This document shows, one piece after another, positions 1 through 64,000 of a DNA stretch of 64,000 nt. The DNA lies in NCBI RefSeq assembly GCF_025629245.1, contig NZ_JANZXN010000017.1, positions 62,001-126,000 on the forward strand, read 5' to 3'. The notes under the pieces were generated by a model. The model saw only the letters and a program-made list of their open reading frames with translations. It had not been told where the DNA came from and ran no database searches. Each line of letters begins with the position of its first letter. The first letter of the stretch is position 1. This DNA comes from Natronobiforma cellulositropha. GTDB taxonomy: Archaea; Halobacteriota; Halobacteria; Halobacteriales; Natrialbaceae. The position numbers and the translations under genes are program-made.

Positions 1-264
1 ACCGGCGGCACCGTCGCCTTCGTCGGTCTCGCCCCCGAGGCGGAGATTCCCCTCGACGTGCTCGAGATCGTCACCCGCGAACTCGACGTCGTCGGGACGA
101 TGCGCTTCGCGAACACCTACCAGACGGCCGTCTCGCTGCTCGCCGACGGCCGCGTCGACGTGGCCGGACTGATCGACTTCGAAGCGCCGCTCGCGGAGGT
201 GACGGCGGCGTTCGAACGCTCGAAACGCGAGGCGGTCGTCAAGGGGATGCTCACGGTCGGCTGA
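1..264 (+). CDS. Zinc-type alcohol/polyol dehydrogenase, C-terminal part (truncated by window start)
   Basis: The reading frame is open from base 1 and ends at the TGA before dph5, giving about 87 residues. It contains the end of a Rossmann fold (TGGTVAFVGLAPE) and the closing segment of medium-chain zinc-dependent dehydrogenases of the sorbitol/xylitol type (LDVVGTMRFANTYQTAVSLL, ending VVKGMLTVG). Known for the family: NAD(P)-dependent oxidation of polyols or secondary alcohols in the cytoplasm. The catalytic zinc residues lie upstream of the window, so the substrate cannot be assigned. It runs tail-to-tail with dph5, leaving no gap. Its position a few kilobases from a sugar importer fits polyol use but is not proof. 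Confidence 0.8.
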   Translation, partial: TGGTVAFVGLAPEAEIPLDVLEIVTRELDVVGTMRFANTYQTAVSLLADGRVDVAGLIDFEAPLAEVTAAFERSKREAVVKGMLTVG

Positions 265-1080
265 TCAGGCGATCTCGAGGGTCTCACGGTCTGCGCCGGC
301 GAGTTCGACCAGCGCGTCGGCCTCGAGTAGGTGGAGGTGGCCGGGAATCACGAGGAGGTGCAGCGGGTCGCCGAACTCGCGGGTGGCGAGGTCCGCCAAT
401 CGGCCCGCCTCGACGAGCGGGTCGGGACTCCCGGCGCGGGCGACGACGACGCCCGTCAGGTCGGGATACTCCTCGGCGAGCAGGCTCGCACCGACGTCGG
501 CGGTCATGTACTCGTCGCCCTCGGGTTCGGGACTGTCCGCCCGGCGGTTCTCGGTCTCGTCGCCGACCTTGATGTCCAGGTAGACGACCGTGTGGAGGTC
601 ACGCGCGCGGTTCTCGTCGATCGTTTCGGTGACGCTCGAGGGCAGGCCGTCTGCGCCGTGAGCGTAGGGAAACGGCAGGGTCGTCGCCTTCCCGAAGCGG
701 TAGTTCTGTAAGCCGGTGAGCGAACTGGTGGCCGTCTGGGCGGTCACGCCGTGGATCACCCGCGTCTCGATGCCCCGCTCGTGGGCGCGCAGGCGTAAGT
801 CGACGTGGGTGGTCGAGATCATCGTATCACCCGCGGTGAGGAAGACCACGTCGTCGGTCTCTGCGGCCGCCAGGATGTCCTCGGGGTCGCGTTCGACGCC
901 CGCGCGCTCGCGGACCTCGATCTCGATCCCGTGTGCGCGCTCGAGGTCTGCGACGGTCGCGCCGAGCAGTCGGCTGGTGTAGAACTCGGCGAAGGCGCGG
1001 TCGGCCGCCCGGAGCGCGTCCTGGCCCTCGAGCGTGATCGAGCGCTCGTCGTAGAGTCCGAGACCGATGAACGTGAGCAT
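265..1080 (-). CDS. dph5: Diphthine synthase Dph5
   Basis: This 271-residue protein is an S-adenosylmethionine methyltransferase of the second step of diphthamide synthesis on the conserved histidine of translation elongation factor aEF2. The start MLTFIGLGLYDERSIT is the family's first strand. VFLTAGDTMISTTHVDLRL, near residues 79-97, is the SAM-binding GDP-type loop, and VIHGVTAQTATSSLTGLQNYRFG, written here in part, is the next conserved block. The length matches archaeal Dph5. The gene is monocistronic, divergent from trm5 and convergent with the upstream dehydrogenase. The start was chosen at the family N-terminus. The other diphthamide genes are not in this window. Confidence 0.95.
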   Translation of the reverse strand: MLTFIGLGLYDERSITLEGQDALRAADRAFAEFYTSRLLGATVADLERAHGIEIEVRERAGVERDPEDILAAAETDDVVFLTAGDTMISTTHVDLRLRAHERGIETRVIHGVTAQTATSSLTGLQNYRFGKATTLPFPYAHGADGLPSSVTETIDENRARDLHTVVYLDIKVGDETENRRADSPEPEGDEYMTADVGASLLAEEYPDLTGVVVARAGSPDPLVEAGRLADLATREFGDPLHLLVIPGHLHLLEADALVELAGADRETLEIA

Positions 1081-1165
1081 GGTCGCCGTAGACGCGGCCG
1101 CCGGTAGAAGCTTTCGAGTTGGCCCAAAGCGTCAGCGTTAGGACCCGTCGGCGGCGACTCGAGGT

Positions 1166-2161
1166 ATGGAGCAGGTCCCCTGCGTTCGCGTTCGCCCGAC
1201 CGACGGCGAGACGACCCGCCGGGCGCTGGCCGAGGCGAACCTCCTCGCTGACGGCTACGAGATCACCGTCGAGGACGGCTGGCTCTACGTGCCAGTGGCC
1301 GACCCCGAGGCGGCGCTCGAGGCGCTCTCGGGGGCCGAAGTCGTCGACTACGCCGCCCCGGTCCGCGAGACGCTGACGCGCCCGGCGGACCTCCTCGGGT
1401 ACGAACCCTCCTACGAGCGCATCGGCGAGGTCGCGCTCCTCGACGAGGACGACCCCGAGCGAGCGATGACGATCGCGCGGGCCATCGTCGACTCGGACCT
1501 GCCGCTCGAGACCGTCCTCGACAAGGCGTCGGCGATTTCGGGTGAGACCCGCGTGCGCGAGTGGACCGTTCTGGCCGGTGAGGGCACCGAGGTCCTCCAC
1601 CGCGAGTACGGCTGTACGTTCGCGCTCGATCTGGCCGAGGTGTACTTCTCGCCGCGACTCGCCACCGAGCGCCACCGGGTCGCCGAGCAGGTGGCCGCGG
1701 GCGAACGCGCCTTCGACATGTTCGCGGGTGTGGGCCCGTTCGTCATCCCGTTCGCGAAACGCGGCGCGGCGTGTGTCGGCTGTGACGTAAACGAGCGCGC
1801 CATCGAGTACCTCCGCGAGAACGCCCGGCGAAACGACGTCACAGATCGGGTGACGGCCATCTGTGCCGACGTTCGCGAGGTGGCCCCCGAGTACGAACAC
1901 TGGGCCGACCGCCTCGTGATGAACCTGCCTCACAGCGCCGACGAGTTCCTCGAGTCGGCCGTCACGCTCGCCGGCGAGCGGTGTACGCTCCACTACTACG
2001 ACATCCAGCACGAGGACGACCCCTTCGGTCCCGGCGAGCGCGCGATTCGTGTCGCGGCCGAACCCGACTACGAGGTGTCGGTCACCGAGCGGCGCGTAGT
2101 CCGATCCTACGCCCCCCACGAGCTAAACGTCTGTCTCGACGTCTCACTCGAGCGTTCGTGA
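1166..2161 (+). CDS. trm5: tRNA (guanine37-N1)-methyltransferase Trm5-like
   Basis: The 331-residue protein begins with a small N-terminal D1-like domain (residues 1-65), continues through the linker ending in the EYGCTFALDLAEVYFS segment, and ends in a class I Rossmann methyltransferase. Visible signatures are FDMFAGVGPF (SAM binding, near 193), CDVNERAIEYL, and NLPHSADEFL near 251, the Trm5/TYW2 counterpart of an NPPY motif. Known role: methylation of G37 in tRNA, preventing frameshifting. It sits head-to-head with dph5 and just upstream of a tRNA gene. TYW2/Taw2-type aminocarboxypropyl transferases are related, but the NLPHSA motif and domain order favour Trm5. Confidence 0.88.
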   Translation: MEQVPCVRVRPTDGETTRRALAEANLLADGYEITVEDGWLYVPVADPEAALEALSGAEVVDYAAPVRETLTRPADLLGYEPSYERIGEVALLDEDDPERAMTIARAIVDSDLPLETVLDKASAISGETRVREWTVLAGEGTEVLHREYGCTFALDLAEVYFSPRLATERHRVAEQVAAGERAFDMFAGVGPFVIPFAKRGAACVGCDVNERAIEYLRENARRNDVTDRVTAICADVREVAPEYEHWADRLVMNLPHSADEFLESAVTLAGERCTLHYYDIQHEDDPFGPGERAIRVAAEPDYEVSVTERRVVRSYAPHELNVCLDVSLERS

Positions 2162-2236
2162 CCGGCCTGTCACCGCCGCACACGCCGGGTGCGATTCGCA
2201 ATCCTTATGGCCGGTTTCGAACCTATATCAAGTAGC

Positions 2237-2309
2237 GCCGGTGTAGCTCAGCTGGCAGAGCGAATCCTTCGTAAGGATTAGGTCGAGGGTTCAAATCCCT
2301 CCACCGGCT
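2237..2309 (+). tRNA. tRNA-Thr (anticodon CGT)
   Basis: The sequence folds as a full cloverleaf. The acceptor GCCGGTG pairs with CACCGGC, the D-arm is GCTC..GAGC, and the anticodon stem AATCC/GGATT closes the loop TTCGTAA (anticodon CGT, reading ACG). The T-arm is GAGGG-TTCAAAT-CCCTC. Length is 73 bases without an encoded CCA, and no intron is visible. It lies 75 bases downstream of trm5. Confidence 0.96.
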
Positions 2310-2349
2310 TGTCTTCTGCGACGAACGGACGTGAGGAGCGAAGCGAGCC

Positions 2350-2402
2350 GTGGAGGGATTTGAATCAGGGAGCAGCTCCGCTGCGACCGTGGTTCAAATC
2401 CC
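2350..2402. repeat. Inverted copy of tRNA-Thr 3' segment forming a long hairpin
   Basis: GTGGAGGGATTTGAA at 2350-2364 is the exact reverse complement of the tRNA segment at 2290-2304. GGGATTTGAA (2355-2364) can also pair perfectly with TTCAAATCCC (2393-2402), enclosing an inner GCAG-CTCCG-CTGC hairpin. The structure sits between the tRNA and the convergent ABC-transporter ATPase gene and could terminate or process either transcript. Origin from the tRNA end is inferred. Confidence 0.7.
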
Positions 2403-2433
2403 GTGCCTCTCTTCTCGAGATGTCCCGCCTGTT

Positions 2434-3576
2434 TCAGCCCTGCGGCCCGAGCAGCGCCGTCTCGTCTTCGATTTCCCGGTTGTGCAGCGCCTCGCCGGTG
2501 GCTCGAGCGAACAGGTGGATCGCCGACTCGGGAATCCGCGCGAGGGAGCGCCCGCCGGGTTCGACGTGGCGCATGCCGTCGACGGTGACGGTGAGCGTCG
2601 TCTCGCCGTCGACGAGTTCGACCAGGAGGTTGTTGCCGTCGCCCATCGGTTCGACGACCTCGATTGAGACGGGGACCTCGTGGTGGCCGGGGGTCTCGCC
2701 CTCGCGTATCTCGATGTCTTCGGGGCGGACGCCGAGGGTGAGGTCGGTGTGGCCCTGGAGGTTCTCGCGGGTCGCCGCCGAGAGGGGGTAGGTGAGACCG
2801 CCGCCGACGAGGTGGCCGTCCTCGAGCGTTACGTCGACGAAGTTCATCGAAGGCTCGCCGATGAAGCCCGCGACGAAGCGGTTCGTCGGGCGGTGGTAAC
2901 ACTCGAGCGGGGTGGCGACCTGCTGGAGGCGGCCGCCGTCTAAGATGGCGATGCGGTCGCCCATCGTCATCGCCTCGGTCTGGTCGTGGGTGACGTAGAC
3001 GGTGGTGACGCCGAGGTCGGCCTGGAGGCGCTGGAGTTCCATGCGCATCCCCGAGCGGAGTTTGGCGTCGAGGTTCGAGAGCGGTTCGTCCATCAGGAAG
3101 ACGTCGGGGTCGCGGACGATGGCTCGCCCGAGGGCGACGCGCTGTTGCTGGCCGCCGGAGAGTTCCCGGGGTTTGCGCTCGAGGAGGTCGTCGATCTCGA
3201 GGAGGGTGGCGGTCTCCTCGACCGTCTCGTTCATCGCGGCTTTCGAGCGGTCGGTCGACTCCTCGAGTCCGAAGCGCATGTTCTGCCGGACGGTCATGTG
3301 CGGGTAGAGCGCGTAGTTCTGGAACACCATCGCGATGTTCCGGTGCTGGGCAGGCTGGTCGTTGACGACGGTGTCGCCGATGGCGATCGTTCCCTCGGTG
3401 ATCGTCTCGAGACCGGCGATCATCCGGAGCGTGGTGGATTTGCCACAGCCGGAGGGACCGACGAGGACGAGGAACTCGCCGTCTTCGATCTCTATCGAGA
3501 CGTCGTCGACCGCGACGATCTCGTCGTCGCCGTCTGCGAAGCGTTTCGTCAGGTGTTCGAGTGTGAGTGGTGCCAT
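2434..3576 (-). CDS. ABC transporter ATP-binding protein, MalK/UgpC type
   Basis: A 380-residue cytoplasmic ATPase energising a sugar-type importer. Walker A GPSGCGKST is near residue 38, the signature LSGGQQQR near 139, and Walker B with VFLMDEPLSNLD near 160. The switch histidine follows in YVTHDQTEAMTMGDRIAIL. Residues from about 240 to the end form the MalK-type regulatory OB-fold domain (TLGVRPEDIEIREGE). The length is normal for this class. It is the last gene of the importer operon, 10 bases after the second permease. Some archaeal MalK-like ATPases serve several importers; whether this one does is unknown. Confidence 0.93.
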   Translation of the reverse strand: MAPLTLEHLTKRFADGDDEIVAVDDVSIEIEDGEFLVLVGPSGCGKSTTLRMIAGLETITEGTIAIGDTVVNDQPAQHRNIAMVFQNYALYPHMTVRQNMRFGLEESTDRSKAAMNETVEETATLLEIDDLLERKPRELSGGQQQRVALGRAIVRDPDVFLMDEPLSNLDAKLRSGMRMELQRLQADLGVTTVYVTHDQTEAMTMGDRIAILDGGRLQQVATPLECYHRPTNRFVAGFIGEPSMNFVDVTLEDGHLVGGGLTYPLSAATRENLQGHTDLTLGVRPEDIEIREGETPGHHEVPVSIEVVEPMGDGNNLLVELVDGETTLTVTVDGMRHVEPGGRSLARIPESAIHLFARATGEALHNREIEDETALLGPQG

Positions 3577-3586
3577 GTGTGTTCTC

Positions 3587-4498
3587 TCAGGATGCGCCGG
3601 TGATGCCCTTGGCGAACTGTCTGCCGAAGACGACGTAGACGACGATGGTGGGTAAGGCAGCGATGAACGCGCCCGCCATCTGGATGTTGTACTCCTGGAC
3701 CATCGAGCCCTGGAGGACGTTCAGCGACTGGGTGACGACGTAGTTCGACCGGCTGGTGACGAGGACGAGCGCGAACAGCAGGTCGTTCCAGACCTGGGTG
3801 AACTGGTAGATGAGCGCGACGGCGAACATCGGCGCGGAGAGCGGGAGGACGATCCGCCGGTAGATAGTGAACGGACTCGCGCCGTCGAGTTTCGCCGCTT
3901 CGATCATCGCGTCGTCCATCGCCAGATAGTACGAGCGAAAGAGGATCGTACAGATGGGGACGCCGTAGGCGGTGTGGGTGATCGTCAGCTCGATCAGGTC
4001 CGCACGGTTCGCCAGAAACGGCGCGAACGAGAGCAACCCCGCGACGTCGACGGCCGACCAGAACTGGCGGAGCGGAACGAGTACCGACTGGTAGGGGAGG
4101 AACACACCCGCCAGGAAGAGGACGAGGATGGCCACCTGGCCGCGCCAGGAGAGCTTCGTGAGTCCGTAGGCGGCGAGGCTCCCGAGCGTCGCCGAGAGCA
4201 CCGTCGCCGGGAGGACGAAGGTGACGCTGTTGAGCAGGCCACCCTGCATCGTCGCGAACGCGAGCTCCCACGGCTCGAGCGTGAACCCCTCCGGCATCGG
4301 TGGTGCGAGCGGACTCGTCCGGACGAACGCCGACTGGGTCTTGAACGCGGTCGTCAGCCCGCTCCACAGCGGCGAGAGGTAGAAGGCGATCAGGCCACAC
4401 AGGATGGCGTAGAGGGAGATGCGTTCGAGGTCGACACCGTCGAGTCGCGTGTCTGCTCGCGTGGGGTCCGTCGTCGGTTTCACTGTGTCGTCGCTCAT
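3587..4498 (-). CDS. Carbohydrate ABC transporter permease, MalG type
   Basis: A 303-residue membrane protein with about six hydrophobic segments and the binding-protein-dependent transport signature EAAKLDGASPFTIYRRIVLPL near residues 196-216, written here in part; this EAA loop docks on the ATPase. Family knowledge: it forms a heterodimeric channel with the neighbouring MalF-type permease. It lies between the other permease and the ATPase gene on the same strand, with short spacers, so it is certainly part of the same operon. The cytoplasmic N-terminus (first 30 residues) is polar and acidic, as expected in a halophile. Confidence 0.93.
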   Translation of the reverse strand: MSDDTVKPTTDPTRADTRLDGVDLERISLYAILCGLIAFYLSPLWSGLTTAFKTQSAFVRTSPLAPPMPEGFTLEPWELAFATMQGGLLNSVTFVLPATVLSATLGSLAAYGLTKLSWRGQVAILVLFLAGVFLPYQSVLVPLRQFWSAVDVAGLLSFAPFLANRADLIELTITHTAYGVPICTILFRSYYLAMDDAMIEAAKLDGASPFTIYRRIVLPLSAPMFAVALIYQFTQVWNDLLFALVLVTSRSNYVVTQSLNVLQGSMVQEYNIQMAGAFIAALPTIVVYVVFGRQFAKGITGAS

Positions 4499-4564
4499 CG
4501 CTGGCGCACCTCGTCGGTCTCTCTGGGCTGGTGTCTCCCGTCTCGTTCGAGCGTGGCAGTCATC

Positions 4565-5572
4565 TCAGAGGGCACCCCGTCGGTACTGGACGTAGAGGTA
4601 GGGGGCGACGATGGCGAGGGCCATCACGAAGAGGACGGTCGCGACGGCCGCACCGTAGGCCCACTGGGCGCGGGAGAAGGCGACGCGGAACATCATCACG
4701 GCGAGGATGTCTGCCGAGCGCCCGGGGTTGTCCCCGAACATGACGAAGATGAAGTCGAACGCCTTGAGCGCGAACACCATGAGGACGACGACGGCCGACA
4801 CCGTCGCGGCGCTGAGCTGGGGGATAATGACGCGCCAGTACATCCGGAGCGTGCTCGCGCCGTCGACTTTCGCCGCCTCGTAGTGTTCGTCGGGAATCGC
4901 ACGCAGACCGGCGAGGTAGACGACCATCGCGTAGCCGCTGAACTGCCAGGTGAGCGCGAAGATGATCGCCCACAGGCGTGTGCGTGGATTGCCGATCCAG
5001 TCGCTCGCGAGTACGTCGAGACCGATCCCTCGCAAGACCACGTTGATCGTCCCGGTCGTCGGGTTGTACATCCACGACCAGAAGATGGCGGTGACGACGA
5101 ACGAGAGCGCCATCGGCAGGAGGTAGATGGTCCTGAAGGTGTTCTCGAAGCGGATGTCCCGGTCGACGAGGATGGCGAGGACGAGACCGATGGCGAGTGA
5201 GACGCCGGTGAACGCGACGAGTAAGATCACCGTGTTTCGAAACGCCGCGCGAAAGGAGCGGTCGCCCGGCAGTTCACGGTACATCTCGAGTGAGAGGCTC
5301 GTGTACTCCGGTTGGCCGAGACCGCTCCAGTCGGTCAACGAGATGAGCAGGTTCCAGCCGACGGCGCCGTAGACGAACCAGCCCATGAGGAGCGCGGGCG
5401 GCAGCCAGAACGGAATCGCCTGGACCGCGTCGCTGTACCAGAGCTTCGAAACCGGGCTCACGGGTGCCTTCGCGCTTCCTTCGTCGAGGCCGCCGTCGGT
5501 GCGTGCCTGCTGCTCCGGTGGCCGTCGCTGGCGACGGAGGCGGGCGAGCGCCGCGGCGATGTCTGGTCCCAT
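4565..5572 (-). CDS. Carbohydrate ABC transporter permease, MalF type
   Basis: A 335-residue permease with a 45-residue cytoplasmic N-terminus followed by about six transmembrane helices. The EAA loop reads EAAKVDGASTLRMYWRVIIP, near residue 230. It pairs with the downstream MalG-type protein to form the translocation pore. It starts 14 bases after the stop of the binding-protein gene and is followed by a 66-base gap before the next permease. The substrate is not readable from the sequence; related haloarchaeal systems import glucose, other sugars or glycerol phosphate. Confidence 0.92.
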   Translation of the reverse strand: MGPDIAAALARLRRQRRPPEQQARTDGGLDEGSAKAPVSPVSKLWYSDAVQAIPFWLPPALLMGWFVYGAVGWNLLISLTDWSGLGQPEYTSLSLEMYRELPGDRSFRAAFRNTVILLVAFTGVSLAIGLVLAILVDRDIRFENTFRTIYLLPMALSFVVTAIFWSWMYNPTTGTINVVLRGIGLDVLASDWIGNPRTRLWAIIFALTWQFSGYAMVVYLAGLRAIPDEHYEAAKVDGASTLRMYWRVIIPQLSAATVSAVVVLMVFALKAFDFIFVMFGDNPGRSADILAVMMFRVAFSRAQWAYGAAVATVLFVMALAIVAPYLYVQYRRGAL

Positions 5573-5586
5573 CGAGTGTGTCCCGA

Positions 5587-6879
5587 TCAGAAGATGTCGA
5601 TCAGTTCCTGGGTCGTCTCGTCGGGGTCCCAGTTGTCGGTGAAGACGGCGAAGGTCTCTTCGACTTCGCTCGACTGCTCCGGGTTCAGGCCACTGCCGTG
5701 GGCGATCGAGACCGTCTGTTCGCTCGAGGCTTCGAAGTCGTCCATCTGGTCCTGCGAGAAGTCGGGGAACTCGTCGGTCGGGACGTCAGTCCGCGGCGGG
5801 ATCGATCCCTTGAGTGGGTTGAACCGTTCCTGGGCGTCGACCGAGGTGCAGTAGGTGAGAAACGCCTCGGTCGCGTCGGGGGTGGGGTTGTTCGAGGGCA
5901 TGACGAACGAGTCCATCACCATGGTGTAGACGTCGTCGGTGCCGGGGAAGGCGATGTAGTCCCAGTCCTCGCCGTACTCGAAGTCGTCGCCCTCGGCCTG
6001 GTACTGGCCGGCGGCCCAGTCGCCGTTGTGGTGGAAGGCCGCGTCGCCGGTGATGACGTCGGCGTTGGCCTCGTCCCAGCCGACCGAGCCAGCGTCCTCG
6101 TTGAAGTACTCGCTGTACTCCTCGACGAGGGTGAGCGACTCGTGAATCTCGTCTTCGAGGTCGGCGGTCTCTCCCGCGAGGAACGACTCGAAGGCGTCGA
6201 CGCCGTGTTGGCCCGTGAAGACGACCTCCCAGAGCTGGAGGACGCCCCATGGCTCCTGGGTCTGCTGGGCGAGTCCGGTGTAGCCCGCGTCGTCGGCCGC
6301 GGCGAACGCGTCGAGGAGGTCTTCGGGTGAGTCGATGTCGTCGACGTCGATGCCCGCGTCGTCGACGGCCTCGACGTTGTAGAAGACGTTGTTCAGCCGG
6401 TGGATGTTGATCGGCACCGAGACGACCTCGCCCTCGGGGCTGGCGGCATCGAGCACCGACTCGAGGTAGGCGTCCTCGGCGTCCTCGTCGTAGACGTGGC
6501 TCACGTCCTCGAGCGCGTCGGCGTCGGTGTAGGGCCTGAGTGCCTCGCCGGGCCAGATCTGGAACGTACTCGGTGGGTCCTGGTCGATGACGCGCGTCTG
6601 GATCGCGGCGTCGATCGCTGCGCCTGCGCCACCGGGTTCGGGATTGTTTTCGATCTCGATCTCCGGGTGTTCCTCGCCGAACCCATCTAACAGCGCCGTC
6701 AGCGCCTCCTCTTCGCCACCGGCGGTCCACCAGTGGACGATCTCGAGGTCGCCGTCGCCGCCCGCACCGTCGTCGTCATCGCCGTCTTCGTCGTCGGTAC
6801 AGCCGGCGAGCGCGAGCGACCCGAGCGTCGCAGTCGTGAGTACGTATCGGCGGCGTGTGAGGGTCCGTGTATCGACCAT
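5587..6879 (-). CDS. Extracellular solute-binding lipoprotein of the sugar ABC importer
   Basis: A 430-residue secreted binding protein. The N-terminus has a twin-arginine motif (TRRRYVL) followed by a lipobox LALAGC, so it is predicted to be exported folded by Tat and lipid-anchored outside the cell. The mature start is an Asp/Glu/Gly linker, then a family 1 solute-binding fold beginning EIVHWWTAGGEEEAL. It delivers substrate to the two permeases encoded downstream. It is the first gene of the operon, and a TATA-like box lies about 30 bases upstream of its ATG. The binding specificity is not assignable. Confidence 0.93.
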   Translation of the reverse strand: MVDTRTLTRRRYVLTTATLGSLALAGCTDDEDGDDDDGAGGDGDLEIVHWWTAGGEEEALTALLDGFGEEHPEIEIENNPEPGGAGAAIDAAIQTRVIDQDPPSTFQIWPGEALRPYTDADALEDVSHVYDEDAEDAYLESVLDAASPEGEVVSVPINIHRLNNVFYNVEAVDDAGIDVDDIDSPEDLLDAFAAADDAGYTGLAQQTQEPWGVLQLWEVVFTGQHGVDAFESFLAGETADLEDEIHESLTLVEEYSEYFNEDAGSVGWDEANADVITGDAAFHHNGDWAAGQYQAEGDDFEYGEDWDYIAFPGTDDVYTMVMDSFVMPSNNPTPDATEAFLTYCTSVDAQERFNPLKGSIPPRTDVPTDEFPDFSQDQMDDFEASSEQTVSIAHGSGLNPEQSSEVEETFAVFTDNWDPDETTQELIDIF

Positions 6880-6903
6880 GCTATTACCCTTGGAAACTTT
6901 CGT

Positions 6904-6915
6904 TGAAATATATGT
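6904..6915 (-). promoter_or_regulatory. TATA-like promoter element of the ABC importer operon
   Basis: Read on the minus strand, the bases form CATATATTTC, centred about 30 bases before the ATG at 6879. That distance matches a haloarchaeal promoter making a leaderless transcript. The surroundings are markedly AT-rich compared with the rest of the window. Confidence 0.6.
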
Positions 6916-6959
6916 CGATACGGCGAAACAATTCTCCGATTATGGACAATGATTTTGAT

Positions 6960-6978
6960 ATGTGGGACGGGGCCACAT
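6960..6978. promoter_or_regulatory. Inverted repeat ATGTGG-N7-CCACAT upstream of DUF4013 gene
   Basis: A 6-base inverted repeat lies between an AT-rich TATA-like stretch (TTTTGATA, 6953-6960) and the ATG at 6992. Its position over the expected transcription start would suit a repressor site. No regulator is identified. Confidence 0.35.
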
Positions 6979-6991
6979 CTGACCGCTGAGT

Positions 6992-7633
6992 ATGTTCGAG
7001 GCGCTCCGATATCCGGCCCGTGGCCGTACGGGCGAGAAGGCGGTGCTGGCGGCCTGGCTCTGCGTCTTCCTCCACGCGATTGCCCTCCCCGTACTCGCGC
7101 TGGTCCCGCTGGTCGGCTACCTGGCGTCGGTGCTCGTCGCGGGTGGCGAACGCACCCCGCCGCCGGTCTTCGAGCGCTCGCTCCTCGCTCGCAGCCTCGG
7201 CGCAGCGGTGCTCACCGTCGCCTACGCCGCCGGGCCGGTGGCCATCGTGCTCGTCACGGTACGGTTGCTGCTCGAGACGGCACGCGAACCGACCGGCGCG
7301 GACGTCTTCGTCGTCTTCGCCGGTTCGACGGCCGTCCTCGCTACGCTCGCCGTCGCGGCGTATCTGCTCCCCATCGCTCTCGCGAACTACGCCACGGCGG
7401 GGTCGCTTCGAGCCGGGTTCTCGACGCTCTCGCCCGTCGCGACCCACGCCGGATACTTCGTGGGCTGGTGTTCGGGGCTCGTCCTCGCGCTCGTCGGGGT
7501 AACCCTCTCGAGTGGCTTGCTCGGTGCCTCGAGCGCGCTCACCGTCGTCGGGGCGTTCGTCGGCGGCTACACGGCGCTCGTCGCCACGCGCCGGGTCGCT
7601 CGCGGCTACGCACTCGCGAGCGAGCGCCGGTGA
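6992..7633 (+). CDS. DUF4013-type integral membrane protein
   Basis: A 213-residue, very hydrophobic protein with about six membrane segments. The start MFEALRYPARG followed by two paired helices, and the later PIALANYATAGSLRAGFS segment, match the DUF4013 family of archaeal membrane proteins. No enzymatic motif is seen and the function is unknown. It is divergent from the ABC importer operon and convergent with the EcfT gene, ending 2 bases before it. Confidence 0.75.
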   Translation: MFEALRYPARGRTGEKAVLAAWLCVFLHAIALPVLALVPLVGYLASVLVAGGERTPPPVFERSLLARSLGAAVLTVAYAAGPVAIVLVTVRLLLETAREPTGADVFVVFAGSTAVLATLAVAAYLLPIALANYATAGSLRAGFSTLSPVATHAGYFVGWCSGLVLALVGVTLSSGLLGASSALTVVGAFVGGYTALVATRRVARGYALASERR

Positions 7634-7635
7634 GT

Positions 7636-8340
7636 TCAGACGGCTGCCGACGCCACGAGCACTACCGCGAGCGCGAGTACCGGCGCGTCGAGGCGCGTGA
7701 AGGCGAGGTGTGGCAGCGTCGGGTTCCAGGAGAAACAGCGTGCCTGCAGCGCCAGCGAGAGCCGATCCGCCCGCTCGAACGCCCGCGAGAGACCGAGGAG
7801 ACCGATGGTGCCCGCGCGCTCGAGCGCACTGCGTTCGTCGCCGAGTCGGGCGGCCATCGCCTCGCGAATCGTCCGCAGGTCGGCCGTGATCACGGGGAGG
7901 AACCGGAAGACGAGGGCGACGCCGGTGGCGAGCAGGCGGCCGGCCCTCCCGGGTACGGTCCGCTGAATCGCGGCTCTGGAGTCACGAACCGGCGTCGAGC
8001 GGACGTAGGCGGCACTGACGAGCAAGATCAGGAGGACGCGGTAGCTCGCGAACGCGGGGTCGACCGCGGCCGCTGGCTCGACCCAGGGGGCACCGAGGGT
8101 GAGCGCCGCGAGCAGCGGTCCCACTGCGAGGACGACGATGGGGATCCGGTAGGCGTACAGCGTCCGTCCGAGCGCCACGCGAGCGCTCACGAGAACGACG
8201 GCGGTGAGGGCGGTGAGCGCGACGAGTGCGGACGGCGTCGTGTGTGCGAGCGCGGTGAACGCGAACCCGAACTGGAAGGCGAGTTTCGAGCGCGGATCGA
8301 GGCAGTGGGCGAGCGTCTCGTCGGGTTCGTAGACCACCAT
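7636..8340 (-). CDS. bioN: Energy-coupling factor transporter transmembrane protein EcfT (BioN-like)
   Basis: A 234-residue membrane protein. The N-terminus TLAHCLDPRSKLAFQ is the EcfT/CbiQ entry signature. Two Ala-Arg coupling motifs (EAMAARLG and ALQARCF) lie in the C-terminal cytoplasmic helices that contact the ATPase. Known role: it links ATP hydrolysis by EcfA to the substrate-binding S component. It is the third gene of bioY-ecfA-ecfT, starting 4 bases after EcfA stops. Because BioY is the only S component in the operon, a dedicated biotin transporter is the simplest reading. Confidence 0.88.
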   Translation of the reverse strand: MVVYEPDETLAHCLDPRSKLAFQFGFAFTALAHTTPSALVALTALTAVVLVSARVALGRTLYAYRIPIVVLAVGPLLAALTLGAPWVEPAAAVDPAFASYRVLLILLVSAAYVRSTPVRDSRAAIQRTVPGRAGRLLATGVALVFRFLPVITADLRTIREAMAARLGDERSALERAGTIGLLGLSRAFERADRLSLALQARCFSWNPTLPHLAFTRLDAPVLALAVVLVASAAV

Positions 8341-8344
8341 CGAC

Positions 8345-9082
8345 TCAGCGCTCGTCTCCGCGAGCGCGGCCCGTCTCTACGCCGTCGGGAACGCGAACAC
8401 CGAGACCCTCGAGTTCGGCCAGCGCCCGCGCCGGCGCGTCGTCGACGACGACTCGTCCCTCGCTCATCGCGACGACGCGGTCGGCGAGCGCGGCGAGGTC
8501 GCGCACGTCGTGGGTCGCGACGATCACTCCAGTCCCGGCGTTCGAGAGCGACTCGAGGTGGCCGAGCACCGACCGTCTGGCGGGGTCGTCGAGACCGGTG
8601 AACGGTTCGTCGAGGACGAGGTGGGTCGGTCCCATCGCCAGCGCGCCGGCGATGGCCACGCGCGACTGCTCACCGCCCGAGAGCGCGTCGATCCGTTCGT
8701 CCGCCCGGCCGGCCAGGTTGACCGCACGGAGTGCGTCCGTCACCCGGCGGTCGATCTCCGCTCTCGAGAGACCGAGGTTCTCGGGACCGAAGGCGACGTC
8801 CGCGCCGACGGTCGCGGCGACGAACTGATCGCGCGGGTGTTGAAAGACCATGGCGACGCTCGAGCGGGCGGCGACGAGGTCGGTCTCGACGGGTGTGCCG
8901 TCGACGAGGACGGTTCCGTCCGTCGGCGTCAGGAGACCGTTGCAGTGGCGAAGGAGCGTCGTTTTCCCGCTGCCGTTGGCTCCCACGAGGACGAGGAACT
9001 CACCGTCTGGAATCTCGAGGGAGATCGACCGGAGTGCGGGGACCTCCTCGAAGGCGTAGGTAACGTCGCGAAATTCGATCAT
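8345..9082 (-). CDS. bioM: Energy-coupling factor ATPase EcfA (BioM-like)
   Basis: A 245-residue ABC ATPase with Walker A GANGSGKTTLL near residue 34, signature LSGGEQSRVAIAGAL near 138, Walker B HLVLDEPFTGLDDP and switch His in VATHDVRDL. The single ATPase suggests a homodimeric motor as in BioMNY. It follows bioY by 37 bases and precedes ecfT by 4, so the three genes form one operon. The start at MIEFRDVTYAFEE fits the family N-terminus. Confidence 0.9.
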   Translation of the reverse strand: MIEFRDVTYAFEEVPALRSISLEIPDGEFLVLVGANGSGKTTLLRHCNGLLTPTDGTVLVDGTPVETDLVAARSSVAMVFQHPRDQFVAATVGADVAFGPENLGLSRAEIDRRVTDALRAVNLAGRADERIDALSGGEQSRVAIAGALAMGPTHLVLDEPFTGLDDPARRSVLGHLESLSNAGTGVIVATHDVRDLAALADRVVAMSEGRVVVDDAPARALAELEGLGVRVPDGVETGRARGDER

Positions 9083-9119
9083 GGTGGCTGGTCGGCTGGT
9101 CGGTGGGGGTGACGGCTGC

Positions 9120-9701
9120 TCACGTCGGATCGATCACGCCTGCGCGGACGATGGCGACCGCGGCGGCCATCTTGAGCAGGTCGGCCGGAACGAACGGAAT
9201 CGCCATGACGAAGGCGGCTTCGACGAGACCGATGCCGATCAGCCACGCGTAGTAGGCGGTTCCGGCGGCGTACATGAGTACCATCGCGCACGTGAGGGCG
9301 ACGGCGATGACCGGGAGGGAGACCTCGCCGGGGTCTCGCAATCCGTGGGTGCCGTGGACGAAGAGTCCGACGAGGACGACGGCGAGCGGGAACGACCAGA
9401 GGAAGCCGCCGGTCTCGGCGAACAGGTAGCCGACGCCGGCGTTCCCGTGCGAGAAGATCGGTGCCCCCGCCGCACCGGCGGTGAGGTACAGCACCATCGA
9501 GAAGCCGCCCCAGTAGGGACCCAGGTAGAGCCCCACGAGGAAGACGACGAGTATCTGCAGGGTCACCGGTGCAGGCGAGAGCGGGTACGGAATCGCCACC
9601 AGCGCCGTCGCCCCCATCAGTGCTGCCAGAATCGCCGCACGCGCGAACGGACGAACCACGCTCGCGCCGACGAGGTCGACCGACTGCCCCTCTGTTTCCA
9701 T
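9120..9701 (-). CDS. bioY: Biotin transporter S component BioY
   Basis: A 193-residue membrane protein with about six helices. The PVTLQILVVFLVGLYLGPYWG segment, written in part, and YLTAGAAGAPIFSHGNAG are BioY signatures; FAETGGFLWSFPLA and FVPADLLKMAAAV complete the fold. It binds biotin and is energised by the EcfA/EcfT pair encoded next. The start was set at METEGQS because upstream in-frame sequence is unlike the family and because the BirA-type operator lies 15 bases before this ATG. Confidence 0.93.
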   Translation of the reverse strand: METEGQSVDLVGASVVRPFARAAILAALMGATALVAIPYPLSPAPVTLQILVVFLVGLYLGPYWGGFSMVLYLTAGAAGAPIFSHGNAGVGYLFAETGGFLWSFPLAVVLVGLFVHGTHGLRDPGEVSLPVIAVALTCAMVLMYAAGTAYYAWLIGIGLVEAAFVMAIPFVPADLLKMAAAVAIVRAGVIDPT

Positions 9702-9715
9702 ACCGCTCGTCTCTC

Positions 9716-9743
9716 GTAAACCGAAATGAACTATTCGGTTTAC
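9716..9743 (-). promoter_or_regulatory. BirA-type biotin operator upstream of bioY
   Basis: The site reads GTAAACC-N14-GGTTTAC and is part of a longer perfect 10-base inverted repeat (GTAAACCGAA / TTCGGTTTAC, 8-base centre). The published bacterial and archaeal BirA signal is TTGTAAACC, 14-16 bases, GGTTTACAA; the core and spacing match here. It covers the position expected for the TATA box of a leaderless bioY transcript, so bound biotinoyl-AMP-BirA would block TBP/TFB. Confidence 0.8.
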
Positions 9744-10134
9744 GGTCTCCGCTCCGACGGGCGGCTTCGTCCGGTGTTCGAGTCCCCCTGATCGGCTCTC
9801 CCAGACCGGCCCTGGCTGACCCCCGATTCTGCGTGCCAACACCGGACTTCCTGTCAGCTCTCGTGTCGATCTGCGGTCCCGTGGGTGGCCGAATCTGTAC
9901 GCCGCGCTCGCGTCCGACCGCCGTCTCAGCACCAGTCTCGAGTCACCGGCCGGAGCCTGTGGTCTCGCTAAGCGGTGATTGTCTCGCGTTTCTAACTGAA
10001 ACGACCGGCGTCGCTTATGCGCCGACTCGCATCGACACGCGTTGACATATGTCGCTGGTTAGCAAACGGTGTCGCACGCGGTGGAAGCGAGCGGAGAGGA
10101 CGCGAGGGAGCCACTCTGTGGGGCGAGTGCGGCC
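9744..10134. other. Divergent intergenic region, 391 bases
   Basis: No convincing gene is seen. The left end borders the bioY operator. Near the right end, GCTTATG (about 10012) is a possible TATA-like element for the large downstream gene, and TTAGCAAAC at 10060 is an AT-rich spot just before an alternative GTG start at 10069. Confidence 0.5.
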
Positions 10135-13100
10135 ATGAACACACGACGCGGGTTCGGCGTCGCGCTCACCGTGGCCGTCGCCGTCGCGGTCGCCTCGAGT
10201 ATCGTCGTCCTTCCGTTGCTCGGCGGCGCTGGAGCCGGCGGGCCGAGCGGTGTCGAAGCCGGTGACGACGAACGCCCCGAGTCGACTGCCGGGACGCCGG
10301 CCGCCGCGTCGACGGCGGCGAACGGGTTCACCCAGGTTCCGCTCGAGCCGCTGGCGTCGCTCGGCACCGTCGAGGCGGACTCGACGGCTCACGACGCCGG
10401 CGCTGGCTCGCTCACCGCGACGCAGACCGACGGCGTAGAGGCGGGTGTCGAGGAGGGAATCGCGCTCGTCCAGGCACAGGGCGTCGAGGTGAGCCAGGAA
10501 CAGCGCGCTGCCGTACTCGAGGCGGCCGAGGCAGGCGTCGCCCAGCACCAGGAGGCCGACGTCGAACAGGTGCAGGCGGCGGTCCAGGGGTCGGTCCACG
10601 GCGCGCTCGTCGCTCACCAGGCAGTGAACGTCTCGCAGACGCAGGCCGTCGTCGTCGGGGCGACCGACGGCGCGCTCTCACAGTACCAGCAGGCGAACGC
10701 GACCCAGCTCCAGAGCGGCGCGTGGGGGGCGGCCCACGGGGCGGTCGCTCAGACCCAAAAGCAGGAGGTGACCGTCGAACAGCTTCAGGTCGCGACGCGC
10801 GGTGGCGCAGCGGGCAGTGTCTACGAGGCGGGTGAGAAGGACGTCGCCAACGTTGGCAAGACCCAGGAGGCCGCACAGGGTGCCGTCTACGGCGTCCTCG
10901 AGCAGTACCAGAAACTCACCGTCGAGCAGCGCCAGCGCGTCACGCTCGAGCACGTCCAGCACGCGGCGGCGGGCGGGGCGGCGGGTGCGCTCGAGGGAGT
11001 CGTCCTCGAAGGGGAACAGATCGTCGAGGTCGAGGCGTACCAGCGGGTGTCGATCAAGGGCGTTCAGAAAGCCGCGATGGGCGGGGCGGGCGGTGCGCTC
11101 GTCCAGACGCAGACGGTCACCGTCGAGCAGACGCAGGCGGCCGCACGCGGCGGAGCGAAGGGACCGCTCGAGGGGCTGGGCCGTCTCGAGCTGGCGCAGC
11201 TCCAGCGGGTGTCGGTCACGCAGATTCAGGAGGCCTCCTTCGGTGCGGCGACGGGGGCGATCACGCAGAGCCAGGAGGCGTCGGTCGAACAGATTCAGGC
11301 GGCAGCGGTTGGTGCTGGCGGTGGGGTGCTCGTCCAGTACCAGCAGGTGACGGTCAGCCAGACGCAGTCGGCGGCGCTGGGTGCGGCGAAGGGCGCGGTC
11401 ACGGCGGCGGTCCAGCACCAGGTCGTCGAGGTTACGCAGGTCCAGGCCGCGGCCTTCGGCGCTGGACACGGTACCGTCGTCCAGATGCAGGTCGTCACCG
11501 TCGTCCAGGTGCAGGCGCTCGCCGAGGGCGCGGCCGGTGGCGCACTCGTCGCCCACCAGGAGGCGACGGTCGAACAGATCCAGTACGCCGCCAGCGGGGC
11601 GTCTCTGGCGACGGCGAAGGCGGTCCAGTACCAGCGCGTGAGCGTCACGCAACTGCAGGTACTCGCTCAGTCGACGGCTGAAGACACGACCGCGCACGCG
11701 GTCGCGGAGGCGCTCGAAGAGCCTGCCGAGATCGAGACCTACGCCGACGCAGACGCCCGCGAGAAGGCCGACGAGGTCGACGAACGCGAGGGTGAGGCGT
11801 CGCTGACGTTCGACGAGCAGGTCTCGGCGGGTGAGACCGTCGTCGTCGAGTCGGCCACCCTCTCGGCGGGTGGGTTCGTCGCCATCTACGAGGGTGTCTT
11901 CGCCAGTGACCCTGTCGAGAGCGTCCGCGGCGTCTCGGCGCACCTCGAGCCAGGCGACCACGAGTCGGTCGAGATCGACCTCGACGAACCGCTCGAGGAG
12001 AACGCGACGCTGGTCGCGGTGGCCCACCACGACACGACCGGCGACGAGTCGTTCCAGTACGTCGAGCAAGACGGCGCGGAAGACGAGCCGTACGTTGGCG
12101 AGGGTGGCTCGCCGATTACGGCCAGCGCGCTGGTGGCCGTCGAGGATGACCCCGACGACCTCGAGGACCCCGAGCCAGCGCCCGCCGAGGCGACGCTCGC
12201 CGTGGACGACCAGACCGGCGACGGCACCACGCTCACCGTCGACGAGGCGACCGCGTCGGTCGGGTACACCCTCGTCGCCGAGTACGACGGCGAGCGTGTC
12301 GAGAGCGAGGGGCACGAGGCGAACGAGTCGCTCGAGAATTACACCCTCGACCTCGAGCCACCCATCGAAGAGCGTACGACGGTCGAGGTCTCGCTCGAGG
12401 CGGCCGACGACGAACTCGGTGACGACACCGACCTCGACACCGAGACGGGTGCCGACGAGACCGACGGGGTGCTCGCGAACGAGTCGATCGAGTACGATCT
12501 CGAGGCGGTGGCCGTCGACCCCGAACTCGAGTACCTGAACTGTACCGCCGTGGAGGTGACGGGTGACGTTTCGCAGGTCCGCTACACCCAGGCGTTCTAC
12601 GACCCAGAAGGGACCGGCGAGGTCGTGTCGGTGCCGGAGATTCCCTGGGAGGAGTTCGCCGACGGCGAGAACGCGACGCTCCTCCGGATCGGTCCCGAGA
12701 CCGACGCCGTCGAGCGCGACGACGGCACGCGCGTCGTCCAGCTCGAGGACGTGGGCGTCTTCGGTGAGACCGACGGTGGCGCGCAGTCGGTGCTGACCGC
12801 CGTCGAACTCGAAGCCGAGGACGGAAGTCTCGGCGAGCCGGTGGCCAACCCCGACGCCGAGGCGTGTCTCGAGGATGTCCGACCCGAGCGGCCCGAACTC
12901 TCCGTCGAGGCGGCGCTCGAGCGCGAGGACGGCGACGGCATCGACGTCACCTTCGGCTACGAGAACCCGAACGAGGCTGCACTGGTGGTCCCGAGCGAGT
13001 TCGTCGAGGGGACCGTCGCCGACGGGATCGAGCCGCCGACGACGCTCGAGCCCGGCGAGGGGACGTTCACGGTCCAGTGGATTCCCGAGAGCGAGGACGA

Positions 13101-13812
13101 ACGGCTCGTCTGGGTGGTCGGCCTGGAGGCACACGGCTACGACGAGCCAGCCGTCGCCGAGACGGACCTCGCTGGCGAGATCGCCCCGCTCGCAGCGCCA
13201 GCGGAGTTCGTCATCGGTGATCTCGAGACGAACGCTCCGGTCGAGGCGGGCGAGACGCTCGAGGTGACGGCCACCGTCGAGAACGTCGGCGAGGAAGACG
13301 GCACCCAGGCGCTTACGCTCTCACTCGGTGACACGGTCGTCGACACCGACTCGCTCACACTCGATCCCGGTGAGAGCAACGTCGTCTCGCTCTCCTATCA
13401 GACGGGCGAGGCTGACGCGGGTGAGTACACGGCGACGGTCTCGAGTGCGAACGACAGCGCGTCGGTGACGGTTTCGATCACCGAGCCCGAGATTCCCGAC
13501 GAGCTTCCAGGTGACGATCCTGTGCCAGAAGAAGAGCCTGGTGAGCCTGGAGAAGTGCCAGAAGAAGAGCCTGGTGAGCCTGGAGAAGAGGATCCCGGCG
13601 TGCCTGAAAATGCCCCCGGCGAGAACGAGGCGGGCGAGCCGGATGCGCCAGCGGACGGCGGACCGGACGACCCGGCGGATGGAGAATCCGACGCACCCGG
13701 AGGTGGACCCGACGAGCCAGCCGACCCCGCTCCGGACGAGTCACCTGCTGGCGAATCCGACGACCCACTCCCTGCACTCGGTGCGGTAGACGCTCCGCTC
13801 GCGAGTGTCTGA
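10135..13812 (+). CDS. Large surface protein with Gln-rich repeats, DUF7282-like and CARDB-like domains
   Basis: A 1225-residue acidic protein. Residues 1-25 are a signal or membrane anchor. Residues 115-518 hold about 15 degenerate repeats of 23-26 residues, each a short strand-like VTVEQxQ piece followed by a small-residue stretch (AAAxGAAxGAL) and another Q-x-Q. Around 550-670 and 680-800 are two domains resembling the haloarchaeal DUF7282 fold (SLTFDEQVSAGETVVVESA). Around 1018-1119 lies a CARDB-like Ig domain, and the last 100 residues are Pro/Glu/Asp/Gly-rich. No PGF-CTERM or C-terminal membrane helix is seen. The ATG was chosen over an in-frame GTG at 10069 because it begins directly at the hydrophobic segment. 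It is predicted to be exported; its function is unknown. Confidence 0.8.
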   Translation: MNTRRGFGVALTVAVAVAVASSIVVLPLLGGAGAGGPSGVEAGDDERPESTAGTPAAASTAANGFTQVPLEPLASLGTVEADSTAHDAGAGSLTATQTDGVEAGVEEGIALVQAQGVEVSQEQRAAVLEAAEAGVAQHQEADVEQVQAAVQGSVHGALVAHQAVNVSQTQAVVVGATDGALSQYQQANATQLQSGAWGAAHGAVAQTQKQEVTVEQLQVATRGGAAGSVYEAGEKDVANVGKTQEAAQGAVYGVLEQYQKLTVEQRQRVTLEHVQHAAAGGAAGALEGVVLEGEQIVEVEAYQRVSIKGVQKAAMGGAGGALVQTQTVTVEQTQAAARGGAKGPLEGLGRLELAQLQRVSVTQIQEASFGAATGAITQSQEASVEQIQAAAVGAGGGVLVQYQQVTVSQTQSAALGAAKGAVTAAVQHQVVEVTQVQAAAFGAGHGTVVQMQVVTVVQVQALAEGAAGGALVAHQEATVEQIQYAASGASLATAKAVQYQRVSVTQLQVLAQSTAEDTTAHAVAEALEEPAEIETYADADAREKADEVDEREGEASLTFDEQVSAGETVVVESATLSAGGFVAIYEGVFASDPVESVRGVSAHLEPGDHESVEIDLDEPLEENATLVAVAHHDTTGDESFQYVEQDGAEDEPYVGEGGSPITASALVAVEDDPDDLEDPEPAPAEATLAVDDQTGDGTTLTVDEATASVGYTLVAEYDGERVESEGHEANESLENYTLDLEPPIEERTTVEVSLEAADDELGDDTDLDTETGADETDGVLANESIEYDLEAVAVDPELEYLNCTAVEVTGDVSQVRYTQAFYDPEGTGEVVSVPEIPWEEFADGENATLLRIGPETDAVERDDGTRVVQLEDVGVFGETDGGAQSVLTAVELEAEDGSLGEPVANPDAEACLEDVRPERPELSVEAALEREDGDGIDVTFGYENPNEAALVVPSEFVEGTVADGIEPPTTLEPGEGTFTVQWIPESEDERLVWVVGLEAHGYDEPAVAETDLAGEIAPLAAPAEFVIGDLETNAPVEAGETLEVTATVENVGEEDGTQALTLSLGDTVVDTDSLTLDPGESNVVSLSYQTGEADAGEYTATVSSANDSASVTVSITEPEIPDELPGDDPVPEEEPGEPGEVPEEEPGEPGEEDPGVPENAPGENEAGEPDAPADGGPDDPADGESDAPGGGPDEPADPAPDESPAGESDDPLPALGAVDAPLASV
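10480..11690 (+). repeat. Array of about 15 diverged ~72-base coding repeats
   Basis: This is the DNA of the Gln-rich repeat region. Unit length varies from about 69 to 78 bases. Translated units share VxVxQxQxAAxGAAxGALxQxQ. Nucleotide divergence between units is high, so the array is old and selected at protein level. Confidence 0.8.
13522..13587 (+). repeat. Perfect 33-base tandem duplication in the C-terminal linker
   Basis: Two adjacent identical 33-base units (13522-13554 and 13555-13587) encode VPEEEPGEPGE twice. Codon use here (GAA, CCT) differs from the GAG/CCC-rich surroundings, suggesting a recent slippage duplication. Confidence 0.9.
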
Positions 13813-13893
13813 GCGGTTCTCATCCCTCTCTCGAGCCTCTGCTCGGTTCGTCGCGGTTCTCTACGCTCGAGTACGTGTGCGGTGGAGTCGCCG

Positions 13894-14181
13894 TCAGTGG
13901 TGGTGGCCGGTCGCCTCGGCGAAGCTGACGCCGAAGCGCGCTTCGAACAGGGCCATCGCTTCGCTCTCTGCGGCTTCGATCTCGTCGTCGACGCCGTCGC
14001 CGTGGTGGACGAGGTGGTGGGCGCGACTCGCGAACGAGAGGAGCACGATGTCGCCGACGGTCTCTGCCGGTCCCTGGTCGCCTTCGGCGAGCAGTTCGAC
14101 GAGCGTCGCAGGAATCGTGACGTCGTCGCTGTCGGCTCCGGAGTCGATGGTGAACGTGATCGTCTCGATATCGTCTGCCAT
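13894..14181 (-). CDS. Conserved small haloarchaeal protein with His-rich tail
   Basis: A 95-residue acidic protein starting MADDIETITFTIDSG. It has a compact alpha/beta composition, a histidine cluster in the middle (SRAHHLVHHGDG) and a C-terminal ATGHHH. No catalytic motif is recognised. The ATG at 14181 was preferred to an upstream in-frame start because the protein reads naturally from there. It is followed at a distance by other small conserved genes on the same strand. The histidines could bind metal, which is speculation; I do not recognise a function. Confidence 0.7.
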   Translation of the reverse strand: MADDIETITFTIDSGADSDDVTIPATLVELLAEGDQGPAETVGDIVLLSFASRAHHLVHHGDGVDDEIEAAESEAMALFEARFGVSFAEATGHHH

Positions 14182-14280
14182 ACCCTCCTCTGGGTGGGGA
14201 CACCTAAAGGTGCTGTGGCTCTCGTTCCTTGCGTACGCTGGCCGCACGCCCCGCCTGTGACGGATTTGCCACTTCGCCCC

Positions 14281-14730
14281 TCACTCCTCGGCGACGAATC
14301 GACAGATTTCTTCGAAGCGACCGTTCGCCTCGAGCGTCGACTGGAGTTCGCGTGCGTACTCGGCGGTGAGTTCCTCGGCGGCCTCGCGTTCTGCCTCGTA
14401 GCCCGCCTCGCCGCCGAAGCCGAGCGTGCGTTTGAGCGAGTCGAGCAGACCGCCGCCGCTCGAGCCGCCACCGCTCGTCTCTGCGCCCATCGCCCCTAGC
14501 TGTGAGCGGACGTTCTCGAGTTCGGGGAGGACGTGTCTGACCTTCTCGGTGTTCGCGACGATGCGTGCCTGCTCGGGGTCGTCGGGGTTCTCGAGTTCGA
14601 ACTCGGTGGCCGTCATGATCAGGCTCCACTCCTGGCTCGAAAAGCGCGAGGCGGCGATCCGGGCGGTGAAGTCCCGGTCGGTCGCCATCCGCTCGCCGAC
14701 GATTCGGTCGGTCCACGAGTCGCTGCTCAT
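14281..14730 (-). CDS. Conserved haloarchaeal protein (probably DUF5799 family)
   Basis: A 149-residue acidic protein starting MSSDSWTDRIVGERMATDR. The region around FSSQEWSLIMTATEFELENP is the conserved core as I remember the DUF5799 family, which is restricted to halophilic archaea; the assignment is from memory. A Gly/Ser linker (residues 84-95) separates an N-terminal helical part from a C-terminal helical part. There are no membrane segments or enzymatic motifs. It is on the same strand as its neighbours with gaps of about 100 bases, so co-transcription is uncertain. Function unknown. Confidence 0.72.
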   Translation of the reverse strand: MSSDSWTDRIVGERMATDRDFTARIAASRFSSQEWSLIMTATEFELENPDDPEQARIVANTEKVRHVLPELENVRSQLGAMGAETSGGGSSGGGLLDSLKRTLGFGGEAGYEAEREAAEELTAEYARELQSTLEANGRFEEICRFVAEE

Positions 14731-14846
14731 ACACGGTATTCGGGACGCGCGGTATCAGCGTTTGCCATCGCCGCGGCTCCGTTGGGTCGTCTCCGCTGTC
14801 GCTCGAAACGCGCTCGCTGTCGCCGAGTTCCGGCGGCGACTCGCCT

Positions 14847-15242
14847 CTAGAACGCGCCGCCCTGGAAACTCGTCTCGGCGTGGAGGCTGTCTTTCAGCGC
14901 GTCGTGGACCTTACACAGTTCGAAGGCGCGCTCGATCACCTTCTCGCCGGTCTCCTCGTCGACCTCGCTCTCGACGCTGATGTCGAAGCTGACCGACTCG
15001 AGTTTGTCGTCGTCGTTCAGTTCGCCGGTGACGTCGATTTCGATCCGGCCGAGGTCGTCGGCACCGCGCTGCTGGCCGCCGACGCGGAGGGCGGGGACGT
15101 AACACGAGCCGTAGGCCGCGAGCAGCGCCTCGAGCGTGTCCGGGGCCTCCTCGCCGGTGGCGTCGACGTCGACCTCGAACTCGCGGACCTCGTTCGTCGC
15201 ACTGAATCCTTCCTCGGAGATGGTGGTGACTGCTTTCGCCAT
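14847..15242 (-). CDS. OsmC family peroxiredoxin-like protein
   Basis: A 131-residue protein of the OsmC/Ohr fold. The two family cysteines are present at residue 47 (YGSCYVPAL) and residue 110 (FELCKVHDAL). In characterised members such a pair reduces organic hydroperoxides with thiol reductants in the cytoplasm. The protein is complete (MAKAVTTISEEGF to ETSFQGGAF). It is encoded as a single gene 52 bases from the MBL-hydrolase gene on the same strand. Whether it acts on peroxides or in another OsmC subfamily role cannot be told from the sequence. Confidence 0.9.
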   Translation of the reverse strand: MAKAVTTISEEGFSATNEVREFEVDVDATGEEAPDTLEALLAAYGSCYVPALRVGGQQRGADDLGRIEIDVTGELNDDDKLESVSFDISVESEVDEETGEKVIERAFELCKVHDALKDSLHAETSFQGGAF

Positions 15243-15294
15243 ACAGTCTGGACCTCAACGAGGAAGAGTGTAAACGTTGGTCTTCGTGGCCGTC

Positions 15295-16023
15295 TCACGG
15301 ACCGAGGTCGAACGGCTCGTCCGCCTCGAGTACGTGGACCTCGGCGTCACTGCCGGCGTCGTCGACCAGCTGTGCGAATTCCTCGGGATCCTGTTCGATG
15401 GGTGGGAAGGTGTCGTAGTGCATCGGGAAGGCGTAGTCGACGTCGAGCCAGTCGGTGGCGATGGCGGCCTGCCACGGTCCCATGGTGAAGTGATCGCCGA
15501 TCGGGAGGGCAGCGGCGTCGGGTTTGAGGAAGGAGGCGACGACGTCGATCATCTCGCTCATCAGACCCGTATCACCGGCGTGGTAGAAGGTCGTCGCGTC
15601 CTCGGTCTCTCCGCGCATCGGCTCCGTATCGGAGATGACGAACCCGCCGGGCATCCCGGCGTCGACGTCGTAGGCGGTCATGATGCCGTTCGTGTGGTCG
15701 GCGCGGTGCATCGTCACGAAGGCGTCGCCACACTCGACGGTGCCGCCGATGTTCATGCCCATCCCGCCGACGGCGTCCTCGAAGCCGAACTCCTCCTGAC
15801 AGTAGGAGACGAGTTCGGGCGTCGCGACCAGCGTCGCCTCCGAGAACGCCCCCGCGTCGGCGATGTGGTCGGCGTGTCCGTGCGTGAGCAACACGTAGTC
15901 GGGTGTGTCGAGGTCTGCGGCCTCGAGATCCGTCTTCGGGTTGTCGAAGAAGGGGTCGATCAGCAGGTCGGTGTCGCCGACGGTGACGTGCCAGGTCGAG
16001 TGACCGTGCCAGGTGAGTTGCAT
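15295..16023 (-). CDS. Metal-dependent hydrolase, UlaG/UPF0173-type metallo-beta-lactamase fold
   Basis: A 242-residue MBL-fold protein. The N-terminus [11 protein letters not shown] and the metal motif THGHADH (His48, His50, Asp52, His53) are characteristic of the UlaG/UPF0173 group; further ligands are likely in [11 protein letters not shown] and YHAGDTGLM. The C-terminal [15 protein letters not shown] segment is also typical. The substrate is not known for most members. It is divergent from the small gene at 16163 and precedes osmC on the same strand. Confidence 0.85.
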
Positions 16024-16134
16024 GATCCACTCCCGTCTACGGCTGTTCGGTACTAAAAACGTGCAACTTCGATCCGGGTCGCTCGAGCGCAGCCCGCTCT
16101 CTCACCTGCGCCACCCGCTCTCGAGCCGTGGCCC

Positions 16135-16140
16135 TTTATA
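16135..16140 (+). promoter_or_regulatory. TATA box TTTATA for the 87-residue gene
   Basis: TTTATA lies 23-28 bases upstream of the ATG at 16163, the canonical position for a leaderless haloarchaeal transcript. Confidence 0.7.
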
Positions 16141-16162
16141 CTCGCTTCCCGAACCGTCGGCC

Positions 16163-16426
16163 ATGCTGACGCTCGACATCGATCAGTTCATGCTCGAACT
16201 CAAAGACGGTGCGTTCAAGAACGTCGGCCCGGCGACGAAGTCGGCGACGGTCAAGCTCTTCGACGTAGAGGCGGCGGAGACCCGCGAGTTCGGCGATAAG
16301 CGCGTCAAACTCGTCTTCGAAGACGACGACGGCAACGAGGTGCAGGTCGCGCTGTTTCCTGAGGACGTTCGGAAGCTCGTCCGCGACGTGGAGGCGCTCG
16401 AGGACGACTCGCCCGTGTTCGAATAG
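16163..16426 (+). CDS. Conserved small haloarchaeal protein
   Basis: An 87-residue protein, MLTLDIDQFMLELKDG to the end VEALEDDSPVFE. It looks like a single small alpha/beta domain rich in charged residues, without cysteines or membrane segments. A perfect TATA box at the leaderless distance fixes the start at 16163; longer in-frame starts are excluded by the promoter position. It is divergent from the MBL hydrolase. The IS605-type remnant begins about 25 bases after its stop, so its natural 3' end may have been altered. Function not recognised. Confidence 0.75.
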   Translation: MLTLDIDQFMLELKDGAFKNVGPATKSATVKLFDVEAAETREFGDKRVKLVFEDDDGNEVQVALFPEDVRKLVRDVEALEDDSPVFE

Positions 16427-16449
16427 CACGTGGCCGAAACAACAGGTAT

Positions 16450-16808
16450 TATCTCAAGCGAAGTAGGGCGCTAAAACCTCGCGCTTCAGCGCGGGGATAC
16501 AGCGCCCGAACGTAGTTTTAAGAGGTTCCACAGCGTACTAAATGCTAACCGAGGCGGTCTATCCGCCCTATCCCAATGAGACAATATCGGGATTCGCCCT
16601 TTCGTCATGGAAGGCACCCCTTCCAAGAGACGAACAGGGTGCAGGAAGCACAAGATAACCCTGAATCCCCGTCTTCTCGACGGTGGATAGGGGTAACGGT
16701 AGCGTGGCACTGCCAGCATTCCCTCGGGGATGTTAAACCGTAAATCTCCCAAACCAGCAAGCCTCAGCTTGTGGGAAGCCCCGCCGTTTACGGCGGGGAG
16801 GATGTCAC
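16450..16808. mobile_element. Non-coding IS200/IS605 (IS1341-type) remnant, PATE/MITE-like
   Basis: Two subterminal hairpins typical of haloarchaeal IS605-group ends bracket the region: CCTCGCGC-TTCA-GCGCGGGG at 16477-16496 and the perfect CCCCGCCG-TTTA-CGGCGGGG at 16779-16798, followed by AGGATGTCAC. The preceding AAGCCTCAGCTTGTGGGAAG is familiar from TnpB right ends. No transposase frame is present between them. The interior is rich in further small hairpins (GGCGG/CCGCC; GGAAGG/CCTTCC; CCGTC/GACGG), as expected of a TnpB-associated guide RNA. The exact ends are estimates, since these elements make no target duplication. Confidence 0.75.
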
Positions 16809-16833
16809 ACAGCCAGCTCGAGTACTACCTACA

Positions 16834-16926
16834 ATGAACTGGGAGGCAGAGCGAGAGATGGCGCGTGACGTCGAGGAGAACGAGGACTTCTACGACGCGT
16901 TGGCTGATGACGCTGACTCGGAGTAA
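16834..16926 (+). CDS. Short acidic ORF, possibly a gene fragment beside the IS remnant
   Basis: Thirty codons from ATG to TAA encode MNWEAEREMARDVEENEDFY and ten more acidic residues. The frame is open back through the right end of the IS remnant. The composition is protein-like and halophilic, suggesting the tail of a gene whose front was displaced by the insertion. It overlaps the 3' end of the opposite-strand 67-residue gene by 37 bases, so both may not be functional. Confidence 0.3.
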   Translation: MNWEAEREMARDVEENEDFYDALADDADSE

Positions 16927-17093
16927 TCTCCGTTTCGGACTCCCCAGATCTGTCGTCGAAGCTCTGTCTGCGATTCGTTGTATATGTTGTCGTAGTGGCT
17001 GTCTCCTAAGAGGAACGCTGTGTTCCGTACTTTGAAGTTCTCCGGCTCGAGCGACGAGAGGTCAGTGATTCGTGGTAGGTCGTCTTCGTCCAT
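16890..17093 (-). CDS. Small protein of unknown function, last gene of the acid-sugar operon
   Basis: A 67-residue protein starting MDEDDLPRITDLSSLEPENF. Its ATG comes 5 bases after the TAA of the LarA-like gene, so it is probably translated from the same message. It is soluble and polar, with Tyr/Asn-rich and Ser-rich C-terminal parts; base composition is less GC-rich than its neighbours. Its end lies close to the IS605-type remnant, and a truncated or altered C-terminus is possible. I recognise no family. A chance frame is possible but less likely given the tight spacing. Confidence 0.5.
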   Translation of the reverse strand: MDEDDLPRITDLSSLEPENFKVRNTAFLLGDSHYDNIYNESQTELRRQIWGVRNGDYSESASSANAS

Positions 17094-17098
17094 CGTCG

Positions 17099-18436
17099 TT
17101 ACACCGTCTCGTTCTGCTGACTGTTCCACCACGCTTCTTCCAATCGTCCCTCACACACCTCGAGCGGGCGTACTTCACCGACCGTCACCTCGGGGTGGCT
17201 CTCGAGTTCGCGCGCGACGGGTTCGGAAACCACCAGCGAGTCCGGCTCGAGCGTGTTCTGGATCCGCGCGAACCGAAGCTCCTCGGGAGTGGCGACACCG
17301 GTGGTCGAACACGCGAGCAGGAGCGCCGTCTCGTCGTCGGGGACGACGAACGGCAGTTTCGCCCGGCGGGGTTCGCCGCTGGTCACGATGTTGACGTACA
17401 TGTCGGAGACGGCGAGGTCCGCGAGCACGTCGCGGTGGACGAAATCGGCGAGACCGATCCCGATCCCGTTGCCGTGGGAGGCGGGGGTGATCGAGCGGGC
17501 GTAGACCCGCGTGATCGACGGCGCGTCGGGTTCGTCCTCGCCGTGGAAGTAGGTGCGCCCGAGGACGTTCGTGTCCATGCCGGTCCCCGAAACGTCCTTG
17601 CCGAGTTCGTCGACGATCAGGAGGTCGAGGTCCTCGACGGGCAGCGTCGCCAGCGTCTCGCGGGCGCGCTCGAGGAGTACGGGTTCGCGATCGAGGATGC
17701 GCTCGGCGGGAATCCCCTCGATCAGGTGCGCGCGGTGGCGGGCGTTCTCGACGAGCGCGATCCCGCCGACGATGGGCGTCTCCTCGAGCAAGATCCGTGC
17801 GCGTTCCTGGATCACCTCGCTGAAGTCCGCCGCCAGCCCGGCGTTGTGCAGCGACTCGGCACCGCGGTGGTTTCCGAGACCGATCACCGCCATCTTACAG
17901 AGGCCGCTCTCGACGAGTCCAGAGAAGTCGGTGTGGGGTTTCACGCGGTTTACGAGCAGGACGGCGTCGGTCTCGAGCGCGTCGCGGGCGGCGTACACTG
18001 GCCGGTCGAGTCCGTCGCGGCCGACCTCCTCGACCGCCATCGAACTGTGGATCGCACAGCCGAGACGCGACTCGGTGACCCCGAGCGCCGCGAGCGTCTC
18101 GCGCTGGCCCGCCGAGGTCGCCCCGCCGTGGCTGCCCATCGCGGCGAGCACGACCGGCTCGAGACCTCGCTCTCGGAGCGCCACGACGGCGGTCTCGAGC
18201 ACGGCGGGCAAATCGTGGATGCCGCGGCTCCCAGCGGTGAGTCCGACCGTCGATCCGGGCGCGAGGTCCTCGAGACGGTCGATGTTGGCGAGTGCCGTGC
18301 GGGTCGCCGCCGCCACGTCGTCGATGCGCTCGACCTCGCGGTGGCGCCTCGCGTGGGCGACGAGTGGGAGGTCTGCGAACGTCGCGTCGGTCGTCGCCTG
18401 CAGGGTCTCGGCTGTGGGGATCGGAAACTCGCTCAT
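17099..18436 (-). CDS. LarA-like (lactate racemase superfamily) hydroxyacid epimerase
   Basis: A 445-residue protein of the LarA/DUF2088 type. The residues that bind the nickel-pincer nucleotide in bacterial LarA (His108, His174, Lys184, His200) have plausible counterparts here with similar spacing: His103 (GSHGGAT), His168 (VKPHTDFSG), Lys181 (GLCKMAVIGLG) and His197 (AESLH). Known members racemise or epimerise 2-hydroxyacids. It overlaps the PdxA2-type gene by 4 bases and follows an acid-sugar kinase, suggesting it supplies or interconverts a hydroxyacid substrate for the kinase. The cofactor genes larB, larC and larE are not in the window. Confidence 0.75.
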   Translation of the reverse strand: MSEFPIPTAETLQATTDATFADLPLVAHARRHREVERIDDVAAATRTALANIDRLEDLAPGSTVGLTAGSRGIHDLPAVLETAVVALRERGLEPVVLAAMGSHGGATSAGQRETLAALGVTESRLGCAIHSSMAVEEVGRDGLDRPVYAARDALETDAVLLVNRVKPHTDFSGLVESGLCKMAVIGLGNHRGAESLHNAGLAADFSEVIQERARILLEETPIVGGIALVENARHRAHLIEGIPAERILDREPVLLERARETLATLPVEDLDLLIVDELGKDVSGTGMDTNVLGRTYFHGEDEPDAPSITRVYARSITPASHGNGIGIGLADFVHRDVLADLAVSDMYVNIVTSGEPRRAKLPFVVPDDETALLLACSTTGVATPEELRFARIQNTLEPDSLVVSEPVARELESHPEVTVGEVRPLEVCEGRLEEAWWNSQQNETV

Positions 18437-19500
18437 CGGCGCCCCTCAGCGTTCACTCTCCGCTCGAGCCGTCTGGCCGCCATCTCCGCGGCCAGTACGG
18501 TCGCCTGGCGGAGGCTCCGGTCGGAGGCGACGCCCTCGCCCGCGATGTCGAAGGCCGTCCCGTGGTCGACGCTCGTGCGCACGATGGGGAGACCGATGGT
18601 GACGTTGACGCCGCTGACGGTCGTCGTCTCTCCGCCGGAGAAGCCGAGCATCTTGATCGGAATGTGTCCCTGGTCGTGGTACATCGAGACGACGCAGTCG
18701 TACGCGCCGCGGGCGGCCGCGACGTAGACGGTGTCCGGTGGCTCCGGCCCGCGGGCGTCGATGCCCTCCTCGCGGGCGGCCGCGACGGCGGGTTCGATCT
18801 CCTGCGCCTCCGTCTCGCCGAGTAAGCCGCCGTCGCTCGCGTGCGGGTTCAGCCCCGCGACCGCGATAGCTGGCTCGTCGACTCCCAGGTCGGCCAGTCC
18901 GCGCTCGGTCACCCGGATGGTCTCGAGGACCGACTCGCGGGTCACGCGCTCGCAGGCCTCGCGAAGCGGGACGTGCGTACTCACGTGGCTCACGCGGAGG
19001 TCGCCCTCGACGAGCAGCATCGAGTAGCGGTCGGTGTCGGTGCGGGCGGCGAGCATCCCGGTGTGGCCGGCGAACTCGCTGCCCGAGCGTCCCGTCGCCT
19101 GCTTGTGAATCGGCGCGGTCGTGATGGCGTCGATCTCACCCGCGAGCGCGAGCGTGATCGCGCGCTCGACGTACTCGAGGCTCGCCCGGCCGTAGGTCTC
19201 GCGGACGACGCCGTACTCGAGTTCGCCGTCGACGTTCGCGAGGTCGAGCACCGGAATCGCCGCCGGATCGCGCCGGGCGTCGGCGACCGACGCGAGCGCG
19301 TCGACTCCGAGACCGCTCCCGGCCGCCTCGATGCCCGCGCGGACGACGCTCGCGTCGCCGATCACCACGGGCCTGATCGCCCCCTCGCGACCCGCCACCT
19401 CGAAGCGCCGCTCGAGCAGGTGTGGGTACGCGCTCGCGACGATCTCGCTACCGATCCCTGCCGGATCGCCCATCGTGATCCCGACCGTGTACGTGTTCAT
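18433..19500 (-). CDS. pdxA2: PdxA2-type 4-phosphohydroxyacid dehydrogenase
   Basis: A 355-residue PdxA-family NAD-dependent dehydrogenase. Family blocks are clear: GITMGDPAGIGSEI (start), TTAPIHKQATG (metal His), GLNPHASDGG, and MYHDQGHIPIKMLGF with a further metal His. Next to a DUF1537 kinase, PdxA2 proteins oxidise 4-phospho-threonate or 4-phospho-erythronate, with decarboxylation to dihydroxyacetone phosphate, rather than making vitamin B6. The gene overlaps both neighbours by 4 bases (ATGA junctions), so the three are translationally coupled. Classical PdxA is unlikely, because archaea use the PdxS/PdxT route for pyridoxal phosphate. Confidence 0.87.
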   Translation of the reverse strand: MNTYTVGITMGDPAGIGSEIVASAYPHLLERRFEVAGREGAIRPVVIGDASVVRAGIEAAGSGLGVDALASVADARRDPAAIPVLDLANVDGELEYGVVRETYGRASLEYVERAITLALAGEIDAITTAPIHKQATGRSGSEFAGHTGMLAARTDTDRYSMLLVEGDLRVSHVSTHVPLREACERVTRESVLETIRVTERGLADLGVDEPAIAVAGLNPHASDGGLLGETEAQEIEPAVAAAREEGIDARGPEPPDTVYVAAARGAYDCVVSMYHDQGHIPIKMLGFSGGETTTVSGVNVTIGLPIVRTSVDHGTAFDIAGEGVASDRSLRQATVLAAEMAARRLERRVNAEGRR

Positions 19501-20840
19501 TGGGGTTCGTCACCTCGACCCAGGCGCTTCAGCGCCATACCAATTGTCGACCCGGAGCCGAAGCCGCCGGCTTTCGTCACGACCGGTGTTCCCGCCGCCG
19601 GGCCGTCCGCGAGTCGCCCCAGCGGAATCCCCTCCTCGAGTTCGTCGCCGGTGAGTTCGAGCGCCGACGCCTCGAGCGCGTCGAAGACGGCCATCGCGAC
19701 CGCGCCGCCGGTAGCGAACACCCCGGCCGGTGCTCGCCCGTCGGTCCCGGTCTCCTCGACGACGGTACGGGCGGCGACTGCGAGACTCTCGCGAACCCGC
19801 GCGCGAACCGCCCGCGTGTCGTAGCCGAGTCGGCCGCCAGCCTCGAGTGCGCGCTCGACGTCGCCGTTCACCGTCGCCGCCGTCACGACCGCGTTCTCGC
19901 CGGTGGAAATCGCCCTCGCAGCGGCCGCCCCGGCCGTCCGTCCCGCGTGGTCGGGCTCTGCGACGGCGGCTTCGGCGTCGACGACGGTGCGTTGCGCCTC
20001 GGGCACGGCTCGTAGCTGTTGCAGCGTCCGGTCGTTGACGCTGCCGACGACGCCGAGTGCGCCGGTTTCACGCCATGTAGCGGGTGGTGAGTCCCGCTCG
20101 CTCGAGTGCTCGCGTTCGCTCTCGCTCGCCGACGCGGGGAGCGTCACGTGTCGCGCGAGACCGCCGCTGCCGACGTACACCACGCGCTCTTCGCAGACCG
20201 CTGCCGCGTCGGCCAGCGAGCGGAGGTGGCGGTCGTCTGTCGCATCGCAGACCAGCACGCGCGGGCGTTCCTCGACGCGGTCGGCGCCTTCGCACAGGCG
20301 ACTCGCGATGGCGTCCGCGCCAGCGGCGACCGTCTCGAGCGTGAGACCCCCGACGCGGTAGCGAGGCGAGTCGAACAGCGTCGGCAGGTGCCCCGTCTCG
20401 GGTCCCGCCTCGTCGCGCGCGTAGGCCGTCCGCTCGAGCGCGAGACCATCGACCGTGTGCTGGCCGTCTCTCGTGCGCCGTCCGGCCGCGGGAAACGCCG
20501 GGGCGACGACCGCCAGTGGCGCGCCGGTCGTCTCGAGCGTCGCCTCGAGTTCGGCGACGACGTTCCCGCGCAGCGTCGAGTCGACTTTGTCGTAGACGAG
20601 TGTCTCCGTCCCGTTCGCGCCGACGGTCTCGAGGGCCGACACGACGCGCGCTCGAGCGGTTTCTGCGTCGGCGTCTCTGCTCTCGGTGGTGAGCGCGAGG
20701 ACGGCCGTGGCGGGCGGCGGCGAGTCCGGTGTTGCGTCCGCGGGTCGGAGCCAGACCGCCGTCTCGTAGCCCCGCGCGGCGAAGCCGTGCCCGGTGTCCA
20801 TCGCCCCGGTCAGGTCGTCTGCGACCACCAGTGCGTTCAT
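19497..20840 (-). CDS. Four-carbon acid sugar kinase family protein (DUF1537, OtnK/DtnK type)
   Basis: A 447-residue protein with the DUF1537 layout. The N-terminal substrate domain begins ALVVADDLTGAMDTGHGFAA; the C-terminal nucleotide domain holds FATGGAVAMAVFDAL and VVTKAGGFGSGSTIG. Characterised members phosphorylate D-threonate, L-threonate or D-erythronate at O4 with ATP. It is the first gene of the operon and feeds the PdxA2-type enzyme encoded next. Which epimer it prefers cannot be read from the sequence, and the LarA-like partner makes this an open question. Confidence 0.87.
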   Translation of the reverse strand: MNALVVADDLTGAMDTGHGFAARGYETAVWLRPADATPDSPPPATAVLALTTESRDADAETARARVVSALETVGANGTETLVYDKVDSTLRGNVVAELEATLETTGAPLAVVAPAFPAAGRRTRDGQHTVDGLALERTAYARDEAGPETGHLPTLFDSPRYRVGGLTLETVAAGADAIASRLCEGADRVEERPRVLVCDATDDRHLRSLADAAAVCEERVVYVGSGGLARHVTLPASASESEREHSSERDSPPATWRETGALGVVGSVNDRTLQQLRAVPEAQRTVVDAEAAVAEPDHAGRTAGAAAARAISTGENAVVTAATVNGDVERALEAGGRLGYDTRAVRARVRESLAVAARTVVEETGTDGRAPAGVFATGGAVAMAVFDALEASALELTGDELEEGIPLGRLADGPAAGTPVVTKAGGFGSGSTIGMALKRLGRGDEPQ

Positions 20841-21019
20841 AGGCCGGTGTTTCTCGAGCGGGGGAATAACGGCTCGCCTCGAGACCGTTCGAACCGGTTC
20901 GGTCGGGGAGAGTGTTCGGTCTGTGTGAACCTGGCCGCCGAAACGGCCGTCGGTGGTCTCCTCGAGCGATACTGGCGGAAACGGTCCGGCGCGTTTTCGC
21001 GCGGGAGATTCGACAACCG

Positions 21020-21025
21020 TTTTAG
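21020..21025 (+). promoter_or_regulatory. TATA-like box TTTTAG of the RecJ-like gene
   Basis: TTTTAG ends 25 bases before the ATG at 21050, consistent with a leaderless transcript. Confidence 0.6.
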
Positions 21026-21049
21026 GGTGAAACTGCTTGGTGGGGATAG

Positions 21050-23152
21050 ATGGGTAACTGTATCATCTGCGGCACGCCTGTCGACGGCGCGGTCTGCGAG
21101 ACTCACCAGGAGGACGTCGTCTTCAGATTCGACGGCACGTCTCCCTCGCAGCTGACCCCCGGTCGGTACTACGAGGGGTCCGTCGACGGTTACGCCGATT
21201 TCGGCGTCTTCGTCGACATCGGTGACCGCGTGACGGGCCTGCTGCACCGAAGCGAACTCGACCGCCGCCTCGAGAGCCTCGACTGGGAACCGGGCGACAC
21301 GGTCTACGTTCAGGTATTAGACGTCAGAGACAACGGCAACGTCGATCTCGGCTGGTCGATCCGTCAGCGCCGACGCGAGTTCCGCGGGGTGCTGGTCGAC
21401 GATCCCGACGGGGATTACGTCCTCGGCGAGGGAGACGACGAGACCGACGCCGACGAACCGAGCGCCGACGCAGGCGAACCGAGCCCCGAGACCACCTCGA
21501 GCGGTGGGTCGGGCGAGGGCGGTGCTCAGAGTGCCTCCCAGGGCGGTGCCCAGAGCGCCTCCCAGGGCGGTGCCACGGCGGCGGGTGGCGAGACAGCGGC
21601 CACGCCGCAGTACGCGGAGACGACCGCCGACGACGACGCGCTCAGTCGGGCGACCGTCGACGCCATCGACGACCAGGTCGGCAGCCTCGTCCGTCTCGAG
21701 GGTGAGATCGTCAGCGTCCGCCAGACCAGCGGCCCGACGGTGTTCGAACTGCGCGACGAGACGGCCACCGTCGAGTGCGCCGCCTTCGAGGAGGCCGGCG
21801 TTCGCGCCTACCCCGACGTCGACGTCGACGACGTCGTCCGACTCGAGGGCGAAGTCGAACGCCACCACGGCGACCTCCAGATCGAGACGGAGGCGCTCAC
21901 GGTGCTCGAAGACGACGACCAAGAGACCGTCACGACCCGGCTCTCGGACGCATTCGAACAGGAGGCGAGACCGCAGTCGGTCGACCTCCTCGCCGCGGAC
22001 GACGCCGTCGAGACGGTCCGCGAGGAACTGCTCGACGCCGCAACCGCGATCCGGCGCGCCGTCATGGAGGCACGACCGATCGTCGTCCGCCACAGCGCGA
22101 CCGTCGACGGCTACGTCGCCGGCAGCGCCCTCGAGCGCGCCGTTCTCCCGCTCGTTCGCGAGAAGCACACCCGCGACGACGCCCAGTACCACTACTTCGA
22201 GCGCCGGCCGCTCGAGGGTGCAGTCTACGATATGGACGCCGCGACGGGCGACGTCACCACGATGCTCCAGGCGCGCGACCGCCACGGCGAGCAGGTGCCG
22301 CTGGTCGTGTTGGCCGACACCGGTGCCACCGCCGAGTCTACCGACGGCTACGAACTGCTCGAGTGCTACGGCGCACAACGGCTGGTGATCGACGACAGCC
22401 GTGGCGACGAAACCGTCGCCGAGAGCGTCTCCGTCGCCGTCAGCCCCTCCATCGCGGCGGGCGAAGACGCGACTGACCTCACCTCGAGCGTGCTCGCAGC
22501 GAACGTCGCCGCCGCCGTCAACGAGTCGGTTCGCGACGACCTCCGCCACCTCCCTGCGATCAGCTACTGGGAGACCACCCCCGACGTCTACACCGACCTC
22601 GCCGCCGAGGCGGGCTACGACGACACCGCCGTGTCGGAGCGTCGGGAAGCCGTCGCACTCGAGGCGCACTACCAGTCCTACAGCGACAAGCGCGAACTCG
22701 TCATCGACCTGCTGTTCGACGGCGCTGGCGGTCTCGCCGCCCACATCTCGGAGCAGTTCCGCGACAAACTCGAGACCGAACTCGCGACCGCGCGTGAGAA
22801 CCTGACCGTCCGCGGCGTCGACGGCGTCACCATCTCCGTGCTGGACACCGACGCCTACACCCACCGCTACGACTTCCCGCCGACGGACCTCCTGTTGGAC
22901 GCGCTCCACCGCGCGGAACGCGGTCGGACCGACGGCCCGGCGGTCACCCTCGGTCTCGACGACGACGAACTGCGCGTCAGAGCCACCGAGACCGTCGACG
23001 TTCGCGACCTCGGCGCAGCGATCGCCGACGCCGTCCCCGCTGGCGGCGTCTACGTCGTCGGCGGCCGCGACGGCACCGTCTCGTTCCTCCCCGGCGAGCG
23101 CGACGCCGTGCTCGAGGCGGCGGTCGACGCCCTCGGCGAGACCCTCGGCTGA
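21050..23152 (+). CDS. RecJ-like DHH protein with zinc finger, S1 and OB-fold domains (degenerate active site)
   Basis: A 700-residue protein. Residues 1-20 hold a CxxC...CxxxH-like zinc motif (CIICG..VCETH). An S1 RNA-binding domain spans about 35-120 (GRYYEGSVDGYADFGVFVDI), followed by a low-complexity linker with two GGAQSASQ repeats. A second OB fold lies near 205-290 (LEGEIVSVRQTSG). The rest has the DHH/RecJ layout, but motif I reads SATVDG instead of HxDxDG and the DHH position reads IDDS. Haloarchaea carry several RecJ paralogues; this one resembles the inactive, Cdc45-like kind. The start is fixed by the TATA box. A role in replication or RNA processing is inferred. Confidence 0.8.
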   Translation: MGNCIICGTPVDGAVCETHQEDVVFRFDGTSPSQLTPGRYYEGSVDGYADFGVFVDIGDRVTGLLHRSELDRRLESLDWEPGDTVYVQVLDVRDNGNVDLGWSIRQRRREFRGVLVDDPDGDYVLGEGDDETDADEPSADAGEPSPETTSSGGSGEGGAQSASQGGAQSASQGGATAAGGETAATPQYAETTADDDALSRATVDAIDDQVGSLVRLEGEIVSVRQTSGPTVFELRDETATVECAAFEEAGVRAYPDVDVDDVVRLEGEVERHHGDLQIETEALTVLEDDDQETVTTRLSDAFEQEARPQSVDLLAADDAVETVREELLDAATAIRRAVMEARPIVVRHSATVDGYVAGSALERAVLPLVREKHTRDDAQYHYFERRPLEGAVYDMDAATGDVTTMLQARDRHGEQVPLVVLADTGATAESTDGYELLECYGAQRLVIDDSRGDETVAESVSVAVSPSIAAGEDATDLTSSVLAANVAAAVNESVRDDLRHLPAISYWETTPDVYTDLAAEAGYDDTAVSERREAVALEAHYQSYSDKRELVIDLLFDGAGGLAAHISEQFRDKLETELATARENLTVRGVDGVTISVLDTDAYTHRYDFPPTDLLLDALHRAERGRTDGPAVTLGLDDDELRVRATETVDVRDLGAAIADAVPAGGVYVVGGRDGTVSFLPGERDAVLEAAVDALGETLG

Positions 23153-23210
23153 CCGTCGGCGCTCGACGCCGAGAGAAAGTTCTTTCCTCCCTACACGCGG
23201 AGTGTCCGCT

Positions 23211-23726
23211 ATGAGCGACGATCCGGCGACGCGGCTTCGCGAGAACGCGACGGAGATCGCCACGACGATCGTCACGGGTGTCTGGCTCGCCGCACTGTTG
23301 ACCGGGCAGGGATGGTGGCTCGGTGCGCTGTTGCTCGGCTACATCGTCGTCATCCCCATCGTCGCGTTACTCTTCGGAACCGAGGAAGACAGACGCGAGT
23401 GGTGGGACGACGACTGGTGGGGCGACTGGGAGGACGAGGACGATGCCGAGACGGCGGAGGTGGGGGAGACCGCAGACGCCGAGACGACCGCGAGCGCCGA
23501 CCGGGCCGAGACGAACAACCGTGACGCCCTCGAGACCCTCCGCGAGCGCTACGCGCGCGGTGAACTGACCGACGCCCAGTTCGAGCACAAACTCGAGCGC
23601 TTACTCGAGACGGACACGATCGAGAACGCCGACGAGTGGGCCAGCGAGCGCCGCCGGGGCGAGCGAGCGCGCGAAGAGTACGAGCGCGACCGGCGGCGGG
23701 ATCCGGAGTTCGAGTTCGATGCCTAG
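23211..23726 (+). CDS. SHOCT-domain membrane protein
   Basis: A 171-residue protein. Two membrane helices lie within residues 15-65 (IVTGVWLAALLTGQGWWLGA and the next segment). A Trp/Asp/Glu-rich stretch follows, and then a SHOCT motif near residues 105-135 (LETLRERYARGELTDAQFEH). SHOCT hairpins are usually appended to membrane proteins and thought to mediate oligomerisation. The C-terminus is strongly charged. The gene is 58 bases downstream of the RecJ-like gene and may be read through from it. The second ATG (23211) was preferred to one 9 bases earlier. Function unknown. Confidence 0.82.
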   Translation: MSDDPATRLRENATEIATTIVTGVWLAALLTGQGWWLGALLLGYIVVIPIVALLFGTEEDRREWWDDDWWGDWEDEDDAETAEVGETADAETTASADRAETNNRDALETLRERYARGELTDAQFEHKLERLLETDTIENADEWASERRRGERAREEYERDRRRDPEFEFDA

Positions 23727-23836
23727 GCGTCGGCGACCGGTTCGGCTGGTGGCTTACGGGCACCGGTCGCTCGCAGACCACGGATCGCTACCCGAGGCGA
23801 CACGCTTATCCGCCGTCCGCGGCGAGTACGGTACCA

Positions 23837-25486
23837 ATGAGCGGTGCAGAAGAGCAAGAGGCGCTCGAGGCGGTCTGTGAGACGCTCGTCGGTCGGATTC
23901 TCGCGGGCGAACTCGAGCGCGAGGACGTCGAGTCGGCCAAACTCGAGGCCTGCTCCGAACACGGCGCAGCGAAGGTGCCGAAGAACTCGGCGTTGCTCGA
24001 TTTCGCCCCCGACGACCACCGCGAGGAACTCGAGGCGGTGCTCCAGCGCAAGCCGGTGCGGACGGCCTCCGGCGTCTCGCCCATCGCGATCATGACCTCG
24101 CCCGAGCGCTGTCCCCACGGCAAGTGTCTCTACTGCCCGGGCGGACCCGACTCGGAGTTCTCGAGTTCCCAGAGCTACACCGGGGCGGAGCCGGCGGCCG
24201 CCCGCGGCGTCCAGAACGACTACGACCCCTACGGGCAGGTGACGCTCAGACTCGAGCAGTTGCGCAAGATCGGCCATCCGGTCGAGAAGGCCGAACTCAT
24301 CCTGATGGGTGGGACGATGACCGCGCGCAGCCACGACTACCAGGAGTGGTTCGTCAAGCGCGCGCTCGAGGCGATGAACGACTTCGACGTCGAGAAAGAG
24401 CCCGAGCCAGCGGAGGGCGTCAGCTTCGCCCAGGACCCGGCGGAGTACGAGTTCCGGTACGTCGAGGACGTGATCGCCGAGAACGAGACCGCCGACGTAC
24501 GCAACATCGGGACGACCTTCGAGACCAAGCCGGACTGGTGTGATCCCGAACAGATCGACCGGATGCTCGAACTCGGCGGGACGAAAGTCGAGGTCGGGGT
24601 CCAGACGACCTACGAGCGGATCAACCGCGAGATGCACCGTGGCCACGGCACGCAGGATTCGATCGACGCCAACCGCCGCCTGCGCGACTCGGCGTTCAAG
24701 GTCGGCTTCCACATGATGCCGGGCCAGCCAGGGATGTCGAAGGAGATGTGTCTCGAGGACTTCCGCGAACTGTTCGACTCGCCGGCGTGGCGACCCGACT
24801 ACCTGAAGATCTATCCGACGCTCGTCGTGCGCGGGACGGCAACCTACGACTGGTGGCACCGTGGCGAGTACGACCCGCTGACCAACGAGGAGGCTGCCGA
24901 GCTGGTCGCCGAGATCAAGTCGATGATTCCTCGCTACACCCGCCTCCAGCGCGTCCAGCGCGACATTCCGGCGGACTACATCGACGCGGGCGTCTGGAAG
25001 TCGAACCTGCGCCAACTCGCCCGACAGCGCATGGACGAGCACGGCTGGAGTTGCGACTGCATCCGCTGTCGCGAGGTCGGGATGAACGACGCCGAACCCG
25101 AGTCGGTCGACCTCGACGTGTTTACCTACGAGGCCTGTGGCGGGACGGAGCACTTCATCTCGTTCGAGGACTTCGAGAACGACCTCCTGATCGGCTTCTG
25201 TCGGCTGCGCTTTCCGAACGAGCCGGTGCGCCCCGAACTCGAGTCGGCCGCGCTGGTTCGCGAACTCCACGTCTACGGCACCGAGGTCACGATGGGCGAG
25301 GACGGTGGCGACGGCCAGCACCAGCACCGTGGCTACGGCCGCAGGCTGATGGACCGCGCGGAGACGCTGGCTGCCGACGCGGGCTACGAGAAACTCAGCG
25401 TCATCTCGGGCATCGGCGCGCGCGCGTACTACCGCGAGAAGCTCGGCTACCACCAGGACGGCCCGTACGTGAGCAAGCGCCTCTGA
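23837..25486 (+). CDS. elp3: Elp3, tRNA uridine(34) carboxymethylation enzyme
   Basis: A 549-residue protein with the two Elp3 domains. The radical SAM domain has its cysteines in CPHGKCLYCPGG near residue 95, preceded by VRTASGVSPIAIMTSPERC, given in part, and followed by GGTMTARSHDYQEWF. The C-terminal GNAT acetyltransferase domain ends GRRLMDRAETLAADAGYEKL near 500-520. Elp3 uses SAM and acetyl-CoA to build the cm5U-type modification of wobble uridine in tRNA; archaea have Elp3 alone without the other Elongator subunits. The gene is complete with the typical archaeal length. TTAT-rich sequence about 28 bases upstream of the ATG is a plausible TATA element. Confidence 0.95.
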   Translation: MSGAEEQEALEAVCETLVGRILAGELEREDVESAKLEACSEHGAAKVPKNSALLDFAPDDHREELEAVLQRKPVRTASGVSPIAIMTSPERCPHGKCLYCPGGPDSEFSSSQSYTGAEPAAARGVQNDYDPYGQVTLRLEQLRKIGHPVEKAELILMGGTMTARSHDYQEWFVKRALEAMNDFDVEKEPEPAEGVSFAQDPAEYEFRYVEDVIAENETADVRNIGTTFETKPDWCDPEQIDRMLELGGTKVEVGVQTTYERINREMHRGHGTQDSIDANRRLRDSAFKVGFHMMPGQPGMSKEMCLEDFRELFDSPAWRPDYLKIYPTLVVRGTATYDWWHRGEYDPLTNEEAAELVAEIKSMIPRYTRLQRVQRDIPADYIDAGVWKSNLRQLARQRMDEHGWSCDCIRCREVGMNDAEPESVDLDVFTYEACGGTEHFISFEDFENDLLIGFCRLRFPNEPVRPELESAALVRELHVYGTEVTMGEDGGDGQHQHRGYGRRLMDRAETLAADAGYEKLSVISGIGARAYYREKLGYHQDGPYVSKRL

Positions 25487-25747
25487 GCCGGCCACTCGGC
25501 CGTCGCTCGGTCCCGATATACCTTACAATTTTTACTCAAAAAATTTAATGGGTGTCTCTTCGTATCGGTGTACGCCGACGAGAGTCGGCCGCGCTGTCGA
25601 AGTCCCCACGTCGGCAGCGACTACTTCGGCTGCAACCCGATCGGACGGCTCGTTGCACGTCGGTCGCGTCCGTCCCCCTCCGGACGCTACCGGGACGCGT
25701 GCGACGAGCGCGTTCTATCGACGATCTCTCTGTGAGCGCCCGCTCTC
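25487..25747. other. Convergent intergenic region, 261 bases, with bidirectional T/A-rich terminator
   Basis: ATTTTT at 25528-25533 followed by a run of A and AAATTTAAT to about 25550 gives T-tracts in both directions, suitable as a terminator for elp3. The remaining 190 bases up to the receiver gene are GC-rich and hold no gene I can support. Confidence 0.6.
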
Positions 25748-26860
25748 TCACTCGTGTTCGTGACGAACGATTGCGAACGCGATGCGTCCGTCCTCGAGCG
25801 GTGAGACGTTCGTGTCGATGTCGACGGCGACCGTGGCACCGCTGGCGTCGAGGACGTCGACATCCTCGAGTCGCTGGGAGTCGCCGAGTGTCTCCCGACG
25901 CTCGCCCGCGAGCCACCGCGAGTGGACCGCTCCTCGCGTCGCCGGTGGACACACTTCGCCCCACGAACTCCCGACGAGTTCCTCGCGTGATCGTTCGAGG
26001 AACGAACACGCCGCCGCGTTGACGTCGACGACTTCGGCACTCTTCGGATCGACGACGAAGACGGCGTCCGAGACCGTCTCGAGCAGGGTCCGGTAGTACG
26101 CCTGCATGTTCCTGAACCGGCTGCGAAGACGCGGTTCGTCGGGGCGTTCCCGGAGAATCACCTGTATTGCCGGTGCGCCCTGGAACGTAATCGAGGTGCC
26201 GATACCCTCGAGCGCGCGCCGGCCGTCACCGGACTCGATGTCGAACTCGATCCACTCGCTCGCGGCGTCGTCGTCGGCCGAGTCGTGCAGTCGCTCGACG
26301 ACCGACGTACCCCCGGTCGGCCGTAACGCTGACTCGAGGTGGCTGCCGATCAGCGCGTTCGGTGACGCAGCGCCGACGAGTTCGGCGGCGACGTCGTTGG
26401 CGTAGACGAGTTCCCCGTCGCGGTGGACGAGGATGCCGACCGGTAGGCGGTCGACGAGGTGGCGATAGCGCCGTTCCGTTTCGATCTGTGCGGCGTGGGC
26501 CCGGTAGCGGTCGACGGCGTTCTCGATACGATTCGAGAGCATCGCGTACTGCTCGGTCCCCGAGTTCTTCTGTAAGTAGTCAGTGACGCCGGCGGAGATC
26601 GCTTCGCTCGCGATCTCTTCCGAGCCTTTCCCAGTAAAGAGGATGAACGGCATCTCGTAGCCGTCGGCTCGAATCGCCTCGAGAAACTCGAGACCGTTCA
26701 TTCCGGGCATGTCGTAGTCACTGACGACGCAGTCGATCCCGCCCGCTTCTATTCGTGCGATCCCTTCCGACGTGGTCGTCGCCGTCGCGACGGTGATGTG
26801 CTCGTTCTCGCGTTCGAGGAACGTCGCGGTCAGCTCGACCAGTGCCGGATCGTCATCCAC
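25748..26860 (-). CDS. Response-regulator receiver protein with two PAS domains
   Basis: At least 370 residues. The receiver domain (1-115) has the acidic pocket DDDP, the phosphorylatable Asp in CVVSDYDMPGMNG, and the Lys in FTGKGSEEI. Two PAS domains follow (about 130-235, RYRHLVDRLPVGILVHRDGE; about 252-365, YRTLLETVSDAVFVVDPKS). There is no kinase or DNA-binding domain, so it is a signalling adaptor of the type common in haloarchaea. The listed start is a GTG that removes the first receiver strand; the frame continues upstream as ISVLHV and further without any ATG, GTG or TTG before a stop. The true start is therefore unclear. Confidence 0.78.
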   Translation of the reverse strand: MDDDPALVELTATFLERENEHITVATATTTSEGIARIEAGGIDCVVSDYDMPGMNGLEFLEAIRADGYEMPFILFTGKGSEEIASEAISAGVTDYLQKNSGTEQYAMLSNRIENAVDRYRAHAAQIETERRYRHLVDRLPVGILVHRDGELVYANDVAAELVGAASPNALIGSHLESALRPTGGTSVVERLHDSADDDAASEWIEFDIESGDGRRALEGIGTSITFQGAPAIQVILRERPDEPRLRSRFRNMQAYYRTLLETVSDAVFVVDPKSAEVVDVNAAACSFLERSREELVGSSWGEVCPPATRGAVHSRWLAGERRETLGDSQRLEDVDVLDASGATVAVDIDTNVSPLEDGRIAFAIVRHEHE

Positions 26861-27002
26861 GTGTAGTACCGAAATCCCCCGGTCACTGTCAGTACCAGCG
26901 TTTTGTGGGGTGAAATAGCTATTGCTAACCGAGCAAACAGGATTGTGTTACCACACCACGCGAAAATTCACAGTGCGGGTGACAGTACGTCCGTTTTTCG
27001 CT

Positions 27003-27059
27003 CGAGACACCGACCGCGATGCTGGTCGGATCGACCTCGTCGACGCGCTCGAGCGATTC
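27003..27059 (+). pseudogene. Relic C-terminal tail of a second subtilisin-like protease
   Basis: The frame encodes RDTDRDAGRIDLVDALERF, closely matching the last residues of the intact protease downstream (DPDLGAGRIDLVNTLERV, encoded near 28666-28719). No further protease sequence is seen on either side. It therefore looks like the remnant of a tandem protease copy lost by deletion. Confidence 0.6.
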
Positions 27060-27196
27060 GACCGGGAGCGCAGCCTGTCGTCGGGCCGTTCGGTGACTTC
27101 TCGATCCGTCCAGATGGATCACCCGACCCGGCGGCCGAACGACTTGTCAAACACCATGACTTATTACTGTCCATGATCACTCTTCGAACGGAGATC

Positions 27197-28720
27197 ATGA
27201 CAGAGGACAGTCAGCACGTCCGGCGTCGATCGATTCTCGGTGCGATGGCTCTCGGCAGCGTTTCACTCACTGGTCTCGCCACCGCGAGCGCTGCACCGAC
27301 CGAACGGTACGTCGTTACCGCCTCCGGCCGACACGTCCGTCGCCGACTCGAGGACGCGGGTGCCCGCGTCGACCACGAGGTCGCCGACGGCGAGTTCTAC
27401 GTCGTGGGGTTCGATGGGGACCGTGAGGCGCTGGCGTCGGTTCCCGGCGTCCAGGACGTCGCACACGACGAGCGAGCCTCCTCGGAGGCGTCGATTCCGG
27501 AGCGACGCGCCACCGGCGCCGACGCGAGTAGCGTGGGCGAGGAGACCATCCCCGAGGCACCGCCGGTACCGGCGTTCGACCTCTCGACCGAGGACTCGCT
27601 GCTCGAGGAGCAGTGGGACAAACAGCGCTTGCGCGCACGCGAGGCACACGACGTCGCGACGGGTGCGGGGACGACGATTGCGGTCATCGACTCCGGAATC
27701 AACCACGCCCACCCGGACCTCACGCCGAACGTCGACGTCGACGCCGGCCGCGCCTTCGAGGACGGTGAGGTCCGTCGCGGGACCGGGCCGGTCGACATCT
27801 TCGACGCACAGGAACTCACTCGCGAGACGCACCGACACGTCGCCGACGACGTCTTCGGTCACGGAACCGACGTCGCCGGCGTCGCTGGGGCCGCCTGGCG
27901 GGACGGCCGTGGGACCGTCGGCGTCGCGCCGGATGCGAGGCTCGTGAGTCTCAGGGCGCTCCAGATGGGGACCTTCGAACTCCCCGACGGGACGCCGGTG
28001 TACGACCTGTACTGGACGCTGACTGACGTCGTGCTCGCCGTCGAGTACGCCGTCGAGATCGGTGCCGACGTCATCACGCTGAGTCTGGCCAGCGGTCCGT
28101 TCAGTCCACAGGACCGTGGCAACGGACTGTTCCCGGTCTTTCAGCGCCTGTTCCAGTACGCCGTTCGGGAGGGATCGGTCGTCGTCGTCTCCGCGGACAA
28201 CGACGAGACCGACTACCAGCGCGGTGGCCACTGGACCGTCCCCGCGAGCGAGCCGGCGTCGATCACCGTCTCCGCGACGGGACCGACCGACGAACGCGCC
28301 TTCTACTCGAACTACGGGACGAACCTCGTCGATGTCGCCGCACCCGGTGGCGGCTACGAGACCCGTTCGAAGACCGGCTGTAATCCACACGGTGAGGTCT
28401 GCGTGTACGACGAGACCGGCCAACTCGAGTGTGAGCCGTGTGAGCCTCCATCCGTCCCGTACCCGTCGAACCTCGTGCTCACGCCGACGCCGAACATCCC
28501 CTTCGCGCAGGCGGACTACTGGTACGTCTACGGTACGTCGTTTGCCGCCCCACAGGTCGCCGGTCTCGCCGCGCTGGTGCGTGAACTCGAGCCGGAGCTG
28601 TCGCCGAAGCAGGTCGAGCAGGCGATCTACCACGGTGCCGTCGGCACCCGTGGCCGTGGCGACCCCGACCTCGGTGCCGGCCGAATCGACCTCGTGAACA
28701 CGCTCGAGCGCGTTCGGTGA
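27197..28720 (+). CDS. Halolysin-like secreted subtilase (peptidase S8)
   Basis: A 507-residue protein. The N-terminus has a twin-arginine signal (RRRSILGAMALGSVSLTGLA), then an inhibitor-I9-like propeptide to about residue 100 (RYVVTASGRHVRRRLEDAGA). The S8 catalytic triad is complete: Asp in VIDSGINHAHPDL, His in FGHGTDVAGVAGA, Ser in YGTSFAAPQVAGLAAL. A Cys-containing insert (TGCNPHGEVC...CEPCEP) lies before the catalytic Ser and may form disulfides outside the cell. It is predicted to be exported folded by Tat and activated by autoprocessing. The ATG at 27197 places the RR motif at the usual depth; CTTATTAC about 32-39 bases upstream is a candidate TATA element. Confidence 0.92.
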   Translation: MTEDSQHVRRRSILGAMALGSVSLTGLATASAAPTERYVVTASGRHVRRRLEDAGARVDHEVADGEFYVVGFDGDREALASVPGVQDVAHDERASSEASIPERRATGADASSVGEETIPEAPPVPAFDLSTEDSLLEEQWDKQRLRAREAHDVATGAGTTIAVIDSGINHAHPDLTPNVDVDAGRAFEDGEVRRGTGPVDIFDAQELTRETHRHVADDVFGHGTDVAGVAGAAWRDGRGTVGVAPDARLVSLRALQMGTFELPDGTPVYDLYWTLTDVVLAVEYAVEIGADVITLSLASGPFSPQDRGNGLFPVFQRLFQYAVREGSVVVVSADNDETDYQRGGHWTVPASEPASITVSATGPTDERAFYSNYGTNLVDVAAPGGGYETRSKTGCNPHGEVCVYDETGQLECEPCEPPSVPYPSNLVLTPTPNIPFAQADYWYVYGTSFAAPQVAGLAALVRELEPELSPKQVEQAIYHGAVGTRGRGDPDLGAGRIDLVNTLERVR

Positions 28721-28793
28721 TCTGCACCCGAGTGCGAGGACGGGCGGGCGCCCAGAGCGACACGCCTTTTTGACCGGGCCCGGCAGTGTGGGT

Positions 28794-30932
28794 ATGGATC
28801 CGAAGCGGGAACTCACCAGCGTCGACCTCGCCGCCCTCGTCCGCGAACTCGGGGGGTTCGAGGGGGCGAAAGTCGACAAGGCCTACCTCTACGGCGACGA
28901 CCTCCTCCGCCTGAAGATGCGCGACTTCGATCGCGGCCGGATGGAACTGCTGATCGACGTCGGCGAGACCAAACGCGTACACACCATCGCCCCCGAGCGC
29001 GTCCCCGACGCCCCCGGCCGCCCGCCGCAGTTCGCGATGAAGCTCCGCAGCCGGCTCTCCGGGGCCGACTTCGCCGGCGTCGAGCAGTTCGAGTTCGACC
29101 GCATCCTCGAGTTCGTCTTCGAGCGCGAGGACGGCACCACCCGGATCATCGCCGAACTCTTCGGGCAAGGAAACGTCGCGGTCACCGACGGCGAGTACCG
29201 GGTACTCGACTGTCTCGAGACGATCCGGCTGAAGTCGCGAACCGTCGTTCCCGGCTCTCGCTACGAGTTCCCCGACTCACGGCTCAACCCGCTCTCACTC
29301 TCGCGCGAGGCGTTCGACCACCACATGGACGACTCCGACAGCGACGTGGTCCGCACGCTCGCGACCCAGCTCAACTTCGGCGGGCTCTACGCCGAAGAGC
29401 TGTGTACCCGCGCGGGCGTCGAGAAGACCCTCGACATCGACGACGCCGACGAGGCGGTCTACGACCGGCTCTACGACGCCATCGACCGCCTCACCGCCGA
29501 CCTCGAGACCGGCGCGCTCGAGCCACGGCTCTACTGTGAGACCGACGACGGCGAGGAGTCGGCCGACGAGGAGGTGACCGGCCGCGTCGTCGACGTGACG
29601 CCGTTCCCGCTCGAGGAACACGACCAGTCGGGGCTGGTTCCCGAGACCTACGAGACGTTCCCGTCGGCGCTCGACGACTACTTCTACCGGCTCGAGCGGG
29701 CCACCGACGAACCGGACCCCGCCTCCGCCCGGCCGGACTTCGAAGAACAGATCGCGACCCAACAGCGGATCATCGACCAGCAGCAGGGAGCGATCGACGG
29801 CTTCGACGAGCAGGCCGACGCAGAACGCGAGCGCGCCGAGTTGCTCTACGCGAACTACGGACTCGTCGACGAGATTCTCTCGAGCGTTCGGGCCGCCCGC
29901 GAGACCGACACGCCGTGGGACGAGATCGCCGAGACGTTCGCGGAGGGCAGAGAGCGCGGTATCGAGGCCGCCGAGGCGGTCGTCGACGTCGACGGGAGCG
30001 ACGCCGCGGTGACGGTCGAGATCGACGGCGAGCGCGTTCGGCTGTTCGTCGCCGACGGCGTCGAGAAGAACGCAGACCGTCTCTACACCGAAGCCAAGCG
30101 CATCGCCGAGAAAAAAGAAGGTGCGCTCGCGGCGATCGAAGACACCCGCGAGCGTCTCGCCGAGATCGAACGCCGGCGCGAGGAGTGGACGGCCGAAGAC
30201 GAGCCAGCGGAGACCTCTGCCGACGACGACCCGTCGCGCGACTGGCTCGCCGAGTCGTCGGTGCCGGTCCGGACGAACGAGATGTGGTACGAGCGCTTCC
30301 GCTGGTTCCGCACGAGTGACGGCTTTCTGGTCATCGGTGGGCGCAACGCCGACCAGAACGAAGAACTCGTCAAGAAGTATTTAGAGCCGGGCGATCGGGT
30401 CCTCCACACCCAGGCCCACGGCGGTCCCGTGACGGTCGTGAAAGCCACCGCACCGAGTGAGGCCTCCTCGAGCGACATCGAGATTCCCGAGACGAGTCTC
30501 GAGGAGGCCGCCCAGTTCGCCGTCTCCTACTCCTCGGTGTGGAAAGACGGCCACTTCGCAGGCGATGTCTACCTCGTCGACGCCGACCAGGTCTCGAAGA
30601 CGCCCGAGAGCGGCGAGTATCTCGAGAAGGGTGGCTTCGCCGTCCGTGGGGATCGGACCTACTTCGATGACACGCCCGTCGGCGTCGCCGTCGGCATCGA
30701 GTGTGAGCCATACACCCGGGTCGTCGGCGGCCCGCCGTCTGCCACCGTCGACGACGCGGTGACGACGATCCGCGTCGAGCCGGGCCGGTTCGCCCAGGCC
30801 GACGCCGCAAAGCGCATCTACCGTCAGCTTCGCGAGCGCTTCGCCGACGAGTCGTTCGTCAGAAAGATCGCGAGCCCCGACCAGATCCAGCACTTCCTGC
30901 CGCCCGGTGGCAGTCGCATCGTCGACGAGTGA
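28794..30932 (+). CDS. rqcH: RqcH/NEMF homologue, ribosome-associated quality control factor
   Basis: A 712-residue protein with the NFACT layout: NFACT-N (1-200, starting KRELTSVDLAALVRELGG), a helix-hairpin-helix region (GLYAEELCTRAGVEKTLDID), a coiled coil (about 310-350 and 425-470), and NFACT-R with WYERFRWFRTSDGFLVIGGR near 490-510. Known role: binding the 50S subunit carrying peptidyl-tRNA after ribosome splitting and adding C-terminal residues to stalled chains. The ATG at 28794 gives the family start. A T-run (CCTTTTTGACC) just upstream is AT-rich and may belong to the promoter. Pelota, which acts one step earlier, is encoded less than 1 kb downstream. Confidence 0.93.
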   Translation: MDPKRELTSVDLAALVRELGGFEGAKVDKAYLYGDDLLRLKMRDFDRGRMELLIDVGETKRVHTIAPERVPDAPGRPPQFAMKLRSRLSGADFAGVEQFEFDRILEFVFEREDGTTRIIAELFGQGNVAVTDGEYRVLDCLETIRLKSRTVVPGSRYEFPDSRLNPLSLSREAFDHHMDDSDSDVVRTLATQLNFGGLYAEELCTRAGVEKTLDIDDADEAVYDRLYDAIDRLTADLETGALEPRLYCETDDGEESADEEVTGRVVDVTPFPLEEHDQSGLVPETYETFPSALDDYFYRLERATDEPDPASARPDFEEQIATQQRIIDQQQGAIDGFDEQADAERERAELLYANYGLVDEILSSVRAARETDTPWDEIAETFAEGRERGIEAAEAVVDVDGSDAAVTVEIDGERVRLFVADGVEKNADRLYTEAKRIAEKKEGALAAIEDTRERLAEIERRREEWTAEDEPAETSADDDPSRDWLAESSVPVRTNEMWYERFRWFRTSDGFLVIGGRNADQNEELVKKYLEPGDRVLHTQAHGGPVTVVKATAPSEASSSDIEIPETSLEEAAQFAVSYSSVWKDGHFAGDVYLVDADQVSKTPESGEYLEKGGFAVRGDRTYFDDTPVGVAVGIECEPYTRVVGGPPSATVDDAVTTIRVEPGRFAQADAAKRIYRQLRERFADESFVRKIASPDQIQHFLPPGGSRIVDE

Positions 30933-31125
30933 GCCGTCGCCCGGGGAGTGCGGCCCGGTGGCAGTCGCTCGCCCGACCAATGGCGGTGCTCGAGGACTCA
31001 CTTTTCAGTGCGGTATTCGCCGCTGCTGGTAGACTCGTTTCTGTGTTGTGTGCTCTCGGTGCACACGCACAACTCGAGACAGAAATATTGATACGCCGCC
31101 ACTCGCAACCCTCTCGTAGAAAGTG

Positions 31126-31341
31126 ATGCCCATGTTCGACAGCCTCTCTGTGGCCACCGACGCGGTCTTGATGATGGATATTGCCGTCTGGATCACCGCC
31201 GTCGTCGTCGTTGCGGGGACCATCTTCACGGCCTTCATCGTGTACCTCGCCCTCTGGGCTCCCGACCCCGACGCGCCCGCGAGCGTCGACGGGCCCGCAC
31301 TCGAGACCGAACCCGGACTCGAGGTCCAGGAGACGGACTGA
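31126..31341 (+). CDS. Small single-span membrane protein
   Basis: A 71-residue protein. One strong membrane helix (about residues 17-43, MDIAVWITAVVVVAGTIFTA) is followed by an acidic, Pro/Glu-rich tail. GAAATATTGATAC, 33-45 bases upstream, is a TATA-like element that would give a short leader of about 10-15 bases. A second ATG 6 bases downstream is an equally possible start. It lies between rqcH and pelota on the same strand but has its own promoter and a T-run terminator. No family recognised. Confidence 0.6.
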   Translation: MPMFDSLSVATDAVLMMDIAVWITAVVVVAGTIFTAFIVYLALWAPDPDAPASVDGPALETEPGLEVQETD

Positions 31342-31417
31342 CGTTCGCGCCTCGAGGACGGCTATCGGCCGTTCGCGGGCCGATGACCGTTCGAATACCA
31401 ATGTGTTTTGGCGCTGA

Positions 31418-31423
31418 TTTTTT
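31418..31423 (+). terminator. T6 terminator-like run
   Basis: TTTTTT in an otherwise GC-rich region, 77 bases after the stop of the small membrane protein gene. T-tracts suffice for archaeal termination. Confidence 0.5.
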
Positions 31424-31616
31424 CACCGATATCGTTGGCCATCGAGTTGCCGCTGCCGAGCGGTGATCTGTGACGCTCAGAGGCACCCCGTCCAGCTAGC
31501 CGTTGCGGTGTCACCAGCGGTCGGGCGACGGTCGATTCCCCCGTTGGGCCGTCCCCTGCTCTCTCGTCGCGTCTTCGTTCCGTCACGCACTTACTCCCGC
31601 TCCGAAAAGGGCCACC

Positions 31617-32684
31617 ATGCAGATCAAAGACCGGGAGCGCCTCGACAACGGTCGCGAACGGCTCACGGTCGTCCCCGAGAGTCTGGACGATCTCTGGCAC
31701 CTCCAGTACGTCTTAGAGCCCGGCGACCGCGTCGCGGGCGATACGACCCGGCGGATCCAGCGCGCCGACGACCAGATGCGCGACACCGGCGGCGAGCGCG
31801 AACACCTCTGGGTCGCCATCGCCGTCGACACCGTCGAGTTCCACAAGTTCGCCAACCGGCTGCGCGTCGGCGGCGAGATCGTCGCCTGCTCCCGTGAGGA
31901 CCAGCTCGGCTTCCACCACACCCTCAACGTCGAAGAGCGCGAGGAACTCTCGATCGACAAGTGGTTCAAGCCCGACCAGCGCGAGCGACTCGAGGAGGCC
32001 GAGGCCTCGACGGAGAACCCCGACGTCGCCATCGTCACCGTCGAAGAGGGCGCAGCCCACGTCCACACGGTCGCCCAGTACGGCACCGAAGAGCGTGCGA
32101 CCATCGCCGGCCCGACCGGCAAGGGCGAGTACGCCCGCGAGCGCTCGGAACTGTTCGCCGACCTCTCGAAGGTGTTGCGCCGGATGGACGTCGAGGCGAT
32201 CATCCTCGCCGGTCCCGGCTTCACCAAACAGGACGCGCTGAAGTACCTCGAGCGAAACGAACCCGAGGTCGCGGACCTGATCACGATGGTCGACACGGCG
32301 AGCGTCGGCGACCGAGGGGTCCACGAGGTGCTCAAACGCGGTGCGGTCGCGGAGGTCCAGAAGGAAACCCGCATCGAGGCCGAAGCCGAGTACATCGACG
32401 AGCTGACCCGCCGGATCGCCGAGGGGGCGAAAGCCGCCTACGGTCCCGAGTCGGTGGCGCAGGCGGCCGAGTACGGCGCGATCGAGCACCTCCTGATCCT
32501 CGACGAACGGCTGCGTCAGGAGCGCGGTCCCGACGGCGAGTGGTCGGTCGACGTCGACGACATCGTCCGGACGGCCGAGCAGAAAGGCGGCGAGGTGACG
32601 GTCTTCTCGAGTGAGTTCCCGCCGGGTCAACAGCTCTCGAACCTGGGTGGGGTCGCGGCGCTGTTGCGCTACCGACTCGAGTGA
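31617..32684 (+). CDS. pelA: mRNA surveillance / ribosome rescue protein Pelota
   Basis: A 355-residue protein with the three Pelota domains: an N-terminal Sm-like domain ([20 protein letters not shown] to about 130), a central eRF1-like domain (about 135-260) and a C-terminal eRF1 domain 3 (to 355). It lacks the GGQ motif of release factors, as expected. Pelota with aEF1A or ABCE1 recognises ribosomes with an empty A site and splits them. The start follows a CTTACTCCC element about 27 bases upstream. rqcH lies on the same strand less than 1 kb away; the two act in consecutive steps of ribosome rescue. Confidence 0.94.
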
Positions 32685-32732
32685 TGCTGTCGGTTGCAGG
32701 TCACGCCCCGTCTGCGTCCGCCGCCGTCGCCC

Positions 32733-33500
32733 TCACTCGAAGCGCGCTTCGGCGTTGGCTTCGATCAACTGGATGAGGACGGTCGCGAACAGTGATCCGG
32801 CGCTCCAGATGGCCGTCTCGCTGCCGTCCTCGTCGATGACGCTCAACAGTACGCTGTCGTCGTCGACCAGGACGATCCGGCCGGAACGCTCGTCGTCCCT
32901 GCGATGGTCGGGCGGCGTGAAGGTGTCGACCCCCTCGAGTGAGCCGAGCCGGTCGCGGACGGTTGGGTCGTGGCTGATGGCCGAGACGTCGACGCCCTCG
33001 GCGGCCCGCGCCTCGAGCGCCCGCTCGAGGTCGGTGGTGAGCAGTGCCGGCAGTCGCGCCCCGAAGAGCACCCGCGTCTCGGCTCTCGAGAGGATGTCGA
33101 TCACCCGGTCGTCGACGCGGTCGCGCCCGCGAACCGTCCAGATGTCCTCCTGGGCTTCCTCACCGCTCGGCTCCTCGCGGACGGACTCGACGTACTCGAA
33201 GGCACGTTCCTCTTCGCTCTCGAAGCGGTTGCGGAGCGTCTCACGCGCCTCCTCGACGGCCACCGGCCGGTAGCGGATCGGGCTGGATTGCTGGACCTCG
33301 AGTAGCCCACGCTCTTCGAGACTCTCGGCGACGCTGTAGACCTGCGATCGGGGGACGTCTGCGACCCGGGCGACGTCCCTGGCGGTGCCCGAGCCGAGCT
33401 GCTGGAGGGCGATGAACACCTTGGCCTCGTAGCTCGTGAGGCCCAAGCGTTCGAACGCCTCGACTGCCTCCGCCTCCGTGGGGTTCACGTCAGCGCTCAC
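32733..33500 (-). CDS. TrmB-like winged-helix transcriptional regulator
   Basis: A 255-residue protein. A TrmB-type winged helix occupies residues 1-75 (GLTSYEAKVFIALQQLGSGT, and ARVADVPRSQVYSVAESLEE as recognition region). A linker helix and an effector domain of the short TrmB kind follow. It starts with GTG inside the last codons of the upstream RND transporter (11-base overlap), so it is co-transcribed and translationally coupled with it. TrmB proteins regulate sugar and other operons in archaea. This one probably controls the transporter operon, perhaps through the paired repeats at 37278-37326; that link is inference. Confidence 0.85.
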   Translation of the reverse strand: MSADVNPTEAEAVEAFERLGLTSYEAKVFIALQQLGSGTARDVARVADVPRSQVYSVAESLEERGLLEVQQSSPIRYRPVAVEEARETLRNRFESEEERAFEYVESVREEPSGEEAQEDIWTVRGRDRVDDRVIDILSRAETRVLFGARLPALLTTDLERALEARAAEGVDVSAISHDPTVRDRLGSLEGVDTFTPPDHRRDDERSGRIVLVDDDSVLLSVIDEDGSETAIWSAGSLFATVLIQLIEANAEARFE

Positions 33501-36500
33501 CCCCGTGTTCCTCGTCGTGGCCGCCGTCGCTGGCGGTGGGCGTGAACCCACGGCGCTCCCTCGAGACGGAAAACGACACGTCCGGGCCGAAGTAGCGCGT
33601 CCAGAGGACGAGCAGCGTCGGGAGGACGACGACGCTCGCGAGGAACGCGTAGATGATCGTCAGCCCGGTGATGATCCCGAACTGGCGCAACACGGGTAAG
33701 ATGGCGAGCGCGAGCGTGCCGAAGCCGCCGACGGTCGTCGCTGCACTCCCGAGCAGTGCGCCACCGGTTCCCGTCACGGTCGTGTACATGGCGTCCCAGA
33801 CGTTGCCCTGGCGCTCGAGTTCGAGCGTGTAGCGTGAACTGATGTGCACGCTGTAGGCCACGCCGAGACCGATGGTAAGACTGGTGATCATCCCCGTGAG
33901 GACGTTGAACGGCATCCCCAGCAGGTACATCGTCCCGAGGATCCAGCTCACGGTGAACGCCACCGGCAACAGCGTCACGGCCCCGAGCGTGGCGCTGTTG
34001 CCCATCGCCCGGTAGGCGAGCGTGAGGAACGCGAACACCGCGACGAGCGTGATGAGCAGGCTCTCGAGAACGGTGTCGAGGAGGTCCTGTTCGACGATGT
34101 AGCTCACGATCGGATCACCCGTGGCGGTCGCCACCCAGCGCGGGTCGGTCCCGCCGTCGTCGAAGCCGGCGGCGATCGCCCGCATCTCCGTCGTCGTCTC
34201 GCCGAAGGCCGCGTCGCCACGGATCGCGACGATCAGCCGGAGCGCTTCGTACTCGCCCTCGTCGCTCCGGTAGAGCACCTCGCTCGCGGCCGCCTCGTCG
34301 ACCTCGAACAGCTCGTCGTAGAGCGCCTCGAGGTTCTCGTCGGGGACGCCGTCACCGGTGCGGTCGGCGGTGGTGAACGAGTCGTTGAACGACTCGTTGT
34401 CGCTCGCGACGTCCTCCATCACCGAGAGCGGGCTCTCGACGTCGGCGTTCCCGTTCGGGAGGATGTACGCGACGGTGCTGTTCGCCGCCGCCGTCTCCGC
34501 CTCGGACACCCGCTCCAGTGTCTCGTCGTCGGTCACCGTGCCTTCGACGAGCAGCTGCGCCTGTGAGTCCTCGCGCTGGAAGTGCTCGTTGACGAACTCG
34601 AGGTCGGCTTTCGCGTGGTACTCACCCGGACTCAGCGGGCCGAGGTGTTGGGTCCAGGCGGGCGGACTCTCGGCCAGGAAGTCCTCCTCGTCGAAACTGG
34701 TGTCGACCTGCGTCGCGCCGTAGACGCCACCGGCGGTGAGCAACAGGACCACGAGTAAGACGACCAGCGGTGCGCGTCGTGCGGCGGTCGATCCGATGGT
34801 GAGGAAGCGACCAGCGCCCCCACCGCCGGTGCCGAAGGCCCTCCGTCGCCGGTCGAACCCGCGCGCTTCGAGGAAGGTATCGATCTCGACTTTCGCGGCG
34901 GGGACGAGCGCGCCGAAGACGATCATCGCCGAGAGGATGCCGACGGCGCTGACGATGCCGAACTCGCGGATGGGACCGATCGGACTGACGAGGTTCGCCA
35001 GGAAGCCGATGGCGGTCGTCGCCGTCACCCACAGCAGCGCCACGCCGACGCCCGCGAGTGCAAGCCCCATCGATCCCCGCACGTCGCTGGTGACGCCCGC
35101 GGCCTCGCGTTGCTCGCGCTGGCGCATGAAGACGTGTATCGCGTAGTCGATCGAGAGCCCGATCAACAACACGGGGACCGCGATGAACATCTGGTTGAAC
35201 GCGATTCCCGCCCAGCCCATGAAGCCGAACGTCCACACCAGGACGGCGACGATTCCGGCGACGCCGAGGACGATGTCGATCGGATCGCGGTAGGCGACCA
35301 CCAGCGCGACGACGACGAACAGCAGCGCGAGCGGGCCGACGATCGCCAAACTGTCGCCCATCGAGCGGTCGATCTCGTCGGTGATCACGCCGAAGCCGAA
35401 GACGACGTACTCCTGGTCTCGGTCGTCGGCGAGACTGCGCAACTCGAGCTGGGCGTCGAGCGCCGGCCCGGCCATCCCGCCCATCTCCTCGAAGCCGCCG
35501 TCGTTGTCGGTGGTCTGCGTGATGAACGTCATCCGGGCGTCCGCCGTCAGACTTCCCGGTTCGTACGAGGAGGCCATCAGCCCGAGCGCGAAGTCGTTGT
35601 CCTCGTCGCCGAGCGTGTCGTTGATCGCCCGCTCGAAGCGCTCCTGATCGATCGACTCGAGGTAGGCGATCTGTTCGTCGACCGGCGGCGACTCGAACTC
35701 CTCGAGTTCTTCGAACGCCGCCTCGAGTTCGTCACCGCGCTCCTCGAGGTCCTCACCACGGCGCTCTAACTCGTCACCGCGCTCTTCGAGTTCCTCACCA
35801 CGGCGCTCTAAGTCGTCACCCCACTCCTCGAGTTCGTCGGCGCGCTCCTCGAGACCGTCACCGCGCTCACCGAGCCACCGGCCGCGGTTCTCGAGTGATT
35901 CCGCGTCCTCCTCGAGTTGCTGTCCGCGCTGCTCGAGTTCCTGGCCGCGCTGTTCGAGGTCCGTGAACTCTTCTTCGAACACCACGAACGCCCCCTGCTG
36001 GATCGTCATCTCGGCACCGACGTTGGCGGACGCCTGTGCCTCGGCGAGCGACAGGTACTCCGCAGACGTCGTGTTGAACCGCTGTTGTTCCGTCGCATTG
36101 AGCTGTGCGTCACTGCGCGCCTCGTCGAGAGTGGCGTTGACTGCTGTGTCGATCGTACTCCGGTTGTCCTCGTACTCGCTCTGGCTGATCTGCCCGGCCT
36201 GGTACGACTGGTTCAGCGCTGCGTACTGCTCCCGGAGGTCGCCGGTCTCGTTCATCGCATCCTGGAGCACGGAAATGTTGGCCGCGTTCGCTCCAGGGTC
36301 GTCGAACACACCCTCGGTCGCGTTCTGGTAGGCCGCTTCCCGCGGTTGCTCGAGTCCCGCACTCGTGTTGACGAGGTCTCTGACCTCGTCGGCAGTCGCG
36401 TTCAGCCGGCTTTCCTGCGTCGCGTTGAGGGTCGCGTTAGCGCTCGCGTTCGCCAGCGTCGAGTTGACCTGGTCGTCGGCCTGCGCCTGGGTAATTGCCC

Positions 36501-37230
36501 CCTGCTCGGCCATCGTCTGGATCGTTCGCGTCTCGTTCAGCGCGTCGGTGACGTTCTCTGCGCGCACCTCGAGCGCTGCCTGATCCTGTGCGAGCGCCTC
36601 ACCGTCTGCCTCGAGTTGCTCACCTCGCTCCTCGAGTTCCGCACCGCGCTGTCGCAGGCGGTCGCCCTGCCACTCGAGGTTGTCGGCTTCGGCTTCGAGT
36701 TCGTCGGCTGACTCGTTGAGTGCCTCGGCTTCGGCTTCGAGTTCGTCGGCGGATTCGTTGAGTGCCTCGGCTTCGGCTTCGAGTTCGTCGGCGGATTCGT
36801 TGAGCGCCTCGGCTTCGGCTTCGAGTTCGTCGATCCGGTCTTCGATGATCGCGGTGGTGACCAGCAGGTTCTCGACGCCGATGATCGAGTCGTTCTCGGT
36901 CAGGGTCGGCCCGATTGTCTCGTGCTCGCGGATCTGTTGCTGGAACTCGAGTGACTCGAGCAGTGACTCCTTGGTGAGGACGTTCTCCCCCCTGACAATG
37001 AGCTGGACGGTCGTCGTGTTCTCGCTCTCGTTGCTCGCCGCCCCGAAGTTCTCGGCGATGTACTCCGCTGCCTCGCCCTCCGGCGAGTCGCTCTCGAACT
37101 GCTCGAGCGAGGAGTCGTCGTCGACCATCGATGCACCCGCACCGACCAGCGCGGTGACCAGTAGCAAGGTGACGAGCACGACCTTGCTGTTCGCGACGAG
37201 GACGTCACTGAGACGCCGTGCAACCGTCAC
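33490..37230 (-). CDS. RND/MMPL (HAE3) transporter with giant coiled-coil extracytoplasmic insert
   Basis: A 1246-residue membrane protein with the 12-helix RND layout in two halves. After helix 1 (residues 15-33) an outside region of about 550 residues carries long heptad coiled coils: three identical 14-residue ELEAEAEALNESAD units near 135-180, and ELEERG/ELERRG repeats near 430-510. The first half contains the conserved GLSIDYAIHVFMR helix; the equivalent in the second half is GLGVAYSVHISSR, without the Asp. Members export lipids or hydrophobic compounds. It overlaps the downstream TrmB gene by 11 bases. A paralogue lies just upstream. Substrate unknown. Confidence 0.88.
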   Translation of the reverse strand: MTVARRLSDVLVANSKVVLVTLLLVTALVGAGASMVDDDSSLEQFESDSPEGEAAEYIAENFGAASNESENTTTVQLIVRGENVLTKESLLESLEFQQQIREHETIGPTLTENDSIIGVENLLVTTAIIEDRIDELEAEAEALNESADELEAEAEALNESADELEAEAEALNESADELEAEADNLEWQGDRLRQRGAELEERGEQLEADGEALAQDQAALEVRAENVTDALNETRTIQTMAEQGAITQAQADDQVNSTLANASANATLNATQESRLNATADEVRDLVNTSAGLEQPREAAYQNATEGVFDDPGANAANISVLQDAMNETGDLREQYAALNQSYQAGQISQSEYEDNRSTIDTAVNATLDEARSDAQLNATEQQRFNTTSAEYLSLAEAQASANVGAEMTIQQGAFVVFEEEFTDLEQRGQELEQRGQQLEEDAESLENRGRWLGERGDGLEERADELEEWGDDLERRGEELEERGDELERRGEDLEERGDELEAAFEELEEFESPPVDEQIAYLESIDQERFERAINDTLGDEDNDFALGLMASSYEPGSLTADARMTFITQTTDNDGGFEEMGGMAGPALDAQLELRSLADDRDQEYVVFGFGVITDEIDRSMGDSLAIVGPLALLFVVVALVVAYRDPIDIVLGVAGIVAVLVWTFGFMGWAGIAFNQMFIAVPVLLIGLSIDYAIHVFMRQREQREAAGVTSDVRGSMGLALAGVGVALLWVTATTAIGFLANLVSPIGPIREFGIVSAVGILSAMIVFGALVPAAKVEIDTFLEARGFDRRRRAFGTGGGGAGRFLTIGSTAARRAPLVVLLVVLLLTAGGVYGATQVDTSFDEEDFLAESPPAWTQHLGPLSPGEYHAKADLEFVNEHFQREDSQAQLLVEGTVTDDETLERVSEAETAAANSTVAYILPNGNADVESPLSVMEDVASDNESFNDSFTTADRTGDGVPDENLEALYDELFEVDEAAASEVLYRSDEGEYEALRLIVAIRGDAAFGETTTEMRAIAAGFDDGGTDPRWVATATGDPIVSYIVEQDLLDTVLESLLITLVAVFAFLTLAYRAMGNSATLGAVTLLPVAFTVSWILGTMYLLGMPFNVLTGMITSLTIGLGVAYSVHISSRYTLELERQGNVWDAMYTTVTGTGGALLGSAATTVGGFGTLALAILPVLRQFGIITGLTIIYAFLASVVVLPTLLVLWTRYFGPDVSFSVSRERRGFTPTASDGGHDEEHGGER
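36684..36829 (-). repeat. Three 42-base tandem repeats encoding a coiled coil
   Basis: Nearly identical 42-base units plus a partial unit translate to ELEAEAEALNESAD repeated three times. Two heptads per unit preserve the coiled-coil phase. Units differ by single bases, implying recent expansion. Confidence 0.9.
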
Positions 37231-37277
37231 GCGACCGTACCTCCACGTGTAGGTGGGGCTGTCGACGAGGACATTTC

Positions 37278-37326
37278 TGTTGTTACGATCCTACAAAACA
37301 CGTAGCTAAATACTTGTTGTTACGAT
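37278..37326. promoter_or_regulatory. Paired 12-base direct repeats flanking a TATA box
   Basis: TGTTGTTACGAT occurs at 37278-37289 and 37315-37326, 37 bases apart. On the minus strand a TATTTA box lies between them (about 37303-37312). One copy would then lie just upstream of the box and the other over the expected transcription start of the RND gene at 37230. This is a likely operator pair. Confidence 0.6.
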
Positions 37327-37450
37327 TGTACTGACACTCCAACAGGGCCGCGGAGGAGGTGCTCATCGTGGCTGTGCGCTCGAGTGACGCGTGCGACAGA
37401 GACCCATCCGCTCACGGCCGGATACGTCTCGAAGCGGACCTGATGCGGAC

Positions 37451-40400
37451 TCACGACCGTCCGGGTGGCGTCGATTCAGACGAGCGAGCGGGACCGGCGT
37501 AGCGCGTCCAGAGGACGAGCAGCGTCGGGAGGACGACGACGCTCGCGAGGAACGCGTAGCCGATAGCCACCGCGGTGAGCAGACCGAACTGGCGGAGGAC
37601 CGGGAGCATCGCGAGCGAGAGCGTCGCGAAGCCGCCGACGGTGGTCGCCGCGCTCCCGAGTAACGCGCCCCCTGTGCCGGTGACCGTCGCCGCCATCGCC
37701 GCCTCGACGTCGCCCCGACGCTCGAGTTCGAGCGTGTAGCGCGAACTGACGTGGATGCTGTAGGCGACGCCCAGACCGACGGTGAGACTCGTGATCGTCC
37801 CGGTGAGGACGTTGAAGGGTATCTCGAGGAGGGACATCGTCCCGAGGATCCAGCTCACGGTGACCGCGACGGGCACCAGCGTCACGGCGCCGAGCGTCGC
37901 TCCCTTCCCCGCCGCCCAGTAGCCGAGCGTCAGCAGGCCGAACACCGCGACGAGCGTGACGAGTAGGCTCTCGAGGACGGTCTCGAAGAGGTCGCGCTCG
38001 ACGACGTGGCTCACGACCGGATCGCCGGTCGCGGTGGCCGACCAGCGCGGGTCGCCACCGTTCGCAGGTTCGCCCTCCTCGAAGCCGGCCGCGACCGCTC
38101 GCAGCTCCGTCGACACCTCCTCGAGTGTCGCGTCGCCGCGGACCGAGACACCCACGCGAAGCGCCTCGTACTCCCCCTCCTCGTTCCGGTAGATGACCTC
38201 ACGCGCGGCAGTCTCGTCGGCGTCGAACAGCGCGTCGTAGACCCGCCCGAGGTTCCGGTTCGGCACGCCGTCGCCGGTCGTGTCCGCGATGTCGACCGTC
38301 GCGGCGAACGACTCGTCTTCGGCGGCGACCGCACGGATCACCGAGAGCGGTCCCTCGACGGCGACCTGCTCGTTCGCGAGGACGTAGGCGACCGTGGCGT
38401 TCGCGGCGCTCGTTTCGGCCGCCGCGGCGCGCTCGAGCGTCTCGCTGTCGGTCACGTCACCGCGGACGAGCACGTGCGTTCGGGCGTTCTCGCGGCTGAC
38501 GTGCCGGTCGACGATCTCGAGATCGGATCTGGCGTGGTACTCGCCGGGACTCAGCGGGCCGAGGTGGTCGGTCCAGGCGGGTGGCTGCTCGGCGACGAAC
38601 TCCTCCTCGTCGAAACTGGTGTCGACCTGCGTCGCGCCGTAGACGCCACCGGCGGTGAGCACCAGAACGACCACTACGAGTACTGCCGGTGCGGTGTGCG
38701 CGGCGCGTGCACCGACGCCGAGGGCCGCCTCCAGCCGGCCGCCGCCGGTGCCGAAGGCCCGCCGTCGCCGGTCGACGCCACGGGACTCGAGCAGCGAGTC
38801 GAGTTCGACTTTCGCGGCGGGGACGAGCGTCCCGAAGACGACTAGCGCCGAGCAGATGCCGACGGCGCTGACGAGACCGAACTCGCGGACCGGACGGACG
38901 GGACTGACGAGGTTCGAGAGGAAGCCGGTGGCGGTCGTCGCCGTCACCCAGACGAGCGCCACGCCGACGCCGGCGAGACCGAGCGCCATCGCCTGCCGGC
39001 TCCCGATCGTTCGGACCCCACCGGCCCGGGCGGCCGTCCCGCCCTCGCGGTGTTCGCGCCCGCGCATGAAGACGTGTATCGCGTAGTCGATCGAGAGTCC
39101 GATCAGGAGGACGGGAATCGCTACGAACAGCTGATTGACCGCGATTCCCGCCCAGCCCATGAAGCCGACCGTCCAGACGAGCACGACGACGATGCCCGAC
39201 ACGCCCAGCACGATGTCGAGTACGTCGCGGTAGGCGACGAACAGCGCGAGCACGACGAAGACGAACGCCACGGGTCCGACGACCGCCAGGCTGTCGGCCA
39301 TCGACCGGTCCAGTTCCTCGCTCACGATTCCCGCGCCGAAGACGGCGTACCGGTCGTCACTCCACCCGTTCGCGAGGTCGCGTACCTCGAGTTGCGCCTC
39401 GATCACCGACTCCTCGAGCGTGCCGACGCCCCCGCCGGTCTCGGCCGACTGTGTGAGGACGAGCGTGCGCGCTGGCGCCGTCTGGCTCCCCGGCTCGTAG
39501 GTCGACGAGACCAGTTCCAGCGTCCCCGCCGTCTCCCCCTCGCCCGAGAGCGTCTCCGCGAGCAGCGTCGCGAACTCCTCGTCGTCGAGGGCCGCGAGCG
39601 CCTCGCGCTGGTCGGCCAGCGGCGGCTGCCCGGCCGCGAGCAACGCGTCTCGGTCCGCCTCGAGCGCTCGGCGGTCTGTCTGGAGGTCGTCGTACGCCGC
39701 TGCGAGGATTCCGGAGACGCCCGACGCGTAGGCCCCGTCGCGCTCGTCTTCGTAGCGCTCACGCCGGTGCTCGTAGGTCGCACCGTCCACCTCACCAGCC
39801 TCGTGGGCGTCCTCGAGGTCCCCGATCGCTCGGGTGAGCGACCGGACGCTCGCCTGTGCTCGCTCGTAGCGCTCGACCTGGCCGGTCTCGAGGTCCGCTG
39901 TGGCGTTCGTCCGACGCTCCGCGAACGCACGCTCGAGTGCGCCCGCTCTCGCCGCGTAGCTCTCCTCGTCCACCTCGCCCGACTCGTACGAGCGGTTCAG
40001 CGCGTCGTACTCGCGCTGGATGGCGGCCGTCTCGTCGAGTCCTCGCTCGAGACGGGTCGCCGTCGCATCGAGGTCCGCCGCTCGCGCTTCGAGGTCCGTT
40101 GCGCGCGCTTCGAGCGCCTCGGCTTGCGCGCCTCGAACCACCCGCGTCGCCAGGACGTTCTCGACGCCGACGATCGGATCCTCGCCGTGGAGCGTCGGCC
40201 CGACGGTGTCGTCGTCGGCCAGCGCCTCCTGTAACCGAAGCCCGTCGAGCAGCGACTCCCGACTCAGGGCGTTCTCGCCGACGACGACCACCTGCACTGC
40301 CGTCGTGTTGGCGGCTTCCGTCCCGCTGAAGTTCGCCGCCACGTACGCCGCCGCTTCGGCTTCCGGCGAGTCGGTCTCGAACTGCTCGAGTGAGGTGTCC

Positions 40401-40513
40401 TCCTCGAGCGAGAGCGCACCCGCCCCGACGAGGAGCGTCACCACGCAGAGGACGACGAGGACGAGTCTACTGTGGGTCGTGACCGCGTCGGCGAGTCGGT
40501 GCGCGAGGGTCAT
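37451..40513 (-). CDS. RND/MMPL (HAE3) transporter, second paralogue
   Basis: A 1020-residue paralogue of the neighbouring transporter, with near-identical membrane halves: GLSIDYAIHVFMRGREHREG in the first and GLGVAYSIHVSSRYTLELE in the second. Its outside insert is about 220 residues shorter, and its coiled coil is built on Ala/Arg/Glu heptads (ATDLEARAADLDATATRLE). It has its own candidate promoter (GGTATTTC on the minus strand, about 70 bases upstream) and a 220-base gap to the next transporter, so it may be a separate transcript. The pair clearly arose by duplication. Substrate unknown. Confidence 0.88.
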   Translation of the reverse strand: MTLAHRLADAVTTHSRLVLVVLCVVTLLVGAGALSLEEDTSLEQFETDSPEAEAAAYVAANFSGTEAANTTAVQVVVVGENALSRESLLDGLRLQEALADDDTVGPTLHGEDPIVGVENVLATRVVRGAQAEALEARATDLEARAADLDATATRLERGLDETAAIQREYDALNRSYESGEVDEESYAARAGALERAFAERRTNATADLETGQVERYERAQASVRSLTRAIGDLEDAHEAGEVDGATYEHRRERYEDERDGAYASGVSGILAAAYDDLQTDRRALEADRDALLAAGQPPLADQREALAALDDEEFATLLAETLSGEGETAGTLELVSSTYEPGSQTAPARTLVLTQSAETGGGVGTLEESVIEAQLEVRDLANGWSDDRYAVFGAGIVSEELDRSMADSLAVVGPVAFVFVVLALFVAYRDVLDIVLGVSGIVVVLVWTVGFMGWAGIAVNQLFVAIPVLLIGLSIDYAIHVFMRGREHREGGTAARAGGVRTIGSRQAMALGLAGVGVALVWVTATTATGFLSNLVSPVRPVREFGLVSAVGICSALVVFGTLVPAAKVELDSLLESRGVDRRRRAFGTGGGRLEAALGVGARAAHTAPAVLVVVVLVLTAGGVYGATQVDTSFDEEEFVAEQPPAWTDHLGPLSPGEYHARSDLEIVDRHVSRENARTHVLVRGDVTDSETLERAAAAETSAANATVAYVLANEQVAVEGPLSVIRAVAAEDESFAATVDIADTTGDGVPNRNLGRVYDALFDADETAAREVIYRNEEGEYEALRVGVSVRGDATLEEVSTELRAVAAGFEEGEPANGGDPRWSATATGDPVVSHVVERDLFETVLESLLVTLVAVFGLLTLGYWAAGKGATLGAVTLVPVAVTVSWILGTMSLLEIPFNVLTGTITSLTVGLGVAYSIHVSSRYTLELERRGDVEAAMAATVTGTGGALLGSAATTVGGFATLSLAMLPVLRQFGLLTAVAIGYAFLASVVVLPTLLVLWTRYAGPARSSESTPPGRS

Positions 40514-40713
40514 CGGTGCTGGCGGCTCTCGGGCGCGTTCGGCGGGACCATCCTCCGTCGCGTCGTGGCTACAGACGGCCGTGAGAAATACCTGTCGTCA
40601 CGGTTCCACGATCCGGACTCGAGGTGTCACGAGCACACGACCCTCGAAGGGGTCCCCGCTGGAGTGGCCCGAGACGACGACTGCGGCGTCGAGACGACCT
40701 CACTGCCGGCGTC

Positions 40714-41457
40714 TCAGCGCTCGGCGTCGATGGTCACCGACTCGAGGTCGTTCGCGAAGCGGACCTCGCCGTCGTAGTGGGCGCTGATCGACTCGAGCAT
40801 CTCCGCGTGGTGGCCCTCCGTGTGGGGATAGAGGTGGGTGAGATACACCCGGCCGATGTCCGCTCCGGCGAGCTGTGCGCCCAGCTGGGCGGGCGTCGGG
40901 TGGTTCGAGACGTCGACCTCGTCGGGGAACGAACAGTCGTGGGCGAGCACCGCCGAGCCGTCGGCGAAACTCGCCAGTCCGGCGAACGCCTCGCTGTCGC
41001 CGCTGAAGGTGAACCGGTCGTCGAAGCGGTAGGCCAGACACGGCAGCGAGTGGCGCGTCTCGTAGGCGGCGACGTCGAACCCGGCGACCGAGAACTCGCC
41101 GGCGACCACCTCGCGGACGCTCACCTCGAGTTTTCCCTCCATGTACTCGAACAGCGAGAAGAGACCGTCGACCAGCGCTTTCGTCCCCTGCGGGCCGACG
41201 ACTTCGAGGTGTTCTTCACCGGCAAGCCACCGCGCTTTCAGCAGCGGAAGGAGGTCAGCCACGTGGTCGAGGTGGTGGTGGGTCAAGAGGACGCTCGAGA
41301 CCGCCTCGTAGCCGATGCCCGACTGCTCGAGACGGCCGAGGACGCCGCTGCCACAGTCGATCAGCAGCGTCCGGCCGTCTTCCTCGAGGGCGATACCGGT
41401 CTGGGCTCGCTCACCGGTCGGCATGGCACTTCCCGTACCGAGAAACGTCACGCGCAT
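40714..41457 (-). CDS. Metallo-beta-lactamase fold protein, ribonuclease Z-like
   Basis: A 247-residue protein with N-terminus MRVTFLGTGSAMPTGERAQT, the RNase Z/ElaC entry, and metal motif THHHLDHVADLLPL. Further ligands are likely in FSGDSEAF and HLYPHTEGHH. RNase Z removes tRNA 3' trailers. The characteristic long flexible arm of tRNase Z is not obvious, so a phosphodiesterase of the same superfamily is an alternative. The start at 41457 was chosen because upstream in-frame sequence is unlike the family. It is divergent from lhr. Confidence 0.75.
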   Translation of the reverse strand: MRVTFLGTGSAMPTGERAQTGIALEEDGRTLLIDCGSGVLGRLEQSGIGYEAVSSVLLTHHHLDHVADLLPLLKARWLAGEEHLEVVGPQGTKALVDGLFSLFEYMEGKLEVSVREVVAGEFSVAGFDVAAYETRHSLPCLAYRFDDRFTFSGDSEAFAGLASFADGSAVLAHDCSFPDEVDVSNHPTPAQLGAQLAGADIGRVYLTHLYPHTEGHHAEMLESISAHYDGEVRFANDLESVTIDAER

Positions 41458-41603
41458 ACTCGAAGGCGCGGCCGGACGAGGGATAAGCGTAGTGACTGCG
41501 GCGGCGTTCCGGTGTGTCGCGTGGGTGTGCTGTCTGCGTGCGCCGATTTTACTTTCGCTCCGGTGGCCAAACCCTCTTACCCGCGCGTGCCTACCCACCG
41601 GCC

Positions 41604-44345
41604 ATGGACGCCACCGACCTCCCGGCCGCGCGCGCCGACCTGCCGTTCGACCCCGAGGTGGTCGACGACTGGGAGGTGTTCGAGCGCCTCGAGCCAGCGG
41701 TCAGGGAGTGGTGGCTCGCCGAGTTCGGCGCGTACGTCGCCGAGAACGGCGGCTTCTTCACCCCGCCACAGCGCGGGGCGATTCCACAGATCCACGACGG
41801 AACCAACACGCTGGTCTGTGCACCCACCGGCAGCGGGAAGACGCTCGCCGCATTCACGGCGATCCTCGACGAACTCTTCCGGCGCGAGCGCACCGCGGGT
41901 CTCGAGAACTCGGTCTACTGTCTCTATATTTCTCCCCTCAAATCCCTCGCCAACGACATCCACCGGAATCTGGAGGTACCACTCGAGGGCATCGAGGCGG
42001 TGCTCGAGGCGCGCGGCGAGTCTGTCGGCGAGATCCGCCACGCGATTCGCCACGGCGATACGCCCTCGAGCGAGCGCCAGCGGATGCTCGCCGACACCCC
42101 ACACATTCTGAATACGACACCGGAGACGCTCGCCATCCTGCTCAATTCGCCGAAGTTCCGCGAGAAGCTTCGGACCGTCGAGTACGTCATCGTCGACGAG
42201 ATTCACTCACTCGCCGGCGGCAAGCGCGGGACGCACCTCTCGGTGAGCCTCGAGCGCCTGGCGGCGATGGCCGACCACGAGTTCACTCGCATCGGCTGTT
42301 CGGCGACGATCGACCCGCTCTCGCGGATCGCCGAGTTTCTCGTCGGCCAGCGCGAGGACGGCACGCCCCGCGAGTGTGAGATCGTCGACGCCCGCTTCGC
42401 CCGCGAGTTCGACCTCCGCCTCGAGTGTCCGACCGACGACCTGATCGCGACGCCGCGAGACCTCGTCCAGGAGCGCTTCTACCGGCGGCTCCACGAACAC
42501 ATCGGGTCGCACACGAACACCATCGTCTTCACGAACACGCGCTCGGGGGCCGAACGGGTGTTGCACAACCTCAGAGAGCGCTTTCCCGACTACACCGAGG
42601 AGAACTCGGCCTGTCACCACGGCAGCCTCTCGAAGGAGGTCCGCCACCGGGTCGAAACCCGTCTGAAGGCGGGCGACCTCGACGTGGTCACCACCTCGAC
42701 CAGCCTCGAGCTGGGCATCGACATGCCCTACGTCGACCTCGTGATCCAGGTCGGCTCACCGAAGAGCGTCGCCGCCTTGCTCCAGCGCGTCGGTCGGGCG
42801 GGCCACCGCGTCGGCCAGACCGTCACCGGGCGGGTGATCGCCCTCGACCGCGACGAACTGATCGAGTGTGCGGTCATGGTCGAGAAGGCTCGAGCGGGCT
42901 TCGTCGATTCGGTCTCGGTCCCCGAGAACGCCCACGACGTCGCCGCCCAGCACGTCTACGGGATGGCCATCGCCGAGGTTCGCCCCGAGCGCGAGGTGAA
43001 GGCGATCCTCCGGCGGGCCTACCCCTACCGGAACTACACCGACGCCGACTTCGAGTGTCTGCTGCGCTATCTCACCGCCGAGTACGCCGGGATGGAAGAC
43101 CGTCACGTCTACGCGAAAGTCTGGCGCGACGAGAACGACCCGCCCGACGGCGAGTACCACTACCCCGACTTCCCCGTCGGTGAGCGCCTGATCGGCAAGC
43201 GCGGCCGCCTCGCCCGGGTCATCTACATGACCAACATCGGGACCATCCCCGACTCGTTCACCTGCGACGTCTCGACGCGCGCGGACAACGAGTGGGTCGG
43301 CCAGCTCGACGAGGGCTACCTCGATACGCTCACCAAAGGCGACGTGTTCGTCCTCGGCGGCGAGCACTTCGAGTACCGCTACCGCCGTGGATCGAAGGTC
43401 TACGTCGACCGCTCGAGCGCCCGCCCCACGGTCCCGACCTGGTACGCAGAACGGCTCCCGCTGTCGTACGACTTAGGCTGTGAGATCCTCTCCTTCCAGC
43501 GCGACCTCCTCGAGCGCTACGAGGCGGGTGGCTCACCGGCGGTACGGGCGTGGCTGCGCGAGTACCCGCTCGACGAGAGCAGCGTCCGTGCGCTGACGCG
43601 CCTGTTCGAGTATCAGCTTCGCTACGCCGGTCCCGAGAGCGTCAGTACCGACGCGCGACTCGTCGTCGAGGTCGAACGCGACCGCACCGCCTACGAACGG
43701 CGCTACTACGTCCACTCCTGTTACGGCCGCCAGGTCAACGACGGTCTCTCGCGGCTGCTCGCCTACGAGTGTGCGCAGGCCGCCACCGCCAACGTCGGGG
43801 TCGCCGTCGCCGACAACGGCTTCGTCCTCTCGATGCCGCTCAACCGGAAGGTCGACCTCATCGGGATTCTCGAGGACCTCGAGCCCGACCGGGTCCGCGA
43901 GACCCTGCGGGCGGCGCTCTCGGGGACCGACCTGCTCCAGCGCTACTTCCGGATCAACGCCACCCGCTCGCTGATGATCCTCAAGCGCTACAAGGGCTAC
44001 GAGAAGTCCGCGAGCGAACAGCAGGTCTCGAGTGAGATGCTCCTCGGCTTCGCGGAGGGACTCGAGGAGTTCGCCGTCATCGAAGAGACCTACCGCGAAA
44101 TTCTCGAGGACAAACTCAACGTCGCCGAGATCGAAGGTCTCGTCGCCGCCATCGAGACGGGCGCGATCACGCTCGAGCGCCACCTGCTCGACTCGCCGAC
44201 GCCACGGGCGTTCGGGCTCGCGACGCTCTCGGCCAGCGATGTCGTGCTCGCCGAAGACGAAGCGGCCGCCCTGCAGGCGTTTCACGAGCACGTACTCGAG
44301 GAGATCGGCGAGGACGCGCTGGCGGGGCTGAGATCTGAAAACTGA
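41604..44345 (+). CDS. lhr: Lhr-type superfamily 2 DNA helicase
   Basis: A 913-residue helicase with Walker A CAPTGSGKT near residue 75, a DEIH box (VIVDEIHSLAG), motif III SATI, and motifs V-VI in the second RecA domain (TSTSLELGIDMPYVDLVIQ; QRVGRAGHRVGQ). The remaining 450 residues form the winged-helix and core domains typical of Lhr. The length is that of Lhr-Core proteins. Archaeal Lhr unwinds branched DNA and is linked to replication-fork repair. CTTACC at about 41575 is a candidate TATA element close to the leaderless distance. Confidence 0.93.
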   Translation: MDATDLPAARADLPFDPEVVDDWEVFERLEPAVREWWLAEFGAYVAENGGFFTPPQRGAIPQIHDGTNTLVCAPTGSGKTLAAFTAILDELFRRERTAGLENSVYCLYISPLKSLANDIHRNLEVPLEGIEAVLEARGESVGEIRHAIRHGDTPSSERQRMLADTPHILNTTPETLAILLNSPKFREKLRTVEYVIVDEIHSLAGGKRGTHLSVSLERLAAMADHEFTRIGCSATIDPLSRIAEFLVGQREDGTPRECEIVDARFAREFDLRLECPTDDLIATPRDLVQERFYRRLHEHIGSHTNTIVFTNTRSGAERVLHNLRERFPDYTEENSACHHGSLSKEVRHRVETRLKAGDLDVVTTSTSLELGIDMPYVDLVIQVGSPKSVAALLQRVGRAGHRVGQTVTGRVIALDRDELIECAVMVEKARAGFVDSVSVPENAHDVAAQHVYGMAIAEVRPEREVKAILRRAYPYRNYTDADFECLLRYLTAEYAGMEDRHVYAKVWRDENDPPDGEYHYPDFPVGERLIGKRGRLARVIYMTNIGTIPDSFTCDVSTRADNEWVGQLDEGYLDTLTKGDVFVLGGEHFEYRYRRGSKVYVDRSSARPTVPTWYAERLPLSYDLGCEILSFQRDLLERYEAGGSPAVRAWLREYPLDESSVRALTRLFEYQLRYAGPESVSTDARLVVEVERDRTAYERRYYVHSCYGRQVNDGLSRLLAYECAQAATANVGVAVADNGFVLSMPLNRKVDLIGILEDLEPDRVRETLRAALSGTDLLQRYFRINATRSLMILKRYKGYEKSASEQQVSSEMLLGFAEGLEEFAVIEETYREILEDKLNVAEIEGLVAAIETGAITLERHLLDSPTPRAFGLATLSASDVVLAEDEAAALQAFHEHVLEEIGEDALAGLRSEN

Positions 44346-44408
44346 CCGCGACCGGTGAGAGGACGACTCGTCCTGGGGTGACTCTCTCGGTGAGAGATAG
44401 CGGTGTGA

Positions 44409-45020
44409 TTACCGCTCGAGGACGTAGAGCGCGGCGAAGGCGAGGAAGGAGACGGTCTCTGCGGTCTTGGTCACCAGGGCGCTGGCGTCGTCGACGAGGT
44501 GGTCGATGAACACCTGGTGGGCGGGGGCGTCGTGGCTGTGGCCGTGGTCGTCACCGTGACCGTGACCGTGGTCGTCGTGTCCGTGGTCGTCACCGTGACC
44601 GTGACCGTGGTCGTCGTGGCCGTGGCCATCGTCGTGTCCGTGGTCGTCGCCGTGACCGTGATCGTCGTGGCTGTGGCTGTGGCCGTGGTCGTCGTGTGAG
44701 TGGTCGTGGCCGACGTTCTCGAGACCGAGCGTGGCTTCGGCGACACCGAAGACGTGCCAGTCGGCGTAGGCGATCACGTGCCCGAGCATCAACACTGCCC
44801 CAGCGATGTACACTATCGGTGGGGCCAGATCACCGCGGACGAACCCGGCGATGAGGGCAACGGTGAGCACCGCACCAATGAGAAACATCGGCGGCAAGAT
44901 GTCGGAGGCACCGTCGAAGACGATCTCGTAGAGACCGTACGTGCCGAGGACGAGGTGGACGACGGCAGTGAGCGTGGCGAGACCGAACGCGGTGTACAGG
45001 AGCGTGGTACGCGTTTCCAT
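44409..45020 (-). CDS. Membrane protein with long His/Asp-rich (metal-binding) loop
   Basis: A 203-residue protein with four membrane segments before and one after a loop of about 70 residues made almost wholly of His, Asp and Gly (HDHSHDDHGHSHSHDDHGHG and further). The helices contain no recognised transporter motif. His/Asp loops of this kind occur in nickel, cobalt and zinc transport proteins, so metal handling is the best guess. The minus-strand TAGTAC sequence near 45045 may be its TATA element. It is convergent with lhr and divergent from the AIR-synthase-family gene. Confidence 0.7.
   Translation of the reverse strand: METRTTLLYTAFGLATLTAVVHLVLGTYGLYEIVFDGASDILPPMFLIGAVLTVALIAGFVRGDLAPPIVYIAGAVLMLGHVIAYADWHVFGVAEATLGLENVGHDHSHDDHGHSHSHDDHGHGDDHGHDDGHGHDDHGHGHGDDHGHDDHGHGHGDDHGHSHDAPAHQVFIDHLVDDASALVTKTAETVSFLAFAALYVLER
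44531..44699 (-). repeat. Low-complexity tandem repeats encoding the His/Asp loop
   Basis: Irregular CAC/CAT-GAC-GGT repeats (seen as GTCGTCACCGTGACCGTG on the plus strand) with near-exact 33-45-base duplications. Replication slippage probably makes loop length variable between strains. Confidence 0.8.
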
Positions 45021-45186
45021 AGCTGATTATCATGGCTACTAGTACTATCGGTTCTGGTACGATCGTCGAAACCCCTCGAGTCAGCCACTTTCGTCGGCTC
45101 GAGTGGTCTCTCTTCGAGGCGAACAGTCACGTCTTCGAACACCCCCGGTCGACAGCTACAAGCCGCCGACGACCCTCGAGCGCGAC

Positions 45187-46164
45187 ATGCCCGGGAAGGT
45201 ACGCCCCGACGACCTCCTCACACACGTTTTCGGCCGGACTGGCGCGACTGACGAGACGGTCCTGCAAGGTCCGGCGACCGGCGAGGACGCCGCCGCCATC
45301 GACTGGCCCGGCGGGTCGCTCGTCGTCAGCTCCGACCCCATCTCGCTGGCTGCGACCCAGGTCGGCTCCCTCGGCGTTCACGTCGCCTGTAACGACGTCG
45401 CCGCCTCGGGTGCCGACCCGCGCTGGCTCACCGTCGTCCTCTTACTCCCGAGCGGCGGGCCGGAGGGGACACTCGAGACCGTCACCAGGGACCTCGATTC
45501 CGCCGCCCGCGAGGTCGGCGCGACGGTCGTCGGCGGCCACTCCGAGTACGTCGACGCCCTAGAGCGGCCGCTGGTCTCGCTGACCGCGATGGGGGCGACC
45601 GACCGGTTCGTCCCAACCGGCGGGGCAGACCCCGGTGACCGGGTGCTGCTGACGAAGGCCGCGGGACTCGAGGGCAGTGCGATCTTGGCGGCCGACTTCG
45701 GTGACGACCTCGCACTCGACTCCGCACTGCTCGAGCGAGCGAGCGGCTTCTTCGAGGAGATCAGCGTCGTCCCCGACGGCCGCTGCCTCCGCGAGTACGC
45801 GAGCGCGATGCACGACCCGACCGAGGGCGGCCTGCTCGCGGGGCTGTCAGAACTCGCCTCGGCATCGGGCGTCCGTCTCGAGGTCGACCCCGAGGCGGTT
45901 CCCGTCCGCGAGGAGACGCGCGACCTCTGTGCGGCCGCGGGCGTCGACCCCCACCGAATCTTCGGCTCCGGGGCGTTGCTCGCGACCGTCCCCGGAGACG
46001 CGCTCGAGGACGCACTCGAATCCTGTCGCGCGATCGGACTCGAGGTGGCCGACATCGGGTCCGTCACCGACGGCGAGGGCGTCGCGTTCGGCGCGGAGAC
46101 GGTCGACGCGCCGCCCGAGGACGACCTCTACTCGCTCTGGGCGGCCGCCGACGCCGAGGAGTGA
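45187..46164 (+). CDS. AIR synthase (PurM/HypE/ThiL superfamily) related protein
   Basis: A 325-residue protein with the N-terminal ATP-binding half (GEDAAAIDWPGGSLVVSSDP; VHVACNDVAASGADPRWLTV) and the C-terminal half (DPTEGGLLAGLSELA; FGSGALLATV) of the superfamily. The layout resembles HypE-like archaeal proteins, but the C-terminal Cys of true HypE is missing and haloarchaea generally lack NiFe hydrogenases, so hydrogenase maturation is unlikely. The likely reaction is ATP-dependent activation of an unknown substrate. It overlaps the convergent channel gene by 37 bases. Confidence 0.8.
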   Translation: MPGKVRPDDLLTHVFGRTGATDETVLQGPATGEDAAAIDWPGGSLVVSSDPISLAATQVGSLGVHVACNDVAASGADPRWLTVVLLLPSGGPEGTLETVTRDLDSAAREVGATVVGGHSEYVDALERPLVSLTAMGATDRFVPTGGADPGDRVLLTKAAGLEGSAILAADFGDDLALDSALLERASGFFEEISVVPDGRCLREYASAMHDPTEGGLLAGLSELASASGVRLEVDPEAVPVREETRDLCAAAGVDPHRIFGSGALLATVPGDALEDALESCRAIGLEVADIGSVTDGEGVAFGAETVDAPPEDDLYSLWAAADAEE

Positions 46165-47288
46165 CCGTCGTCGCCGTCTCGCGCGCCGGACCTCCCGTCC
46201 GCACCCAGCGTCTCGCCGACGGCCGTCCGAACCAGCAGGCGCTCGGGGTCGACGACGCTGTCCGCACCCGCTCGCTCGAGCGCGTCCTCGCCGCCGGTCG
46301 CGATAGCCACGACGTGTGCGTCGGCGCCCGTAGTCTCGCGAACCGCCCCGAGGGCCCGCTCACACTCGCTCGGGTCCCGCAGCGCGACCAGCACTGCATC
46401 CACGTCGGCGAGTCCCGCACGCTCGAGCGTCCGGTCCGCCGTCAGGTCGCCGTACACCGTGGAGACGGACTCGCCGCCGCCCGCGTCCGTCTCGTCGGGC
46501 ATCACGAGCGTGACCGCCGTTCGCTCCGCCAGGCCGTCGGCGTACGCGCTCGCGAGCGCGCCGTCACCGACGACGGCGACCCGCTCCGGCTCTTCCCGTC
46601 CGTCTCGCGTCACCTCCCGGCCGGTGCGGCCGAAACGCGCCTCGAGTATCGGCCCGAAGAGACTGCCTGCGGCGGCAGCGAGGGTCGCCGGTCCGAGGAC
46701 GACCAGTGAGATGGTGAACAGCCGCGCCCCCTCGGTCGTCGGGTGGACGTCGCCGTAGCCGACCGTGGTCGCGGTGACGAGCGTGAAGTAGAGCGCGTCG
46801 ACGACGGTGTGCAGGTCGTCGAACTGTCCACGCAGGGCGTAGGAGCCAGCGACGCCGTAACAGAGGACGCCGACGATGGCGACGAGCGAGCCGACCTGTG
46901 TGGCCGTCAGCGCGCTCGAGCGGGTGAAGCGCTGGCTCGTGAAGACGAGGACGACGAAGCCGCCGAGCGAGACGACGATCAGCGGGATCGACAGCGGCCG
47001 GTACTGCGCGACGCCGTGCGCACCGGAGACGAAGACCAGCACTGCGGCGGAGACGTAGGCGAGGCGGTAGCCCCGGCGCATCCCCCAGGCACTGACGAGT
47101 AGCGCGAAGCCGACGACGGTACCGCTGAACTCCGCGACCGACTGGAGGTCACCGAGCGCGCCGCCTGCACCAACCGACGGTTCGGTGACGATCGAGACCA
47201 CGCCGGTCGCGATCGAGACCAGCGCGACGGCGACGACCACCCAGACGACGGCCCGACCGCTCGGCCGGTGCCAGCGACGGTTTGGCAT
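46128..47288 (-). CDS. Potassium channel with TrkA-N (RCK) domain
   Basis: A 386-residue protein with about six hydrophobic segments in the first 210 residues. The K+ selectivity filter TVGYGD is in TATTVGYGDVHPTT. A cytoplasmic Rossmann RCK/TrkA-N domain follows from about 235 (RVAVVGDGALASAYADGLAE) and binds a nucleotide or ligand to gate the channel. The C-terminal tail (GADGRSGARDGDDGHSSAS) is disordered. A usual GxGxxG dinucleotide motif reads GDGALAS, slightly altered. Its 3' end overlaps the convergent AIR-synthase-family gene by 37 bases. Confidence 0.88.
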   Translation of the reverse strand: MPNRRWHRPSGRAVVWVVVAVALVSIATGVVSIVTEPSVGAGGALGDLQSVAEFSGTVVGFALLVSAWGMRRGYRLAYVSAAVLVFVSGAHGVAQYRPLSIPLIVVSLGGFVVLVFTSQRFTRSSALTATQVGSLVAIVGVLCYGVAGSYALRGQFDDLHTVVDALYFTLVTATTVGYGDVHPTTEGARLFTISLVVLGPATLAAAAGSLFGPILEARFGRTGREVTRDGREEPERVAVVGDGALASAYADGLAERTAVTLVMPDETDAGGGESVSTVYGDLTADRTLERAGLADVDAVLVALRDPSECERALGAVRETTGADAHVVAIATGGEDALERAGADSVVDPERLLVRTAVGETLGADGRSGARDGDDGHSSASAAAQSE

Positions 47289-47373
47289 ACCCGAGCCACC
47301 ACGCCGACGGGAATAAAACCGGAATCTCAGACGCCGCGCGTGAGAGTGGCGTTCTCGGCGGCTGTGCGTTCCC

Positions 47374-48222
47374 CTACTGGGCTCTGAGTCCGCGCTCGAG
47401 CGGGCCGACCTCGACGCGTCCGACGGCGAGCGGTACGAGCAGGAGTCCGAGGATGAGTCCGGCGTACAGCACGAGGAGCGCGGGGGTGAACGCCGCCTCG
47501 ACCGCCGACTCGAGTGCGGTCACCCCGACGATGAACCCGACGCCGACGACGGCGAGGACGGCTCCCTCGAGACGCGAGCGCAGCGCGGGGAGCGACTCGA
47601 GTCTGAGCGAGCCGAGGATGCCGCCGACGGCTCCGCCCAGGCCGAACAGCGCGTCCTGGGTCACACCGGTGATGGCGAGCAGTGCCAGGGCGATCACGAG
47701 CGCGAGCGCGAAGCCGCGGACGGGGTCGCCGTCGGTGAGTCGCCCCATCGCGAACAGGAAGGCGACGCCGAGGGCCGCGCCGACGACCACGTCGCCGAGG
47801 TGGTGCATGCCGAGGACGACCCGCGAGAGCGAGACGAGGACAACGAGCGTGGCGACGACAGCCAGCGCGAGTCGGCGCCGAGCCACTTCGAAGACCGAGT
47901 AGAGACCGCCGTAGACGACGACGGCGGCGAAGGCGTGGCCGCTCGGAAAGCCGTAGGCGTCGCCGTCGACGGCGATCAGGTGGACCGCTTCGGGCGGGCG
48001 TGGCATACCGAGCAGCGTCTTGACGACGAGGATGAAGACGTAGCCGGCGAAGGCGTAGCTGACGATTAGGGCGGTCTCGCGTCGGCGCGTCAGCCAGAAC
48101 AGCAGGGCGAGAATGAACATCAGTACCGTCGAACTCCCGAGGTCGGTGACGACCACTGCGAGGTCGACGTACTCGACCGGGAAGGCGTCTCTCAGGGCGT
48201 CGCTTTCGTCGACGAGTCGCAT
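47374..48222 (-). CDS. PAP2-family membrane phosphatase
   Basis: A 282-residue protein with about eight membrane helices. All three PAP2 signatures are present: KTLLGMPRP (KX6RP), PSGHAF (PSGH), and SRVVLGMHHLGDVV (SRX5HX3D). Such enzymes dephosphorylate lipid or prenyl phosphates at the membrane surface. The C-terminal 120 residues add further helices not needed for catalysis. The gene is on the same strand as the K+ channel gene, 85 bases before it. Substrate not assignable. Confidence 0.9.
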   Translation of the reverse strand: MRLVDESDALRDAFPVEYVDLAVVVTDLGSSTVLMFILALLFWLTRRRETALIVSYAFAGYVFILVVKTLLGMPRPPEAVHLIAVDGDAYGFPSGHAFAAVVVYGGLYSVFEVARRRLALAVVATLVVLVSLSRVVLGMHHLGDVVVGAALGVAFLFAMGRLTDGDPVRGFALALVIALALLAITGVTQDALFGLGGAVGGILGSLRLESLPALRSRLEGAVLAVVGVGFIVGVTALESAVEAAFTPALLVLYAGLILGLLLVPLAVGRVEVGPLERGLRAQ

Positions 48223-48262
48223 ACGACCTGCACCTCGAACGTCCGAAACGAATAGCTACCGA

Positions 48263-50971
48263 TCAGCGGCGTGCCCACTCGAGCATCCGCGCGTAGACCG
48301 GATCCGACTCGAGCGCCCGCGCGTCGCCGACGAGCACGAGCGCGCGTTTCGGCCGGGTGAGCGCGACGTTGATCCGCCGGTAGTCCTCGAAGATCGGTCC
48401 CTCGAGATCGCCGGTGGCGACGAACGAGACGACGATCACCTCCTGGCTCGAGCCCTGGAAACGGTCGACGGTGTCGACGGCAACGCCCTCGACGTGGCTC
48501 GAGATTTCGGCGACCTGGGCGCGAAACGGGGCGATGACGCCGACCTGCTCGCGCTCGAGACCGGCCGCCTCGTAGGTCTCGACGAGGTCGGCGATCGCGG
48601 CCGCCTCCTCGCTGTCGGTGTGGCGGCTCTCGTCGCCGGCCACGTCGAGGAAGGTGACGGGGTCGCGCAGGTGTTCGGGCAGGGTCTCGAGCGAGACGCC
48701 GGGGAGGTCCGCGAGCGAGCGGCCGGCGACCTCGGGCGTGGCGGGTCTGAGCGCGCCGTCGTAGAACTCGCGGGAGGCGAACGCCTGGATGCGCTGGTTC
48801 ATGCGGTACTGGCGGTCGAGCATGACGCCCGCGTCGGGGTAGCGCTCGACTAACCGCTCGAACAGCGACGCGGAGAGGTCGGTGTCGGCTCTGACGACCG
48901 GCGGTAGCTGCTGGTGGTCGCCGACGAGGACGAACCGCGAGGCGAGGTTGATCGCAGCGTAGGTGCCCGGTTCGGTCAGCTGGGCGGCCTCGTCGACGAG
49001 CGCCACGTCGAACGCCTGCTCGGCCATCACGCGCGAGCCACACGAGGCGGTCGTCGCCGCGACGACCTGTGCCTGCTGTAGCTCCCGGACGCGTGCTTCC
49101 GGATCGCCCGAGCGCTCGAGGCGGTAGGCCTGCATGTCTGCTCTGACACCGTTCTCGCTGCCGACGCGGACGAACTCGGAGACGCCCTGCTCGAGCAGCG
49201 CCTCGAGGATATTGTCGACCGCGCGGTTCGTGAACGCCGAGAGCAGGACGCGCTCGCCACGGTCGACCATCGCGCGGACCGCGCGGGCGATGGTGTAGGT
49301 CTTGCCCGTGCCCGGCGGGCCGTGGATGAGCGCGCAGTCGCGCGCGCCGACGGCCTTCCGGACCGCCTCGTCCTGGGCGGCGTTGTTCTCGACGAACGTC
49401 TCCTCGAGCGGCTCGAACTCGGGGTCGGCTCGCCCGAAGAGGACGTCCTTGCGGCGTGCGTCGCCTTTCAACAGCGCGTCGTGGAGCGCGACGAGCAGCC
49501 GACTGATCGTCAGCGCCGAGGGGTAGATATCGAGACGGGTCACCTCGACGGGTTCGTCGGCCGTCAGGACGACCTCCTCGTCGAGGCGCTCGATCCGCGC
49601 CAGTTCCGCCTCGCCCCGGACCGGGTGGCCGTCGCTCGCGAGCACCAGGTCGCCCTCACGAAGCTTCGAGGTGGCTGGCTCGCGCTGGTGCGCGCGCAAC
49701 TCCCAGCGTCCGCCCTCGAGTTCGCGTTTCTCGAGGAACTCGAGGTCGATCAGCGCGCGGTCGTCGTCGGCGCGCTCCTCGGCGGTCTGCTCCCAGAGCT
49801 TGGTGTACTCGCGGTGGACCTCGCGGCGTTCGGCTTCGATCGCCTCGTAGAAGCGCTCGAAGTGGGCGCGTTCCTCCTCGGGAATCGCCTCGCCGATGGT
49901 GCCGGCTTTCGACTCCTGGCCGAGGCGGCCGGAGACGACCATGCAGGTGTCGCGCTCGAAACAGTACTCGCACTTGGCGTTGCCCTCCTCGCCGGTCGGC
50001 ACCAGCCCCGTCGACTCCATCGCCGCGACCTCGTTTCGCATCCGGAGGACGTACTTCAGCAGGCCGTCGCCCATCGAGAAGTCCTTCGCGGGCGTGAGGT
50101 CGCCGGTCTCCTCGCTGCGCTCGAGCGCCGAGTTCTTCGTATACAACAGGGTGCCGGTGTCGACCGACTCGCCGCGTTCCTCGAGCAAGAGCGCGTAGAG
50201 CGCCGCCTGCACCTTGTCCTTGAACCGCGGCTCCTTGCGCAGGTTCTTCCCCGTCTTGAGTTCGACCGGCGCGCCCCGGCGGATGGCGTCGGCCCGCCCC
50301 CTGAGACCGTAGGTCTCGCTGATGAGCAACTGTTCGGAGCGCCAGCTGTCCGCCTCGGTGAGCCGACCCTGCTCGAGCCAGCCTTCGATCGCGGCGGCGT
50401 TCTTGCGCACGTCCTCGGCGACGGTCTCGGGCGACTCGCCGAGGACGCCGAGTTCGAGGCCGCGCCCGTCGATCCGGTCGGCGATCGACGCCTCGAGCGC
50501 TCGGCCGCGCAGTAAGTCGCCGAAGACCTCGTGGACGAGCGTCCCCTTCACGACGGGGTAGTTGAGCGGGACGCCCGAGAGCTTGTTCAGGTAGTAGAGC
50601 CGCGGACACTCGACCCAGGTCCGGACGTCGGTGACGGTGACGAGGACGTCCGGTTCGACCACCACGTAGGAGTCGCCGGTCGTCGAGTACTGACGCTCGC
50701 CGCGAAACTCCCGCTCTTCGGCGTTCGTGACCAGGACGTCCATGCCGGACTCGAGCAGGCGCGCCGACTCCGTCCACTTCCCCCAGAGGGTGAGGGTGGT
50801 GGGTTCCGGGCCGTCCTCGTTCACGCCGCTCGAGCCGTCGGTGACCGTCGTCTCGGCGTCCGAATCGACGCGCCCCACCAGTACCGGGACCTCCGCGAGG
50901 TCGCTCTCGCCGTAACTCGTCGTCACCGAGCGTATCGTCACGTCGCCAGTGACGGTTCCGCGCACGTTCAC
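48263..50971 (-). CDS. Dna2-like Fe-S nuclease / superfamily 1 helicase
   Basis: A 902-residue protein. The N-terminal part may hold an OB-like fold. A Cas4/RecB-type nuclease domain is framed by the four cysteines of a Dna2-like 4Fe-4S cluster: one in ECPRLYYLNK (about 120) and three in CEYCFERDTC (about 340). The helicase follows with Walker A GPPGTGKTYT (about 550), DEAAQ (about 660), GDHQQLPP and VDTVDRFQGSSQEV near 850. Dna2 processes Okazaki flaps and resects double-strand ends. A GTG at 50971 is used as start because upstream in-frame residues are Cys/Trp/Arg-rich and unlike the family. Confidence 0.88.
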   Translation of the reverse strand: MNVRGTVTGDVTIRSVTTSYGESDLAEVPVLVGRVDSDAETTVTDGSSGVNEDGPEPTTLTLWGKWTESARLLESGMDVLVTNAEEREFRGERQYSTTGDSYVVVEPDVLVTVTDVRTWVECPRLYYLNKLSGVPLNYPVVKGTLVHEVFGDLLRGRALEASIADRIDGRGLELGVLGESPETVAEDVRKNAAAIEGWLEQGRLTEADSWRSEQLLISETYGLRGRADAIRRGAPVELKTGKNLRKEPRFKDKVQAALYALLLEERGESVDTGTLLYTKNSALERSEETGDLTPAKDFSMGDGLLKYVLRMRNEVAAMESTGLVPTGEEGNAKCEYCFERDTCMVVSGRLGQESKAGTIGEAIPEEERAHFERFYEAIEAERREVHREYTKLWEQTAEERADDDRALIDLEFLEKRELEGGRWELRAHQREPATSKLREGDLVLASDGHPVRGEAELARIERLDEEVVLTADEPVEVTRLDIYPSALTISRLLVALHDALLKGDARRKDVLFGRADPEFEPLEETFVENNAAQDEAVRKAVGARDCALIHGPPGTGKTYTIARAVRAMVDRGERVLLSAFTNRAVDNILEALLEQGVSEFVRVGSENGVRADMQAYRLERSGDPEARVRELQQAQVVAATTASCGSRVMAEQAFDVALVDEAAQLTEPGTYAAINLASRFVLVGDHQQLPPVVRADTDLSASLFERLVERYPDAGVMLDRQYRMNQRIQAFASREFYDGALRPATPEVAGRSLADLPGVSLETLPEHLRDPVTFLDVAGDESRHTDSEEAAAIADLVETYEAAGLEREQVGVIAPFRAQVAEISSHVEGVAVDTVDRFQGSSQEVIVVSFVATGDLEGPIFEDYRRINVALTRPKRALVLVGDARALESDPVYARMLEWARR

Positions 50972-51143
50972 GCTCGTGGCTGAGGGACCGAGAGCGCAAA
51001 AGCGCTCGCACATCCAGCGCCCCACTCGCTCGCGAGCGGCGTGGATCCAACGACGGATTACCTCCCTCCCGCCCGGCCGCTCGTGGCTGGAACGGTCGGC
51101 GTCGTTTTTGTGTGACTCGAGCGCAGTACGGATTCACTACACT

Positions 51144-51719
51144 ATGAGCCCCGCAGACCGCGGTGACGACGGTACCGACCGGACCGGGAGCGACTCGAGT
51201 GGCGACGCGGGTGGGGAGCGACGTGCCGACACCGAGACCAGCACCGGGGCGAGCGAGGAGCGCCGGGACCGCTCCGGTGTGAGTAGCGACCCGGCCGACG
51301 GGCGCGACCCGCGCGACGAACCCGAGCGGGTCGCCAACGAGGAGCGCCGCCGGAACATCGCCTTCGTGAGCGCGCTGACCGCCGTCGTCGGTGCCTGGGT
51401 CGTCGCCTCCGTCTTCCTCTACGACGTGGCTGGCTCGATCCTCCTCAACAACGTCCTCGTCGGCGCGCTCGTCGTCTTCGCAGCCAGCTACAACTACTAC
51501 CGCCAGTACAGCGGCCGTCCGACGAGCGTCGGCGTCTCGACGCTCGTCGCGCTGCTCGGCATCTGGCTCATCGTCGCTGCGGTTCTCTTCGAGTTACTCG
51601 GCGGCCATCTCTGGAACACGGCGATTTCGGGCCTGCTCATCGCGGTGCTGGCCGGCTACAACGCCTACGAGATGCGCGAGGCGCGCGCGGTGGCTGGCAC
51701 TCCGGACTCTTCGGAGTGA
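51144..51719 (+). CDS. SPW-repeat-type membrane protein with disordered acidic N-terminus
   Basis: A 191-residue protein. The first 70 residues are disordered, rich in Asp, Arg, Ser and Gly. Four membrane segments follow, arranged as two similar halves (ALTAVVGAWVVASVFLYDVA and TLVALLGIWLIVAAVLFELL), each followed by a polar NxxxxxxLVxxxxxYN element, which resembles the SPW repeat family. No enzymatic motif. The ATG was chosen because upstream in-frame sequence is Arg/Ser-rich and not protein-like. It is divergent from the Dna2-like gene and convergent with the next small gene, 4 bases away. Confidence 0.7.
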   Translation: MSPADRGDDGTDRTGSDSSGDAGGERRADTETSTGASEERRDRSGVSSDPADGRDPRDEPERVANEERRRNIAFVSALTAVVGAWVVASVFLYDVAGSILLNNVLVGALVVFAASYNYYRQYSGRPTSVGVSTLVALLGIWLIVAAVLFELLGGHLWNTAISGLLIAVLAGYNAYEMREARAVAGTPDSSE

Positions 51720-51723
51720 CTGC

Positions 51724-51993
51724 TCACACCGTCTCTTCGAGTCCGACCTCCCGCTCGAGGGTCGCCTCGAGTCTGGCCAGTCGGTGCTCGGCGGCGTGGT
51801 GGCGCGTGGCGACGACGGCGAAGCCGATCATCGCGACGGCGAAGCCGACGGCGATCAGCGGCGAGACGCCGTTGAGGTAGCCGTTGAGCAACTGGCCGAC
51901 TGCGAGCGCGAGCGGGCCGACCGTCAGGAGGGCGCTCTTCGCGGGTGTTTCGCGGAACAGTTCGAGGAGTGTAGGGGTCTGTCGGGTAGCCAT
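51724..51993 (-). CDS. Small two-span membrane protein
   Basis: An 89-residue protein with two predicted membrane helices (residues 20-38 and 44-63: LLTVGPLALAVGQLLNGYLN and LIAVGFAVAMIGFAVVATRH) and a C-terminal amphipathic helix that could form a coiled coil (AEHRLARLEATLEREVGLEE). It has a normal halophilic composition and an ATG start. It ends 4 bases from the convergent SPW-type gene. No family recognised; function unknown. Confidence 0.65.
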   Translation of the reverse strand: MATRQTPTLLELFRETPAKSALLTVGPLALAVGQLLNGYLNGVSPLIAVGFAVAMIGFAVVATRHHAAEHRLARLEATLEREVGLEETV

Positions 51994-52109
51994 TGATACG
52001 AGACGAACCGCGTCTGTCTGGTGCTGACGGGGGACCCCACGTAGCCCTTTTGGTTCGCCACCTGTGTGGGACCGATACGTTCTTTCTCGCTGGCTCGTAA
52101 TCTACGACC

Positions 52110-52667
52110 ATGCGGATTCGTGAGTGGCGTGACGTACTCGAGGACGTCGCCGAGCGGTCGGTCGACCCCGAGGACTGGCGCGCAGTCGCTGGCAACCGCT
52201 CCGGCGGGGTGGGAGAGGACCTCTATCTCGCACACCCACGTGCGGGCGTCTTCTTCCTGAAGACGTACGCGAAGAACCCATACCAGGTCCGGGGCGTCGG
52301 CGCGAAGGTCGCCCGGAGCCTCGACGACGAGATCGGTTCGTACTTACCGGGACGCGAACGGGGCGCGAGCGCCCGCTTCGCCATCCGCTCGCCCCCGGAG
52401 GACGAAGACCACGCCGAATCACAGGCGAGCAAACTCGAGGAGGTCGTGAAGGCCCACGCCGACGCCCCGACGACGCCGAGTGATATGTTCGACGACGTGA
52501 TGGAGGTCCTCGAGAGCCCCGCGTTCGGGCCGATGGCCTACGACGGCTACGGCCGCCCCGACGAACTCGACGGTCTCGCCGACGAGTTCGACGAGGCCGA
52601 ACAACTCCTCTCGGCCGAACTCGACGACCTCATCGAGACCGACGAAGTCGGCCGTGGCTTCATGTGA
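52110..52667 (+). CDS. Conserved haloarchaeal protein, function unknown
   Basis: A 185-residue acidic, soluble protein starting MRIREWRDVLEDVAERSVDPEDW. The middle part (GGVGEDLYLAHPRAGVFFLK) looks like a compact alpha/beta domain, and the C-terminal third (DMFDDVMEVLESPAFGPMAY) is helical and strongly acidic. No cysteines, catalytic motifs or membrane segments. The start follows an AT-rich element (TTCTTTCTCG) about 28 bases upstream. I do not recognise a named family, but length, codon usage and isolated transcription support a real gene. Confidence 0.72.
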   Translation: MRIREWRDVLEDVAERSVDPEDWRAVAGNRSGGVGEDLYLAHPRAGVFFLKTYAKNPYQVRGVGAKVARSLDDEIGSYLPGRERGASARFAIRSPPEDEDHAESQASKLEEVVKAHADAPTTPSDMFDDVMEVLESPAFGPMAYDGYGRPDELDGLADEFDEAEQLLSAELDDLIETDEVGRGFM

Positions 52668-52738
52668 TGGCGGACACTCCTCTCCGTGAGTGCACGCCGC
52701 TTCGGTGTGCCTTTACTCCCCGCGCTCCCAGCACAGCT

Positions 52739-52879
52739 ATGCACGTCGAGGGGGCGGGATTCGGCCGACGGCCGGTCGAAGCCGTCGGAGCGGACGAGAT
52801 AGTCGGGTGTGCGCGCTCGAGCGAGCGCGCACGTCCCGAACCGAGACGGAACGGGTCTCGCGGAGCCGTGGTCGGATGA
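52739..52879 (+). CDS. Possible 46-residue leader ORF, overlapping the next gene
   Basis: An ATG at 52739 opens a 46-codon frame whose stop overlaps the next ATG (ATGA). CTTTACT at about 52711-52717 sits at the leaderless promoter distance for this ATG. The predicted peptide is Arg/Gly-rich, unusual for a halophile. It is therefore either a translated leader coupling translation of the membrane protein or simply its untranslated 5' region. Confidence 0.35.
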   Translation: MHVEGAGFGRRPVEAVGADEIVGCARSSERARPEPRRNGSRGAVVG

Positions 52880-53079
52880 GCGACTCGAGACGAACGTCCG
52901 TGCGAACGGCGAGCGGGATGCGCCGTCTCCAGGTCGGCTTCCTCCTGTTGGTCGCCGCCTCTGGTGGGCTGGTCTCGCTCTACGCCGACGCCTCACTCGG
53001 CGTCGTCGCCGCTGGCACGCTCGGTGGACTCTTCACCGGCGCCTGCTTGCTGTGGTATCTCCGGTGGGTGACGAGGTAG
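52876..53079 (+). CDS. Small two-span membrane protein
   Basis: A 67-residue protein starting MSDSRRTSVRTASGMRRLQV, with a basic N-terminus and two membrane helices (about 19-35 and 42-62, LLLVAASGGLVSLYADASLG and VVAAGTLGGLFTGACLLWYL). The start overlaps the stop of the upstream 46-codon frame. An alternative ATG 42 bases downstream would give MRRLQVGF. It is convergent with the zincin gene. No family recognised. Confidence 0.55.
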   Translation: MSDSRRTSVRTASGMRRLQVGFLLLVAASGGLVSLYADASLGVVAAGTLGGLFTGACLLWYLRWVTR

Positions 53080-53097
53080 GCCCGCCCGCGCGACCGG

Positions 53098-54054
53098 TCA
53101 GGGGTCGATCCGCTGGAGCCAGGTCCCCGGCGCGTCGAGTTCCTCGTGTGTCGGGAGGTTCTCCGGGCGCTCCCAGACGGCGGTCGCCGCCTCGAGACCG
53201 CGGACGGCGGTGACGTGTTCGAAGAACGCCTTCCCGCGCTCGTACTGGCGGCGCTTGAGCCCGAGACCGAGCAGGCGTCGGAACAGTTTCTCGAGCGGGT
53301 TGCGCCCCTGTCTGCGCGCGTCGAGTTTCCGTCGGAGGTCCTCGTACTCGTCGTCGAAGGCGTGATCCATCAGCAGTTCCGCGTAGCCCTCGACGACGGT
53401 CATCGCGGCGTCGAGGTCCCTGAAGGCGTCCGTGTCGAACGAGCCAGCCGAGAGCGTCTCGATGCCCGCCTCCATGCGGGTCTCGAGGTGCGTCGACAGC
53501 CACGGCGCGGCGGCGAACTCGGCGGCGTGGGTCACTTCGTGGAACGCGATCCAGCGGCGAAAGCGGTCGGCGTCGACGTCGAGTGCGTCGGCGGCGTTCA
53601 AGATGTTCGGGCGGACGAAGTAGAGGGCGTGGTCTTCCGTCGGTGTGTCCGCGAGCAAGAGCGGGTCGTACTGGCCGAGGACGTTCCGTCCGAGGAAGGC
53701 GAGGAGGACGCTCATCGTCCCGGTGTTGACCGTGCGTGCGACGCCGGGGAGCATCCCTGCCTGGGACTCGATCGGCGCCATCACCCGCTCGAAGGTCTCG
53801 ACGTTCGCGTCGATCCAGTGGTGACGGTTCTGGATCTCGATCGTCCCCGGAAGCTCGAACGAGAACCCCGCGACCGCGCCGACGCCGTCTCGAGCGTCTT
53901 TGACGTCGCGTGCGTAGGCCTCTTGCTCGCCCGGTTCGAGCGTGATCGACCCGGAATCGGTCGAGGCTTTCGCGGCTTCGGTGGCGGCCTGCCAGTCGAT
54001 GGCGTGGTCGCCAGACGCCCCGGCAACGGCCCGGGCGCTACGGTAGAGATTCAC
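53098..54054 (-). CDS. Zincin-like metalloprotease, DUF2342 family
   Basis: A 318-residue protein. The zinc motif HEVTH (AFHEVTHAAEFAAAPW) is near residue 170, with VVEGYAELLMDHAF near 235 providing the likely third ligand. These features match the DUF2342 zinc-dependent metalloprotease family, often annotated with coenzyme F420 metabolism because of genomic association; its substrate is unknown. It is soluble, with no signal peptide. I prefer the GTG at 54054 (MNLYRSARAV) to the upstream TTG at 54081, because TTG starts are rare and the family begins near this point. Confidence 0.82.
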   Translation of the reverse strand: MNLYRSARAVAGASGDHAIDWQAATEAAKASTDSGSITLEPGEQEAYARDVKDARDGVGAVAGFSFELPGTIEIQNRHHWIDANVETFERVMAPIESQAGMLPGVARTVNTGTMSVLLAFLGRNVLGQYDPLLLADTPTEDHALYFVRPNILNAADALDVDADRFRRWIAFHEVTHAAEFAAAPWLSTHLETRMEAGIETLSAGSFDTDAFRDLDAAMTVVEGYAELLMDHAFDDEYEDLRRKLDARRQGRNPLEKLFRRLLGLGLKRRQYERGKAFFEHVTAVRGLEAATAVWERPENLPTHEELDAPGTWLQRIDP

Positions 54055-54092
54055 GCGGGTGAGTACGGGAAGGTGGGCCAAAAGCGTTCGGC

Positions 54093-54407
54093 TCAGTCGA
54101 CGATGATGTCCGGTTCGTCCACCGTCTCGAACGTCTCTTCGTCTTCGTCGTCGCCACCGCGGATCTTCTTCGCGACGAGCGCGACCGCGACGAGCGCGAG
54201 CAGGCCGGCCAGGACGGCGACCGGTTTCGCACTCGGGGACTCGTCACTCTCGACCTCGGTCTCGGTCTCCTCCGGCGTCTCCAGTGTACCCTCTTCGACG
54301 TCGACGTCGCTGCCGATCGTCGGGAGGGCGTCGCTGATCTGTTTCGGGCCGAACTGGGTGTCGCCGTCGAGATGCAACTCGATGAAGGTGAACTTCTTAG
54401 ATCCCAT
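54093..54407 (-). CDS. Conserved small haloarchaeal tail-anchored protein
   Basis: A 104-residue protein. Residues 1-40 form a small alpha/beta domain (MGSKKFTFIELHLDGDTQFG). An acidic linker of Thr/Glu repeats follows (ETPEETETEVESDES), then one membrane helix (about 63-80, VAVLAGLLALVAVALVAKK) and an acidic tail. The topology suggests the N-terminal domain is displayed on one side of the membrane on a flexible stalk. It is divergent from the Lsm gene. No family recognised. Confidence 0.68.
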   Translation of the reverse strand: MGSKKFTFIELHLDGDTQFGPKQISDALPTIGSDVDVEEGTLETPEETETEVESDESPSAKPVAVLAGLLALVAVALVAKKIRGGDDEDEETFETVDEPDIIVD

Positions 54408-54536
54408 ACCTGTTCTTCACCGACCGGACACTTAGCCGTTGTGGAGGGTTCTGGTTCGACTACCCGGATGCCTCGCGTCGTTCACCGGCGCCTGACGACC
54501 GGTACGATTAAGTGTCCAACGGCAGCGCTCTGTTGT

Positions 54537-54764
54537 ATGAGTGGACGACCGCTAGACGTCCTCGAGGCGTCACTCGGCGAACGCGTCACGGTACGGCTGA
54601 AAAGCGGCGACGAATACGTCGGTGACCTCGCTGGATACGACCAGCACATGAACCTGGTCCTCGAAGACGTCGCTATCTCGGTCGCTGCAGGTATCGACGA
54701 GGAGCCGCCGACCGAAGACACAACGATTATACGCGGCGATAACGTCGTTTCGATCACTCCATGA
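54537..54764 (+). CDS. lsm: Archaeal Lsm (Sm-like) RNA-binding protein
   Basis: A 75-residue protein with both Sm motifs: Sm1 [29 protein letters not shown], written in part around residues 17-45, and Sm2 [10 protein letters not shown] near 64-73. Archaeal Lsm proteins form heptameric rings that bind U-rich RNA, tRNA and small RNAs. GATTAAG about 26-31 bases upstream is its TATA-like element. Its stop overlaps the L37e start (ATGA), the conserved archaeal lsm-rpl37e operon. Confidence 0.96.
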
Positions 54765-54937
54765 CTGGCGCAGGAACCCCGAGCCAAGGAAAGAAGAACA
54801 AGAAAGTACACGTCAAGTGCCGCCGCTGTGGCGAGAAATCCTACCACGTGAAAAAGGGCGTCTGCTCGTCGTGTGGCTTCGGCAAGTCCGCGAAACGACG
54901 CAGCTACGCCTGGCAGGGCAAGGCTGGCGACCACTGA
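54761..54937 (+). CDS. rpl37e: 50S ribosomal protein L37e
   Basis: A 58-residue basic protein, [20 protein letters not shown] to the end [11 protein letters not shown]. It has the zinc ribbon [20 protein letters not shown] (four cysteines at about 20, 23, 35, 38). L37e is a small rRNA-binding protein of the large subunit. Its ATG overlaps the lsm stop, so it depends on upstream translation. Being short and basic, it is easily missed by length cut-offs. Confidence 0.96.
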
Positions 54938-55075
54938 TCGCGGCTCTCCTCTCTCGTACTCGACACCCGAGCGACCGCACTCGCCAGTGACCGCCTCGAG
55001 TCGTCACCCTGCTCCAGGTCGCTCTCTCTGGGAGCATCCTCTCCGCTCGTCTGCACCGCTTTTCCCTCCGGCCTA

Positions 55076-55092
55076 TGCATATCCGTGCATAT
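55076..55092. promoter_or_regulatory. Tandem TGCATAT repeats upstream of the purF promoter
   Basis: TGCATAT occurs at 55076-55082 and 55086-55092, exactly 10 bases apart (one helical turn), about 45 bases upstream of the purF TATA box. The spacing suits a dimeric activator or repressor. Confidence 0.45.
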
Positions 55093-55133
55093 TCGCTTCC
55101 GCGTCGGAGACGAGGTCCGCACAAACAAGGAGA

Positions 55134-55140
55134 TTTTTAT
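55134..55140 (+). promoter_or_regulatory. TATA box TTTTTAT of purF
   Basis: TTTTTAT lies 25-31 bases before the purF ATG, the leaderless-promoter distance. Confidence 0.7.
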
Positions 55141-55164
55141 CGGTCCGGCCCGCTACGAGAGTAC

Positions 55165-56676
55165 ATGAGCAACGGGCGGGGCGAGAGCTCCCACCGAACC
55201 GGGATGACCGAAAAGTGCGGCGTCGTCGGCGTCTCACTCGAGGGGCGGGACGCGGCGAGACCACTGTACTACGCACTCTACGCGCTCCAGCACCGCGGCC
55301 AGGAGTCCGCCGGGATCGTCACCCACGACGGCTTCCAGCAACACAGCCACGTCGGGATGGGTCTCGTGGGGGACGTCTTCGGGGAGGACGACCTCGACCA
55401 GCTCAACGGCTCGGCGGGCATCGGCCACGTCCGGTATCCGACGGCGGGGAGCGTCGACTCCTGTTGCGCCCAGCCGTTCTCCGTCTCGTTCAAGAGCGGG
55501 TCGCTCGGTCTCTCACACAACGGTAACCTGGTCAACGCAGACGAGATTCGCGACGAACTCGCGGGGATGGGCCACGCCTTCACCAGCGACGGCGACACCG
55601 AAGCGATCGCCCACGACCTCGCGCGCAACCTGCTCGACGCCGACCTCGTGCGCGCGGTGAAACGCACGATGAGCCGCATTCACGGCTCGTACTCGCTGAC
55701 GATCATGCACGACGACACCGTCATGGGCGTGCGCGACCCCCAGGGCAACCGCCCGCTGTGTATCGGCAAACTCGAGGACGGCTACATCATCGCCTCCGAA
55801 TCGGCGGCCATCGACACGCTCGACGGCGAACTCGTCCGCGACGTCAGACCGGGCGAACTCGTCGTCTTACAGGAAGACGGCTCCGGCTTCGACTCCTACC
55901 AGCTCGTCGAACTGGACAACACCGCCCACTGTTTCTTCGAACACGTCTACTTCGCCCGGCCCGACTCGGTCATCGACGGCAGCCTCGTCTACGAGGTTCG
56001 GCGAAACCTCGGACGGAAGCTGTGGGAAGAGAGCGGCGTCGAGTCGGACGTCGTGATGCCGGTCCCCGACTCCGGGCGCGCGTTCGCCTCCGGCTACGCC
56101 GACGCCGCGAGCGAGACCACCGCTTCCGGCGACCTCCGCGAGGAGGACGACGAGGGCGTCGAGTTCGCCGAGGGGCTGATGAAGAACCGCTACGTCGGCC
56201 GGACGTTCATCATGCCGACACAGGGCGAACGCGAGCGCGCCGTCCGCCTCAAACTCAACCCGATCAAGTCGACCGTCGAGGGCCGGACGGTCACCATCAT
56301 CGACGACTCGATCGTCCGCGGGACGACCTCGACCCAACTCGTCCAGCTGCTCAGAGACTGTGGCGCGGAGGAAGTTCACATGCGCATCGGTGCGCCACCG
56401 ATCGTCGCCCCCTGTTACATGGGCATCGACATGGCCACCCGCGAGGAACTGATCGCCTCCGATAAGACCGTCGACGAGATCTGTGAGGCGATTCAGGCCG
56501 ACAGCCTCGCCTACCTCTCGAAAGACGCCGTCGCGGCGGTCCTCGAGACCGACCGTAGCGACCTCTGTATGGGCTGTGTCACCGGCGAGTACCCCTTCGA
56601 CATCGACGGCGAGGCGAGCGACCGGGACGTCACCCGCCCGGCGGTCGACCAGACACCGCTCAGCGCTGACGACTGA
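55165..56676 (+). CDS. purF: Amidophosphoribosyltransferase PurF
   Basis: A 503-residue enzyme for the first committed step of purine synthesis: PRPP plus glutamine to phosphoribosylamine. The N-terminal Ntn glutaminase domain starts at Cys18 (EKCGVVGVSL), so a 17-residue propeptide must be removed to expose the nucleophile. QHRGQESAGI and GHVRYPTAGS are family blocks. The C-terminal PRTase domain has the PRPP motif TIIDDSIVRGTTS near residue 375. Late cysteines (DLCMGCVTG) may ligate an Fe-S cluster as in Bacillus PurF. The start is fixed by the TATA box. Confidence 0.95.
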   Translation: MSNGRGESSHRTGMTEKCGVVGVSLEGRDAARPLYYALYALQHRGQESAGIVTHDGFQQHSHVGMGLVGDVFGEDDLDQLNGSAGIGHVRYPTAGSVDSCCAQPFSVSFKSGSLGLSHNGNLVNADEIRDELAGMGHAFTSDGDTEAIAHDLARNLLDADLVRAVKRTMSRIHGSYSLTIMHDDTVMGVRDPQGNRPLCIGKLEDGYIIASESAAIDTLDGELVRDVRPGELVVLQEDGSGFDSYQLVELDNTAHCFFEHVYFARPDSVIDGSLVYEVRRNLGRKLWEESGVESDVVMPVPDSGRAFASGYADAASETTASGDLREEDDEGVEFAEGLMKNRYVGRTFIMPTQGERERAVRLKLNPIKSTVEGRTVTIIDDSIVRGTTSTQLVQLLRDCGAEEVHMRIGAPPIVAPCYMGIDMATREELIASDKTVDEICEAIQADSLAYLSKDAVAAVLETDRSDLCMGCVTGEYPFDIDGEASDRDVTRPAVDQTPLSADD

Positions 56677-56707
56677 TTCCGACGGCCTTCCGCCCGCTTC
56701 TCCCGCC

Positions 56708-57283
56708 TCAATAGACGTGATACAACAGCAGGTAGACGCCGATACCGAGGGCGAACGAGACGAGCCACAGCGACGCGGCGACTCGTCCGACCTGTGCGTG
56801 GCGCGTCCGCCGCAGTTCGCGCGGCGAGTGGGTCAGCGCGAGCAACAGGGCGTAGTAGAGCAGCGGGATACAGACCACCGCCAGCAGGATGTGGACCGCG
56901 AGCATCGGCAGGTAGACCAATCGCTCGACCGACGCCGGTCCCGGAAACGACGCTGGGCCGCCGAGGGCGACGAGTCGGTAGAGATAACAGACCAGAAAGA
57001 CCGCGAACAGCCCGAACGCCGCGAGCATCGCCACCCGGTGGCGCTCGACGGCACCCGCGCGAATCGCCCGCCACCCGTAGCCGATCGCACCGATCGCCGC
57101 CAGACTGAGCACCGCGTTGACGTGTGGAATCGCCTCGAGCACCCACGACGGCGTCTCGGGCACGACAGACTGCGGTATCACGCCACCCGCCGCACTGAAC
57201 ACCAGCGCGAGCGAGACCACGCTCAACACGCCCGTCAGGACCGGCACCCGCGCTCGCATCCCCGTCGCGTCCGTTTCGGCCAT
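56708..57283 (-). CDS. DUF420 integral membrane protein
   Basis: A 191-residue protein with five or six membrane helices. Paired histidines at helix ends (IPHVNAVLSLAAIGAIGYG; RHRVAMLAAF; AVHILLAVVCIPLLYYALLL) match DUF420 proteins, which are related to heme-copper oxidase assembly and CtaG-like membrane proteins and are often found near terminal oxidases. None is in this window. The ATG at 57283 gives the family N-terminus. It is convergent with purF and divergent from the GDPD gene. Confidence 0.85.
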   Translation of the reverse strand: MAETDATGMRARVPVLTGVLSVVSLALVFSAAGGVIPQSVVPETPSWVLEAIPHVNAVLSLAAIGAIGYGWRAIRAGAVERHRVAMLAAFGLFAVFLVCYLYRLVALGGPASFPGPASVERLVYLPMLAVHILLAVVCIPLLYYALLLALTHSPRELRRTRHAQVGRVAASLWLVSFALGIGVYLLLYHVY

Positions 57284-57406
57284 ACTCGAGCGTTCGTTTC
57301 GGAGACCAAAGCCGTTTCTTCGTACCGCCGCCGGTGACCGCACGCGAGGCGCGTCCGGACCGCAGATGGGCGACGCTTTAGCCACGCGCCCGCGAACAGC
57401 CACGAG

Positions 57407-58162
57407 ATGAGGCGTATATCGGCGGTCGTCACCGGCGGACTGGTCCTCGGAGCGCTCAGTGTGCTCTTCGCACGTGCACGGCTGCGAACGCTCACCGTCT
57501 TCGCCCACCGCGGCTTCGCGAGCGACGCTCCCGAGAACACCCTCGAGGCGGTCGCGTGGGCCGCCCCGCGGGCCGATGCGATCGAAGTCGACGTTCGCCG
57601 CTGTGGCTCGGGCGAACTCGTCTGCGTCCACGACGCGACGCTCGAGCGCGTCGCCGGCGTCTCGACCCCCGTTCGCGACCTCGAGTGGGACCACCTCAGG
57701 AAGATCGAACTCACCGCCGGCGGGACGGTGCCACGGCTCGCGGACGTGCTCGCGGCGCTCGCCGACGACCCCGACCCGCCGCTGCTCACCGTCGAACTGA
57801 AAGAATGCGGCCTGGCAGACGACCTCCTCGACGTCCTCGCCGGATACGACGGCGACGTGCTCGTCTCGTCGTTCGACGCCGCCGTCCTGGCCTCCCTCCG
57901 GCGGCGCGAGGACTCGCTCGCACTGGCGTACATCTGTCGGGACGCCCGCGGCGCGCTCTCGGTCGCCGAGCGCTACGACTGCGTGGCGATCCACCCGCGA
58001 GCGGACCTCTGCGCCCGGACGCTTCTCGTCGCGCGCGCACACCGGCACGGTCTCGCGGTCACCGCCTGGACCGTCGATTCGAGACTCGAGGCGGCGCTGG
58101 TCGCCCTCCTCGGCGTCGACGGCGTCTTCTCGGACCGGTGGCTGGCGCTCGAGTCGAGATAA
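57407..58162 (+). CDS. Glycerophosphodiester phosphodiesterase (GDPD) family protein
   Basis: A 251-residue protein. A hydrophobic N-terminal segment (residues 3-20) may anchor it. GDPD signatures are FAHRGFASDAPENTLEA (catalytic His-Arg, about 33), AIEVDVRR with metal ligands, VHDATLERVAG (second His) and LLTVELKE. Members hydrolyse glycerophosphodiesters to sn-glycerol 3-phosphate. GCTTTAG about 28-33 bases upstream is a TATA-like box at the leaderless distance. The N-terminal membrane segment would place the enzyme at the cell membrane. Confidence 0.9.
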   Translation: MRRISAVVTGGLVLGALSVLFARARLRTLTVFAHRGFASDAPENTLEAVAWAAPRADAIEVDVRRCGSGELVCVHDATLERVAGVSTPVRDLEWDHLRKIELTAGGTVPRLADVLAALADDPDPPLLTVELKECGLADDLLDVLAGYDGDVLVSSFDAAVLASLRRREDSLALAYICRDARGALSVAERYDCVAIHPRADLCARTLLVARAHRHGLAVTAWTVDSRLEAALVALLGVDGVFSDRWLALESR

Positions 58163-58180
58163 CGACGCCGGGAGAGCCAG

Positions 58181-58582
58181 TTACCGTCCGTCGACGTGCT
58201 GCGTCGAGAGTGCGACCGAGGTGTGCTTCGGAGCGTCCGCGACGCCCGTGATCGATTCCCACTGCTCGAGGAGCGATTCGAGTGTCTCCCCGCGCTCGCT
58301 CAGGACGATGTCGCCGCTGCGGCTGTCGTACTCGAGAAAGCCGTGATCGGCGAGTCGGGGCACGTGATTGTGTACCAGCGAGATTTCGACCTCTTTTCGC
58401 GCCTCTGTACTGGTCTCGTCCGACTCGGACTCCTGCTCGGCGATCTCCTGGCTCAGCTGATCGAACGACAGCACGCGCTCGTCTGCCAGCCGCCTGAGCA
58501 GATACCGCCGGCGAGCGCTTCCGAAGAGTTGGTGTACCGTTTCGAGCGAGGCGCGGTCGGCGTCGTCGGTCGGTGTCGGCAT
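58181..58582 (-). CDS. Winged-helix DNA-binding protein (DUF7344-type)
   Basis: A 133-residue protein. SARRRYLLRRLADERVLSFD near residue 22 and the later LVHNHVPRLADHGFLEYDSR form the winged helix typical of small haloarchaeal regulators of the DUF7344 group. A Glu/Ser-rich insert (EQESESDETSTEAR) lies inside the domain. It has no ligand-binding domain. It is convergent with the GDPD gene. AT-rich sequence upstream (TAATTACC on the minus strand near 58637) probably holds its promoter. Target genes unknown. Confidence 0.78.
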   Translation of the reverse strand: MPTPTDDADRASLETVHQLFGSARRRYLLRRLADERVLSFDQLSQEIAEQESESDETSTEARKEVEISLVHNHVPRLADHGFLEYDSRSGDIVLSERGETLESLLEQWESITGVADAPKHTSVALSTQHVDGR

Positions 58583-58838
58583 ACCATGCTATGATTCCCG
58601 GGGTCTTTCAAAGGTGTCTCCAACATGTTTTGGTAATTAGCCTCTCTCCGACACTGTGTCGTACTCGAGTGTGTCACGATCACACGAGATTCACCGGGTG
58701 TCTGCGTTCGTTCTGTCTCGAGCGTGGACTGCGCTCGCCGACGGACCTCGACGGAACAGCGCACTCGCTCGGTGGAGTTGGTCTGGAAGGATTATGCGTG
58801 GGTGATGTCCACGGAGGGAGATCACCTGCATCGAGTTC

Positions 58839-58857
58839 GGTGGGCGTCTTGCCCACC
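58839..58857. terminator. Hairpin downstream of tRNA-Leu
   Basis: GGTGGGC-GTCTT-GCCCACC is a perfect 7-base stem 8 bases beyond the tRNA 3' end, read on the minus strand. It may end or stabilise the precursor. The rest of 58583-58838 holds no gene I can support. Confidence 0.5.
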
Positions 58858-58864
58858 AGTGCGA

Positions 58865-58949
<85 letters not shown>

Positions 58950-59113
58950 TCGCGTGCTTTCGTTCGCATCTCACAGTAGACGGAGTCCTTTGATATGGGT
59001 TTCGTTTCATCCGCGCGGTGTGTCCTCCTCTCACAGCGCTGTGTTCGACGGAACTGGCTGGCGGCAACCGCTCGGAGCGGTGTATTCAAATGCGGGAGGG
59101 ACCAACGTCTCGT

Positions 59114-59626
59114 ATGGCCAAGTACTCGACGGGTTCGTCGTCGGGTGGGGGCGGAACCACCTGCGAACTCTGTGGCGCCGAGAGTGACTCGCTGCGGTCG
59201 ACGACTGTCGCCGGAGCGACGCTCGAGGTCTGCGGTTCCTGTGCCTCACACGGCGACGACACCCAGCGCTCGCGCGGCGGTAGTGGTGGTGGCGGCAGAC
59301 GTGACGACGAAGTGAGCAGGCGCAAGCGGGCCGCACAGAACGTCGCGAAAGCCAGTCCGACCTGGGACGGCGACACCGAACACTGGGAGAAAGAGGGAAC
59401 GAACTACGACGACGACCCGCTGCCGTACCTGCGCTCGGGTTACGGCGACCTGTTGCTCGAGGCGCGCCAGGAGGCGGGCTACACGCGCGAGGAACTGGCG
59501 GACGAACTCGGCTGTCGGGAGGCGGACCTGCTCGCGGTCGAACAGGGGCGGGCGACCCAGGCCGGCGTCGGTGGCGGACTCGTCACCGCGCTCGAGGAGA
59601 CACTCGACGTGACGCTCACCGAGTGA
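59114..59626 (+). CDS. mbf1: Archaeal multiprotein bridging factor aMBF1
   Basis: A 170-residue protein. The N-terminal zinc ribbon has CELCG and CGSCASH (residues 17-45), a Gly/Ser/Arg linker follows, and the C-terminal Cro-type helix-turn-helix reads LLLEARQEAGYTREELADEL near 113-132. aMBF1 contacts ribosomes and basal factors in archaea and is related to eukaryotic MBF1. A short leader is implied, since no perfect TATA box lies at -27. It is divergent from tRNA-Leu. Confidence 0.92.
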   Translation: MAKYSTGSSSGGGGTTCELCGAESDSLRSTTVAGATLEVCGSCASHGDDTQRSRGGSGGGGRRDDEVSRRKRAAQNVAKASPTWDGDTEHWEKEGTNYDDDPLPYLRSGYGDLLLEARQEAGYTREELADELGCREADLLAVEQGRATQAGVGGGLVTALEETLDVTLTE

Positions 59627-59710
59627 CGTTCGTTCGTCGCTGGTTCGGCGCTCGACTCACCCGCTGAAACGGCGAGCAGACTTTTAGTGACGGCACGCCC
59701 ACTCGCAGTG

Positions 59711-60559
59711 ATGAGCGGACAACGGGCGGCAGACGAACCGTACACGACCCGGTTCGAAACCGAAGTCGTCGCGGTCGACGGCCGCCAGGTGTGGCTCGAG
59801 ACCTCGTTCTTCTACGCGGGCGGTTGTGGGCAGCCCGCAGACCGTGGCACGGTCGGTGACGTGGCGGTCGAGGCGGTTCGGTTCGAAGACGGCGAACACG
59901 TTCACGTACTCGCCGACGAACCGCGCTTCGGTGCCGGTCAGCGTGTCCTCTGTTCGATCGACTGGGCGTATCGAATGTACTGTATGCGTGCACACACCGC
60001 CGCACACGTGTTGTACGGTGCCGGCCGGCGACTGTTCGACGACCTCGCCTACGCGGGCGTCACGGTCGACGCGGAGACGGTGACGGTCGACCTCGAGACC
60101 GCACACACCGTCGACGACGACGCGCTGGTCGAACTGGACCGTCGGCTCAACGAGGTCGTCTGGCAGTCCCGCCCGGTCTGCTGGGAGCGCGTTCCCGCAG
60201 CCGAGGTGCGCGAGCGAGACGACGTCGCGTTCGACGAGCGTGATCGCCACGACGTCTCCTCGAGCGGGTGCGTCCGACTCGTCACGGTCGGGGCAGAAGA
60301 CGACAGAGCGGCCAACGGCTCGAGTGACCCGTGGGACGTCGCTGCCTGTGGCGGTACGCACGTCAGGAACACCCGTGAGATCGGACCCGTGACCGTCCTC
60401 GGCCGCCACCGGCCGGCCGACGGTGTCACCCGCGTCGAGTTCGCCGTCGGCTCGCAGGCGATCGCACGCCGCGAAGCCGAGAAACGGGCCGCGTTCGCGG
60501 TAGAAACGGCGTTCGAGGCGGACGTCAGTGCGATTCCCGACGCGGTCTCCCGACGGTGA
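59711..60559 (+). CDS. alaX: Alanyl-tRNA editing protein AlaX
   Basis: A 282-residue protein homologous to the editing domain of AlaRS. Zinc and catalytic motifs are complete: HTAAHVLYGAG (HxxxH) near residue 99 and CGGTHVRN (CxxxH) near 216. An N-terminal strand-rich domain (ETSFFYAGGCGQPADRGTVG) is typical of the AlaX-M/L type. It hydrolyses Ser-tRNA(Ala) and Gly-tRNA(Ala). The ATG at 59711 gives the family start; ACTTTTAG, 30-37 bases upstream, is a TATA-like element. Confidence 0.92.
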   Translation: MSGQRAADEPYTTRFETEVVAVDGRQVWLETSFFYAGGCGQPADRGTVGDVAVEAVRFEDGEHVHVLADEPRFGAGQRVLCSIDWAYRMYCMRAHTAAHVLYGAGRRLFDDLAYAGVTVDAETVTVDLETAHTVDDDALVELDRRLNEVVWQSRPVCWERVPAAEVRERDDVAFDERDRHDVSSSGCVRLVTVGAEDDRAANGSSDPWDVAACGGTHVRNTREIGPVTVLGRHRPADGVTRVEFAVGSQAIARREAEKRAAFAVETAFEADVSAIPDAVSRR

Positions 60560-60779
60560 CCCGGCTCGGGTGGCAGCCGCTCGAGGGGCAGACCAGACGA
60601 CGGCGGAGTCGGTGGCTCACTCGAGTGTCTCGCTTCTCGAGTGATCCCACTCCGCGTACTCGTGCTGTCCGGACGCGTCGTGTGGACGCGGGATAGGCAT
60701 GACCCGACAGCAACGATATGCATCCCACGGCCGTGCCTAAACGTTGTGATTCCACTCTGAGCGGAAACCCGTACATACA

Positions 60780-60820
60780 ATGGTGGTCGAGCAAATTTCC
60801 ACCATCGATAGTGATTTATT
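60780..60820 (+). promoter_or_regulatory. Inverted repeat ATGGTGG-N12-CCACCAT next to a TATA box
   Basis: The 7-base inverted repeat (60780-60786 and 60799-60805) abuts TTTATT (60815-60820), which is 24-29 bases from the ATG at 60844. A winged-helix dimer binding here could regulate its own gene. The remainder of 60560-60779 shows no gene. Confidence 0.5.
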
Positions 60821-60843
60821 CCAGTCATCTACTCTTCTCCTAT

Positions 60844-61638
60844 ATGCGTGCGTCTCCCACACCGCTCGAGTACGTCTTCGCCTCCGCTGCTCGACGTGAG
60901 ACGCTTCGGACGCTGGCGTCGGCACCCGCTGACCGTCGGACCGTCGTCGAGCAGGTCGACGCGTGTGAGTCTGCGGTGTACGACGCGTTCGTCGGTCTCG
61001 CAGAGTTCGGACTCGTCGCTCGAACCGGCGAGCGCTGGTCGCTCACGGGACGGGGTCGGTTGATCGCCGACGCGCTGGACCACTGTCAGCGACTCGACGA
61101 GGTGACACGCACCTGCGCGCCCTTCTGGGAACGACACGACGCCGCCGTAGTGCCTCGCTCGATTCGCGCCAGTCTCGTCCGTTCGTCCTGGTCGGTCGTC
61201 GACGCGTCGTCGTCGGCTCCGCTCTCAGACCTGCTGGCGGCTGCACGCGATGTCGGGGTCATCCTCGGCAGTGACGACTCGCCGCTGGTGACGGCGCTCG
61301 AGACCGTCTCGTCTGCGCGAATAGTCATCCTGGGCGACACCGGCGCGGGCGGTCTCGAGACCGATACTGACCGCCGGGACGCGCGTTTCGATTCACGCGT
61401 TCGGACGCACCCCGACGCGACCGATTCGTACACGATGGTCGTCACCGACGACGTGGTCGCTCTCGCGCTGCCGACGACCGACGGCCGTCTCGAGCACCGA
61501 CAGGTGCTCGTCGTCGACGACGGTCCCGCCCGCACTGCCTGCTGGCGACACTTCCGTGCGGTCTGGCTGACGGCCCGTCCGCTCGAGTCTGCGGATCGAC
61601 AACTGTCACGGACTGACACGGACCGGCCCGCAATGTAA
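60844..61638 (+). CDS. Winged-helix transcriptional regulator next to gluconate dehydratase
   Basis: A 264-residue protein. The N-terminal 75 residues form a winged helix (PLEYVFASAARRETLRTLAS, and DACESAVYDAFVGLAEFGLV as recognition part). The rest resembles the effector region of FilR1-type archaeal regulators (FWERHDAAVVPRSIRASLVR, as in their middle domain). It starts at an ATG 24 bases from a TATA box, and an inverted repeat lies just upstream. Its stop is 32 bases from gnaD. Control of gnaD, perhaps with gluconate or KDG as effector, is inference. Confidence 0.78.
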   Translation: MRASPTPLEYVFASAARRETLRTLASAPADRRTVVEQVDACESAVYDAFVGLAEFGLVARTGERWSLTGRGRLIADALDHCQRLDEVTRTCAPFWERHDAAVVPRSIRASLVRSSWSVVDASSSAPLSDLLAAARDVGVILGSDDSPLVTALETVSSARIVILGDTGAGGLETDTDRRDARFDSRVRTHPDATDSYTMVVTDDVVALALPTTDGRLEHRQVLVVDDGPARTACWRHFRAVWLTARPLESADRQLSRTDTDRPAM

Positions 61639-61670
61639 GCTTTTACTACAGGGCGAGTCAACCGCACACT

Positions 61671-62909
61671 ATGGGAATCGATTACGCCGATTTGCACGAT
61701 CCTAACGCCGAGTACACCATGCGTGACCTCTCCGCCGAGACGATGGGCGTCACGAACGAACGCGGGGGCGGCCGCGACGTCGAGATCACCGACATCCAGA
61801 CGACGATGATCGACGGGAACTTCCCGTGGACGCTCGTCAGAATCTACACCGACGCCGGTATCGTCGGCACCGGCGAGGCCTACTGGGGCGCTGGCGTCCC
61901 GGAACTCACCGAGCGGATGAAGCCCTTCCTCGTCGGGGAGAACCCCCTCGACATCGACCGCCTCACCGAACACCTCGTCCAGAAGATGTCCGGCGAGGGG
62001 TCGATCCAGGGCGTCACCGTCACCGCCATCGCCGGCATCGAAATCGCGCTCCACGACCTCGCCGGAAAGATCCTCGAGGTCCCCGCCTACCAGCTTCTCG
62101 GTGGGAAGTACCGCGACGAGATGCGCGTCTACTGTGACTGTCACACCGCCGACGAGGCCGACCCCATCGCCTGCGCCGACGAGGCCGAGCGCGTCGTCGA
62201 GGAACTGGGCTACGACGCCCTCAAGTTCGACTTAGACGTGCCGTCGGGCCACGAGAAAGACCGCGCGAACCGCCACCTGCGCGACGTCGAGATCGAGCAC
62301 AAAGCCAGCATCGTCGAGGCCGTCACCCAGCGCGTCGGCTCGCGCGCCGACGTCGCCTTCGACTGCCACTGGACCTTCTCCGCAGGCAGTGCGAACCGCC
62401 TCGCGAAGCGACTCGAGGAGTACGACATCTGGTGGCTCGAGGATCCCGTCCCGCCGGAGAACCACGACGTCCAGACGGCGGTCACCCAGAGTACGACGAC
62501 GCCGATCACCGCCGGTGAGAACGTCTACCGCAAACACGGCCAGCGCCGCCTCATCGAGAACCAGGCGGTCGACATCATCGCCCCCGACATGCCGAAAGTC
62601 GGCGGGATGCGCGAGACGCGAAAGATCGCCGACCTCGCAGACACCTACTACATCCCGGTGGCGATGCACAACGTCTCCTCGCCGGTCGCGACGGTCGCGA
62701 GCGCCCACGTCGGTGCGGCCATCCCGAACGCACTCGCCGTCGAGTACCACAGCTACCAGCTCGGCTGGTGGGAGGACCTGGTCGAGGAGACCGTCATCGA
62801 GGACGGCTACATCGAGATCCCGGAAGAGCCGGGTCTCGGCATCACCCTCGACCTAGACGCCGTCGAAGAACACATGGTCACCGGCGAGACGCTCTTCGAC
62901 GAGGAGTAA
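61671..62909 (+). CDS. gnaD: D-gluconate dehydratase (enolase superfamily)
   Basis: A 412-residue enolase-superfamily enzyme. Signatures include GTGEAYWGAGVPELTERMKP, the loop LKFDLDVPSGHEKDR, metal ligands in VAFDCHWTFSAG and WWLEDPVPPENHD, and HNVSSPVATVASAH. Sequence and length resemble the haloarchaeal gluconate dehydratase of the semi-phosphorylative Entner-Doudoroff pathway, converting gluconate to 2-keto-3-deoxygluconate. Xylonate dehydratase is a close relative and cannot be fully excluded. TTTTACT at 61641-61647 is its TATA box at leaderless distance, so it has its own promoter despite the close upstream regulator. Confidence 0.85.
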   Translation: MGIDYADLHDPNAEYTMRDLSAETMGVTNERGGGRDVEITDIQTTMIDGNFPWTLVRIYTDAGIVGTGEAYWGAGVPELTERMKPFLVGENPLDIDRLTEHLVQKMSGEGSIQGVTVTAIAGIEIALHDLAGKILEVPAYQLLGGKYRDEMRVYCDCHTADEADPIACADEAERVVEELGYDALKFDLDVPSGHEKDRANRHLRDVEIEHKASIVEAVTQRVGSRADVAFDCHWTFSAGSANRLAKRLEEYDIWWLEDPVPPENHDVQTAVTQSTTTPITAGENVYRKHGQRRLIENQAVDIIAPDMPKVGGMRETRKIADLADTYYIPVAMHNVSSPVATVASAHVGAAIPNALAVEYHSYQLGWWEDLVEETVIEDGYIEIPEEPGLGITLDLDAVEEHMVTGETLFDEE

Positions 62910-62994
62910 GCTCATCCGCCTCGAGACCGTCTCGAGCGTGACTCTCGCTGCTCTCTCGAGCGGTGCGCGCGGCCGAGAACCGGCCGCCCGCCGC

Positions 62995-63243
62995 TCACGC
63001 TTCGTCCGTCTCTGCGTGCTCTGTTTCTGCTGCCTCCGGTTCTCCGGTTTCCGACTCGTCGGTCTCTGGCTCGAAGTCCTCGAGCCTCTCGCCCTCCTCG
63101 CGTGGCGCGTTCTGCGTTCCGAGGGCGTCCTCCCCGTCGTCGACCTCGTCGGGGTCGCGGCCGATGCGCTCGAGTTCCTCGTCGATCTCCGCCTCGAGCT
63201 CGGCCGCGTGCTCGTCGGCGCGGTCGGTGTCGTCGTCTGCCAC
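62995..63243 (-). CDS. Small highly acidic protein
   Basis: An 82-residue protein with about 40 percent Asp and Glu. A helical N-terminal half (ADEHAAELEAEIDEELERIG) is followed by a disordered Thr/Glu tail. No family recognised. The ATG and codon usage support translation, but the low complexity means conservation is weak evidence. It is divergent from secE. Confidence 0.55.
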   Translation of the reverse strand: MADDDTDRADEHAAELEAEIDEELERIGRDPDEVDDGEDALGTQNAPREEGERLEDFEPETDESETGEPEAAETEHAETDEA

Positions 63244-63361
63244 GCTCGGGTAGAGGGATCGAGACGGGGTGAGTGCTGGGCCGTCGTGTGCAACGACCGC
63301 CGTTCGATGCTCACTCGGTTCGGGGGCGGATCGCTCGAGACCGCGGCTGGACAGAAAGACA

Positions 63362-63368
63362 GATAAAA
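63362..63368 (+). promoter_or_regulatory. TATA-like box GATAAAA of secE-spt5
   Basis: GATAAAA lies 26-32 bases before the secE ATG, consistent with a leaderless operon transcript. Confidence 0.6.
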
Positions 63369-63393
63369 GGTGGCGCGGTGTGAACGTGTAGAT

Positions 63394-63567
63394 ATGGACG
63401 TTCCGTACGACCTCACCTCGTACGTGCGGGTGTTGAAGATGGCGACGACACCCACGCGAGAGGAGTTTATGATGGTCTCGAAGATCGCCGGTGCCGGTAT
63501 CTTACTCGTCGGCTTTATCGGCTTCATTATCGGCAGTATCATGCTCTTGCTGACGGGTGGGTTCTGA
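63394..63567 (+). CDS. secE: Protein translocase subunit SecE/Sss1
   Basis: A 57-residue single-span protein: an amphipathic N-terminal helix ([20 protein letters not shown]) and one membrane helix ([20 protein letters not shown]). SecE clamps SecY in the Sec channel. Size and the arrangement before spt5 are the usual archaeal ones. Its stop overlaps the spt5 start by one base (TGATG). Confidence 0.95.
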
Positions 63568-64000
63568 TGCCGATCTACGCCGTGAAGACGACGGCGAGCC
63601 AGGAGATGACCGTCGCAGACATGATTATCAACCGTGAAGAGCCGGAGGTCCACGCCGCGTTGGCCCCTGACTCGCTGACCTCCTACGTGATGGTCGAAGC
63701 CGACGACAACGCCGTCTTAGAGCGCGTCCTCGAGGATATCCCCCACGCGCGGACGATCGTTCCCGGCGAGTCGGACATCTCCGAGGTCGAGCACTTCCTC
63801 TCGCCGAAACCCGACGTCGAGGGCATCGCCGAGGGTGACATCGTCGAACTCATCGCCGGGCCGTTCAAAGGCGAGAAGGCGCAGGTCCAGCGTATCGACG
63901 AGGGGAAAGACCAGGTTACCGTCGAACTGTACGAGGCGACCGTGCCGATTCCGGTCACCGTCCGCGGCGACCAGATTCGCGTTCTCGACAGCGAAGAGCG
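63567..64000 (+). CDS. spt5: Transcription elongation factor Spt5 (3' end cut by window)
   Basis: About 144 codons are present of a protein usually near 145-147 residues, so only the last codon or stop is missing. The NGN domain ([20 protein letters not shown] to about 85) is followed by a KOW domain ([20 protein letters not shown]). With Spt4 it binds the RNA polymerase clamp and promotes processivity. It is translationally coupled to secE; ribosomal protein genes usually follow in archaea. Confidence 0.95.

Follow-up and report, generated by a model that had tools for sequence, protein, structure and literature searches.

We propose that the protein encoded at 10135..13812 of the window, by which we mean the whole 64,000-nucleotide stretch of the Natronobiforma cellulositropha genome analysed here, carries an undescribed alpha-solenoid packed through GxxxG motifs, set as a head on an acidic, Ig-like stalk and serving at the cell surface in a structural or binding capacity. 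To this combination taken as a whole we attach moderate confidence; that the repeat array is helical, as structure prediction indicates, is its firmer part and in our estimation quite probable. In our model each 23-residue unit would form one helix of about 14-21 residues, begun by an N-cap serine, threonine, aspartate or asparagine, and adjacent helices, which we take to be the packing partners, would lie very closely together through their GxxxG and alanine faces. The glutamine pairs, in the first helix turn and the preceding loop, would line the edges of the solenoid as glutamine-rich rims, which probably bind a ligand or form hydrogen bonds between loops. A strongly acidic stalk of DUF7282 and CARDB domains would hold the near-uncharged and presumably rigid solenoid away from the cell, an arrangement that the domain order suggests. 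Most likely the solenoid would have a structural or ligand-binding role at the surface, whether in adhesion or as a matrix scaffold, to which the fusion partners of the array and the signs of export point.

Gene and domain organisation

The open reading frame (+ strand, 1,225 amino acids) begins at an ATG and has no internal stop. This start was chosen by aligning the hydrophobic N-terminus with those of orthologues; an alternative GTG at 10069 would give a longer version of the frame. Residues 1-36 (10135..10242) form a putative export signal or signal anchor, assigned by hydropathy (mean 2.68 over 18 residues) and by the motif TSVVALPxLGGG, which is common to the N-termini of orthologues. 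The repeat array occupies residues 97-530 (10423..11724) and is followed on the same + strand by a DUF7282 domain (PF23951, residues 555-666, 11797..12132; E 3.3e-34, 117.9 bits against a cut-off of 27), by a marginal CARDB domain (PF07705, residues 1026-1103, 13210..13443; 24.2 bits, just over the cut-off of 22.7) and by a C-terminal tail rich in proline, glutamate and aspartate and without a membrane anchor (residues 1117-1225, 13483..13809). The original prediction, made from the sequence of the window, had described an exported protein in which a glutamine-rich repeat is joined to DUF7282-like and CARDB-like domains, and this outline is supported by the hydrophobic N-terminus with its conserved motif, by the signals and anchors of relatives described below and by both domain matches. 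The repeat is likewise real; its extent, then given as residues 115-518 with about 15 units, is to be replaced by about residues 97-530 with 13 canonical and some four degenerate units.

The acidic tail contains a perfect 33-base tandem duplication (window 13522-13587, VPEEEPGEPGE twice), likely a recent length variation. Elsewhere in the genome there are about 50 stretches similar to the CARDB domain, which recurs in many further large proteins, and frames of 1,800-3,900 codons on its contigs C2, C11, C24 and C34 hold 5-17 tandem copies of domains resembling the CARDB region. Large surface proteins are frequently encoded in this genome.

Repeat unit and its conservation

At a lag of 23 residues the protein shows 106 self-identities, and the best of 2,000 shuffles reached at most 75 at any of the 50 lags from 10 to 59. 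The 13 canonical units have their GxxxG anchors at residues 152, 175, 198, 223, 249, 280, 316, 339, 370, 393, 416, 442 and 465, with degenerate units near residues 104 and 127 at the front and 488 and 511 at the rear, giving about 17 units in total. The consensus, [VA]-[STDN]-V-x-Q-I-Q-x-A-A-x-G-A-A-x-G-A-L-x-Q-x-Q-x, has a period of 23, and positions are numbered here with its first glycine as 0. When 611 canonical units from 47 orthologues were aligned, both GxxxG glycines proved 100% conserved, followed by glutamine at -5 (97%), alanine at -3 (90%) and glutamine at -7 (82%), and position -10 was serine, threonine, aspartate or asparagine in 79% of units against a background of 16%. In composition the array is 20% alanine, 15.2% glutamine and 11% glycine, with 9.4% aspartate plus glutamate, as against 1.6% glutamine and 27.6% aspartate plus glutamate in residues 546-1225; the earlier remark that such a repeat is unusual among acidic surface proteins is thereby upheld.

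Among the relatives searched, most genomes of the same family proved to carry the array, almost invariably in one full-length copy, and a contig scan named as carriers Natronorubrum, Haloterrigena, Natribaculum, Natrialba, Natronococcus, Halopiger and others, all of them Natrialbaceae. Of the 47 distinct sequences aligned, the others share 54-69% identity with the window protein across 449 residues, the array being the most conserved part of the protein and the C-terminal third variable. Same-numbered units of two orthologues share on average 65-77% identity, as compared with 43% for different units within one protein, and the best match of a unit was its same-numbered counterpart in 92.5% of tests. 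As the identity and order of units are kept in this way, the array is old and fixed and not an expanding tandem repeat; a phase-variable or expanding repeat is rejected for the Natrialbaceae on the same ground of fixed unit number and order.

A more far-reaching proposal, that the array is a new fold of equivalent GxxxG-packed single helices with glutamine rims, serving haloarchaea as an interchangeable head domain that forms a hitherto unseen fibre or lattice outside the cell, we consider doubtful. Assembly as such, in which near-neutral, glutamine-rich solenoids would join end to end or laterally to build an extracellular filament, is also unlikely. The low content of acidic residues relative to the rest of the protein does suggest buried or packed surfaces, small residues cover most of the predicted helix surface, and the units are alike at every lag, as would be expected if the helices occupied equivalent places. 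The unit length and order fixed within the Natrialbaceae, together with the degenerate end caps, nevertheless look like a closed globular solenoid; furthermore, array length differs between families, with relatives mostly carrying about 10-27 GxxxG motifs, and large and varied C-terminal domains would need to be accommodated. The likeness of units at every lag also means that no alternation of A and B helices is seen, and an A/B two-helix solenoid arrangement is rejected for this reason.

Predicted fold of the array

AlphaFold2, given the 47-orthologue alignment, predicts 18 long helices, one per unit, and no strands, with a pLDDT of 87.9 and a pTM of 0.88. The predicted fold is dependent on the model picked, the scores ranging from 52 to 88, with 88 for the best model and 52-84 for the remaining four. 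Disorder, named at the outset as a result that would speak against a solenoid, was not predicted. In canonical units the predicted helix begins at -9, directly after the N-cap position -10, and the enrichment of serine, threonine, aspartate and asparagine at -10, which was not hand-fed to AlphaFold2, matches that expected of an N-cap and thus supports the helix. The small invariant residues at -3, 0, +1 and +4 fall mid-helix in the prediction, the most variable positions being -4, -1, +3 and +7, while the glutamines at -7 and -5 lie in the first helix turns and those at +8 and +10 towards the end of the helix or in the loop; on these placements we base the proposed glycine/alanine packing faces and glutamine-rich rims. 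The helices may stack regularly into a non-globular array with contacts between neighbours, a geometry considered here from the pTM and the low Foldseek TM-scores. The entropy periodogram of the unit gave no significant helix periodicity (p 0.13) and a competing peak at 2.2 residues, and AlphaFold2 on a distant family of 7 sequences only returned a low-confidence model (pLDDT 45) whose confident ends are helical.

The original prediction had taken parts of the same units as strand-like and suggested a beta-helix or stacked solenoid. In a fold of this type, or a mixed one, VTVEQxQ and QxQ would form strands carrying glutamine ladders and only AAxGAAxGAL would be helical. Indeed the stretch from +8 to -5 of the next unit alternates as Q-x-Q-x-V-x-V-x-Q-x-Q, the 2.2-residue entropy peak fits such an alternation, and a unit length of 23 residues is typical of beta-solenoids. 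Such a fold is nonetheless distinctly unlikely, as the AlphaFold2 model has no strands and starts its helices inside VTVEQ, as 47% of units have aspartate, asparagine or serine at position -10, residues well suited to helix N-caps and unfavourable to strands, and as the Pfam models of beta-helix and curli repeats give no match in the array. With one helix per unit, as we favour, the supposedly strand-like VTVEQxQ becomes the N-cap and first helix turn, the alanine/glycine face assigned to a beta-solenoid becomes the GxxxG helix-packing face, and the glutamine pairs come to lie at helix ends and in loops.

The glycine/alanine core and the glutamine rows

Two sequences separate the features of the unit. 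The first, a 1,015-codon open-frame homologue (L059:3-3047, + strand, contig C149 of the small partial genome G030), adjoins a DUF7545 gene as other orthologues do and retains 27 of the 32 conserved glycines and 38 of the 49 alanines with only 6 of the 60 glutamine columns, counts that come from one sequence of a 53%-complete genome in an alignment with gaps. The second, a paralogue in another family (L056:2962-4740, + strand) with about 25 GxxxG motifs, has asparagine-rich units of the form NQNVNVNVIQNAALGAAxGAV in which asparagine replaces most of the glutamine and the glycine/alanine core is retained; a near-identical array was seen in that genome only. Since both keep the core without most of the glutamines, the core is the constant part and the glutamine rows the variable one, and it is probably the glycine/alanine core that sets the fold, glutamine not being the structural key. 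The glutamine-poor L059 homologue offers a natural test of the role of the glutamine rows.

Comparison with known systems

No Pfam family matched within the array in the 47 orthologues and 7 distant relatives, the array matched nothing in NCBIfam or PHROGs, and sequence and profile searches of the PDB were also empty. Foldseek against the PDB found no solved structure that shares the shape of the array as a whole, the TM-scores staying below 0.3. Judged from the family libraries and solved structures searched, the repeat family appears undescribed, in agreement with the earlier claim, and by prediction it is still an alpha-helical repeat, a known structural kind. Nor did the array, in these searches, hit a characterised repeat family, the second result named at the outset as speaking against the claim.

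Alpha-solenoids of the TPR/HEAT class and designed helical repeats likewise consist of tandem helices joined by short loops, and tandem helical units are found here in the predicted helices with their 23-residue period. The array differs from them in having one helix per 23 residues, an invariant GxxxG, flanking glutamine pairs and no A/B alternation, and membership of TPR, HEAT or any other catalogued alpha repeat is rejected in view of the empty Pfam and NCBIfam profile searches. Among designed repeats Foldseek lists FD15 (PDB 8ugc, probability 0.87) and several DHR proteins, yet the TM-score is at most about 0.4 for any listed target and about 0.2 on query length, with no sequence match. 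The best Foldseek E-values, 2.9e-4, belong to TAL-effector repeats (TOD6, PDB 9ld0; 6jw5; 4hpz), which share a local T-x-E-Q helix start. TAL-effector repeats are 34-residue units of two helices, from which, as from their superhelix, the 23-residue, one-helix unit differs; kinship is rejected as a local likeness of helix pattern (TM-score about 0.1, rmsd 24 Å, no Pfam match). Beta-solenoids and curli (CsgA) have a 22-23-residue period and regularly spaced glutamines, and the array has this period and spacing in common with them but neither predicted strands nor a family match. A likeness to viral tail tape-measure proteins (best E 0.03) is rejected as one of generic helices, and the array occurred in no phage record or viral contig examined. 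Haloarchaeal surface proteins with DUF7282 and CARDB domains resemble the window protein, which likewise has one of each and an acidic tail; here, however, those domains would form the stalk, and the conserved single-copy part is a helical array that has no family model. In the open-access literature we found nothing on DUF7282, nor on a glutamine-rich or solenoid surface protein of haloarchaea.

Most genomes of a large haloarchaeal family carry, in single copy, a domain of about 430 residues that has neither a name, a family model nor a solved structure. If our model is true, it would be a natural GxxxG array with one helix per repeat, functioning with few charges in the very salty medium outside the cell, contrary to the acidic rule usual for such proteins.

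Gene neighbourhood

Upstream of the array gene lie, all on the - strand and divergent from it, bioY (9120-9746), an ABC ATPase gene (8345-9082) and a cbiQ-like gene (7636-8340); downstream, also on the - strand and convergent with it, lie a DUF7545 gene (13894-14178) and a DUF5799 gene (14281-14730). This order, bioY-ABC-cbiQ, array protein, DUF7545, DUF5799 (window 7636-14730), is strongly kept in the Natrialbaceae, where the array gene is usually convergent with the DUF7545 and DUF5799 genes. That the array protein helps capture biotin or shields the transporter, as its divergent placement from the bioY-ABC-cbiQ operon in 22 of the 24 Natrialbaceae loci that include flanking sequence (a count in which one contig appears twice) might suggest, is most improbable, given that the array persists without bioY nearby in two Natrialbaceae loci (L067 and L069) and in every examined locus of other families, and that conservation of the adjoining DUF7545 and DUF5799 genes is nearly as strong, pointing to general synteny.

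Wider family and export

A profile search across the Halobacteria, which the original prediction had proposed, matched 110 of 391 genomes, all within one order; in a phylum sample no match fell outside that order among the matches listed. Named carriers beyond the Natrialbaceae are Halobaculum marinum (Haloferacaceae) and Halomicrococcus gelatinilyticus (Haladaptataceae), whose proteins are both annotated 'hypothetical protein', and with a family model built on the unit, many such 'hypothetical' surface proteins could be named.

Relatives join the array to a right-handed beta-helix, a CAP domain, TSP3 repeats or DUF7282, the last in as many as three copies. The N-termini of three relatives are of a Tat-like twin-arginine type, and several relatives carry a membrane anchor followed by basic residues at the C-terminus. 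Taken together, these N-terminal signals, C-terminal anchors and fusions to surface domains support the prediction that the array is an exported surface module. Neither the window protein nor any of the 22 complete Natrialbaceae orthologues tested, among which one contig occurs twice, has the C-terminal anchor. The N-terminal hydrophobic segment may retain the window protein at the cell, or the protein may be released, both being compatible with the sequence.

Two further relatives differ widely in build. The 2,292-codon frame at L058:2643-9518 (+ strand) combines the array with TSP3 repeats, numerous repeated beta-domains and a CAP domain and ends in a C-terminal membrane anchor. The frame at L063:2789 (- strand, genome G046) encodes a 342-codon relative with few GxxxG units and a lysine-rich stretch, and its tail is made of VDVSQSQS-like glutamine/serine repeats, very unlike the acidic tails of other members.
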